Below are positions 1-36,877 of a stretch of DNA of 36,877 bases, in pieces. The position numbers were made by a program, and so were the translations under genes. Position 1 is the first letter of the stretch. Each line of letters starts with the position of its first letter. This DNA is from a virus: positions 1-36,877 of IMG/VR virus record IMGVR_UViG_3300042898_001774, one strand, 5' to 3'. The notes beneath the pieces were generated by a model, which worked only from the letters and a program-made list of their open reading frames with translations, had not been told where the DNA came from and searched no databases.

Positions 1-182
1 TGCGAGACGGAGACAACCCGGACTTTAGACCATCATTGATGCCGTTCAACATTGGTGGAGATGCGGCTGCCAATGAATTTTTTCAAGGCTATATAGCAGC
101 CGCACACGTTTATAACATTGCGTTGTCAGCTGGCCAAGTCACAACAAACTTCAACGCAATGCGCGGAAAATTTGGTGTATGA
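1..182 (+). CDS. LamG/concanavalin-like structural protein, C-terminal fragment
   Basis: The third frame is open from the window edge to TGA at 180-182 and gives about 59 residues of a C-terminus. The stretch F-x-G-Y-I-A-A-A-x-V-Y-N-x-A-L-S-x-x-Q-V followed by N-F-N-A is the typical last strand of LamG/concanavalin A-like domains, which phages often carry on tail or capsid decoration proteins that bind glycans. The start lies outside the window, so neither full length nor partner domains can be judged. A structural role is inferred from the family and from the neighbouring packaged-protein genes. Confidence 0.6.
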   Translation, partial: RDGDNPDFRPSLMPFNIGGDAAANEFFQGYIAAAHVYNIALSAGQVTTNFNAMRGKFGV

Positions 183-260
183 CAATAAGTTTAAACATAT
201 GGTGGGACCAATTACAACTATATAGAGTGTCTTAACATAATTCATTTAAAAGTGGACGGA

Positions 261-270
261 GATAAATACT
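261..270 (+). promoter_or_regulatory. Candidate T4-type late promoter (GATAAATACT)
   Basis: GATAAATACT lies 22 bp upstream of the ATG at 292 and differs by one base from the T4 late promoter core TATAAATA, which gp55/gp33-modified RNA polymerase reads. No -35 box is evident, as expected for that class. The same ten bases recur at 6237. The genes downstream (292-5264) are mostly CTS-type internal proteins, which would be expressed late. Confidence 0.4.
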
Positions 271-291
271 ATATTATTTCGGAATTCCACT

Positions 292-1080
292 ATGAAAATC
301 AATCAAATTATCCTAAGTGAGATGGCGACAACTGCAGGGTCAGTTGCAACAGTCGCCAAACCAATGGGCGAGACACAAAAAAGACCTAAAGTAAAAGGTC
401 TAGAACCAGCAGAAAAAGTCATGTCAGGTTCAACTAAGAAAAAAGGTCCATACGCAAATAGTCTAAGTGAGGGCGCAATGAAGCAGTTATCATCAGACTT
501 AAAAGGTGGACCTGATGGATTGAGTGATCAAGAATTTCAAAAGAAATACAAGATGAGTAAGCAAGCTGCCCGTCAAGAGTTAACCTCTAATAGAAAACAA
601 TCTAAGCCAGAACCAGTACAAGAAGCTAGACTAGAAGAAGATGATATAATTCAAATGCCCGGTAGAGGTTCTAAACGCAAAACTGGGTTTGTTCCCCGTG
701 GTCAAAGTCGTATAGACCATGAAGTTGAAATGGCTCGTAGCGATGTATTAGCAACAATGAAAAACGCAAAAGCAATTTATCAACTACTAAAAGACCGTGG
801 TGAAGATGAGGGTCTTGAGGGTTGGGTACAAGAAAAACTAATCAAAGCAAATGATTATCTAAATGCTGTCAAAGAATATTATGACGAAAAAATGATGGAA
901 CAGGGTGCAGGTGTTATTGCAGCCGGCGGCGTCGGTGAAGGTAAAAAAGTTGACCGTATGGTAAAACACATCACTAAATCAGAAAAGAATCTAGGACATT
1001 CCAAAAAAGAAGCAGAAAACATTGCCTGGGCGACTGCTAACAAGCGTGGCATGTTGGACAACAAGAACAAGAAAGCGTGA
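292..1080 (+). CDS. CTS-type internal head protein with basic C-terminal module (262 aa)
   Basis: The protein begins M-K-I-N-Q-I-I-L-S-E-M, giving L-S-E at residues 8-10. This matches T4 capsid-targeting peptides cut after [I/L]-x-E by the prohead protease. The body is Lys/Arg/Glu-rich with low complexity. The C-terminal 40 or so residues (V-D-R-M-V-K-H-I-T-K-S-E-K, then A-E-N-I-A-W-A-T-A-N-K-R-G) look like a discrete basic module. It is preceded by a glycine-rich G-G-V-G-E-G-K joint that resembles the GVAEG linker of the next gene. It is the first gene after a candidate late promoter. Packaging in the head is inferred from the N-terminus; the biochemical activity is unknown. Confidence 0.55.
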   Translation: MKINQIILSEMATTAGSVATVAKPMGETQKRPKVKGLEPAEKVMSGSTKKKGPYANSLSEGAMKQLSSDLKGGPDGLSDQEFQKKYKMSKQAARQELTSNRKQSKPEPVQEARLEEDDIIQMPGRGSKRKTGFVPRGQSRIDHEVEMARSDVLATMKNAKAIYQLLKDRGEDEGLEGWVQEKLIKANDYLNAVKEYYDEKMMEQGAGVIAAGGVGEGKKVDRMVKHITKSEKNLGHSKKEAENIAWATANKRGMLDNKNKKA

Positions 1081-1081
1081 T

Positions 1082-3694
1082 ATGAGCAATATTCTAAAAG
1101 GCTTAAATGAAGGCCGTAATTACGGCCGCGACTCATGGGATAGTAACATGCCCGGCTATCAAGGTGATTATGGTGGCGCAGAAAACTTTGGTCGTAGAAA
1201 TCGTGAGTGGGATGAAGATGATAGAATTGACGCTAGAATCAGAGCCGAATACGAACAGAAAAAACAATACGAACAAAATGGTAAGTTTTGGTTGAAGTTA
1301 AAAGACAGTCAGCGTCATCTTCCTGCAGGACCTTTTGTTGGCAAACAATCTGCAAATCAAGCAGCTATTGATTTATTAAAGCAACAACCTGAACTTAAAG
1401 GTAATTTAGTTATTACTGCTTATGGTCCTGACGAACAAGTTAATGAGTTAAGCAACAACACACTTGCTAGTTACAAAAAGAAAGCCGGTGCTGATGCATC
1501 AGCCGCGGATAAAGCAGGTGACTATAAGCGCGGTGATAAGCGTTTCAGTGGCATTGTCAAAGCAACTAAGAAACAGTTTGATAACGATGCTAAAGGTGTG
1601 GCGGAAGGCAGATATGACTCAGACGATTATTACAATCCTAGAATGAGCAGAGACTATGGGGCGAGGAATCTACATACAGACTCCGGTGCATATGAATTTG
1701 AAAAAAATGTACCAGCCGGCGAACCAGGTGGCGAACGAGGTAGACCACAAAAATTAAAAGGTGTTTCAAAATCATTACCAGCCGATGCGTTTGGTCGTAC
1801 AACAGGTAAAATACCTGCAGGTAAAACTGGCAGAATTCATAGTATGATGGGTGATATTGATGAAGAACTAGACGAAAATCTAAACAAGTGGTTCAAAGAG
1901 AAGTGGGTTCGTTTTGGTCCAGATGGTAAGATCCGCGGTGATTGCGCTAGAGGTGATGACAGTGAAGGTAAGCCAAAATGCTTGCCACAAAGTAAAGCAC
2001 ACAGTCTAGGTAAAGAAGGTCGTGCAAGTGCAGCAAGTCGTAAGCGCAGAGAAGATCCTAATCCAGAGCGTAGTGGTAAGGCTATCAATGTCACCACCAA
2101 GAAAAAATCAAATGAAGGTGTGGCGGAAGGCTGGAGAGAAGAAGCCGAAGATATGGGTGAATGGGCAGAGTATGTTCGCACAAAGTTAATGAGTACTCCT
2201 GAGCAACAAAGATACAGCGTGGCTCAACAGTTAAGCCGCATCGAAGTTAAAAACTTTGGTAGCGAACTGGTTACATCTCAAAACTTTGACCCTAAAACAG
2301 GAAAACCAAAACCAGGCCGCGAAACTGGTCTAACAAAAATTGTAAAAGATACACTAAGGGCATTAACTAAGCCGCAAGGCATTACTGCGGCCGGATATGT
2401 TAATCTTACACCAGGCCCCCAAGAAATTGATAAGCCAGACGACCGCGGCGGGCGAGATTGGGTGGTTGATACTAACATGGGTTGGCTCGTAGTTCCTGAT
2501 GCAGGTAACGCTCCTGGTAGAGTTAAAAGATTGTTATATACTGCCTTTACATGGGGTCCTGAAATTTATCCTTATGCAATTGAACGATTTCAGGAGACTG
2601 GCGATTTTACTGAACAGGATCTAAGAGACCTACGAGCAGAGGCTGCTGAAAGACAACGTGGTGAAAGACTTGAAGAAACAGGATCAGCGACACCTATGCT
2701 CAAGGTCGGCGATGAAATCATGTGGAAACCGTTAAACGCTAAAATGATTCCCATTGCTGCCACTGTTATTGCTGTAGATGCTGAGAAATTAAAGATTAAA
2801 ATCTATAGTCCTCGTATGATACAAATGCGTAATGGCAATGATACAATGGTAGTTGCGTTAGCAAATAGTGAAATAACTCCCAAACAGATCACTACCGAAT
2901 CAGAAAATCCTTACGGGTATGAAGTAGGGCAAACTGTAAAACTTGACAATGGTCAACAAGGTCGTGTCATTGATATTTTTGATGACAGCATTGAAGTATT
3001 ATTAGTCGGCGGTCGCACAGTAACAGTAGACTTCCGTGACGCACATGTAATTGATGAAGATGTTGTTGCAGAAGACCAGTTAGATGAATTAAAATGCTGG
3101 CCTGGGTACACAAGAGTTCGAGGTGTTCCTGCTGGTGCACCTGGCAGCTGTAAAAAGAAAACCAACGAGGAAGGTGTGGCGGAAGGCCAAGAAGAAAAAT
3201 GCCCACATTGTGGCGGCGCCATGTTCAGTGAAATGATTATGAACGAAAAGAAAGATGCTTGCTACTACAAAGTTAAGAGCCGTTATAAAGTATGGCCAAG
3301 TGCTTATGCTAGTGGTGCATTAGTTAAGTGTCGTAAGAGTGGAGCAGATAGTTGGGGCGACGGCGGAAAGAAAAGTGAAAGTGCTATCATGAGAGGTCTT
3401 GTAGACGAGGGTTGGAAGGAAAAATTAGGTGCCGCAGCACTGGCTGGATCAATGGCTTTGGGTGCAGCAGGCGCAAATGCTAGAGTTGTTCCAGGTCAAG
3501 ATGATCCTAGTATCAATAGATTAACTGGTAAACCAATCGCAACACAACAAGCAACTGATACCGCTCCCACAAAGGCAGGAGCTCCAAGTGGATATAGTAA
3601 AGAATGGTTGCAAAAGGCTGCCGATCCAAATCGTATAGGTAGATATATGATTAGTGTTGAAAAAGCACAAGAATTATTAAAGAATATGCCATGA
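1082..3694 (+). CDS. Modular CTS-type protein with three GVAEG joints (870 aa)
   Basis: The start at 1082 (2 bp after the previous stop) is preferred to an in-frame ATG at 1022 because it gives M-S-N-I-L-K-G-L-N-E-G, a CTS-like peptide with L-N-E|G at residues 8-11. GVAEG occurs at residues 172-176, 346-350 and 698-702, always encoded by the same 15 bases, and splits the protein into dissimilar pieces. One has W-V-R-F-G-P-D-G-K-I-R-G-D-C-A-R (about 275-290). One has C-W-P-G-Y-T-R-V (from 672). The last has a C-P-H-C-G-G knuckle and a Lys/Cys-rich Y-K-V-K-S-R-Y-K-V-W-P-S-A-Y-A-S-G-A block. Near the end (about 777-800) is a signal-peptide-like segment ending A-N-A, preceded by an in-frame ATG at 3389. 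No enzyme domain was recognised. It is probably a packaged polyprotein. Confidence 0.6.
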   Translation: MSNILKGLNEGRNYGRDSWDSNMPGYQGDYGGAENFGRRNREWDEDDRIDARIRAEYEQKKQYEQNGKFWLKLKDSQRHLPAGPFVGKQSANQAAIDLLKQQPELKGNLVITAYGPDEQVNELSNNTLASYKKKAGADASAADKAGDYKRGDKRFSGIVKATKKQFDNDAKGVAEGRYDSDDYYNPRMSRDYGARNLHTDSGAYEFEKNVPAGEPGGERGRPQKLKGVSKSLPADAFGRTTGKIPAGKTGRIHSMMGDIDEELDENLNKWFKEKWVRFGPDGKIRGDCARGDDSEGKPKCLPQSKAHSLGKEGRASAASRKRREDPNPERSGKAINVTTKKKSNEGVAEGWREEAEDMGEWAEYVRTKLMSTPEQQRYSVAQQLSRIEVKNFGSELVTSQNFDPKTGKPKPGRETGLTKIVKDTLRALTKPQGITAAGYVNLTPGPQEIDKPDDRGGRDWVVDTNMGWLVVPDAGNAPGRVKRLLYTAFTWGPEIYPYAIERFQETGDFTEQDLRDLRAEAAERQRGERLEETGSATPMLKVGDEIMWKPLNAKMIPIAATVIAVDAEKLKIKIYSPRMIQMRNGNDTMVVALANSEITPKQITTESENPYGYEVGQTVKLDNGQQGRVIDIFDDSIEVLLVGGRTVTVDFRDAHVIDEDVVAEDQLDELKCWPGYTRVRGVPAGAPGSCKKKTNEEGVAEGQEEKCPHCGGAMFSEMIMNEKKDACYYKVKSRYKVWPSAYASGALVKCRKSGADSWGDGGKKSESAIMRGLVDEGWKEKLGAAALAGSMALGAAGANARVVPGQDDPSINRLTGKPIATQQATDTAPTKAGAPSGYSKEWLQKAADPNRIGRYMISVEKAQELLKNMP
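1595..1609 (+). repeat. GVAEG-coding 15-bp repeat, copy 1
   Basis: GGTGTGGCGGAAGGC in frame, encoding G-V-A-E-G at residues 172-176 of the 870-aa protein. It is identical at nucleotide level to the copies at 2117 and 3173 and to three minus-strand copies near 30.3-31.0 kb. GTG, GCG and GGC look uncommon in these AT-rich genes, which makes chance identity of the codons unlikely. Confidence 0.9.
2117..2131 (+). repeat. GVAEG-coding 15-bp repeat, copy 2
   Basis: Exact copy of GGTGTGGCGGAAGGC, encoding residues 346-350 of the 870-aa protein. It is preceded by a Lys/Ser/Asn-rich stretch and followed by an acidic one (W-R-E-E-A-E-D). Flanking DNA differs from copy 1, so conservation is confined to the joint. 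Confidence 0.9.
3173..3187 (+). repeat. GVAEG-coding 15-bp repeat, copy 3
   Basis: Exact copy of GGTGTGGCGGAAGGC, encoding residues 698-702 of the 870-aa protein. It lies between the C-W-P-G-Y-T-R-V module and the C-P-H-C-G-G zinc-knuckle-like module. The bases just upstream (gaggaa) resemble the context of copy 2 (atgaa). Confidence 0.9.
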
Positions 3695-3736
3695 AAGACT
3701 ACGACTTTTATTGGAACTTAAAAGGATACCCTAGAA

Positions 3737-4180
3737 ATGTTAGCTGATGCACTTAAAGTATTACTCGCAACAAGTTATGCGTTTGTAATCAAAACACAAA
3801 ACTTTCACTGGAATGTTGAAGGTCCTGACTTCCCGCAGTATCATGAGTTTTTAGGAAACTTGTATGAAGAAGTATATGGTAATTCTATAGACCAGACGGC
3901 AGAACTAATTCGACAATTGGATAGTTACACACCTGGTTCTATTACTAGATTTGCAGAGTTAAGTCAGATACCAGATCAAACAAAAATTCCTAGAGGGGAA
4001 TTGATGATGGCAGAGTTGTATGAAGATAATCAAAAAATTCTAGCGTTGTGGAAGCAAGCATTTCATGTTGCTGAACAAGAAGACGAACAGGGTGTCGCTG
4101 ATTATATAGCAAGTCGTATAGATGCACACGGTAAACATAACTGGATGTTGCGTAGTATTTTAAAAACAGCCAGAGCATAA
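3737..4180 (+). CDS. Dps-like ferritin family protein (147 aa)
   Basis: The sequence K-T-Q-N-F-H-W-N-V-E-G-P-D-F-x-x-x-H-E-F near the N-terminus, followed by S-I-D-Q-T-A-E, is the Dps ferroxidase signature: H24, H36, D52 and E56 match E. coli Dps H51, H63, D78 and E82. One extra residue lies between H36 and D52. Dps proteins form 12-subunit shells that oxidise and store iron and protect DNA; the Lys-rich N-terminal DNA-binding tail is missing here. The gene has an AAAGGA ribosome site and sits between two CTS-type genes, and it has no CTS itself. A protective role against peroxide during infection is inferred. Confidence 0.85.
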   Translation: MLADALKVLLATSYAFVIKTQNFHWNVEGPDFPQYHEFLGNLYEEVYGNSIDQTAELIRQLDSYTPGSITRFAELSQIPDQTKIPRGELMMAELYEDNQKILALWKQAFHVAEQEDEQGVADYIASRIDAHGKHNWMLRSILKTARA

Positions 4181-4181
4181 C

Positions 4182-5264
4182 ATGAGAGCCAGCGAGTTCA
4201 TCACAGAATTATTCAATCCAGGCAAAAAATGGCAGTGGAGTTTTCAGGGCAGTGAAGAAGCAGTAGCAGTATTTCATGTAGGTGAAGTCCCCTACATGTT
4301 TCATGCATATGGTGCTGATGGTCAATGGGAAGTTGAATTCAAGCGTCACGGTAATAAACTAGATAGAATGCAAAAGTTTGGACTAACTGGTACAGGAAAT
4401 AGTGCCGAAGTTATGAGCACAGTTGTTGATATCATGAGAGCATTCTTAGACAAGTATAAAGACAAAATTGAAGTATTGATATTCTCAGCGAAAGAAGATT
4501 CACGCCAAGGTTTGTATGCTAGGATGGTCAAACGCTTGTTGCCTGATTGGATAATGAGACAAGATGGTGAAGAGTTCATACTTATGGCTCTTTCGGAAGC
4601 AAAAGAAGAAGTATTAGATGAGATGCCTCTCCCAGCTGACTGGGATCCTGCACAAATGCGTCAACAAGGTACTAGTTTCAAGTCTAGACTTGCTTATGCA
4701 CTAGAAAGAGCAAAGAAGCTAGGAACCGGATCTAGCCGTGTTGCTACTATTATTGAATATCAAGGTAGACCTACTGTTCTTAAAATTGCAAAGAACGCCA
4801 AAGGCCTAGCACAGAATAGTGTTGAGGCAGATATTCTCAATGACGGTTATGCTAGTCAGATGGGTATACTAATTCCGTTGATTGATTATGATGAACAGAA
4901 TCGTGAACCTACTTGGGTTCATACAGAGTTAGCACAGAAAGTAAATGAAAAGCAATTATGCCAATTTATGGGCTGTGACAACTTAGATCAGCTAGTGAAT
5001 ATGGCTTGGGCTATCACTGGTAAAAAGAGATATGTAGGTAACTATCAAGATTATGTAAAATTCTTGCGTGAAAGAGGCAAGACTGATGAACAAATAGAGA
5101 CAATGACTGATTACGCCAATACACTAGCAGACTTAAACAGTAACTTTGATGTTGAGTTAGCTGACTTTGCTAGAGCAGCCAATTGGGGTATATATAACGG
5201 TAAACCTGTTATTATTGATGTTGGCTTCAACAGCAATGTTTTAAATCAGTATTACAAAAGATGA
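4182..5264 (+). CDS. CTS-type protein: GNAT-like domain plus protein-kinase-like domain (360 aa)
   Basis: The N-terminus M-R-A-S-E-F-I-T-E-L-F (I-T-E at 7-9) resembles T4 Alt and internal-protein leaders. Residues 25-135 look GNAT-like, with a strand (V-L-I-F-S-A-K) and then S-R-x-x-L-Y-x-R-M. Residues 165-360 resemble a protein kinase fold: small loop G-T-G-S-S-R-V-A (181-188), V-L-K-I-A with K201, a helix Glu at 215, hinge W-V-H-T-E-L (246-250), D328 and N334 in a catalytic-loop-like stretch, and I-D-V-G (345-348) in the DFG place. L-S-E (137-139) and L-D-E (145-147) between the domains could be extra prohead-protease sites. It may be an injected effector kinase or a degenerate kinase fold. 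It overlaps nothing and lies 1 bp after dps. Confidence 0.55.
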   Translation: MRASEFITELFNPGKKWQWSFQGSEEAVAVFHVGEVPYMFHAYGADGQWEVEFKRHGNKLDRMQKFGLTGTGNSAEVMSTVVDIMRAFLDKYKDKIEVLIFSAKEDSRQGLYARMVKRLLPDWIMRQDGEEFILMALSEAKEEVLDEMPLPADWDPAQMRQQGTSFKSRLAYALERAKKLGTGSSRVATIIEYQGRPTVLKIAKNAKGLAQNSVEADILNDGYASQMGILIPLIDYDEQNREPTWVHTELAQKVNEKQLCQFMGCDNLDQLVNMAWAITGKKRYVGNYQDYVKFLRERGKTDEQIETMTDYANTLADLNSNFDVELADFARAANWGIYNGKPVIIDVGFNSNVLNQYYKR

Positions 5265-5317
5265 GAATTTAAGAACTATCTAAATTAGAGCACCTAGTTA
5301 GTCAGACTATATAGTTG

Positions 5318-6238
5318 ATGAATATTACAGTCTGCTTTGATAAAATTGATCCAAAACCTTGGATAGAGTTGTTAAGTAGTTCTATCCAAGGTTCTTTCGT
5401 ATCGGAATGGAAACCAGGAAATGAACCTAGTGACATAGCAATTGTTTGGGAACCCCCTCAACAGTTCATAGACGAACAAAAAGACCTCAAGTTCATATTC
5501 AATATAGGTGCCGGTGTCGATTCAGTGTTGAAGCTCAAATTACCAAATACCGTAAAAGTAGTGAAACTAGATGGTCCTGATATTTCACTACAAATGGCTG
5601 AATATGTTTGTCATGCAGTAATACGTCATTTTCGTAAGTTTAACGAATATACCATTGACGCCAAAAAGAAACGCTGGACTTTAAGAAAGCCAAGAAGTCG
5701 CACTGACTTCATTATCGGTGTTATGGGATTAGGTAACACAGGTCAACGTGTAGCTAAAGCACTCAGAGTATTTGACTTTCCTGTTAACGGATATAGCCGT
5801 AGCAGCAAATACATAGAAGGCGTAACTTGTTTTTCAGGAAAAGAACAGTTCAGTGACTTCTTGGGTTCTTGCCGTGTTCTAGTAAATTTACTACCACTGA
5901 CGAGTGACACTGAGCATATATTAAATCGTGAATCATTGTCCTTACTTCCCCGCGGTGCTTATGTCATAAACGTAGCTAGAGGAAATCACTTAGTAGAGAG
6001 AGACTTAATTGAATTGATTGACAGTGGTCATTTGTCTGGTGCTACTCTTGATGTATTCAAAACTGAGCCGTTGCATACACAGCATCCATTTTGGGAACAT
6101 CCAAGTATAACAATTACCCCTCATATAGGTGCACGTATAATGCGTGAAGAAACAGTTACACAGATAGTAAGTAAGATAGAAGCAATAGGACAAGGGAAAT
6201 CTATTACCGGTGTTATTGATTCATATAAAGGATATTGA
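5318..6238 (+). CDS. ghrA: GhrA-like D-2-hydroxyacid dehydrogenase (306 aa)
   Basis: It resembles E. coli GhrA, the glyoxylate/hydroxypyruvate reductase, over its full length. Shared features are G-A-G-V-D-S near residue 65, the NAD(P) motif G-L-G-N-T-G (137-142), S-R-S after the second strand (NADPH preference), N-L-L-P, the R-G with R221, E250 in T-E-P, and H269 in T-P-H-I-G. It also shares the C-terminal ending (I-D-x-x-K-G-Y against V-D-R-A-R-G-Y). R221, E250 and H269 form the catalytic triad of the family. ATG at 5318 was chosen over TTG at 5315. It probably reduces glyoxylate or hydroxypyruvate in the host cytoplasm. It is a cellular metabolic gene inside a structural region, which suggests acquisition from a bacterium. 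Confidence 0.85.
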   Translation: MNITVCFDKIDPKPWIELLSSSIQGSFVSEWKPGNEPSDIAIVWEPPQQFIDEQKDLKFIFNIGAGVDSVLKLKLPNTVKVVKLDGPDISLQMAEYVCHAVIRHFRKFNEYTIDAKKKRWTLRKPRSRTDFIIGVMGLGNTGQRVAKALRVFDFPVNGYSRSSKYIEGVTCFSGKEQFSDFLGSCRVLVNLLPLTSDTEHILNRESLSLLPRGAYVINVARGNHLVERDLIELIDSGHLSGATLDVFKTEPLHTQHPFWEHPSITITPHIGARIMREETVTQIVSKIEAIGQGKSITGVIDSYKGY

Positions 6239-6246
6239 TAAATACT
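6237..6246 (+). promoter_or_regulatory. Candidate T4-type late promoter (GATAAATACT)
   Basis: The same ten bases as at 261-270, overlapping the stop codon of the GhrA-like gene. A transcript from here would start just ahead of the folded region at 6273-6356 and then read the thermonuclease and metallopeptidase genes. Confidence 0.4.
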
Positions 6247-6272
6247 TATAACATAAAGAACCCACCTTAGGG

Positions 6273-6356
6273 CCGGTGTCGCTATCGGTTAGAGCGTAAG
6301 CTCAGGCGTCAACAGGGCGGCTGCTGCCCTAGCAAAGAGTTACGCCAGACTCTTGC
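6273..6356 (+). ncRNA. Candidate structured RNA (four hairpins, possible pseudoknot)
   Basis: This GC-richer stretch lies between the GhrA-like and thermonuclease genes. Visible stems are 6273-6277 with 6284-6288; 6292-6295 with 6300-6303, closing a GUAA (GNRA) tetraloop; 6314-6318 with 6326-6330; and 6332-6340 with 6349-6356 (one bulged A). GGCGT at 6305-6309 is complementary to ACGCC at 6342-6346 in the loop of the last hairpin, allowing a 5-bp pseudoknot. It could be a riboswitch-like 5' leader or a small RNA. No known family was recognised. A tRNA was considered and rejected because there is no T-arm. Confidence 0.4.
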
Positions 6357-6384
6357 TCAAGTGAGCATTTATTTGAAAGACAAC

Positions 6385-6825
6385 ATGAAGAAATTTATAA
6401 CGACACTACTATTAGCACTTGTAGCAACTACTGGGTATGCACAAAAGACACCTCAGGGCGTCACATATGATGCAAACATCATCCGTGTAAGTGACGGTGA
6501 TACTATCGTTATTGCAGCACCATTTTTACCTGCGCCGTTAAAGCCGCAACTAGCAGTTAGAATATTTGGGGTCGATACTCCTGAAAAAGGATTCAGAGCT
6601 AAGTGTGAGTCTGAGAACCAACGAGGTTTGGCAGCAAGTGAATTCACTAAGAAGTTAGTCACTGCTAGTCAAAAACGACAAGTGACATTATATGATTGGG
6701 ATAAGTTTGGCGGCAGAGTCTTAGGTGATATTATATTAGATGGTAAAAGTCTAAGACAACAGTTAATTGCTAACGGCTTTGCCCGTGAGTATTTTGGCGA
6801 TGCAAAGCAATCTTGGTGTAACTAA
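6385..6825 (+). CDS. Secreted thermonuclease (SNase) family nuclease (146 aa)
   Basis: ATG at 6385 is preferred to an in-frame GTG at 6361 because it begins a clean signal peptide: M-K-K-F, a hydrophobic Leu/Ala core and G-Y-A-Q at about residue 20. The mature part is a staphylococcal-nuclease fold. D39 in S-D-G-D-T, R59, D64 and E67 in R-I-F-G-V-D-T-P-E, and R111 in G-G-R-V-L-G match S. aureus nuclease D21, R35, D40, E43 and R87. The enzyme cleaves DNA and RNA with Ca2+ and is probably exported to the periplasm or outside. Two Cys (74, 145) could form a disulfide. The folded region just upstream may control it. Confidence 0.85.
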   Translation: MKKFITTLLLALVATTGYAQKTPQGVTYDANIIRVSDGDTIVIAAPFLPAPLKPQLAVRIFGVDTPEKGFRAKCESENQRGLAASEFTKKLVTASQKRQVTLYDWDKFGGRVLGDIILDGKSLRQQLIANGFAREYFGDAKQSWCN

Positions 6826-6839
6826 GACTAAATATATTC

Positions 6840-7418
6840 ATGAACGCATACGAATTTATTGCCGAATCTGCTGTTGACGAACTTGCAAAAACACTACCAA
6901 GTTTGGAGAAACACAATTACACTGCTATTGATTCAATGGTTCGTAGAGTTGCGGCCAAACATAGAATTAATAAAGATTTATTATCTGATATATTTGCAAA
7001 GAAATTTGATAGAACACCTAGTCAATGGATAGACGGCAAATTAGATGAAGAAGGTACTGTCGATTCAGACATAGCACAAGAAGTTGAAAATTTCGTTAAG
7101 TGGGCTTCTGGCGTATTGAATGTTAAATCCAAACCAAAATTTGAATTGAGTATGGATACCAATCAAGCACAAGACGGACATCACACCGGAGCACATTCAC
7201 CTAATTCTAATCATGTTTGGGTGTATGTGAATAATCGTAATTTAGTAGATATACTACGAACAGTATTTCACGAACTGGTGCATGTCCGACAAGGCGAATT
7301 GGGTATGATACAACCAGGTGATAGTTATCCGGGCAGTCCAATTGAAGCAATGGCTGATATGCTAGCAGGTAAATACATCAAAATCTACGGCGAAGAGAAC
7401 CATCATATCTTTCAATGA
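6840..7418 (+). CDS. CTS-type zinc metallopeptidase-like protein (192 aa)
   Basis: The N-terminus M-N-A-Y-E-F-I-A-E-S is almost the T4 internal-protein leader (E-F-I-A-E|A), with I-A-E at 7-9. A helical region at about 25-65 follows. The C-terminal domain has F-H-E-L-V-H-V-R-Q-G-E, an HExxH zinc site (H144, E145, H148), with E169 in P-I-E-A-M-A-D as a likely third ligand, as in gluzincins. Packaging in the head is inferred from the leader; the natural substrate is unknown. It could act after injection or during head maturation. It begins 14 bp after the thermonuclease gene and overlaps the next gene by 4 bp. Confidence 0.65.
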   Translation: MNAYEFIAESAVDELAKTLPSLEKHNYTAIDSMVRRVAAKHRINKDLLSDIFAKKFDRTPSQWIDGKLDEEGTVDSDIAQEVENFVKWASGVLNVKSKPKFELSMDTNQAQDGHHTGAHSPNSNHVWVYVNNRNLVDILRTVFHELVHVRQGELGMIQPGDSYPGSPIEAMADMLAGKYIKIYGEENHHIFQ

Positions 7419-8566
7419 AATATCTAGTAACTCTTATTAATATATATCCATATCTTACCTACTCACTTGCTAACAGAATAAAACATCCTGAGCAACTTGC
7501 GGATGAAATAAACCTGCTTCAGAAGCAGGCCGCCGCATTAAATTTATCATTACATGTAGTGATGCTTGATGTTTCAGAAGGTAGAGTGTACATTGATGAC
7601 TCACCTGCAATGCTAGTTGAACTTGAACAAGTAATCAAATCATTTGATATTGGATATACTTTTATACTAGATGGTGAGTACGAAGACCTCAGTGAAGTGA
7701 AGGGTGTTAGTAATATCATCTATAGTGATTTTTTAGCATTTTCATCTTATATCAATTCGATTGATTCAGAAGATCAAGAGTGTAATGAATTTTGGAATAA
7801 CACGAAAACAAAAGGATTATGGACAATAGGTAGAGTTGAAAGACCTCATAGAGCCATACTCATGAGTAAGTTATGGGAGAATAATTTACTTGATAGAATA
7901 GATTGGTCTTTTTATACCTATCCTGATAACAAAGATTATATTCATAAAACTCTCCTAAGTCATTATGATGATTTAACTTTTGAAAAATTCATCAAGGATT
8001 GTACCAGGTCATTAGATTTTACTGCTAATACAGACGATAATTTTCACCCCAGTGGTTATCCTTTTGACCCTAATCTTTATAGAAACACTTCTTTCTCTAT
8101 AGTAACAGAATCAGATTTCAATATATACGATTACCACCAACCTGAATTTACACCAAAAATCACTGAGAAAACATATAGAACTATCATCAATAAACACCCG
8201 TTTATATCTGCTTGGTTTCCCGGTATGATTAAAAAACTCAAAAGCAAAGGTTACAGAACTTTTGAAGAATATACTACTAATCCAAACTATAATGAGATTC
8301 GAAATTTAGATGATAGGTTGAATGCAATGGTAACAAGCATTGACACATTCCACGAACAGTTAAATAGACCAGAGGTATTAGAAAAGGTTAGAGCAGATGT
8401 TGAACACAACTATCAACATTATCTAAAACAGTGTGAAATAGAGATAGCCAAACTACAACCTATATTTGACTTAGCACAAGTTAGTAATTTACAAATCACT
8501 CCTACTAGATTGGCTAGATTTACTTTCCCTAGAACTAACAACTTATTAGGTAAACCTCAAGATTGA
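7415..8566 (+). CDS. Putative glycosyltransferase-like protein (383 aa)
   Basis: The start overlaps the metallopeptidase stop (ATGA). The N-terminal half is a Rossmann-like alternation of helices and strands. The second half has I-T-E-K-T-Y-R-T-I-I-N-K-H-P-F-I-S, followed by L-K-S-K-G-Y-R-T-F and an N-Y-N-E-I motif. This arrangement is shared by putative glycosyltransferases of aquatic phages and resembles the donor-binding region of fucosyltransferase/exostosin-like enzymes. No DxD catalytic motif could be assigned confidently. It may add sugars to virion proteins or host glycans. A conserved phage protein is certain; the enzymatic assignment is tentative. Confidence 0.45.
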   Translation: MKYLVTLINIYPYLTYSLANRIKHPEQLADEINLLQKQAAALNLSLHVVMLDVSEGRVYIDDSPAMLVELEQVIKSFDIGYTFILDGEYEDLSEVKGVSNIIYSDFLAFSSYINSIDSEDQECNEFWNNTKTKGLWTIGRVERPHRAILMSKLWENNLLDRIDWSFYTYPDNKDYIHKTLLSHYDDLTFEKFIKDCTRSLDFTANTDDNFHPSGYPFDPNLYRNTSFSIVTESDFNIYDYHQPEFTPKITEKTYRTIINKHPFISAWFPGMIKKLKSKGYRTFEEYTTNPNYNEIRNLDDRLNAMVTSIDTFHEQLNRPEVLEKVRADVEHNYQHYLKQCEIEIAKLQPIFDLAQVSNLQITPTRLARFTFPRTNNLLGKPQD

Positions 8567-8591
8567 TTTTAAATAAAATCTGTGTTATACT
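8563..8591 (+). promoter_or_regulatory. Sigma70-type promoter (TTGATT-17-TATACT)
   Basis: TTGATT at 8563-8568, a 17-bp spacer and TATACT at 8586-8591. The expected transcript start (7 nt after the -10 box) coincides with the A of the ATG at 8598, so the mRNA would be leaderless. Confidence 0.7.
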
Positions 8592-8597
8592 TTAGCA

Positions 8598-9188
8598 ATG
8601 TTAAAATTGCTTGTTTCTTTGCCCAAACAAATTACTGTCGCATGTAGCGGTGGTGTAGACAGCATGGCTGTTGTTGACTTCCTCAGGCGAAAGCACGATG
8701 TAACAATTGCACATTTTCATCATGGCACCGAAAACGGTCAAAAAGCATTTAAATTTGTTGCTCAATATTGTACGGATAATAATATTCCTATGTTGTTTGG
8801 CACACCTCGTAGTGACAAATTAAAAGAAGAAAGCCAAGAAGAATATTGGCGTAGAGTGCGATATGAGTTCTTAGAGGAGTTGGGCCCAGTTATTACATGC
8901 CATCATTTGGATGATTGTGTAGAAACTTTTATTTGGTCTAGTCTTCATGGCACACCCAAAGTTATTCCGTTGACTCGCAAGAATGTGCTACGCCCATTCC
9001 TAACTACACGCAAAGATGAATTCAAATCTTGGTGTTTGAGACATGAAGTACCCTGGATTGAAGATCAATCTAATCAAGATACCAAATACATGCGCAACTA
9101 TGTCCGTAATGTTATGATGCCACAAGCATTACATGTTAACCCAGGACTACATACTTTGGTAAAGAAGATTGTTGAAAAACAACTGTAA
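8598..9188 (+). CDS. tilS: TilS-like tRNA(Ile)-lysidine synthase, N-type PP-loop enzyme (196 aa)
   Basis: TilS joins lysine to C34 of tRNA-Ile(CAU) using ATP, changing the decoded codon from AUG to AUA. The PP-loop S-G-G-V-D-S is at 17-22. H-F-H-H-G, the helix E-E-Y-W-R-R-x-R-Y and H-H-x-D-D-x-V-E-T follow in TilS order, and the end has E-D-x-S-N-x-D-x-x-Y-M-R-N-x-V-R-N, typical of TilS. At 196 aa it holds only the catalytic domain and lacks the C-terminal tRNA-binding domains of cellular TilS. No alternative ATG precedes the PP-loop, so this start is firm. The role would be to adjust decoding during infection. Confidence 0.85.
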   Translation: MLKLLVSLPKQITVACSGGVDSMAVVDFLRRKHDVTIAHFHHGTENGQKAFKFVAQYCTDNNIPMLFGTPRSDKLKEESQEEYWRRVRYEFLEELGPVITCHHLDDCVETFIWSSLHGTPKVIPLTRKNVLRPFLTTRKDEFKSWCLRHEVPWIEDQSNQDTKYMRNYVRNVMMPQALHVNPGLHTLVKKIVEKQL

Positions 9189-9200
9189 TTACTGTATACT
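9172..9200 (+). promoter_or_regulatory. Sigma70-type promoter (TTGAAA-17-TATACT)
   Basis: TTGAAA at 9172-9177, a 17-bp spacer and TATACT at 9195-9200, ending 20 bp before the ATG at 9221. It overlaps the end of the TilS-like gene and has an AAGGAG ribosome site downstream (9210-9215). Confidence 0.7.
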
Positions 9201-9220
9201 AACACTTTCAAGGAGAAAAT

Positions 9221-9484
9221 ATGTCTACTACTAAAACTTTCAGCGGCGATCAAAAGATCAAACTCACACAACTTATCAACGAGGGCATGGCAACTATGCA
9301 TGAGATTGATACATTGAACGGTGGTCTTACTGATACCATCAAAGCTGTTGCTGAAGAACTTGAAGTTAAACCTTCTGTTCTTAAAAAGGCTATCCGTGTG
9401 GCGCACAAAGCAAGTCTAACTCAAACCAATCAAGATAACGAAGAACTAAACACTATCTTAGAGACAGTTGGTAAGACTCTATGA
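9221..9484 (+). CDS. dsbA: DsbA-like double-stranded DNA-binding protein (87 aa)
   Basis: A short acidic helical protein. The stretch L-T-Q-L-I-N-E-G, then D-T-I-K-A-V-A-E-E-L-E-V-K-P-S-V-L-K-K-A-I-R-V-A-H-K-A, resembles the small T4-like DsbA family, which binds duplex DNA and modulates late transcription in T4. A good promoter and a strong ribosome site precede it. It overlaps the FkbM-type gene by 4 bp and lies just upstream of the replication genes. The assignment rests on size, helical pattern and position. Confidence 0.6.
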   Translation: MSTTKTFSGDQKIKLTQLINEGMATMHEIDTLNGGLTDTIKAVAEELEVKPSVLKKAIRVAHKASLTQTNQDNEELNTILETVGKTL

Positions 9485-10272
9485 CGGTATCACGTCCAAT
9501 AGATGATTACTGGAATGAGGTTTCTACATACAATCCGCTCAACATTAGTCGCCCAGATCACGTAGCAGTTTTATATAAAATTTTTATAGAATCATATCCT
9601 GAATCGGTGAATCATCGTGAAAGGTTAAATGAATTCTTTTACAAATCTCACGGGCAAATATATCAAGATATGATTGTTCAACTGTATCTTGGATGGAAAA
9701 CTAATGGCTATTTTGTAGAGTTTGGCGCTACTGATGGCAATGATATCAGTAATACATATACACTAGAGAAAGAGTTTGGTTGGAACGGTATTCTTGCCGA
9801 ACCTGCTAAACATTGGCATCCAAAACTCACTAAGAATCGATCCTGCAATATTGATTTTAATTGCGTATGGGAAACAACAGGAGATAAGTTTATGTTTCAT
9901 GAGAGTCATATCAGACCTGATGCAAGTGCTATGCAACAATATATCACTCCTGACCTATATCAAATGATAGGTGAAAATGCCGATACGTATGAGATTGAAA
10001 CTATCTCGTTGAATGATCTGTTGAAAAAGTACAATGCCCCAAAAGACATTGATTACATTTCATTGGATACTGAAGGCAGTGAAGTTAACATCTTAGAGGC
10101 ATTTGATTTTAGCCAATATAAAGTTAAATTCTTCACAGTAGAACACAATAATAAGGAAGTCAATCGTCAGAAAATATATGATCTATTGACTTCAAAAGGA
10201 TATGATAGAGTGTTAACGTATATATCCAATTGGGATGACTTCTACGTACTAAACGAGTATAATACTATCTAA
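9481..10272 (+). CDS. FkbM family methyltransferase (263 aa)
   Basis: Y-F-V-E-F-G-A-T-D-G (77-86) is the S-adenosylmethionine-binding motif I of FkbM/Methyltransf_21 proteins. W-N-G-I-L-A-E-P (101-108) is the following acidic strand, and I-S-L-D-T-E-G-S-E (193-201) the conserved C-terminal motif. These enzymes usually O-methylate sugars or small molecules. With the glycosyltransferases nearby, methylation of a glycan is a reasonable inference. The gene overlaps both neighbours (ATGA with dsbA, TAATG with the polymerase), so it is translated with the replication genes. Confidence 0.8.
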   Translation: MTVSRPIDDYWNEVSTYNPLNISRPDHVAVLYKIFIESYPESVNHRERLNEFFYKSHGQIYQDMIVQLYLGWKTNGYFVEFGATDGNDISNTYTLEKEFGWNGILAEPAKHWHPKLTKNRSCNIDFNCVWETTGDKFMFHESHIRPDASAMQQYITPDLYQMIGENADTYEIETISLNDLLKKYNAPKDIDYISLDTEGSEVNILEAFDFSQYKVKFFTVEHNNKEVNRQKIYDLLTSKGYDRVLTYISNWDDFYVLNEYNTI

Positions 10273-12989
10273 TGAGTTATATTGACGCAATCCACGACAG
10301 AGACAGTGACCGCATATATGTGGTAGAGAGAAATACTGAGGGTAAGCGTGAGTACAAAGAGTACCCTGCTAACTACATTCTGTATTACAGCGATCCAAGA
10401 GGTAAACAGCGAAGCCTTTACGGTGATCCTGTTTCTCGATTTAGTACACGCAAGCGACAAGAATTTGAGAAAGAAAAACGCATTCACTCAGGCAAGAAAT
10501 TGTTCGAGAGTGATGTGAACGTAGTGTTCCGTTGCCTTTCTGAAAACTATCTTGGCATCGATGCACCTAAACTTCATACTTGCTTTTTCGACATTGAAGT
10601 AGACTTTGATCCTGTTAAGGGATTTAGTCCTACGAGTGATCCATTCAATCCTGTCACAGCTATCAGTTGTTACTTAGATTGGCTAGACCAATGTATCACT
10701 CTTGTTATTGCTCCTAAGCACATGACAGATGAAACAGCTAATGAGATTGTATCAGAGTTTGAAAACACTATGTTGTTTAAATCTGAAAAGGAAATGTTTG
10801 ATGTTTTCTTTCAGTTAATTGAAGACGCTGATGTGTTGACTGGCTGGAACTCTGAGGGCTATGACATTCCCTACATGGTTAATCGTGTAACACGGGTTAT
10901 GTCCAAAGATGATACTCGCAAGTTTTGTTTAATGGGTCAACTGCCTAAGGCACGAGAATACGAACGATTCGGTAAATCAGAAACTACATACGACTTGGTA
11001 GGTCGTATTCACCTTGACTACTTACAACTTTACAAGAAGTACAACTATGAGTCTCGTCACTCATACAAGTTGGATGCTATTGGTGAGATGGAAGTCGGTG
11101 AGAACAAAACACAATATGAAGGTACACTTGACCAATTGTATAACAAGGACTTTAAAAAGTTCATTGAATACAACAGGCAAGATACATTGCTTCTAGTTAA
11201 AATTCACAACAAACTAAAATTCTTAGATTTGGCAAACGCACTAGCACACGAAAACACAGTGTTGTTGCCCACAGTCATGGGGTCTGTTGCAATGATTGAA
11301 ATGGCAATCATGAACGAGGCTCATGAAAGAGGTCTGGTAGTTCCAGACAAAAAACGAAAGGACAAAAGTGATGATGAAATACAACAAGCGGCAGGTGCCT
11401 ATGTTGCTACGCCCAAAAGAGGAATTCATGAATGGGTCGGTGCAGTTGACATCAACTCACTCTACCCGTCAGCAATCCGTGCTCTTAACATGGCCCCAGA
11501 AACCATTGTTGCACAAGTCAGACAAACACTCACTGACCAGTACATGAAAGAAAAGGGCATGAAACTTGCCCGAGAAAAAAGCCGTTACAAAGACGGCGAT
11601 GATGATGTTACTGGTGCGATCTTATGGGAAGGATTGTTTGGTGCTTTAGAATACACTGCAATCATGAATCAAGAGCGTGGTACAATGCTTTGGGTAGACT
11701 ATGAAGATGGTCGTAGTGTAGAAATGTCTGCGGCAGAGATTTGGAAGATGCTCTTTGACAGTCATAATCCTTGGATGATTAGTGCTAATGGTACTATCTT
11801 CACTTACGAGCAAGAGGGTGTTATTCCCGGACTACTGACTCGCTGGTATAGTGATCGTAAGAGTATGCAAAAGAAACTTAAAGAAGCAACGACCGATGCT
11901 GATAAAGAGTATTGGGATAAGCGACAACTGGTTCGCAAGATTTTGCTTAACTCTGCATATGGTGCGTTGTTGAACGAACACTGTCGTTTCTATGATAAGC
12001 GTATTGGTCAATCAGTTACATTGAGTGGGCGTCAAATTGTCAAGCACATGATGAGCCAGATCAATAGCGTAGTAGCAGGTGATTATACACATGAGGGTGA
12101 AGCTATTGTTTATGGTGATACTGACTCATGCTACTTCAGTGCTTACACAACTATGAAGCCGCAGATTGATGCAGGTGAATTAGAGTGGAACAAAGATGTC
12201 TGTATCGGTTTGTATGATGCTATTGCTGATGAGGCTAATGCTAGTTTCCCTGCTTTCTTAGAAAAAGCATTTCATGCCCCTCGCAAGAACGGTGAAATCA
12301 TTAAAGCTGGTCGAGAACTTATTGGTGATCGTGCAATCTTCATCACAAAGAAGCGTTATGCAATCAACATCTTTGATAAAGAGGGCAAGCGCAAGGACAA
12401 AGATGGCAAAGCTGGTGATATCAAAGCTATGGGTCTTGACTTGAAAAGAGCAGATACTCCTAAATATGTGCAAGAGTTCTTGTTAGAAATTTTGTCTATG
12501 GTCATTCAACAAGGTAAGTCAAGAGATGAGGTTCTTGAGAAGATTAAAGAGTTTAAACGAACACTGTCAGCACAGGATAGTTGGACAAAAGGTTCTCCTA
12601 AGAGCGTTAACAAGCTAACTTACTATGGCGATAAAGAAGCTAATAGCAAGAAGGGTCGTGAGAATATGCCCGGGCATGTTCGTGCAGCATTGAACTACAA
12701 CTACTTGCGTAGAGTAAACAGTGACCAATACAGTCAAAAGATTGTTGATGGTATGAAAGTTATTGTTTGTAAACTAAAAGACAATCCACTAGGCTTTACT
12801 AGTATTGCTTATCCAACAGATGAACTACGATTGCCACAATGGTTCTGTGAATTGCCGTTTGACGACTCAGCTATGGAAAACACACTAGTTGATGAAAAAA
12901 TAGAAAACTTACTCGGTGTGTTGAATTGGGATATCCGTAGTAACTTAGATGTGAAATCTACATTTGACTCATTGTTTACATTTGGTTAA
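10272..12989 (+). CDS. 43: Family B DNA polymerase, T4 gp43-like (905 aa)
   Basis: The replicative polymerase with 3'-5' proofreading. Exo I is F-F-D-I-E (D107, E109), Exo II around T-G-W-N-S-E-G-Y-D (190-198) and Exo III Y-N-R-Q-D (300-304). Polymerase motif A is D-I-N-S-L-Y-P-S (393-400), motif B K-I-L-L-N-S-A-Y-G-A (556-565) and motif C Y-G-D-T-D-S (614-619) with D616 and D618. All catalytic residues are present and the length matches T4 gp43 (898 aa). The sliding clamp gene follows. The start overlaps the previous stop by one base. Confidence 0.97.
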   Translation: MSYIDAIHDRDSDRIYVVERNTEGKREYKEYPANYILYYSDPRGKQRSLYGDPVSRFSTRKRQEFEKEKRIHSGKKLFESDVNVVFRCLSENYLGIDAPKLHTCFFDIEVDFDPVKGFSPTSDPFNPVTAISCYLDWLDQCITLVIAPKHMTDETANEIVSEFENTMLFKSEKEMFDVFFQLIEDADVLTGWNSEGYDIPYMVNRVTRVMSKDDTRKFCLMGQLPKAREYERFGKSETTYDLVGRIHLDYLQLYKKYNYESRHSYKLDAIGEMEVGENKTQYEGTLDQLYNKDFKKFIEYNRQDTLLLVKIHNKLKFLDLANALAHENTVLLPTVMGSVAMIEMAIMNEAHERGLVVPDKKRKDKSDDEIQQAAGAYVATPKRGIHEWVGAVDINSLYPSAIRALNMAPETIVAQVRQTLTDQYMKEKGMKLAREKSRYKDGDDDVTGAILWEGLFGALEYTAIMNQERGTMLWVDYEDGRSVEMSAAEIWKMLFDSHNPWMISANGTIFTYEQEGVIPGLLTRWYSDRKSMQKKLKEATTDADKEYWDKRQLVRKILLNSAYGALLNEHCRFYDKRIGQSVTLSGRQIVKHMMSQINSVVAGDYTHEGEAIVYGDTDSCYFSAYTTMKPQIDAGELEWNKDVCIGLYDAIADEANASFPAFLEKAFHAPRKNGEIIKAGRELIGDRAIFITKKRYAINIFDKEGKRKDKDGKAGDIKAMGLDLKRADTPKYVQEFLLEILSMVIQQGKSRDEVLEKIKEFKRTLSAQDSWTKGSPKSVNKLTYYGDKEANSKKGRENMPGHVRAALNYNYLRRVNSDQYSQKIVDGMKVIVCKLKDNPLGFTSIAYPTDELRLPQWFCELPFDDSAMENTLVDEKIENLLGVLNWDIRSNLDVKSTFDSLFTFG

Positions 12990-12996
12990 ACAGGTG

Positions 12997-13025
12997 TTGA
13001 CTTTCGCAATAAAACCCAATACAAT
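12997..13025 (+). promoter_or_regulatory. Sigma70-type promoter (TTGACT-17-TACAAT)
   Basis: TTGACT at 12997-13002, a 17-bp spacer and TACAAT at 13020-13025, 41 bp before the clamp ATG, with an AAAGGA ribosome site in between. It lets the clamp be made independently of the polymerase. Confidence 0.7.
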
Positions 13026-13066
13026 ACACAATACAACTGCCTAAATAAGGTATATAAAGGAAAAAC

Positions 13067-13795
13067 ATGAAAGACTATCTACAAGACTTAATTCAACACA
13101 CTAGCTTGGGTGACATTGATTTAGTAAAAGTATCTGGAACAGATAAAGAAACACAGATTAATGCAGTAGCAGAAAACAAATCTGTTGTTGTCACTGGTAC
13201 ATTTAAAACTCCCATCGCAGACTTCATTGGTACATTTGGTATGCCTAACTTGGCAAAGCTAAAAACAATCGTAGGATTCGATGAATATGACAGTGATGCA
13301 AAGATTAGTGTAATTAGAACTACTCGTGACAACGAAGAAGTTCCTACTACTATTCACTTTGAGACAAAGAACGGAGACTTTGTTAACGACTATCGCTTAA
13401 TGGCTAAAGTCATCGTTGAGGAAAAAGTTCGCACACTGACGTTCAAAGGTGCTAACTGGAATGTTGAGTTTCAACCAAGCATAGCCGGCATTCAGCGTCT
13501 GAAGAAGCAAGCAAGTGCTAGTAGCGAAGAACAACATTTCATTATCACTACAAGCGGTAGCGATTTGAAAATCAATTTTGGTGACCCTTCAACTCACTCA
13601 GGTAACTTTGTGTTTCAATCAGGTATTACCGGTAAATTAACACAACCTTGGAAGTGGCCAGTGAAAGTATTCACTGCAATCATGGACTTGCCCGGCGACA
13701 AGACTATTAGAATCGCAGATCAAGGCGCAGTTGAAATCACGGTTGATAGTGGTATTGCAACTTACAAATATCTATTGCCTGCACAATCAAAATGA
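13067..13795 (+). CDS. 45: DNA polymerase sliding clamp, T4 gp45-like (242 aa)
   Basis: The length (242 aa; T4 gp45 is 228), its place after the polymerase and the strand-rich sequence fit the gp45 clamp. Recognisable parts are an N-terminal T-G-x-F (about 43-47), F-G-M-P-N-L-x-K-L, and near the end G-x-x-T-Q-P-W-K-W-P-V-K-V-F followed by I-A-D-Q-G-A-V-E-I. In T4 the trimer encircles DNA, holds the polymerase and also activates late promoters with gp33/gp55. It has its own sigma70-type promoter and overlaps the next gene by 4 bp. Confidence 0.85.
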   Translation: MKDYLQDLIQHTSLGDIDLVKVSGTDKETQINAVAENKSVVVTGTFKTPIADFIGTFGMPNLAKLKTIVGFDEYDSDAKISVIRTTRDNEEVPTTIHFETKNGDFVNDYRLMAKVIVEEKVRTLTFKGANWNVEFQPSIAGIQRLKKQASASSEEQHFIITTSGSDLKINFGDPSTHSGNFVFQSGITGKLTQPWKWPVKVFTAIMDLPGDKTIRIADQGAVEITVDSGIATYKYLLPAQSK

Positions 13796-14172
13796 TTGAC
13801 TTTGTAATTGGTGGTGAGTACCTAAATGTTATTAGTAACAAAGGTGCTCAGCCTTATATCAATATGTCTAGTAATCAGCCTATGGTAGGTGCAATGAGTT
13901 ATGATCCTAGTACTCAACAGATGAAGGTCTATGATGGTAGTCATTGGATGACTATAGGTGGTGGTCAGGCTACCGTTAATCTATCATCAAATGCTATTAG
14001 CATTCTCAAGTGGGCAGAGAAAAAGATGTTCGAAGAACAAGAATTACAAGCCTTGTGCGAAAAGCATCCTACTATCAACGATATCGTTCATGAGATGCGA
14101 ACTACTATGGATAACTATATCAACAAGATTGAAATGGTTAAAGCACTAATACAAAAAGAAGAAAAAGTTTAA
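13792..14172 (+). CDS. Small conserved phage protein with fiber-like motif (126 aa)
   Basis: Not recognised as an enzyme. Residues 17-58 (P-Y-I-N-M-S-S-N-Q-P, then S-Y-D-P-S-T-Q-Q-M-K-V-Y-D-G-S-H-W) resemble a short beta motif found in phage fiber and structural proteins. The second half is helical and charged and may form a coiled coil. It overlaps the clamp gene (ATGA) and the TGT-like gene by one base, so it is made with replication proteins despite the structural-looking motif. Confidence 0.5.
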   Translation: MIDFVIGGEYLNVISNKGAQPYINMSSNQPMVGAMSYDPSTQQMKVYDGSHWMTIGGGQATVNLSSNAISILKWAEKKMFEEQELQALCEKHPTINDIVHEMRTTMDNYINKIEMVKALIQKEEKV

Positions 14173-15725
14173 TGGAACAAGTAAATTTATCAGCAAGCCA
14201 CAACCCTGAATGGGCATTGTTTTTGCCTGCTGTCAGTAGTTTCTACATCTCTGGCTTGGGTAAGCAACGCAAAGGTGAACAATACTTTGATGCCACACGA
14301 ATTCCTGCACAGTTCAATGGTGATGTAGAGAAACTAAACTTTCTCAACAGTAAAGAAGGCTTGTATTACTACAAGTGGGGATTGTACTCTGCTGGTCATG
14401 CTAACTTAGACACAACGGTGAATGATCCTAGTGAAAGTATCATTAGAGAGCGTGAAGCAGGTACATTTATGTTAGGTGATAGTGGTGGTTTTCAGATTCT
14501 AAAAGGTCAATGGCCTGCTGATTGGAAAGATCCTAATTGTCCTAAAGCTATGATTAAACGTAAAGCAGTATTGACTTGGATGGACACGTACATGGACTAT
14601 GGTATGTGTTTAGATATCCCATCACAGTCATTGACAACTTATCACATGAAAGATAAGAACGGTAATAGTCTTCACGGTATCAAAACAATTGAAGAAGCAA
14701 TTACTGCTACTCATATTAACAACGAATATTTTATTAAGAATCGTTCGGGTAAATGCAAGTTCTTAAACGTTCTTCAGGGACGCAATCATACACAGTCTGA
14801 CGATTGGTATAATGAAATGAAGAAGTATTGTGATCCGAACATCTACCCGGACAATCACTTCAATGGTTGGGCGTTCGGTGGTCAGAATAAGATTGACGTT
14901 GAACTGATGTTGAATAGAATGGTTGGAATCATACATGACGGTTTACTACAAGAAGGAAAGCATGATTTGATACACTGCTTGGGTGTATCAATTCTAGAAT
15001 ATGCGGTGTTGTTCACTGATATTCAACGAGCTATTCGTAAGTATCATAATCCAAATCTACTGATTACATTTGACTGTGCAAGTCCGTTCTTTAGTGCGGC
15101 TAAAGGTTTAGCATATTTCAATAACAGTTTTGAGCATGGTAAGAAATGGTCTTACAGTATGGAAAAAACTGCTGAGAAAAAGAGTTATGCAAACGATACA
15201 CGAAAGTTTAGCGATGCTTGTTTAGCAGACAATATTCACACACAATTTACAGATAGTCCGGTAACTGACAAACTTGTAATGAAAGATTTGTGCTATCGTG
15301 GTCAAGGGTTTATAGGTCAACATGGTAAAGAAACAAAGACCAGTTGGGATACTCTAAGCTATACCTTGCTACAAAGTCATAATGTATATCAACATATTGC
15401 CGCAGTACAAGAAGCTAATCGTAGATACGAAACAGGTATCATGCCTAAGATGGTTATGAATAAGTTTGATAACAACCACTTTGGTGCTATTATCGATGAA
15501 ATTTTCAGTCTCAAAGATAGGCAAAAGAGTATTGATTTGATTAAACAACATTCAAATCTTTGGACACAGATGCAATCGGGAAGTCAAGGCATTAGTGGTA
15601 AGAAAACAGTTAATGCTATGACAATGTTTGATAACTTATTTGAAGAAGTAAATACAGACGAGTCTGCAACTATCTTAGAAGATGAGGATAGTGATGACGC
15701 AATCATAGAAGCTTTAGGAGAATAA
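14172..15725 (+). CDS. dpdA: TGT-like DNA 7-deazaguanine transglycosylase, DpdA family (517 aa)
   Basis: This is a tRNA-guanine transglycosylase-fold enzyme. D103-S-G-G-F-Q, D148 (C-L-D-I-P), Q202-G, G236-G237 and D301 (I-T-F-D-C-A-S-P) fall in the order and spacing of Z. mobilis TGT D102, D156, Q203, G230 and the nucleophile D280. The cellular CxCxxCx(n)H zinc site is not evident, and the C-terminus is acidic. In phages, such DpdA proteins swap guanine in DNA for a 7-deazaguanine. FolE, QueD and QueE in the same window support this over a tRNA role. It sits just after the polymerase and clamp. Confidence 0.8.
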   Translation: MEQVNLSASHNPEWALFLPAVSSFYISGLGKQRKGEQYFDATRIPAQFNGDVEKLNFLNSKEGLYYYKWGLYSAGHANLDTTVNDPSESIIREREAGTFMLGDSGGFQILKGQWPADWKDPNCPKAMIKRKAVLTWMDTYMDYGMCLDIPSQSLTTYHMKDKNGNSLHGIKTIEEAITATHINNEYFIKNRSGKCKFLNVLQGRNHTQSDDWYNEMKKYCDPNIYPDNHFNGWAFGGQNKIDVELMLNRMVGIIHDGLLQEGKHDLIHCLGVSILEYAVLFTDIQRAIRKYHNPNLLITFDCASPFFSAAKGLAYFNNSFEHGKKWSYSMEKTAEKKSYANDTRKFSDACLADNIHTQFTDSPVTDKLVMKDLCYRGQGFIGQHGKETKTSWDTLSYTLLQSHNVYQHIAAVQEANRRYETGIMPKMVMNKFDNNHFGAIIDEIFSLKDRQKSIDLIKQHSNLWTQMQSGSQGISGKKTVNAMTMFDNLFEEVNTDESATILEDEDSDDAIIEALGE

Positions 15726-15726
15726 A

Positions 15727-15939
15727 ATGCCCTACACTACACGAATTAGAACGCTAGAAGAATCATATCGTTTATTGGATGACCAGATATTTCAATTAGA
15801 AAAAACCGGTTCTGCTGATACAGATAAAATAAAAAAATTACAAGATGCTAAATCTAAGTACCTTAATGAACTTAGAATCATGCGTAGAGCACAATGGGAT
15901 CATGACCATGAGCGTGTAGACCTAGATGATGACCGATGA
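15727..15939 (+). CDS. Small coiled-coil protein (70 aa)
   Basis: A charged, fully helical protein with heptad-like L/I spacing (L-E-E-S-Y-R-L-L-D-D-Q-I-F-Q-L-E, then I-K-K-L-Q-D-A-K-S-K-Y-L-N-E-L), similar in style to short SlyX/DUF465-type proteins. An AGGAG site precedes it inside the end of the DpdA-like gene, and it overlaps the SGNH gene by 4 bp. Function unknown. Confidence 0.6.
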   Translation: MPYTTRIRTLEESYRLLDDQIFQLEKTGSADTDKIKKLQDAKSKYLNELRIMRRAQWDHDHERVDLDDDR

Positions 15940-16775
15940 AATACAAGAAAATTATTACGTGTGGTTGTAGCTTCAGTGATCCTACAACTCCTTACACATG
16001 GCCTAATCAGCTAGAAGCCTACATTACAAAGAATATAGATTCTACTGTTAGATTTGACCATCGAGGTTTAGCAAGTCAAGGTCAAGAGTTAATACAAAGA
16101 AAAGCTAGTCACGCTATTTTTGAAGCATTGCAAACAGGGTATAAACCTGATGAAATTGCCGTGTTTGTAATGTGGTCTTCGGTTGATAGAAAATCATTCT
16201 ATGTTGAGAATCCAGATTCAATAGATGAAATTGTTACTAACTGGAAAGGTTCTAAACAAGGTTGGAACCTACAGTTTGCTGATTTAAAAAATCAGTCTAC
16301 TAGTTTAGAGTTAGTTAACACCGCAGCAGAAGCACATAATGAAGTGCGTTACAATAAGGCGGGTGGATGGTTTATTACATCGGGTCATGTGCTTGACGAG
16401 ATACAATTAGTACGTGATTATTTTATGTTAGGTAAAAATAATATCTCAGTTGGAATATGTCATGACAGTTTGCAGAACATATTAGCATTGCAATATCTAT
16501 GCCAAGCTAAGGGCATCAAACTCTATCAACAATTTTATATGGATAACATCATAGAGGATCTTGCAAGGTATAAGGATCATCAAATTGTAAAATATCTGTA
16601 TGATGATTTAGATAAATCTACTTTTATATCAGACCGTTCTATTCACAATTACATGGATGGCCGTGAAGAAATGTTTGTAGGTGTGTGGAACTCTCATCCA
16701 AATGGCTTAGGGCATCGAGTATGGCTTAATGAAGTCATGCTACCCAAACTAGAACAGGATAACTTCTTTGACTAA
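15936..16775 (+). CDS. SGNH/GDSL-like hydrolase (279 aa)
   Basis: The N-terminus has I-T-C-G-C-S-F-S, in which S12 takes the place of the GDSL nucleophile, followed by N-Q-L-E (block I region). N-S-H-P-N-G-L-G-H-R-V-W near the end (H254, H260) is the Asp/His block, with Asn in place of the usual Asp. The fold hydrolyses esters, often acetyl groups on glycans. A second SGNH-like protein lies at 31677-32408. A role in trimming host surface glycans or virion sugars is inferred. Translation is coupled to the upstream coiled-coil gene. Confidence 0.6.
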   Translation: MKYKKIITCGCSFSDPTTPYTWPNQLEAYITKNIDSTVRFDHRGLASQGQELIQRKASHAIFEALQTGYKPDEIAVFVMWSSVDRKSFYVENPDSIDEIVTNWKGSKQGWNLQFADLKNQSTSLELVNTAAEAHNEVRYNKAGGWFITSGHVLDEIQLVRDYFMLGKNNISVGICHDSLQNILALQYLCQAKGIKLYQQFYMDNIIEDLARYKDHQIVKYLYDDLDKSTFISDRSIHNYMDGREEMFVGVWNSHPNGLGHRVWLNEVMLPKLEQDNFFD

Positions 16776-16789
16776 GTTAACCAATAGTC

Positions 16790-16818
16790 TAGATTTTCTT
16801 ATTAATTTACTGTATACT
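16790..16818 (+). promoter_or_regulatory. Promoter with weak -35 (TAGATT-17-TATACT)
   Basis: TATACT at 16813-16818 has a TG two bases upstream (TGTATACT), an extended -10 feature that can offset the poor -35 (TAGATT). The start of transcription would fall at 16825, one base before the ATG at 16826, again predicting a leaderless mRNA. Confidence 0.5.
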
Positions 16819-16825
16819 AATAAAC

Positions 16826-17281
16826 ATGTTAACACAACACGAACAAGCAATGTCTGAAAAGCGCACACGAATTAAACAAAAAGCAAACCGCACTATCTTT
16901 GTGCGATTTCAGAAAGAGGGTATTCATAAGTACCCAGCGGCAGCAACAGATCCAACACTCGCAACGGGTGATGAGTATGATGTTAGCTTTCTAGCAACTC
17001 CACATCGTCACATCTTTCACTTTGAAGTGACGATTGAAGTATTTCACAACGACCGTGATATCGAGTTTATTCAATTCAAGCGATGGTTAGAGAATCAATA
17101 TTCTCAAGGCATTCTTGCATTGGATTACAAGAGTTGTGAAATGATTAGTGATGACCTATATGAAGTCATTGCAACTCGATATCCAAATCGTAATATTGTT
17201 ATCTCAGTATCAGAAGATAACGAGAACGGTGCTACGATTTATTACATGAAAACTGAACCTTATCAATCACTCGCTATTTAA
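16826..17281 (+). CDS. T-fold (PTPS/QueD-like) phage protein (151 aa)
   Basis: V-S-F-L-A-T-P-H-R-H-I-F-H-F-E-V then D-R-D-I-E-F-I-Q-F-K-R-W-L, S-C-E-M-I-S-D-D-L-Y and V-I-S-V-S-E-D-N-E-N-G-A follow the order of blocks in 6-pyruvoyl-tetrahydropterin synthase/QueD: metal His cluster, D-F-x-x-L-K helix, C-E helix, V-x-V-x-E strand. The resemblance is distant, and it is much less like QueD than the protein at 23529. It could be a regulatory or divergent relative. ATG at 16850 (M-S-E-K-R) is an alternative start; neither has a ribosome site. Confidence 0.45.
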   Translation: MLTQHEQAMSEKRTRIKQKANRTIFVRFQKEGIHKYPAAATDPTLATGDEYDVSFLATPHRHIFHFEVTIEVFHNDRDIEFIQFKRWLENQYSQGILALDYKSCEMISDDLYEVIATRYPNRNIVISVSEDNENGATIYYMKTEPYQSLAI

Positions 17282-17294
17282 AGGAATTATCAAA

Positions 17295-17504
17295 ATGGCA
17301 AAACCACAAATCAAACCCAATCCCCGTGTCTATCAACTCTTTGAGGATCTGGAAAACTATCTAGACTTCTGCCAACGATTTGGGTACAAGTTTGATGAAG
17401 CAGACTTGTACAGTAATAAAAGTTACATCTACCGTCAGTTCGCTAAATACCTTGCAGGGAAGCCTGTTAGGGATAATTGGGAATTAGATGCAAAACCAGT
17501 ATAA
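17295..17504 (+). CDS. Conserved small phage protein (69 aa)
   Basis: P-R-V-Y-Q-L-F-E-D-L-E-N-Y-L-D-F-C and S-Y-I-Y-R-Q-F-A-K-Y-L-A-G-K-P-V-x-D-N-W-E recall a small protein family of T4-like aquatic phages with no known function. It is helical and aromatic-rich, with AAGGA upstream. Its end overlaps the next gene by 17 bp. Confidence 0.6.
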   Translation: MAKPQIKPNPRVYQLFEDLENYLDFCQRFGYKFDEADLYSNKSYIYRQFAKYLAGKPVRDNWELDAKPV

Positions 17505-18255
17505 AGTTGTTATTGTAACCGGCGGCTTCGATCCGATACACAGTGGTCACATTGCGTATCTAGAAGCTGCTAAAAGACTCGGCGATCAATTAGTCGTCGG
17601 TCTTAACAGCGATGAATGGTTGGCTCGTAAAAAGGGCCAACCTTTTATGCCGTTTGATGAACGGATAGCTGTCATGACTAGAATGAACATGGTTGATTGG
17701 GTAATCAACTTTGATGATAGTGATGGCAGTGCAAAATGGGCTATTTACGCAGTGCGTGAAAAGTTTCCGGATGCAACCATTATCTTTGCTAATGGCGGAG
17801 ATAGAACGTCAGTAAACATTCCTGAAATGGATGTAGAAGATTCTAATGTAGAATTTGTCTTTGGCATAGGTGGGGAAGACAAAAAGAATTCAAGTAGTTG
17901 GATTCTTGAAGAATGGAAGAACCCGAAAACAAAAAGACCATGGGGATGGTATCGTGTTCTAGATGATAAACCAGGATACAAAGTAAAAGAACTTGTGATT
18001 GAACCCGGTAAAAAACTAAGTATGCAACGACACATGCAACGTTCAGAGCATTGGTATATACTTAAGGGTAAATGTGATATTGCAACTGACGTAAAAGGTA
18101 GTATAATGACAGTGAGTAAAGATGCAAATGAGACTTATCAAATTGGCGTTGGCGTATGGCATCAAGGTCAAAACAACTATTCTGAACCATGTCATATACT
18201 AGAAGTTCAATACGGTGAGCAATGCATTGAAGAAGATATAGAGAGAAAAATATAA
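17488..18255 (+). CDS. Nucleotidyltransferase-cupin (phosphomannose isomerase type II-like) fusion (255 aa)
   Basis: Residues 1-130 are a HIGH-type cytidylyltransferase: G-G-F-D-P-I-H-S-G-H (H18, H21), V-V-G-L-N-S-D-E-W and a terminal region where the S-S-S-W-I-L may match the ISSTxIR motif. This half resembles HldE/RfaE-C and glycerol-3-phosphate cytidylyltransferases. Residues 150-255 are a cupin like the C-terminus of bifunctional ManC (R-P-W-G-W-Y at 150-155, then P-G-K-K-L-S-M-Q-R-H-M-Q-R-S-E-H-W, with metal ligands around H182 and H188). The pair suggests making an activated sugar. It ends next to the 2OG oxygenase ATG with no gap. Confidence 0.75.
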   Translation: MQNQYKVVIVTGGFDPIHSGHIAYLEAAKRLGDQLVVGLNSDEWLARKKGQPFMPFDERIAVMTRMNMVDWVINFDDSDGSAKWAIYAVREKFPDATIIFANGGDRTSVNIPEMDVEDSNVEFVFGIGGEDKKNSSSWILEEWKNPKTKRPWGWYRVLDDKPGYKVKELVIEPGKKLSMQRHMQRSEHWYILKGKCDIATDVKGSIMTVSKDANETYQIGVGVWHQGQNNYSEPCHILEVQYGEQCIEEDIERKI

Positions 18256-18810
18256 ATGTACAGCGTAAGAGATAAACCCGAGGCCTCTTGGGATTTTGAT
18301 AAAAAGATTTTTATTAAAGAAAATGTTGTCTCACGTGAAATCTGTGAGGAGATAATTGCTTACGGAGAAAACAATGTACTCAAGGGTGTAAACAAGTATC
18401 CAAATGCGTTTAGTATAAGCTTTCATACTTGTTTATTACCTGCTAATCATTACATCAATGATTTGTTACAATCTGCTTGGGAAGAAGCAATAAAATTCTT
18501 AGATGTGGATATTGATTTTGTCGAACCCTATGAATTGAAAAGATACAATAAGAATGATTTTTTTGGCAAACACGTTGATAGTTATTATAGTCTATCACAT
18601 GGATTAGATAGAAAACTAACATTCAGTTTACAACTATCTGATGTCAATACATACGATGCCGGAGAGTTTAACGTCCTCAGCAAAAAATTTAAATTAAGTC
18701 AAGGTAGTATCATATGTTTTCCTAGTTATTTCCCACACGATGTAACTAGAATTGCAAATGGGACAAGATGGGCACTAATTGGTTGGGCCTGGGGTAATAA
18801 TTGGAAATAA
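18256..18810 (+). CDS. 2-oxoglutarate/Fe(II)-dependent oxygenase (184 aa)
   Basis: H106-V-D108 (in K-H-V-D-S-Y), H161 (F-P-S-Y-F-P-H-D-V) and R171 (G-T-R-W-A) form the HxD...H iron site and 2-oxoglutarate anchor of prolyl-4-hydroxylase-like oxygenases. The core also has L-T-F-S-L-Q-L-S and G-E-F. Such enzymes hydroxylate proteins, nucleobases or sugars and are common in T4-like phages. The substrate cannot be told from sequence. It lies between a sugar-nucleotide gene and a glycosyltransferase, so hydroxylating a sugar or protein is possible. Confidence 0.85.
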   Translation: MYSVRDKPEASWDFDKKIFIKENVVSREICEEIIAYGENNVLKGVNKYPNAFSISFHTCLLPANHYINDLLQSAWEEAIKFLDVDIDFVEPYELKRYNKNDFFGKHVDSYYSLSHGLDRKLTFSLQLSDVNTYDAGEFNVLSKKFKLSQGSIICFPSYFPHDVTRIANGTRWALIGWAWGNNWK

Positions 18811-18813
18811 AAA

Positions 18814-20001
18814 ATGCGTAAATTATTTTACATGGGTCTAGAACCCTACAAAGCAAGATATACACTACAACTACAAGAATGGAACATTGAAGTATTCAAT
18901 CGTAGAAAACTCAATTATGTAGTTGTACCCGGTGAAACACTGAGTAGTGATCAATCTATCGTCACTGGTCAAGTATTAGATGCACATGGACGTTCATATT
19001 TTGGTATGAGTCAACTGATGAATCTAGTTAAAATGATGAAGGCAGGAGAAGTTACTAGTGAAGATGTTATCTACTTTGAAGATATGTTTCAACCGGGCTT
19101 TGAGAGCTTGCCTTATATTCTTAATCAAGTTAGCGAAGCACATCGCCCTAAGATATTTGTCCGCTGTCTTGCGCAGTCAATCGATCCTGATGACTTTGTT
19201 CACGTTTGGGGCATGGCCAAGTGGATGGGTTCCTACGAGAAGATGGTCTGCGAGGCGGTTAGCCAGAGCGGTGGTGCTATTCTCGCAACTAATGAAGAAA
19301 TGGTCATGAACATGAAAATTGCAGGTTGGGAAGCACCAATCTACAATATCAGTGGTTTAGCATTTGGTAAAGATGAGGTTATGTCTCGTGTAGATAGGAA
19401 TATTCCTTTCCATGATCGTAAACACCGAATAGTATTTTCAGCACGTTGGGATCAAGAAAAACAACCTGACTTCTATATGGATGTTATTGAAGCATGGGCC
19501 AAACGTCATCCAAATAATAGTGTAGAATTTGCTGTGTGCAGTGGTGCTAAACTGCGTAGCAATAATGATAGTTACATGAAACGTACACATGACTTAGTAG
19601 AACGTGACCTGTTACGTATCTATGAGGATCTAGAAAAGAATGATTACTATGATATTGTTAATAACAGTCGTGTTGTTTTTAATTGTGCTTTACAAGATTG
19701 GGTTTCAAACACCGTATCAGAGGCCGATGCTCTTGGATGTAATGTACTGTATCCAGCGTATCGTAGCTTCCCTGAAACTTTTAGTAACGATCCAGAAAGA
19801 CTATACATCCCGTGGTCTGTAGAAGATGCATTAGATAAACTTGAAAAGTTATTGAAGAAACCACATGCTGATATTGGCAAAATCAGTGATTACAACAATG
19901 GAACGATTGATAGAATCGTTGACATTTTACAAGGCAATGGACAGAGTATGTTGAGAATGTCCACTGACTACAGAAAACATACCCGCGAATCTAAATATTA
20001 A
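18814..20001 (+). CDS. GT-B glycosyltransferase (395 aa)
   Basis: The C-terminal half has the GT1/GT4 arrangement: R-I-V-F-S-A-R-W-D-Q-E-K-Q-P-D (sugar-donor loop, about 208-222), V-V-F-N-C-A-L-Q-D-W-V-S-N-T-V-S-E-A-D-A-L-G-C-N (about 289-312, with the E-x(7)-E-like region) and V-L-Y-P. The N-terminal half is a Rossmann-like acceptor domain. The retaining mechanism is assumed from the family. Acceptor and sugar are unknown; modified DNA bases, virion proteins and cell-surface glycans are all possible. It begins 3 bp after the oxygenase gene. Confidence 0.75.
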   Translation: MRKLFYMGLEPYKARYTLQLQEWNIEVFNRRKLNYVVVPGETLSSDQSIVTGQVLDAHGRSYFGMSQLMNLVKMMKAGEVTSEDVIYFEDMFQPGFESLPYILNQVSEAHRPKIFVRCLAQSIDPDDFVHVWGMAKWMGSYEKMVCEAVSQSGGAILATNEEMVMNMKIAGWEAPIYNISGLAFGKDEVMSRVDRNIPFHDRKHRIVFSARWDQEKQPDFYMDVIEAWAKRHPNNSVEFAVCSGAKLRSNNDSYMKRTHDLVERDLLRIYEDLEKNDYYDIVNNSRVVFNCALQDWVSNTVSEADALGCNVLYPAYRSFPETFSNDPERLYIPWSVEDALDKLEKLLKKPHADIGKISDYNNGTIDRIVDILQGNGQSMLRMSTDYRKHTRESKY

Positions 20002-20011
20002 GGAGAAAATT

Positions 20012-20209
20012 ATGAGCGCACATCAAGATATTGAAACACAATTGGCTGCATACAATGCAGAGAACACTAAGTTTGTAGCAGGTAATGCGGCAGCAGGTAC
20101 TCGTGCCCGTAAGGCATTGGGTGAATTAGCAAAAGCAGTTAAGGCTCGCCGTAATGAAATTACAGCAGAAAAAGCCGCACGTGCTGAAGAAAAAGCTAAA
20201 GCAAAGTAA
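20012..20209 (+). CDS. Histone H1-like (Hc1-type) small basic protein (65 aa)
   Basis: K-F-V-A-G-N-A-A-A-G-T-R-A-R-K-A-L (about 21-37) followed by L-A-K-A-V-K-A-R-R-N-E-I matches the helical core of bacterial histone H1-like (Hc1) proteins, which have K-F-x-x-K-G-N-K-A-A-G-T-R-A-R-K. The tail is Ala/Lys/Glu-rich. It probably binds DNA and helps to condense it or to organise host or phage chromatin. A strong AAGGAG ribosome site lies 7 bp upstream, so high expression is likely. A perfect inverted repeat follows the gene. Confidence 0.7.
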   Translation: MSAHQDIETQLAAYNAENTKFVAGNAAAGTRARKALGELAKAVKARRNEITAEKAARAEEKAKAK

Positions 20210-20223
20210 TAGTGCTAAATATA

Positions 20224-20251
20224 ATGTAAGCTACACAACGGTAGCTTACAT
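20224..20251 (+). terminator. Perfect 11-bp inverted repeat downstream of the H1-like gene
   Basis: 20224-20234 pairs perfectly with 20241-20251 around the six-base loop ACAACG. It lies 15 bp after the H1-like stop and 34 bp before folE. No T-run follows (ATCAAAAC), so it is not a standard intrinsic terminator. It may stabilise the 3' end of the small upstream mRNA, act as an RNase processing point, or serve as an operator. Confidence 0.5.
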
Positions 20252-20284
20252 ATCAAAACAAAACCATCACAAAGGAAGGTTATC

Positions 20285-20965
20285 ATGAGTTATAATAAAA
20301 CAAAAACAGATCCAGAGTTGGGTCAAAAAGTACACGAACATCTAGTCAAAATGGGTGTCGAGACACCTACATTGCCGAACAATTTAGATCGAAAAGATAA
20401 GATTGATAGAATTGAAGAACATTTCACTATCATTATGCAATATCTTGGATTAGATTTGTCTGATGACAGTCTTATTGAAACACCAAAGCGTGTTGCTAAA
20501 ATGTATGTCAATGAAATCTTTTGGGGTCTAGACTATGAAGCATTTCCAAAGTGTACGACTGTCGATAACAAGATGCATTACAACGAAATGGTCGTTGAAC
20601 GCAACGTTAATGTCCAGAGTAACTGCGAACATCACTTTGTTATTATTGACGGTCTGGCCACTGTTGCTTATGTTCCTAAGCAAAGAGTCCTCGGACTTTC
20701 AAAAATTAATCGTATTGTCGAATATTTCTCTAAGCGCCCTCAAATCCAAGAGAGACTTACAGAACAAATCTTCCACACTCTCCGATTTATACTGGAGACT
20801 GAAGATGTTGCGGTAATGATTGACGCACAGCATTATTGCGTTAAGAGTCGTGGCGTAGAAGATACAGGCTCAAGCACAGTCACTTGTCGTTTAGGTGGTG
20901 GATTCAAAACAGATCCAGCCGCAAGACAAGAGTTCTTGCAGATTGCTAACAAAGGCTGCAAATGA
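20285..20965 (+). CDS. folE: GTP cyclohydrolase I, FolE (226 aa)
   Basis: It converts GTP to 7,8-dihydroneopterin triphosphate, the first step of both folate and 7-deazaguanine synthesis. C114-E-H-H117 and C185 (H-Y-C-V-K-S-R-G) match the E. coli zinc ligands C110, H113 and C181, and G-L-S-K-I-N-R-I-V-E-Y-F, Q-E-R-L-T-E-Q and S-S-T-V-T follow in FolE order. The length equals the cellular enzyme. With QueD, QueE and the DpdA-like protein present, its product most likely feeds DNA modification. AAGGAAGG ahead of the start is a strong ribosome site. Confidence 0.95.
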   Translation: MSYNKTKTDPELGQKVHEHLVKMGVETPTLPNNLDRKDKIDRIEEHFTIIMQYLGLDLSDDSLIETPKRVAKMYVNEIFWGLDYEAFPKCTTVDNKMHYNEMVVERNVNVQSNCEHHFVIIDGLATVAYVPKQRVLGLSKINRIVEYFSKRPQIQERLTEQIFHTLRFILETEDVAVMIDAQHYCVKSRGVEDTGSSTVTCRLGGGFKTDPAARQEFLQIANKGCK

Positions 20966-21090
20966 CTACTCTACTATTGATGCTACTAGTAGCAGGTATT
21001 GCTATTTCTATTGTTCGTAGGTTGCCACCAAGCAGTTGCACAGGTAACTGTAATCAAGGTCGTAACTGTAATTGTGTTTCAAAGGAATAA
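20962..21090 (+). CDS. Small membrane-anchored Cys-rich protein (42 aa)
   Basis: ATG overlaps the folE stop (ATGA). The product starts with a hydrophobic segment (M-T-T-L-L-L-M-L-L-V-A-G-I-A-I-S-I-V, then R-R) and ends with S-C-T-G-N-C-N-Q-G-R-N-C-N-C, that is C-x3-C-x5-C-x-C. A hydrophobic N-terminus with a C-x-G-x-C-N-Q-G-R-x-C-x-C tail recalls other phage microproteins. It is probably an inner-membrane protein with a metal-binding or disulfide-bonded tail. Function unknown. Confidence 0.6.
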   Translation: MTTLLLMLLVAGIAISIVRRLPPSSCTGNCNQGRNCNCVSKE

Positions 21091-21092
21091 AA

Positions 21093-21329
21093 ATGGGATT
21101 TCGTAAACCAATGGATTATAATGCTGTACATCATCAAATCTACATGGCGGGTGTAGAACTACATAGTCCATACAATGATGGATATGTACAATGGGAAATA
21201 AAGAAAGATTTGCACAAACTTAAGTGGTTGATTGATGCAATGTTGAAGGATAGTCCTAATTTTGGTGGTGAAGAAGAATTTGTAACAGAACACGAAAAGA
21301 CTGTAATGTGGCGCACACTGACAAAATAA
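21093..21329 (+). CDS. Conserved small phage protein (78 aa)
   Basis: The start at 21093 is chosen because AAAGGA lies just ahead; an ATG at 21072 would overlap the upstream microprotein. M-G-F-R-K-P-M-D-Y-N-A-V and S-P-Y-N-D-G-Y-V-Q-W-E-I-K-K-D-L-H-K-L-K-W-L recall a family in aquatic T4-like phages. No domain of known function. Confidence 0.6.
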   Translation: MGFRKPMDYNAVHHQIYMAGVELHSPYNDGYVQWEIKKDLHKLKWLIDAMLKDSPNFGGEEEFVTEHEKTVMWRTLTK

Positions 21330-21334
21330 GATTA

Positions 21335-21583
21335 ATGAATAACATGACGAAAGAGGAAGCACGTGCTTTCATTCGTAAGGTTATGGGTCCTACCAAACGA
21401 ACGTTAGAAGGACAAGAGAAAGAAAACATATTACTCTTGTTCAAACTAATAGAACCAGTCGAAACTACCAACAATCAAAGGTCGTTTACAGAAGAATATG
21501 TTCATGCAGGTAAGACATATTATGTTCATTACTTTGGCAGTGAAACAGAAGTAGAAGAAGTATTACCAGATGATATTCAATAA
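21335..21583 (+). CDS. Hypothetical phage protein (82 aa)
   Basis: ATG at 21335, or three codons later at 21344, is more likely than the upstream in-frame GTG at 21308 that would overlap the previous gene. The first half is helical and basic (T-K-E-E-A-R-A-F-I-R-K-V-M-G) and the second half is acidic with aromatic strands (K-T-Y-Y-V-H-Y-F-G). It overlaps the next gene by 14 bp. Not recognised. Confidence 0.5.
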   Translation: MNNMTKEEARAFIRKVMGPTKRTLEGQEKENILLLFKLIEPVETTNNQRSFTEEYVHAGKTYYVHYFGSETEVEEVLPDDIQ

Positions 21584-22043
21584 AGTTAAAGAATTAAAAG
21601 AGCAAGGCAAAAAAATTGGCATCACGTTTAGTCAATTTGATATGCTACATGCAGGCCACATTGCTATGCTTGCAGAAGCAAAAAATCATTGTGACTATCT
21701 AATTGCAGGACTACAGACAAATGCATCAATTGATCGCCCGGACACTAAAAACCCACCTATACAATCTATTGTCGAACGTCAAATTCAATTGGCGGCGTGT
21801 CGTTACGTTGACGAAGTGGTTGTGTATAGTACAGAGCAGGACCTCGTTGACCTCTTACTCATATTACCAGTGGATGTCAGAATCCTTGGTGTCGAATATG
21901 CCGACAAGGAGTTCACCGGTAAAAGTGAATGCAAGCTCAGATCCATCGATCTTGTCTTTAACGGTAGAGATCACTCCTTCAGTTCTAGTAGCCTCCGTAA
22001 ACGTGTCTATGATAGTGAGTCCAGCAAGCGAGACCAATGCTGA
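21570..22043 (+). CDS. Cytidylyltransferase-like nucleotidyltransferase (157 aa)
   Basis: F-D-M-L-H-A-G-H (H27, H30) is the HIGH nucleotide-binding motif, with C-D-Y-L-I-A-G-L after it and H-S-F-S-S-S-S-L-R-K-R near the end as the ISSTxIR-like motif. The size fits glycerol-3-phosphate or related cytidylyltransferases that make CDP-alcohols or CDP-sugars. It is one of three HIGH-superfamily domains in 6 kb (also 17488 and 22655). It probably supplies an activated precursor for the nearby transferases. Confidence 0.75.
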   Translation: MIFNKVKELKEQGKKIGITFSQFDMLHAGHIAMLAEAKNHCDYLIAGLQTNASIDRPDTKNPPIQSIVERQIQLAACRYVDEVVVYSTEQDLVDLLLILPVDVRILGVEYADKEFTGKSECKLRSIDLVFNGRDHSFSSSSLRKRVYDSESSKRDQC

Positions 22044-22067
22044 TTAAAAGTAATCTAAGGAAAAATA

Positions 22068-22658
22068 ATGTATAACGTGACAAAATTTCCGGTAGTTATT
22101 ATTTCCGGTGCTAGAACAGGATCCACTATACTAGCACATGATATTCAGGAAGAGCTTGAAAAACAGGGTAAAATTGTTAACGTATATAATGAACCAATGG
22201 GCAGTCATGAACAACAAAGTTTCTTATCTTCTATTGGAAAAGAAGATTACATTCTTAAAGTTCATGCACACGATTTACATAAATATCCAGACTCTGTGAT
22301 AGATATGATTAATAAACACGATTGCTTCTTAGTTAGAATACGAAGAAGAAATTTAGAAGATCAAATCCTAAGTTGCTACATTGCTATGAAAAGAAATGTA
22401 TGGGGATTTTATTCAAATCAAACGGGTACTGAACAAATAGTAAATAGAGAAGCAGAAGAAATAGAAATATCACAAAGTATCAGATGGGCTATTTCTTTCA
22501 TTAATCAATCTAATAAGGCATTAGATAATTTTGAAGCAACATTTGACTTAGATTTGTTCTATGAAGATTTATCTATAAAATCGAATCATCTTACAAGAAC
22601 CCCCAATCCCAAAAATCATAGCATACTTAAAAAACTAATTAAAGGATTAACACGATGA
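22068..22658 (+). CDS. Sulfotransferase-like protein (196 aa)
   Basis: V-I-I-S-G-A-R-T-G-S-T (10-20) is the 5'-phosphosulfate-binding loop of sulfotransferases. Y-N-E-P-M-G follows, and V-R-I-R-R-R-N-L-E-D-Q-I-L-S matches the 3'-phosphate site (R-x-x-x-x-x-x-S). The family moves sulfate from PAPS to sugars or other hydroxyls. The next gene, overlapping by ATGA, carries an APS-kinase-like domain that would make PAPS. Together they suggest a small sulfation module. Confidence 0.65.
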   Translation: MYNVTKFPVVIISGARTGSTILAHDIQEELEKQGKIVNVYNEPMGSHEQQSFLSSIGKEDYILKVHAHDLHKYPDSVIDMINKHDCFLVRIRRRNLEDQILSCYIAMKRNVWGFYSNQTGTEQIVNREAEEIEISQSIRWAISFINQSNKALDNFEATFDLDLFYEDLSIKSNHLTRTPNPKNHSILKKLIKGLTR

Positions 22659-23455
22659 GCACAATAAGAATTTTAATCATGGGTTTGCCTGGTTCAGGTA
22701 AGACTTATCTAGCACAATATGTACTAGAGTATTTACAAAATGAAAAGAAAAAAGTAGGCTGGCTAAACGCAGACGATGTGCGTAAAAAGTACAATGACTG
22801 GGACTTTAGCACAGAAGGTCGTATTCGTCAAAGTCATCGTATGCGTGAACTAGCAGATGCAATGACAGAATATGATTATGTTATCTGTGACTTTGTTGCT
22901 CCGTTAGTTGAAATGCGTAATAACTTCAAAGCAGATTGGACTATCTGGGTTGATACTATTGATAAAGGTCGATACGAAGATACCAACAAAGCTTTCATCC
23001 CACCCGAAGTTTATGATTTTAGAATTACAGAACAGCACGGTGAAAAGTGGGGTGAGTTTATTGCCGCACATATATTAGACAATAGACGCAGACCTGTATT
23101 TGATTGGCAAAAAGAAACTGTACAGATGTTAGGTCGCTGGCAACCATGGCATCAAGGTCATCGTAAGTTATTTGAACGTGCTATTGCTAAGACCGGTCAA
23201 GTTGTTATTCAGATTAGAGATTGTCAAGGATGGCAAGGAAGTAATCCATTTGCAATTGACCAAGTAAAAAGTTTTATAAAACGAGATTTGGATATGTTAT
23301 ATCAAGGTCAATATGAAATACAGATTGTCCCGAACATTGTAAACATTACATATGGACGTGATGTGGGTTACAAGATCGAACAAGAAACTTTTGACGAAGC
23401 TACCCATAACATAAGTGCTACTAAAATTCGAAAACAATTAAGATTTGGTAAATAA
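22655..23455 (+). CDS. APS kinase-like / nucleotidyltransferase fusion (266 aa)
   Basis: Residues 1-145 have a P-loop G-L-P-G-S-G-K-T (10-17) and L-N-A-D-D-V-R-K-K-Y-N-D-W-D-F-S-T-E-G-R-I-R-Q-S, closely like adenylylsulfate kinase (CysC). Residues 155-266 are a HIGH nucleotidyltransferase: G-R-W-Q-P-W-H-Q-G-H (160-169) and I-S-A-T-K-I-R (256-262), nearest in style to NadM-type NMN adenylyltransferase. ATP sulfurylase belongs to the same superfamily, so a one-protein PAPS synthase is an alternative. The gene overlaps the sulfotransferase-like gene. Confidence 0.7.
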   Translation: MSTIRILIMGLPGSGKTYLAQYVLEYLQNEKKKVGWLNADDVRKKYNDWDFSTEGRIRQSHRMRELADAMTEYDYVICDFVAPLVEMRNNFKADWTIWVDTIDKGRYEDTNKAFIPPEVYDFRITEQHGEKWGEFIAAHILDNRRRPVFDWQKETVQMLGRWQPWHQGHRKLFERAIAKTGQVVIQIRDCQGWQGSNPFAIDQVKSFIKRDLDMLYQGQYEIQIVPNIVNITYGRDVGYKIEQETFDEATHNISATKIRKQLRFGK

Positions 23456-23482
23456 TAATAGCGGTCTTGGCGTCATTCCCGC

Positions 23483-23511
23483 TTTACAAACTCTGCCGCC
23501 TATGCTATAAT
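23483..23511 (+). promoter_or_regulatory. Sigma70-type promoter (TTTACA-17-TATAAT)
   Basis: TTTACA at 23483-23488, 17 bp, and a consensus TATAAT at 23506-23511. It drives queD, with AGGAG just before the ATG at 23529. It starts a tightly overlapped run of genes reaching queE and beyond. Confidence 0.8.
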
Positions 23512-23528
23512 CAACATAGGAGAAAATA

Positions 23529-24032
23529 ATGGCAAATCAATCAGTAAGTTACAAGTACACAAGTACTAAAGAGTATCACGATAGCTTCCCTTGTGCTTAT
23601 CGTCAATGGAGAGCAGATAGTCACTGCAACATGATTCATGGTTACAGTTTCAGTATGAAGTTCTATTTCGGTACAAACGATCTAGATGTTCGCAATTGGG
23701 CGGCAGACTATGGTGGACTAAAAGAATTGAAAAAGATTCTTGAGGATCAGTTTGACCATACATTGTTAGTCGCACAAGACGATCCCGAACTTGACACATT
23801 CAAAATGTTACAAGAAAAGAAACTTGCTAAACTAACTATTCTTCCACGTATCGGTTGTGAGAGTTTAGCAGATATGCTTTACAAGTACGTCAATGGTGTT
23901 TACATTCCTGATATGTGGGGGTTAGGTGAACACAATCGTCTATGGTGCTATCGTGTTGAAGTGCGTGAGACACAATCTAACATGGCATATCGTGAAGGTC
24001 ACCGTGAATGGAATGAGGATCTGTTTGCATGA
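23529..24032 (+). CDS. queD: QueD-like 6-carboxytetrahydropterin synthase (167 aa)
   Basis: It acts after FolE, turning dihydroneopterin triphosphate into 6-carboxytetrahydropterin. C33-x3-H37-G keeps the catalytic Cys and a metal His of E. coli QueD (C27, H31). F-D-H77-T and G-C-E-S carry the catalytic His and the substrate-binding Glu. Two zinc His are replaced: the F-x-x-A-H position is Y24 and the H-G-H position is Y39; H32 or others may substitute. This F-R/Y-Q-W-R-A-x-S-H-C form appears to be a phage-type branch. It is first in its transcription unit. Confidence 0.8.
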   Translation: MANQSVSYKYTSTKEYHDSFPCAYRQWRADSHCNMIHGYSFSMKFYFGTNDLDVRNWAADYGGLKELKKILEDQFDHTLLVAQDDPELDTFKMLQEKKLAKLTILPRIGCESLADMLYKYVNGVYIPDMWGLGEHNRLWCYRVEVRETQSNMAYREGHREWNEDLFA

Positions 24033-24244
24033 GCGGACGCTTCTTATCACCAAAAGACCTAAGTGCTGCCAAGCACGAAATGGAAATCTTCAACAGTATG
24101 CTCAAGCGTGGCGAAGTAAAAGCCGCAGAGCGTATTGTAAGGACCAGCCATGTTGTGTGCGGCTGCGGCGTTCCAGGCTGTATTTTTATTCATCCAAAGC
24201 GTGACGAAACTGACGAACAGCGTAAAGAAAGATTAGGATACTAA
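24029..24244 (+). CDS. Small Cys-containing hypothetical protein (71 aa)
   Basis: It overlaps queD by ATGA. The N-terminal half is helical (S-A-A-K-H-E-M-E-I-F-N-S-M-L-K-R-G-E). The centre has V-C-G-C-G-V-P-G-C, a C-x-C-x4-C cluster that with H55 could bind a metal. Not recognised. Tight coupling to queD suggests co-expression only. Confidence 0.5.
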   Translation: MSGRFLSPKDLSAAKHEMEIFNSMLKRGEVKAAERIVRTSHVVCGCGVPGCIFIHPKRDETDEQRKERLGY

Positions 24245-24894
24245 TGGCTCATTTGGTAGCAAATATTCCTCCAGTGCATTGTTATATTCGCCGTGAATTC
24301 CTTTATGATTTTCAAAAAGGTCACGGCGAATATGAACCTTGTATTTGGGTAAGTTTAAAAAGCCTACGCAGTCAAGCATTTAGAATTGAAGCATACTTAC
24401 CTAGATATGGTGCATTGTATGACAAACTGCCCCTACATGCATATGTAAGCAGAAACAAAGATTTAGATCCAACTAAGTTTTTAGATTTGGACACACTACA
24501 AATTTGGGACTGTTTTAGCTATGACTTCACTGTAATACAAAAGGCATTCTTGCGTAATTTAAGTTGCAAGTTCTATGCAAAAGATAAAAAATTTTATCAA
24601 GGCAATTATCTTTTCACAGTAGATCACTGTGCTCCTGATTTAAATTTGATTGATACTAGTTATGCTGAATGGCCAGAAGATCACAAGAGTTTCAATTTCA
24701 TTGAATTAGAAAACGGGCAATATGCGGCTCAACCAAATAACCGTTGCATATTCTTGGATGCGGCTAGCAATCCAAAAGAACTGTTATTTCCGGACTTTAA
24801 AGTAGCTACTAAAAAATATGTAGTAGAAACTAATCCCAAATGGGCATTAGGTGATTCTACTACCGTGATGTATGAAGGTGACAGTAGTGATTAA
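24244..24894 (+). CDS. Conserved hypothetical phage protein (216 aa)
   Basis: A soluble-looking, strand-rich and aromatic-rich protein with no visible catalytic motif. L-P-R-Y-G-A-L-Y-D-K-L-P-L-H-A-Y and C-F-S-Y-D-F-T-V-I-Q-K may be conserved. It starts one base over the stop of the upstream gene and overlaps the downstream membrane gene by 23 bp, so it belongs to the same operon. Function unknown. Confidence 0.5.
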   Translation: MAHLVANIPPVHCYIRREFLYDFQKGHGEYEPCIWVSLKSLRSQAFRIEAYLPRYGALYDKLPLHAYVSRNKDLDPTKFLDLDTLQIWDCFSYDFTVIQKAFLRNLSCKFYAKDKKFYQGNYLFTVDHCAPDLNLIDTSYAEWPEDHKSFNFIELENGQYAAQPNNRCIFLDAASNPKELLFPDFKVATKKYVVETNPKWALGDSTTVMYEGDSSD

Positions 24895-25054
24895 TTATAA
24901 ATCAGCTTGGCGCATTTGGGCAAAAGCACTAGGTGAAAAAGCAGGCAATACGGATGGAGAGTCTGACCGTATTGCTTTAATTCGAACTCTGATTCTGCTA
25001 TCATACATAGCAACAAACCTGTTTATTGTGGCAGGTGTAATCAGACATTGGTGA
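24872..25054 (+). CDS. Small membrane protein (60 aa)
   Basis: A polar N-terminal half (S-A-W-R-I-W-A-K-A-L-G-E-K-A-G, then D-G-E-S-D-R-I-A-L-I-R-T) is followed by one membrane segment (L-I-L-L-S-Y-I-A-T-N-L-F-I-V-A-G-V-I) and the ending R-H-W. This form recalls small membrane proteins of aquatic T4-like phages. It ends 3 bp before queE. Function unknown. Confidence 0.6.
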   Translation: MKVTVVINYKSAWRIWAKALGEKAGNTDGESDRIALIRTLILLSYIATNLFIVAGVIRHW

Positions 25055-25057
25055 TAT

Positions 25058-25909
25058 ATGGACAAACTAAAAATTTCAGAATTATTCTATAGCATTCAAG
25101 GTGAAGGCAGATACATGGGCGTACCCAGTGTCTTTCTACGCACATTTGGATGTAATCTAAAATGTGCAGGCTTCGGCATGCCTAAAGGTCAATTAAGTGA
25201 AGAAAGGATCAATATTGCTAAACAAGCAGAAAATTACAAAGATTATAAATCCTTACCACTTGTCAGTACGGGATGTGATTCTTATGCATCTTGGGACCCT
25301 GCTTTTAAACATCTTAGTCCTTACTACAGTACCGATACTATTGTTAGTCGCATTATGGATATACTCCCTTTCAATAGTTGGGTGGATGAGCACTTGGTTA
25401 TCACGGGTGGTGAACCGCTTCTAGGATGGCAACAACTATATCCCGAATTACTAAGTCACGAAAAAATGACTAACTTGAAAGAGTTAACGTTTGAAACTAA
25501 TGGTACACAACCATTAGGTGATGAACTTAAAAAGTTCTTGCAAAAGAAGTGGCATAAGCAAAAAGGTATCGAGACTATCACATTCAGCGTTAGTGCAAAG
25601 CTATCTAGTAGTGGTGAGAAACTTGAAGATACTATTTGCCCCGAAATCGTAGCTGAGTATGAAATGTATGGTCATGCATATCTCAAGTTAGTTGTTGCAA
25701 CAAACGAAGATGTGGAAGAAGCATTGGAAGTAGTTAACATTTTTAGAAAGAATAATTTCTATGGTCCGGTTTACTTGATGCCAGTAGGTGGTGTTGAAAA
25801 GGTATACAGCTTGAATAATCGCCGTGTTGCAGAACTTGCAATGAAGCATGGATTGCGTTATAGCGATAGATTACAGGTGCCATTATTTAAAAACGAATGG
25901 GGAACATGA
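25058..25909 (+). CDS. queE: QueE-like 7-carboxy-7-deazaguanine synthase, radical SAM (283 aa)
   Basis: It would convert 6-carboxytetrahydropterin to 7-carboxy-7-deazaguanine. Hallmarks are F-Y-S-I-Q-G-E-G (11-18), F-L-R-T-F-G-C-N-L-K-C (26-36), T-G-G-E-P-L-L-G and F-E-T-N-G-T. The radical-SAM cysteines are unusual: C32 and C36 fit CxxxC, but the expected third Cys is F39, and the next candidate is C73 in S-T-G-C-D-S-Y. A 35-residue insertion therefore separates the ligands, as seems typical of phage QueE. It is longer than cellular QueE (about 220 aa). Confidence 0.88.
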   Translation: MDKLKISELFYSIQGEGRYMGVPSVFLRTFGCNLKCAGFGMPKGQLSEERINIAKQAENYKDYKSLPLVSTGCDSYASWDPAFKHLSPYYSTDTIVSRIMDILPFNSWVDEHLVITGGEPLLGWQQLYPELLSHEKMTNLKELTFETNGTQPLGDELKKFLQKKWHKQKGIETITFSVSAKLSSSGEKLEDTICPEIVAEYEMYGHAYLKLVVATNEDVEEALEVVNIFRKNNFYGPVYLMPVGGVEKVYSLNNRRVAELAMKHGLRYSDRLQVPLFKNEWGT

Positions 25910-26091
25910 TGACAAAAATTACGATCACACGAATGCAGTTTGAAAAACTAAAAGAAGTGTTTGATATGTATGATACAGTGGATCAAGTATCAATTATTGA
26001 AACACATGAATCCGGAATCGGCCCTACGACAAAGATGGAATACAATCCCAAATCAGTAGTTGTTGACATTACGGATGTAAGTAACTGGTAA
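25906..26091 (+). CDS. Conserved small phage protein (61 aa)
   Basis: ATG at 25906 overlaps the queE stop. It has I-T-R-M-Q-F-E-K-L-K-E-V-F-D-M-Y-D then E-T-H-E-S-G-I-G-P and an ending V-V-V-D-I-T-D-V-S-N-W, reminiscent of a small family in T4-like aquatic phages. Probably an alpha/beta domain. No function known. Confidence 0.55.
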   Translation: MMTKITITRMQFEKLKEVFDMYDTVDQVSIIETHESGIGPTTKMEYNPKSVVVDITDVSNW

Positions 26092-26318
26092 TGCCCTTAG
26101 ATCAAGTACAATCATACGACTATTTCTATGATAGAATAGTAGGCACTGAATACAAGTTTGCTTGGTTTCCTAAAACCTGTCACATATCGGGAAAACGTAT
26201 TTGGTTAAAGAAAGGATATCGCTTGACTAGATTTATTACTGGTCCTGATAATTACTCACTATTTGATTATCGCTGGCATGATAAGAATGCTCATATAATT
26301 TGGAAATTAACAAAATGA
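26091..26318 (+). CDS. Hypothetical phage protein (75 aa)
   Basis: Starts on the last base of the previous stop and overlaps the next start by ATGA. It is small, basic and rich in Tyr/Trp, with C-H-I-S-G-K-R-I-W-L-K-K-G-Y in the middle. No family recognised. Position shows only that it is co-translated with its neighbours. Confidence 0.5.
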   Translation: MPLDQVQSYDYFYDRIVGTEYKFAWFPKTCHISGKRIWLKKGYRLTRFITGPDNYSLFDYRWHDKNAHIIWKLTK

Positions 26319-27655
26319 GAACATACAATAAAAGAATCGGCTTTCTGGTAAGTTCACAAACACTTATTCCACATGGTGGCATTGGTCAGTTTGCTAAAAG
26401 CTTTTGTGAGCTAATGGATGAGCATAACATCAAAGTAGATATCATCACAGATAAAGAACTCAAAGATAATGAGTTTATCAAGTCACTTAAGGCTAACATC
26501 ATTGCTCCATTAGAGTCAATCGCATACACTAATCATAGCAACATCTTTATGTACGGTGATACCTTTTGTTATGAGCGCATGACTAATTTTAGAAATGCTA
26601 TTGTTGAAGCACTTGAACATAACCTGTATGATGCATTGATTTGCAATACTTACGAAACCGTGCAAGTGGCTAGTACAATGGGACTTGAAGATTGTATTCA
26701 AATCATTGCTTACACTCACTTAGAGAGTCAAATATTCAAAGACACTAAAAATCCATTCTTAAACTCTACTAATGGCATGATGCGTAAGCAACTTGAATGT
26801 GACGATCTGTGGATTGGAACACAAAGTAAGTTTAACGAAACAGCAATGGGTTTTACAAACATATGGCATCTTCCTATTCCTATCACTGAACGAGGACTGC
26901 TTGAAGAATATCAAGGTGAGCGTGAGGGTATCTTATTCGTAGGACGTTGGGAAGAAGGTAAGAACCCTGAACTGTTCATTGAATTGATCGAACAGACTGG
27001 ATTACCTGCTAAAGTAATGACTAGTCCTAATGGCGTTAAGAAGTTTGAAGAACGATTAAAGAAAATCGGTGCAACATATGATGTTCGTGCTAGTATTGTT
27101 GGACAAGAGAAAGTAGACTTTATCAAGTCTAGTCGCATAGCATTCAACCCTAGTATTGTTGAGAGTTACGGTATGGCATTCTATGAACAGCACATTCAAC
27201 TACCTACACTAGTATTAGAAAATCAGCGTTGGACTAAGAACTTTAATGATGAATTCTTTTACTACTGTAATAAGAAGACTATGGCTCAGAGAGCAAAAGA
27301 ATTATATGATTCATTTGATAAAGCAGAAACATGGTATAATTTTGGTTCATTAAAACATGCACAATTCATAGAAAAGCGTGTGTTTGGTAAGTGGAATGAT
27401 TGCTTTCATGAATTTAATCCTAAGACTTCAAACAGTAACACCGCAAAGATTTGCAGTGAAACTACAGTGAAGCTACAAGATTATATCAAAGGACTGGATC
27501 GTAAGATTATCTGCATAGATGATATTCGCAGTGTGTTAACAAACAAACATAAATTTAGGGTCATCTATACTGATGAAGATACTTATCTATCGAAAGACCC
27601 TAGTTTTGAACCAACAGAGGAACTAACAAGTGAAAGCTTGTTTGAATGGCAATGA
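26315..27655 (+). CDS. GT4-like GT-B glycosyltransferase with C-terminal extension (446 aa)
   Basis: ATG at 26315 (ATGA overlap) is preferred to the upstream in-frame start at 26300. The N-terminus has H-G-G-I-G-Q-F-A-K (glycine loop of GT-B enzymes). The middle has G-I-L-F-V-G-R-W-E-E-G-K-N-P (donor-binding start) and F-N-P-S-I-V-E-S-Y-G-M-A-F-Y-E, the E-x(7)-E motif of retaining GT4 enzymes. About 100 extra C-terminal residues have no recognised domain. It is followed immediately by an epimerase, suggesting that sugar supply and transfer are linked. Confidence 0.8.
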   Translation: MRTYNKRIGFLVSSQTLIPHGGIGQFAKSFCELMDEHNIKVDIITDKELKDNEFIKSLKANIIAPLESIAYTNHSNIFMYGDTFCYERMTNFRNAIVEALEHNLYDALICNTYETVQVASTMGLEDCIQIIAYTHLESQIFKDTKNPFLNSTNGMMRKQLECDDLWIGTQSKFNETAMGFTNIWHLPIPITERGLLEEYQGEREGILFVGRWEEGKNPELFIELIEQTGLPAKVMTSPNGVKKFEERLKKIGATYDVRASIVGQEKVDFIKSSRIAFNPSIVESYGMAFYEQHIQLPTLVLENQRWTKNFNDEFFYYCNKKTMAQRAKELYDSFDKAETWYNFGSLKHAQFIEKRVFGKWNDCFHEFNPKTSNSNTAKICSETTVKLQDYIKGLDRKIICIDDIRSVLTNKHKFRVIYTDEDTYLSKDPSFEPTEELTSESLFEWQ

Positions 27656-28476
27656 AGAAAATTTTAATTACAGGTAGTTCAGGCTACATCGGTTCACATC
27701 TATGTGACATGTTGCAGGGCGAATATGAGGTACACGGTCTTGACTTAGTAGAACCTCAAGTAGAGATTGACAAGTTTTATAAACTTGATATCAACAAATC
27801 ATTCTCAATTGAGGGTGTAGAGTTTGATGCAGTTGTTCACTTGGCTGCATTAGTGAATGTGGGTGAAAGTCAAGAGCGACCTATCAGCTACTATATCACT
27901 AACTTGAATGGTACAATGAATGTATTGAACAAAGTAAAGACTAAAAACTTTATCTTTGCTAGTACAGGTGCCGCACAAGATTGTCTAAGTGCATACGGTG
28001 TGAGTAAACGGGCCGCAGAAGATGTTGTTCGTTCATACACAAAAATGGCAGAGTCAGACTATACAATTTTTAGATTCTACAATGTTATTGGTACTACAGT
28101 TGTCAAGCCAACTAATCCAGATGGACTGTTTTATAATCTAATCAAAGCAAAAGACAGTGGTGAGTTTACTATCTACGGCACTGACTACGAAAGAACCAGT
28201 GATGGTACATGTGTGCGTGACTATGTTCATGTAGAAGAAATCTGCCATGCAATTCGTATGGCAATTGAAAAACCTGCAAACAACACTGAATGCTTAGGTC
28301 ATGGCGTAGGGTACACTGTCAGGGAAATGGCAACGATGTTTCAAAAAGTGAACGATTGCGATTTTGATATAATCAACGGTCCCCGTAGAAACGGGGACAT
28401 TGAGGTATATGTACTAGAAGACGTAAGTCCTTATATGAAGAACTTATATTCTATTGAGGATTTGTTGCAAGTTTAA
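27652..28476 (+). CDS. NAD-dependent sugar epimerase, GalE-like (274 aa)
   Basis: ATG at 27652 overlaps the upstream stop and gives M-K-K-I-L-I-T-G-S-S-G-Y-I-G-S-H, with the NAD motif G8-x-x-G11-x-x-G14. The extended SDR catalytic Y115-x-x-x-K119 and C-V-R-D-Y-V-H-V-E-E fit UDP-glucose 4-epimerases. It is short (GalE about 340 aa) because parts of the C-terminal domain are reduced, so the exact sugar is uncertain. It ends convergent with the minus-strand operon, overlapping it by 4 bp. Confidence 0.8.
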   Translation: MKKILITGSSGYIGSHLCDMLQGEYEVHGLDLVEPQVEIDKFYKLDINKSFSIEGVEFDAVVHLAALVNVGESQERPISYYITNLNGTMNVLNKVKTKNFIFASTGAAQDCLSAYGVSKRAAEDVVRSYTKMAESDYTIFRFYNVIGTTVVKPTNPDGLFYNLIKAKDSGEFTIYGTDYERTSDGTCVRDYVHVEEICHAIRMAIEKPANNTECLGHGVGYTVREMATMFQKVNDCDFDIINGPRRNGDIEVYVLEDVSPYMKNLYSIEDLLQV

Positions 28477-28955
28477 TCTTCCCAAACATACTCATCTTCA
28501 CCTCGATGTTTGTCCCAGAAGCCGGTGCCAGCTTTGGTTTGGTCATGACTTCTGTTGATGATATATCCTGCACTTTTTAGATAGTCATACATTGACTTAG
28601 CAATACCTTTGTTGCGATAGTCATCATTCACCCAAAGATCCTGTGGATATAATTCTTTGCCTTCTCTAACAAACTTAACATAAGCAATTGGACTACCTTG
28701 TTCAAACGCCTTCATTATCAATGCACTATCATTGAATGCATATTTTAGTATCAATCCATTGTACTTGACAGTTTTGGCTTCTTCCGCCATGTTTGACCGC
28801 GATTCTCCACCACCACCGTCTCCACCACCTTCACCGGAGTCTCCACTACCTCCGTAGTATCCATAACCAGGAAAATAATATCCACTTACCCTGCGAATTT
28901 TTCTAGATTTTTTTCTAGATTTTTTACGTTCTATTATAAATTCAGTAGCTCTCAT
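28473..28955 (-). CDS. CTS-type GNAT acetyltransferase-like protein (160 aa)
   Basis: The N-terminus M-R-A-T-E-F-I-I-E-R carries I-I-E at 7-9, the CTS pattern, followed by a very basic stretch (K-K-S-R-K-K-S-R-K) and a Tyr/Gly-rich linker. A variant joint, M-A-E-E, comes before the C-terminal domain. That domain has L-W-V-N-D-D-Y-R-N-K-G-I-A-K-S-M-Y-D-Y-L, the acetyl-CoA-binding R/Q-x-x-G-x-G/A element of GNAT enzymes. It is probably a packaged acetyltransferase freed of its leader in the head. It is last in the minus-strand operon. Confidence 0.6.
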   Translation of the reverse strand: MRATEFIIERKKSRKKSRKIRRVSGYYFPGYGYYGGSGDSGEGGGDGGGGESRSNMAEEAKTVKYNGLILKYAFNDSALIMKAFEQGSPIAYVKFVREGKELYPQDLWVNDDYRNKGIAKSMYDYLKSAGYIINRSHDQTKAGTGFWDKHRGEDEYVWED

Positions 28956-31315
28956 TAGTGTTTCAATAGTAATGTAGATATAATGTTAGGATCGTTAGCA
29001 CTGATATCACCTTCGCCCGGGGCAACGATAACATTGTACTTCATACCGGCAGGGATACTCTTACGCTTAGCCATGTACTCATTGTAATCTAAGATTGAGT
29101 TAGCACTTAATCCATACTCTTTAGCCAATCGTTGCTTTAGTTCAGGTAACTTGTCAGGTTGGACTTGCCACTGGCCTTGTTCCCCCTTAACTAAGTTCTT
29201 CTTTTCGTCCTTAACTAGCAAGTCTTGGAATATTTCGTCAGGCACAATACGACTGTTTTTAGTTGTATCTAAGTTAGCATCGCTTGCTTTAACTTGTTTC
29301 TCTTGACTTGTGTGAGCACCTTCACTCCAGTTGATAATAAAGTTAGGTGGTTTCTGCGCAAGTGCGGCACCTGCCATCTTGGTGTAAGCATAAAACTTAA
29401 CATCAGGATGCTTTGCTGCCATTTTCAATGCCATGTCTAAGTATTCTGGGCTAAAGAAGTCGCCGGCGTCATGCCAACGAATAGTAGTTTGCCAACCATT
29501 AGGAAATTTCTTGTCGCCTTTTTTACCTGCTACTGATTCTTTTGTAATCTCTGCACTTAACTGATTGAAGAAACCATCCGGATCATTCAACAGATAAGTC
29601 AAGATACGACCATCACTTTGCCATGGTCCCTGAAACTGCACTTTACCGCCCTTCATAGCAAAGCAATCTACTTTACATGAACCAGCGCCTGGGCATGTAT
29701 TGACAATAATTAGATTATCAGTTTGTTCGTCTACTGCGATACCAGTTAATGCGGCAAAACCAACGTTAAAGAACTGTTCAAACTCACCGTTTGAATGCTT
29801 CATCTTTTCGTTTTGCTTTAGTAAAGCCTTAGGACGAATTCCTAATGTTTTCTTAACAGCTTCTTCATCATATGTCTTACCATCAGGACTCAAGTATGTG
29901 ATAACACTTGAACGATGTATGTAGGGCATTTTGTATCGGTCAGCCTTAGTCTTACCCGACACATACTTTTCATTACCCTTTTTATCTAATTTGACATTAC
30001 CTTGTTTGTCAACATCAGGAGTACCAGCAATACGTTTCATGTAGTCTTGAAACTCATCACCACCAAACTCACGACTACTTGCAGGTAGTTTAGTTGCTTC
30101 TTCTAAGCCAGATAGTTTACGAATTCTTGCTAAATGATCTTCGCCTTCTGCCATATCTTGTTTAGAACTTAGAAATCGTCCGAGTTCCTCTGCCCCGCGA
30201 CCCATTTTACCACTTTGATGCTTCCAATTAGAACCATGACGAGCGATCTTTTCGCCAGCGTCATTTACATAAACACTACCATCGTCTGTGTAATAGTCAA
30301 AATTATTCAGCATCCATATTAGATCATCTTTTGCCTCAGAGCCTTCCGCCACACCTTGTCCTAATACTTGTTTTACTAACAGTTGAGGAGCAAACTCCAT
30401 ATCACCTGCTAACTCTCTTGCGGCTGCTAATACTGCTTGCGGAGTAGGTTGTAATCTTTTTTCTTCTACATCTCGGCGTAGTTTCATAATAAGAGATTGT
30501 GCATCATATCCTAAATCTCTAACGCCTTCCTCTACACCTTGCTCTGCTACTTTAACAAACCCAATACCATCACACTTGCCACATTTGTATTTCTTAGCAT
30601 CTGGACGATTCATTGGATGAGTTTCACCGTCTGGTGTTTTATAAACATAGCCCTTGCCGTGGCATATTTTGCAACCAGTCTGTGTTCTCTTTATAGTGGG
30701 ACCTGGCATATGGTCAACTTCAGGATATCCGCCTTCCGCCACACCTTGCTCTACGCTTTCTTGTTTGTATTTTTTATAGTCAGTAAGATAGTCTGCTATT
30801 TCTTCATCACTGTAGCCGTCGTTTCTTGCTTCTCTATATGCTTTTAGGCTCCACTTCCCTGACTTAATTGCATCTGTGATTATTTGTTGAGGTGTTCTGT
30901 TGTCATTTTTATTTAGATATCTATCTCCTGCTATACCAACACCGGCACCTACAGCCGCCGCACCTAAGCCTTTTAAGAATCCTCTACGGTCTATTTCTGA
31001 TAAGGAGCCTTCCGCCACACCTTGCTTTCTATTATCCAATTTGGTAAACGCTTTAACAAAATTAGGACCACTTTTCATGCGTTTTGCGTCACTGCGTTTT
31101 GTGGGATCCATTCTGTGCTTAAGGTTATCTTTATCTAATTTTGTTAGATAACTGGTTAGCGTAGCATCACTAACTTCCGCTACACCTTCTTCTGATTCTT
31201 CACCGGGCATATCACCTGCACTAGCAACGAATTGTTGAGGTGTCATAATTTGGATACCCTCTGGGGCGCCCGGCATTTTTGGCTCTACGCCTTCAAATAG
31301 TTCTTTGAAATTCAT
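28955..31315 (-). CDS. Modular CTS-type protein with GVAEG joints and GP88-like C-terminal domain (786 aa)
   Basis: Starts M-N-F-K-E-L-F-E-G (L-F-E|G, CTS-like). Joints lie at residues 44-48 (GVAEV), 99-103, 191-195, 260-264 (GVEEG), 321-325 and 388-391 (MAEG). Modules between them include a Tat-like signal (D-R-R-G-F-L-K-G-L then an Ala/Gly-rich core, about 109-130), a DnaJ-type double zinc knuckle (C215, C218 and C245, C248 with G-x-G), and small helical units. Residues 410-786 resemble the mycobacteriophage GP88 family: N-T-C-P-G-A-G-S-C-K-V-D-C-F-A-M, W-H-D-A-G-D-F-F-S-P-E-Y and F-Y-A-Y-T-K-M. A packaged polyprotein is the best guess; no enzyme activity can be assigned. Confidence 0.6.
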   Translation of the reverse strand: MNFKELFEGVEPKMPGAPEGIQIMTPQQFVASAGDMPGEESEEGVAEVSDATLTSYLTKLDKDNLKHRMDPTKRSDAKRMKSGPNFVKAFTKLDNRKQGVAEGSLSEIDRRGFLKGLGAAAVGAGVGIAGDRYLNKNDNRTPQQIITDAIKSGKWSLKAYREARNDGYSDEEIADYLTDYKKYKQESVEQGVAEGGYPEVDHMPGPTIKRTQTGCKICHGKGYVYKTPDGETHPMNRPDAKKYKCGKCDGIGFVKVAEQGVEEGVRDLGYDAQSLIMKLRRDVEEKRLQPTPQAVLAAARELAGDMEFAPQLLVKQVLGQGVAEGSEAKDDLIWMLNNFDYYTDDGSVYVNDAGEKIARHGSNWKHQSGKMGRGAEELGRFLSSKQDMAEGEDHLARIRKLSGLEEATKLPASSREFGGDEFQDYMKRIAGTPDVDKQGNVKLDKKGNEKYVSGKTKADRYKMPYIHRSSVITYLSPDGKTYDEEAVKKTLGIRPKALLKQNEKMKHSNGEFEQFFNVGFAALTGIAVDEQTDNLIIVNTCPGAGSCKVDCFAMKGGKVQFQGPWQSDGRILTYLLNDPDGFFNQLSAEITKESVAGKKGDKKFPNGWQTTIRWHDAGDFFSPEYLDMALKMAAKHPDVKFYAYTKMAGAALAQKPPNFIINWSEGAHTSQEKQVKASDANLDTTKNSRIVPDEIFQDLLVKDEKKNLVKGEQGQWQVQPDKLPELKQRLAKEYGLSANSILDYNEYMAKRKSIPAGMKYNVIVAPGEGDISANDPNIISTLLLKH
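30342..30356 (-). repeat. GVAEG-coding 15-bp repeat, minus copy 1
   Basis: Exact complement of GGTGTGGCGGAAGGC, encoding residues 321-325 of the 786-aa protein. The preceding codon is CAA (Gln), giving Q-G-V-A-E-G as in the copies at 30731 and 31007. Confidence 0.9.
30524..30538 (-). repeat. Variant repeat encoding GVEEG
   Basis: Reads GGTGTAGAGGAAGGC on the minus strand (residues 260-264 of the 786-aa protein), again preceded by CAA. It differs at three bases from the common form and looks like a diverged copy. Confidence 0.7.
30731..30745 (-). repeat. GVAEG-coding 15-bp repeat, minus copy 2
   Basis: Exact copy (residues 191-195 of the 786-aa protein). Identity with the copy at 31007 extends upstream to give GCAAGGTGTGGCGGAAGGC, 19 bases. 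Confidence 0.9.
31007..31021 (-). repeat. GVAEG-coding 15-bp repeat, minus copy 3
   Basis: Exact copy (residues 99-103 of the 786-aa protein), followed by S-L-S-E-I-D-R-R-G-F-L-K. A second L-S-E site thus lies directly before the Tat-like motif. Confidence 0.9.
31172..31186 (-). repeat. Variant repeat encoding GVAEV
   Basis: Reads GGTGTAGCGGAAGTT on the minus strand (residues 44-48 of the 786-aa protein). Three bases differ from the common form and the last residue is Val, so it may be a poorer protease site. Confidence 0.7.
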
Positions 31316-31680
31316 AACATTTCTTTCTTAGTCTTTGTAACTAGCTGTTCAGCTAACATCAATAATTCTTGTAATTGTTCAACTGACTCACAGTTCCAAC
31401 GGCGTAGTGCTTTGTTGATTGGGCTATCCGGATCTCGTTTGGTTTTTGCACTGGCTCGTGACTTTTTCATACCACTCATGCGAGCGCAAAAACTCTTACG
31501 GCGTTTAGCACTCTTAGAACCCTTCTTTAGTTTTGAAGGCTTAGTCGTGACCGCAGTCTTTAACTTAGAACCTGGGTTCTCACGGCGATAGGCTTTAACA
31601 GCTTTTCTGCTCATGCCGTCCGTTTTGTCCTTTTTATTGGTTTTTTGCCAATCTTCGTTTATAATTTCTGTGACTCTCAT
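31312..31680 (-). CDS. CTS-type strongly basic protein (122 aa)
   Basis: The leader M-R-V-T-E-I-I-N-E-D has I-N-E at 7-9. The body is very rich in Lys, Arg and Ser: G-M-S-R-K-A-V-K-A-Y-R-R-E-N-P-G-S-K-L, then K-S-A-K-R-R-K-S-F-C-A-R-M-S-G-M and R-R-W-N-C. This recalls a short phage domain of unknown function (possibly DUF6321). Such a charge suits binding packaged DNA inside the head. The C-terminal 25 residues are acidic and helical. It overlaps both neighbours by 4 bp, so translation is coupled. Confidence 0.6.
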   Translation of the reverse strand: MRVTEIINEDWQKTNKKDKTDGMSRKAVKAYRRENPGSKLKTAVTTKPSKLKKGSKSAKRRKSFCARMSGMKKSRASAKTKRDPDSPINKALRRWNCESVEQLQELLMLAEQLVTKTKKEML

Positions 31681-32408
31681 ATTTTTAACCCCGTGATATA
31701 TTTATATTCTGTTGATATGTAACTTTTTATATCATCTACTATATTTAGTTGAATCTCTTTGTTAGTATGATACTGTCCGCTATTTTCAGGAGCTACATAA
31801 TGTAGTGGTTTATATAGGTCTTTGGTACAAGAGGAATACCATGGCGTGTCATAGTTTAATAAATCTATTACTTTAATTGCAGGAATACCACTCATGTGTA
31901 ACTTATGTTGAACCGCATACAAACACCACACATCTATTTGACGTTTCATAGTAGGTGAGTAATTGTACATAAACCAATTTTTCAATGCTGAATAGCGTTC
32001 TTTTCGCCAAGACTTAGGCTTGTGACGTAGTGACCCTACTTCAAAATCTTCATCTAACAATAATCCGTGTAAATTATCACTCAGAATAATCGGATCGTCA
32101 CCATACTTTAGCAAATCTTTTAACTCAACTAAAGTAGTAACATCTCTTTTATAATTACCAAACGATAACAATTCATCGCTTATGCTGATCTCTACCCTAT
32201 CCGGTACTGTTTGACCAAAAAGTATCAAGTCAGGTTTTTGTTTGATTGCATCTTCAATCTGAACACATATTCCACCGTTACTAGACCCGGACATTGAGTT
32301 GACTATTAGTTCATATCCAATCTCTTTGGCTAGTATCTCACTGAAATGTGAGCCTTGGAATTCAGGTGTGTAGTCCGGATACATCCAACTACACCCACAA
32401 ATAATCAT
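31677..32408 (-). CDS. SGNH-like hydrolase (243 aa)
   Basis: ATG at 32408 begins M-I-I-C-G-C-S-W, in which S7 takes the SGNH nucleophile place, as in the protein at 15936. The earlier in-frame ATG at 32480 is disfavoured because it reads through the divergent promoter region. I-V-N-S-M-S-G-S-S-N-G-G is the oxyanion (Gly/Asn) block and D-L-I-L-F-G-Q-T follows. A late H-T-N-K-E-I-Q could supply the His. It is the first gene of the minus operon and the only one without a CTS leader. Ester cleavage on a glycan is plausible. Confidence 0.5.
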   Translation of the reverse strand: MIICGCSWMYPDYTPEFQGSHFSEILAKEIGYELIVNSMSGSSNGGICVQIEDAIKQKPDLILFGQTVPDRVEISISDELLSFGNYKRDVTTLVELKDLLKYGDDPIILSDNLHGLLLDEDFEVGSLRHKPKSWRKERYSALKNWFMYNYSPTMKRQIDVWCLYAVQHKLHMSGIPAIKVIDLLNYDTPWYSSCTKDLYKPLHYVAPENSGQYHTNKEIQLNIVDDIKSYISTEYKYITGLKI

Positions 32409-32433
32409 CTTCTTCAATTGGATTCCTTTTTGG

Positions 32434-32462
32434 TTGACTTTATTGCGTAGGTGTGCTACACT
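32434..32462 (+). promoter_or_regulatory. Sigma70-type promoter for the UvdE-like gene (TTGACT-17-TACACT)
   Basis: TTGACT at 32434-32439, 17 bp, TACACT at 32457-32462. Transcription from about 32469 supports the ATG at 32492 rather than the in-frame ATG at 32453, which lies inside the promoter. Confidence 0.65.
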
Positions 32463-32470
32463 ATATCTAT

Positions 32471-32478
32471 TATTTATC
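32471..32478 (-). promoter_or_regulatory. Candidate late promoter for the minus-strand operon (GATAAATA)
   Basis: On the minus strand these bases read GATAAATA, the same core as at 261 and 6237. It lies about 63 bp upstream of the SGNH start at 32408, ahead of three CTS-type genes. It overlaps the 5' leader of the divergent UvdE-like gene. The motif is short, so chance is possible. Confidence 0.35.
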
Positions 32479-32491
32479 ACTTTGGACTCTT

Positions 32492-33517
32492 ATGCACTCA
32501 TTTGACATTACTACTAAACGCATCGGTTTTGCCTGCAAATGGGCTGAAATCAACAAAAAAGGCGAGATTGCTAGTGCAGAGGGCCTCAATACAGGTGGCA
32601 CTACACTTGCATGGGCTAATCGTAACAACAGGTCAATGGTAGAGGAAAAGATCATTGATGTTGCTAAAACTAACATTCTCAATACTCATGCACTAGTCAA
32701 AAAAGTAGCTACTCTCCCCGAACCACTGAGAATGTTGCGCATTACCAGCGACATGTTCAGCTTCTATACACACGATGCCTACAAAGACTTTTGGCATCAA
32801 CCTGACATTCAATCTAGTCTTGAACGCTGGATGGCACCAATCGGCGAAACTGCACGACAAAACAATGTTCGTCTTAGCTTTCACCCTGACCAATTCGTAG
32901 TTCTTGCGAGTGATCGTCCTGAGGTAGTAAATAAGAGTATTGAAGAATTTGAATACCATGCTGACATGGCTAAATTTATGGGTTACGGTAAGACTTTTCA
33001 GGACATGAAAATTAATGTACACATTAGTGGTCGTCAAGGTCCTGAAGGTATTCGTAAAGCATACCAACGACTTAGCCCCGAAGCACGAAACACTATTACT
33101 ATCGAGAACGAAGAAAATGCATGGGGTCTCGCTGACTGTTTGACACTATCTGACTTACTACCTATTGTATTGGACATCCATCATCACTGGTGCAGGGAAG
33201 GTGAGTACTTATCTACTACAGACGAACGTGTACAGCGTGTGATTGATTCGTGGCGTGGCCTACGTCCCACTCTGCATTATTCTGTCTCACGTGAAGATAT
33301 TCTGGTTGGTCATTGCACTGACACATTACCCGATCGTGATGTTCTAATTGCCGGTGGCACTAATAAACAAAAGCTACGAGCCCATAGCGACTACTACTGG
33401 AACAAAGCGATAAATAAGTGGGCTATGACTTTCAATGATAAATTCGATATGATGTGCGAGTCAAAGGCTAAGAACTTGGCTAGCTTCAAACTGTATGAGG
33501 AATATGTGAATGTTTGA
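32492..33517 (+). CDS. uvdE: UV damage endonuclease, UvdE-like (341 aa)
   Basis: The enzyme nicks DNA 5' of UV photoproducts and some other lesions, using divalent metals in a TIM barrel. Conserved parts are R-I-G-F-A-C-K near the start, L-R-M-L-R-I-T-S-D-M-F-S-F, N-V-R-L-S-F-H-P-D-Q-F-V-V-L, I-N-V-H-I, I-T-I-E-N-E-E and V-L-D-I-H-H-H-W-C, which carry the metal-binding His, Glu and Asp. The size is that of bacterial UvdE. It likely repairs sunlight damage in the phage or host genome, a role T4 fills with DenV. The next gene overlaps by 8 bp. Confidence 0.88.
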   Translation: MHSFDITTKRIGFACKWAEINKKGEIASAEGLNTGGTTLAWANRNNRSMVEEKIIDVAKTNILNTHALVKKVATLPEPLRMLRITSDMFSFYTHDAYKDFWHQPDIQSSLERWMAPIGETARQNNVRLSFHPDQFVVLASDRPEVVNKSIEEFEYHADMAKFMGYGKTFQDMKINVHISGRQGPEGIRKAYQRLSPEARNTITIENEENAWGLADCLTLSDLLPIVLDIHHHWCREGEYLSTTDERVQRVIDSWRGLRPTLHYSVSREDILVGHCTDTLPDRDVLIAGGTNKQKLRAHSDYYWNKAINKWAMTFNDKFDMMCESKAKNLASFKLYEEYVNV

Positions 33518-33959
33518 CAAATTAAGAAATATGTTTAAGAAAGAAGAGGTAAAACCTCAACCTTCTAAGGAACCAGAGGCACCGAAGGTTAAGAAACCTC
33601 GGAAACCAAAAGAAAAGAAAGTTGTGCCTGAACTTACTGCAAAAGAAAAGGCAACAGCGGCAGGCGAACCCTATATTAACATTGTTAGGATGGTAGTAGA
33701 TCCTAATGACATTAACAGTGGCTCAGTAGAACTTGACTTCAACGATAAGTTTGTTTTGAATCTGATTCGTGCAGGTTACAAAATGAAAGACACTGACACG
33801 GACAATGATATCGTAGATAGATATTGGGTTAGTCTGTGCAGATCAACTGTTTTGGAAACCTTTGAACAGGAAATCGCTGATCCCAATAAACGGACACCCG
33901 GAGATGTACGCAATGTAGTTACACGGGATTTAGGTAATGGTCGTACGGAAGTGAGTTAA
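33510..33959 (+). CDS. Conserved phage protein with basic Pro/Lys-rich N-terminus (149 aa)
   Basis: Residues 1-50 are a Lys/Pro/Glu-rich, probably disordered tail (K-K-E-E-V-K-P-Q-P-S-K-E-P-E-A-P). Residues 55-149 form a compact domain with I-N-I-V-R-M-V-V-D-P, G-S-V-E-L-D-F-N-D-K-F-V and D-R-Y-W-V-S-L-C-R. The folded part resembles a conserved domain of T4-like cyanophage-type genomes with no known function. It lies between the UvdE-like gene and a possible GIY-YIG gene. Confidence 0.55.
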   Translation: MFDKLRNMFKKEEVKPQPSKEPEAPKVKKPRKPKEKKVVPELTAKEKATAAGEPYINIVRMVVDPNDINSGSVELDFNDKFVLNLIRAGYKMKDTDTDNDIVDRYWVSLCRSTVLETFEQEIADPNKRTPGDVRNVVTRDLGNGRTEVS

Positions 33960-33960
33960 G

Positions 33961-34545
33961 ATGCTTAATACTATTAATTTGTATAATCCCGATTTCATTA
34001 TAGATTGTTCTAAATTAACGCACTGCAAAGATATCTATTCTGAGATGCGTAGCAACGGAATAGTAAAAGCATACGTATATGGTATGTGTTTTAAGCCTGG
34101 TCCATTAGTGTATGATTTTACTAAAGTTGGAAAGAGTTGCCCCATCTTGGGTGAAAAAAGAGAACACCAAGTAGGTGAACGGATCACTCGACAACTAAGT
34201 TGGGTACCCGGCTGGAGTGGGAGGCATGTTCGTAGTTCACATGGTGCAGATTTTTGGTTAGGTATAGAGCATTTCCTAATGCCTAATGGTTTGTTACCTC
34301 AAACTTTCAACAAAAATGACATAACTATTGCTGTTTGGAATATATCCAAACGAATGTTAACTTCAAATGTATGCGAGGATGATGAGGGGAAAGCAACTGG
34401 TTGGGCAGAAGGCGAATTGGCCATGCAGTACAAGACCGCATTTGGAAGACTTCCCCATCTTAATATACAAGATCCTACAAAAACAAAGCACTACACTGCT
34501 CCGTATATACCTAAGTCGGTTTGGGACCAATTTACAGTAGGTTGA
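33961..34545 (+). CDS. Possible GIY-YIG-like nuclease (194 aa)
   Basis: A-Y-V-Y-G-M (37-42) could be the first GIY-type strand. Y-D-F-T-K-V-G-K-S (51-59) resembles the YIG strand with the usual K-x-G-x-S, with R67 and R74 in the catalytic-Arg region. A Glu in W-L-G-I-E-H-F-L might be the metal ligand. This pattern is like T5orf172/GIY-YIG phage proteins, but spacing is loose and the domain is larger than usual. It starts 1 bp after the previous stop. Unknown if active. Confidence 0.35.
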   Translation: MLNTINLYNPDFIIDCSKLTHCKDIYSEMRSNGIVKAYVYGMCFKPGPLVYDFTKVGKSCPILGEKREHQVGERITRQLSWVPGWSGRHVRSSHGADFWLGIEHFLMPNGLLPQTFNKNDITIAVWNISKRMLTSNVCEDDEGKATGWAEGELAMQYKTAFGRLPHLNIQDPTKTKHYTAPYIPKSVWDQFTVG

Positions 34546-34570
34546 CAATAGATAATTTTGATGCTATAAT
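34542..34570 (+). promoter_or_regulatory. Consensus sigma70 promoter (TTGACA-17-TATAAT)
   Basis: Both hexamers match the E. coli consensus exactly: TTGACA at 34542-34547 and TATAAT at 34565-34570, with 17 bp between. It overlaps the stop codon of the upstream gene and precedes the gene at 34602, which has AAAGGA. Strong early expression is expected. Confidence 0.85.
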
Positions 34571-34601
34571 AGAGACTTGTGCATCAAATTAAAGGAATAA
34601 A

Positions 34602-35342
34602 ATGTCAAGTCAAACATATTACGATGGTAAAAACATGGAGAGCAATGTGACTCTCCACACCAGACTTATAGAAACATTGAATTTTGACAAGATTGAGGTA
34701 AGAGGGGGAGTAACTACTAAAGGTGATGTAGTGGGTATTAGTGGTAATATTGAAGTGCCTGTAAGCATCAAACACGGTAGTCAGAAAAATACACAAGTAC
34801 ACCTGCCTACACTAAAAAGTTTTGCTAAAGCAATGTCTATGCCCACAGATATTGCTGTTATGCTAGAACAGTGGTTGGGTGTTACTAGTCAATCTCAATT
34901 TGAGGGCTGGTTAAATGGAAAAACACCCACTGCCTTACAACAAAAATATAAAAGATTGTTTGCCATTGATATATCTAACTGGAATAACGTTGTTTGTTGG
35001 TTCAACGATAACAACAAGAAAATTGCAGAATTACTTATTCAAGCAATGAACAACGAAAACCCAGCAAAATATCTAGTGTGGGTTAAGAAGAATAAAAACA
35101 CATTTCAAGTAATTGATATCCCTAAACTAATTGAGTGTATTAGTTCTGAATGCAAGTGGGTTACAGGACCTACTCGTGGCGGCAGTACATTGCGATGTGA
35201 ATATAACGGTAAACCATTAATGAGTTTGCAAATGAAGGGTTCAGGTGGTACCAATGGCGAGTACAATCACAACCCGCAATTTCACATTCATACACATTGG
35301 CCCGAATCAGTCATTTTTTATCAAGGCAAGCTGGTAGTATAA
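34602..35342 (+). CDS. Putative PD-(D/E)xK-type nuclease, possible restriction enzyme (246 aa)
   Basis: The core region T-T-K-G-D-V-V-G-I (38-46) followed by V-P-V-S-I-K-H-G-S-Q-K-N-T-Q-V-H (52-67) resembles phage and restriction-type PD-(D/E)xK nucleases. These have a K-T/G-D strand, a second strand ending x-S/E-x-K, and a Q-x-H in the next helix. D42, K57 and Q65/H67 would be active-site residues; the acidic residue before K57 is replaced by S55. The C-terminus has H-N-P-Q-F-H-I-H-T-H-W. A DNA methyltransferase gene follows 51 bp later, which suggests a restriction-modification pair. Confidence 0.4.
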   Translation: MSSQTYYDGKNMESNVTLHTRLIETLNFDKIEVRGGVTTKGDVVGISGNIEVPVSIKHGSQKNTQVHLPTLKSFAKAMSMPTDIAVMLEQWLGVTSQSQFEGWLNGKTPTALQQKYKRLFAIDISNWNNVVCWFNDNNKKIAELLIQAMNNENPAKYLVWVKKNKNTFQVIDIPKLIECISSECKWVTGPTRGGSTLRCEYNGKPLMSLQMKGSGGTNGEYNHNPQFHIHTHWPESVIFYQGKLVV

Positions 35343-35345
35343 ATA
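35338..35345 (+). promoter_or_regulatory. TATAAATA motif (possible late promoter)
   Basis: A perfect match to the T4 late core, overlapping the stop of the nuclease-like gene and 49 bp before the methyltransferase ATG. The consensus sigma70 promoter directly downstream is a better candidate for driving that gene, so this may be chance. Confidence 0.2.
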
Positions 35346-35359
35346 CGTGACCGCAATGA

Positions 35360-35388
35360 TTGACAACTTGCGTTTTAAAAAGTATAAT
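35360..35388 (+). promoter_or_regulatory. Consensus sigma70 promoter, start codon at +1 (TTGACA-17-TATAAT)
   Basis: TTGACA at 35360-35365, 17 bp, TATAAT at 35383-35388. Only five bases separate the -10 box from the ATG at 35394, so transcription should begin at or next to the start codon and no ribosome site can be present. Confidence 0.85.
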
Positions 35389-35393
35389 ACACT

Positions 35394-36647
35394 ATGCCAA
35401 AAAACTTAATATTCACAGAACAAGATTTCTTAAATCAATTCAACTTACCTAACATTTCATTTATAGATTTTTGTAATAAAATCTGTGTGCTTGATGTTAT
35501 GGATCGTTCAGGTTCATTCGTTGTACGAAGTGACCTTGATACCTTTGTTAACCGGGTAAGTAAAAAAGACGATAGGAAACAAAGATTAAATCTATACAAA
35601 CAAAATCTATACAAGATTCTAGTTACTGATGCTAAGTCTACACTAACTGCATGGTTTAAGCGTTATGGTGAATTAAAAGAATCTGTTGATTTTTATTTTG
35701 ATATTCCAAATGCTAATATATTAAATAATGATACCTTTACCGGTAGAACAAATAGCAAGTACGGTAAGATTTGCAAGAACATTAACTTTGTTAACTTCTA
35801 TAATACAAAGAAACTATACACTAACGATAGCGAATATACATTTGGTCTAATGCGTGTGATGTTTGAAGAATTCAAGGTTCGTAATAGCCTAGTAGGTCCT
35901 GCATTCTTTGATCATATCTGTAAGTATACCGGTGATTCAAGTCAATTCTGGTTAGACTTTATGATCGGTGCTAATCGTGCTAGTATCTTTAATCCTGCAA
36001 CATACAAAGGAATACTTGATACTGTGTTCACCGGTGAAACACTGTTTGCTCCGGTGATGGGCTGGAACGCATATCAAATCGCATTCTACAATAGCAAATT
36101 CAAAAATTTCATTGCAACAGATGTAATTCCTGATGTAGTAGAAAATGGTAAACTATTACAAGTTGAATATAACAAACACAAAGATGCTGGTATTTTTGAA
36201 TTAGCAGAAAAGAATATTGACTTATATTTGTGCCCTAGTGAACAATTAGACAGTAAACATGATTTTGGTACTAAGTATCAAAACTCTGTAGATGCTGTGC
36301 TACTCAGTCCCCCGTATTTTGATCTGGAAATCTATCCCAGTAATGACCAAAGTTTTAACAGTTTCCCTGACTATCAATCATGGTTAAAAGGATACTGGGA
36401 AGAAACAGTTAAGTTAGTTGTTAAAGTAATGAAGCCCGGAGCAAAGTTTGGCTTTGTTATTAGCAATTATGTTAATAGACAGAAACAAATGACTACTATT
36501 AGCGAGGATATGCGTGATGTAGTGCTAAAACACCTTACACTTGATAAGCAATACCGTGTACAGTGGAGTGCTATTTCGGGTACAAGACAAGCAAAGAAAA
36601 CAAGAGGCGGTAACTTTGAAGATTTATGGGTATTTGTTAAGAAATAA
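35394..36647 (+). CDS. N6-adenine/N4-cytosine DNA methyltransferase-like protein (417 aa)
   Basis: D-A-V-L-L-S-P-P-Y-F (about 300-309, SPPY at 305-308) is catalytic motif IV of amino-methyltransferases; Ser in first place is commonest in N4-cytosine enzymes. V-M-K-P-G-A-K-F-G-F-V-I-S-N-Y is the following strand region, and I-A-T-D-V-I-P about 65 residues before motif IV could be the SAM-binding acidic strand. The first 200 residues have no recognised fold and may hold target recognition. It probably protects phage DNA or pairs with the nuclease-like gene at 34602. Confidence 0.7.
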   Translation: MPKNLIFTEQDFLNQFNLPNISFIDFCNKICVLDVMDRSGSFVVRSDLDTFVNRVSKKDDRKQRLNLYKQNLYKILVTDAKSTLTAWFKRYGELKESVDFYFDIPNANILNNDTFTGRTNSKYGKICKNINFVNFYNTKKLYTNDSEYTFGLMRVMFEEFKVRNSLVGPAFFDHICKYTGDSSQFWLDFMIGANRASIFNPATYKGILDTVFTGETLFAPVMGWNAYQIAFYNSKFKNFIATDVIPDVVENGKLLQVEYNKHKDAGIFELAEKNIDLYLCPSEQLDSKHDFGTKYQNSVDAVLLSPPYFDLEIYPSNDQSFNSFPDYQSWLKGYWEETVKLVVKVMKPGAKFGFVISNYVNRQKQMTTISEDMRDVVLKHLTLDKQYRVQWSAISGTRQAKKTRGGNFEDLWVFVKK

Positions 36648-36650
36648 CAT

Positions 36651-36679
36651 TTGACAAAAACTAAATAGTAGTCTATAAT
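36651..36679 (+). promoter_or_regulatory. Consensus sigma70 promoter (TTGACA-17-TATAAT)
   Basis: TTGACA at 36651-36656 and TATAAT at 36674-36679 with a 17-bp spacer, 32 bp before the ATG at 36712. It starts 3 bp after the methyltransferase stop. Confidence 0.85.
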
Positions 36680-36711
36680 AGACACATATCAACACATACC
36701 TAATTTCAAAA

Positions 36712-36877
36712 ATGAACTACGCACTAATTGATAATGCCAACACTTTTTTTCGTGCCCGTCACGTTGCATCACGCAATAGTGATCCGGAAGAAAAAGCGGC
36801 TTTCGCACTTCATCTTACACTTTCGTCAATTAATCAGGCCGTGCGCCTTTATAACATCGATCACGTAGTAGTCTGTT
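36712..36877 (+). CDS. 5'-3' exonuclease / RNase H-like protein, N-terminal fragment
   Basis: About 55 residues are visible before the window ends. A-L-I-D-N-A-N-T-F-F-R-A-R-H near the start resembles the first motif of PIN/FEN-type 5'-3' exonucleases (L-V/I-D-G-x-N/S-x-x-x-R-A), with the first metal-binding Asp at residue 7. A helix and V-R-L-Y-N-I-D-H-V-V-V-C (second strand) follow, as in that fold. T4-like phages use such an enzyme (RNase H) to remove Okazaki primers. No clear ribosome site precedes the ATG. Confidence 0.55.
   Translation, partial: MNYALIDNANTFFRARHVASRNSDPEEKAAFALHLTLSSINQAVRLYNIDHVVVC

Follow-up and report, generated by a model that had tools for sequence, protein, structure and literature searches.

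The window analysed here, an IMG/VR virus record of 36,877 nucleotides taken in full, contains a short non-coding interval between a gene for a D-isomer specific 2-hydroxyacid dehydrogenase (PF02826; 5315-6238, + strand) and one for a staphylococcal-nuclease-like protein (PF00565; 6385-6825, + strand). This locus raises the question of whether the interval encodes a functional RNA and, if so, on what the RNA acts. A preliminary description had proposed a folded RNA behind a late-type promoter, perhaps a leader controlling a toxic nuclease. Its coordinates and letters proved correct on re-reading, and the rise in GC content (0.56 at 6250-6349 versus about 0.37-0.41 upstream of it), the four stems, the GNRA tetraloop and the two complementary 5-mers were all found in the sequence. 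The promoter was likewise recovered, as the T4-late-promoter-like motif GATAAATAC read from the sequence at 6237-6245 (+ strand). We liken this motif to the late-promoter consensus, which we take to be TATAAATA; from this consensus and its presumed spacing, transcription is expected to start at around 6250. The window also encodes a DNA polymerase (phrog_262 DNA polymerase), which we read as T4-type.

The RNA element, all parts of which lie on the + strand, occupies 6256-6375, from a conserved AAGAAC through a U-rich end (alignments A1, A4 and A5), and begins about 20 nt past the dehydrogenase stop codon. In the window record, model R1 gave a single match, at 6255-6368 (29.8 bits, E 1.1e-6). 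The motif L1, CCUUAGGGCC (6265-6274), is the most highly conserved motif across all types of the RNA family described below (alignments A1-A5) and reads CCUUAGGACC in most members of type B, the type to which the window element belongs. Hairpin P2 (6273-6288, stem 6273-6277/6284-6288), defined in the window-class alignment, is followed by hairpin P2b, GAGC-GUAA-GCUC with a GNRA loop (6292-6303, stem 6292-6295/6300-6303), and by the near-invariant AGGCGUC (6304-6310), for which two alternative pairings both fit 13 of 13 relatives. Next come P3 (6314-6330, stem 6314-6318/6326-6330) with the invariant loop GGCUGCU (6319-6325), and P4 (6332-6356, stem 6337-6340/6349-6352), whose stem is lengthened by 6332-6335/6353-6356 and whose loop, UACGCCAG, is variant v2. 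The conserved 3' tail AAGUGAGC (6359-6366; alignments A1, A2 and A5) leads into the U-rich, terminator-like end AUUUAUUUG (6367-6375).

Because the folding energy is weak evidence when taken alone (-43.1 kcal/mol, z -1.86; 9 of 200 shuffles were equally good), the comparison of relatives is decisive for the fold. Among 13 close relatives forming the window class (alignment A5), 98.1% of the cells are paired and the covariation is 0.319, against 0.140 in shuffles. Compensatory changes occur in one of the five pairs of P2, three of the four of P2b, two of the five of P3 and three of the four of P4; in P2, four pairs are invariant and the fifth swaps G-U for U-A (6 and 6 of 13). For type B as a whole, 91.2% of the cells are paired (covariation 0.332 versus 0.131 in shuffles), and 119 distinct sequences split at the second pair of P3 into 61 with G-C and 58 with C-G, while all four Watson-Crick types occur at the fourth. 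In a second type, type A, 95.0% of 740 cells are paired, with a covariation of 0.418 against 0.095 when shuffled and at most 0.061 when slid, and the pseudoknot helix of this type is 100% paired, with both sides changed in four of its five pairs. The conserved fold is therefore strongly supported by covarying stems. The preliminary description had named a lack of compensatory changes in homologous regions as the outcome that would refute a functional folded RNA; such changes are plentiful in types A and B and in the window class, and the functional reading is supported.

The pseudoknot proposed in the same description (6305-6309/6342-6346, GGCGU-ACGCC) is perfect and invariant in 13 of 13 relatives, so covariation is neutral on it, neither supporting nor opposing. 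GGCGUC co-occurs with the ACGCC loop in 17 of 20 cases, and ACGCC appears without GGCGUC in 6 of 99; at best, this pairing is a feature of one subgroup. Alternatively, AGG (6304-6306) can close on the CCU of L1 (6265-6267), which fits equally well and excludes part of the GGCGU-ACGCC pseudoknot. According to RNAalifold, the commonest P4 loop (UUCGCU) would form an intramolecular helix with AGUGAG of the invariant tail.

The window element is one member of a structured RNA family that has no counterpart in Rfam 15. A 19-nt core pattern retrieved nine IMG/VR stretches, a broader pattern at least 119 and a pattern directed at the P3 loop at least 120. With chance matches removed, IMG/VR contigs yielded at least 120 distinct type B and at least 47 distinct type A sequences; five chance matches to the pattern had been dropped before counting (L104, L166, L196, L202 and the second match of L170), and the family counts exclude L205, L001, L206-L280 and L400 onward. 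L1, CCUUAGG(A/G)C, is common to all types and is all that types A and B have in common. In type B, L1 is followed by P3, with a variable stem and the invariant GGCUGCU loop, and then by P4 and the tail AAGUGAGC; the P4 stem is also variable, and its loop is mostly AUUCGCUAC, otherwise UACGCCAG, AACGCCAUU or AGUCGUGCC. An alignment of 56 type B sequences has 25 invariant columns and 5 nearly invariant ones. The GNRA hairpin P2b is optional in the family, being absent from two loci (L082 and L119). In type A, which has neither the P3 nor the P4 loop, the further parts are GGCGUCC, a pseudoknot and a 3' hairpin whose loop is AUAAAGUAA. Members are about 95-200 nt long, the window element measuring about 110 nt.

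Type C is longer and lies close behind a tRNA gene in one contig (L200) and in Limnohabitans phage DC31. It is present in two isolates, DC31 (2499-2690 of L398) and Curvibacter phage P26059A (2493-2690 of L399), neither of whose records annotates it, and model R2 detects both copies (23.6 and 19 bits). The DC31 gene after the RNA, whose product starts MTFKKGESGNLKGRPKK, resembles proteins downstream of the RNA in three contigs (L146, L147 and L200) and may be a small terminase or DUF5681 gene.

With the Rfam 15 covariance models, one of the checks that the preliminary description had proposed, the window contained no family above its curated threshold; at permissive thresholds the best hit for 6150-6450 had an E-value of 4, and 13 member loci returned tRNAs and unrelated weak matches only. 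No convincing relative emerged from phage collections queried with the window, with a member of type A, with the region of L142 or with one member of type B; another type B query led to DC31, and DC31 in turn to P26059A. A bacterial origin was considered and rejected, since neither R1 nor R2 recognised any of the 75 GTDB contig stretches that fit the pattern (best E 0.37 and 0.31). Our literature search, which covered its sources in part, turned up no published description of the family.

The genes flanking the RNA are highly diverse. Clustering by protein gave 69 groups for 122 upstream genes and 66 for 119 downstream genes, so that no consistent downstream gene or pathway of the kind expected of a riboswitch or leader was found. 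The usual position is directly after a stop codon, with a few cases behind a tRNA gene. At 80 loci encoding related nucleases, 77 of which have at least 150 nt of upstream sequence, the RNA was found 60-220 nt upstream of the nuclease gene in seven and elsewhere in the locus in a further seven. Together with the varied neighbours, and with a downstream gene that is reversed in 16 of 138 cases, these counts remove the reading of the RNA as a leader controlling a toxic nuclease. A leader peptide from the GUG of AGUGAGC (window position 6361) was rejected as well, being in frame with the next gene in 21 of 73 type B loci, as expected by chance. In the window, the dehydrogenase gene (5315-6238) separates the RNA from the gene that lies directly upstream of it in relatives L002, L085 and L089; a single further contig with a close homologue was found (L082). 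In five other loci (L084, L106, L110, L191 and L353), the product of the gene after the RNA starts with a VTWVHHWSDR-type sequence, which we take to resemble ferredoxin-NADP reductase, an unusual phage gene.

Wherever the RNA was found, it was present in one copy per record, with one architecture per genome. Model R1 matched 18 of 23, 26 of 30 and 2 of 5 records in three sets, the four non-matching records of the second being nuclease contigs added as controls; model R2 matched 20 of 38 records, once each, and none of nine in another set. When both models matched one record, they always did so at the same place, and none of the collected loci contained two elements or both types. Three weak second matches to R1 (19-23 bits) were rejected, since either L1 or the remainder of the element is missing from them. 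Most records were picked for holding the RNA, so these match counts test copy number rather than prevalence. Thirteen contigs of 60 kb or more that bear the nuclease were picked regardless of the RNA: seven contain it and six gave no match to R1 or R2. Either the RNA is not universal or these six contigs are incomplete; records may be fragments, which makes absence weak evidence. Many T4-like and other tailed phages seem to carry the family once per genome.

Several lines of evidence bear on the transcribed strand. Of 34 type A sequences, 20 have U-G and 14 have G-C at pair 103-113, and the U-G cells would read A-C on the opposite strand, which favours the + strand. P3 contains six G-U and no A-C among 476 cells; P1 shows the opposite trend (12 A-C versus 7 G-U) in a noisy parse. 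The upstream gene at 146 loci is on the same strand in 130 and on the opposite strand in 7, with no called gene nearby in 9; for the downstream gene the corresponding counts are 122, 16 and 8. The distance from stop codon to L1 has a median of 14 nt. The motif TAAATA[CTG] lies ahead of 15 of 137 members and behind 28, as compared with 43 of 2,740 random windows. The 10 nt that follow the element contain at least six T residues in 32 of 86 members of type B versus 103 of 2,740 random windows. As regards intrinsic terminators, the 32 of 86 in type B compare with a U-rich end in 1 of 51 type A members, and a GCCUUCGGG hairpin then follows in 29 of 51 members of type A. The + strand is most likely the transcribed one. 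Taken together, the strand, promoter and T-rich counts suggest that the RNA forms the 3' end of a transcription unit and that a minority of members, including that of the window, have a promoter of their own. In four loci (L286, L293, L305 and L354), the upstream reading frame extends into the RNA, its stop codon being the UAG within the CCUUAGG of L1.

What kind of element would account for these features? Since the RNA has no fixed neighbour and occurs in a single copy, the simplest account is an autonomous small RNA gene, single per genome, whose product acts in trans, and we regard this as probable; counted against it is the fact that many members occupy sites expected of a terminator. The position behind stop codons keeps as its main rival a cis-acting element at the 3' end of mRNAs, which would end or protect the upstream transcript as an elaborate terminator or decay barrier. 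The short distance to a same-strand stop codon (median 14 nt), the U-rich ends of type B, the hairpins following type A and the late-promoter-like motif after 28 of 137 members all fit such a role. However, an element of this kind should recur within a genome, yet each matched record has one; with the three weak second matches being non-members, copy number disfavours a repeated 3' element. Moreover, the 25 invariant and 5 nearly invariant columns among 56 type B sequences exceed what a terminator or barrier would be expected to need, and we consider the cis-acting element rather unlikely.

The remaining candidates are less probable still. A once-per-genome DNA site for replication origin, packaging or recombination function, folding as single-stranded DNA, would agree with the single copy and with the few G-U pairs of P3 (6 of 476), but it hardly accords with the exchange of U-G for G-C in type A (20 and 14 of 34), the presence of G-U cells in the window-class stems P2 and P4 or the 130 to 7 strand bias of upstream genes, and we give it little credence. 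Slightly better placed, although also very unlikely, is a self-cleaving ribozyme that cuts phage transcripts: the RNA is compact, about 100 nt long, pseudoknotted in type A and rich in invariant bases, whereas no Rfam ribozyme family matched it, it is present once per genome and its neighbours are not fixed. Least probable of all is a metabolite riboswitch or protein-bound leader for the next gene, here the nuclease gene. A structured RNA ahead of a coding gene, which shares its strand in 122 of 138 cases, would be in keeping with that role, but the downstream genes are unrelated (66 clusters of 119), 16 of them run in the opposite direction and only 7 of 80 nuclease loci have the RNA upstream.

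A candidate target of the conserved loops is host rRNA. The L1 consensus is the exact complement of E. coli 23S rRNA 1921-1930, to which L1 of the window is also complementary with its G opposite a U. The P4 loop of the window, UACGCCAG, complements 23S near 1969-1976, and the P3 loop, taken with its closing pair, is antisense to 16S 519-527. The 23S segment 1921-1976 presumably corresponds to helices 69-71, which we take to be universally conserved. A first comparison with rRNA element by element (30 of 90 elements) and a motif-by-motif test were weak; singly, L1 had a P-value of ~0.01 and the P3 loop (L3, 16S 530 loop) of ~0.04, and the P4 variants were nonsignificant. Only joint tests were decisive. 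With five fixed consensus motifs (L1 and four P4-loop variants) scored for the best 80-nt window in 23S and 16S on either strand, the best window was antisense to 23S 1921-2000, with a summed exact match of 38. This sum was reached by none of 2,800 first-order shuffles (maximum 34) and by none of 140 real bacterial stretches (maximum 34), which had themselves been picked for an L1-like pattern. Without L1, P4 variants v1-v3 peak at the same place in 23S, with 5 of 2,800 shuffles as good. Variant v1, for which intramolecular pairing with the tail is an alternative, was dropped in a subset test; 1 of 2,800 shuffles was then as good for L1 with v2 and v3, and none of 2,800 for L1 with v2. The antisense complementarity to rRNA is well in excess of chance if the hypothesis is taken as fixed, but the hypothesis was formed after the sequences had been seen, for which the shuffle counts make no correction.

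For this target step alone, coincidence is the more probable explanation, the conserved loops then binding a protein or each other. The post hoc nature of the test speaks for it, as does the predicted accessibility, which is not clearly higher in the conserved loops than elsewhere in the RNA. The weakness of the motifs when taken singly and the restriction of type A to L1 also count against an rRNA target. The P4 loop can also pair with the tail, and pairing of UUCGCU with the tail inside the molecule would occupy the P4 loop, which counts against docking on rRNA. Coincidence does not, however, sit easily with the shuffle results, in which none of 2,800 matched the five motifs and one matched L1 with v2 and v3, or with the landing of independent P4 variants in one 80-nt stretch. 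We tentatively propose, from sequence complementarity, that the conserved loops may target host rRNA, and this is the leading candidate for a mechanism. An RNA of about 110 nt would be a late product, driven by a late promoter of its own, like that of the window, or derived from the 3' end of the upstream mRNA; it would end at the U-rich stretch and would act in trans. Less confidently, L1 and the P4 loop would pair with 23S 1921-1976 and, in type B, the P3 loop with the 16S 530 loop, which would let the phage act on the host ribosome or on ribosome assembly. In a bolder and doubtful version, the loops, antisense to the functional centre of the ribosome, would dock by several short contacts and stall or retune ribosomes or block their assembly, with RNA D of phage T4 as a distant functional counterpart.

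In kind, the element is ordinary, an orphan phage non-coding RNA; what is unusual is that it is single-copy, independent of its neighbours and complementary to the ribosome core. PeSL cassettes of T4-type phages combine an intergenic early promoter with a simple hairpin and occur several per genome. The element here likewise has an intergenic promoter and stem-loops, but is one complex RNA. GOLLD and ROOL are described as orphan structured RNAs of phages and prophages near tRNA islands, of unknown function, and GOLLD as binding ribosomes in pull-downs (PMC12286853). The family resembles them in being phage-encoded, strongly structured and, in some members, near tRNA genes. Whereas GOLLD often exceeds 800 nt and both often lie near tRNA islands, the family here measures about 95-200 nt and lies mostly behind protein genes; membership in GOLLD or ROOL found no support, as no Rfam model matched and the window element is about 110 nt rather than several hundred. 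A precedent for the proposed 3'-end origin is the non-coding RNA of PhiKZ gene PHIKZ298, which is about 100 nt long and reported as a presumed product of mRNA 3' UTR processing (PMC8545117), although it consists of two plain stem-loops.

A further parallel is found in T4, whose small stable RNAs D (species 2) and C (species 1) are reported as late RNAs whose function is unknown (PMC9697503) and measure 119 and 139 nt. RNA D lies behind tRNA-Arg or a CDS, begins AAGAA in most relatives and, in T4 and seven relatives, forms a hairpin CCGG-GUCGCUA-CCGG, with one A for G in JE01. This hairpin, with its loop GUCGCUA, resembles P2 of the window class, but RNA D lacks the CCUUAGG motif of the family. 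With filters off, neither R1 nor R2 scored above chance at RNA D in the T4 region, and homology was thus undetected by these models; the rRNA match of the RNA D hairpin was nonsignificant (1,713 of 2,800 shuffles were as good). The likeness is a lead, not membership.

As a widespread RNA gene of T4-like phages, absent from Rfam and unannotated in both isolate records, the family would be a basic part of abundant viruses that annotation has overlooked. If the complementarity to rRNA is functional, it would provide an RNA route for phage action on the host ribosome and a concrete test for the role of small stable RNAs like T4 RNA C and D. RNA D itself is conserved in T4-like phages, with 705 records matched and 653 of them covering at least 80%. 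It is annotated as an RNA in none of the stretches from seven relatives (L402-L408), and in G3F10 a hypothetical protein is annotated across it on the opposite strand.
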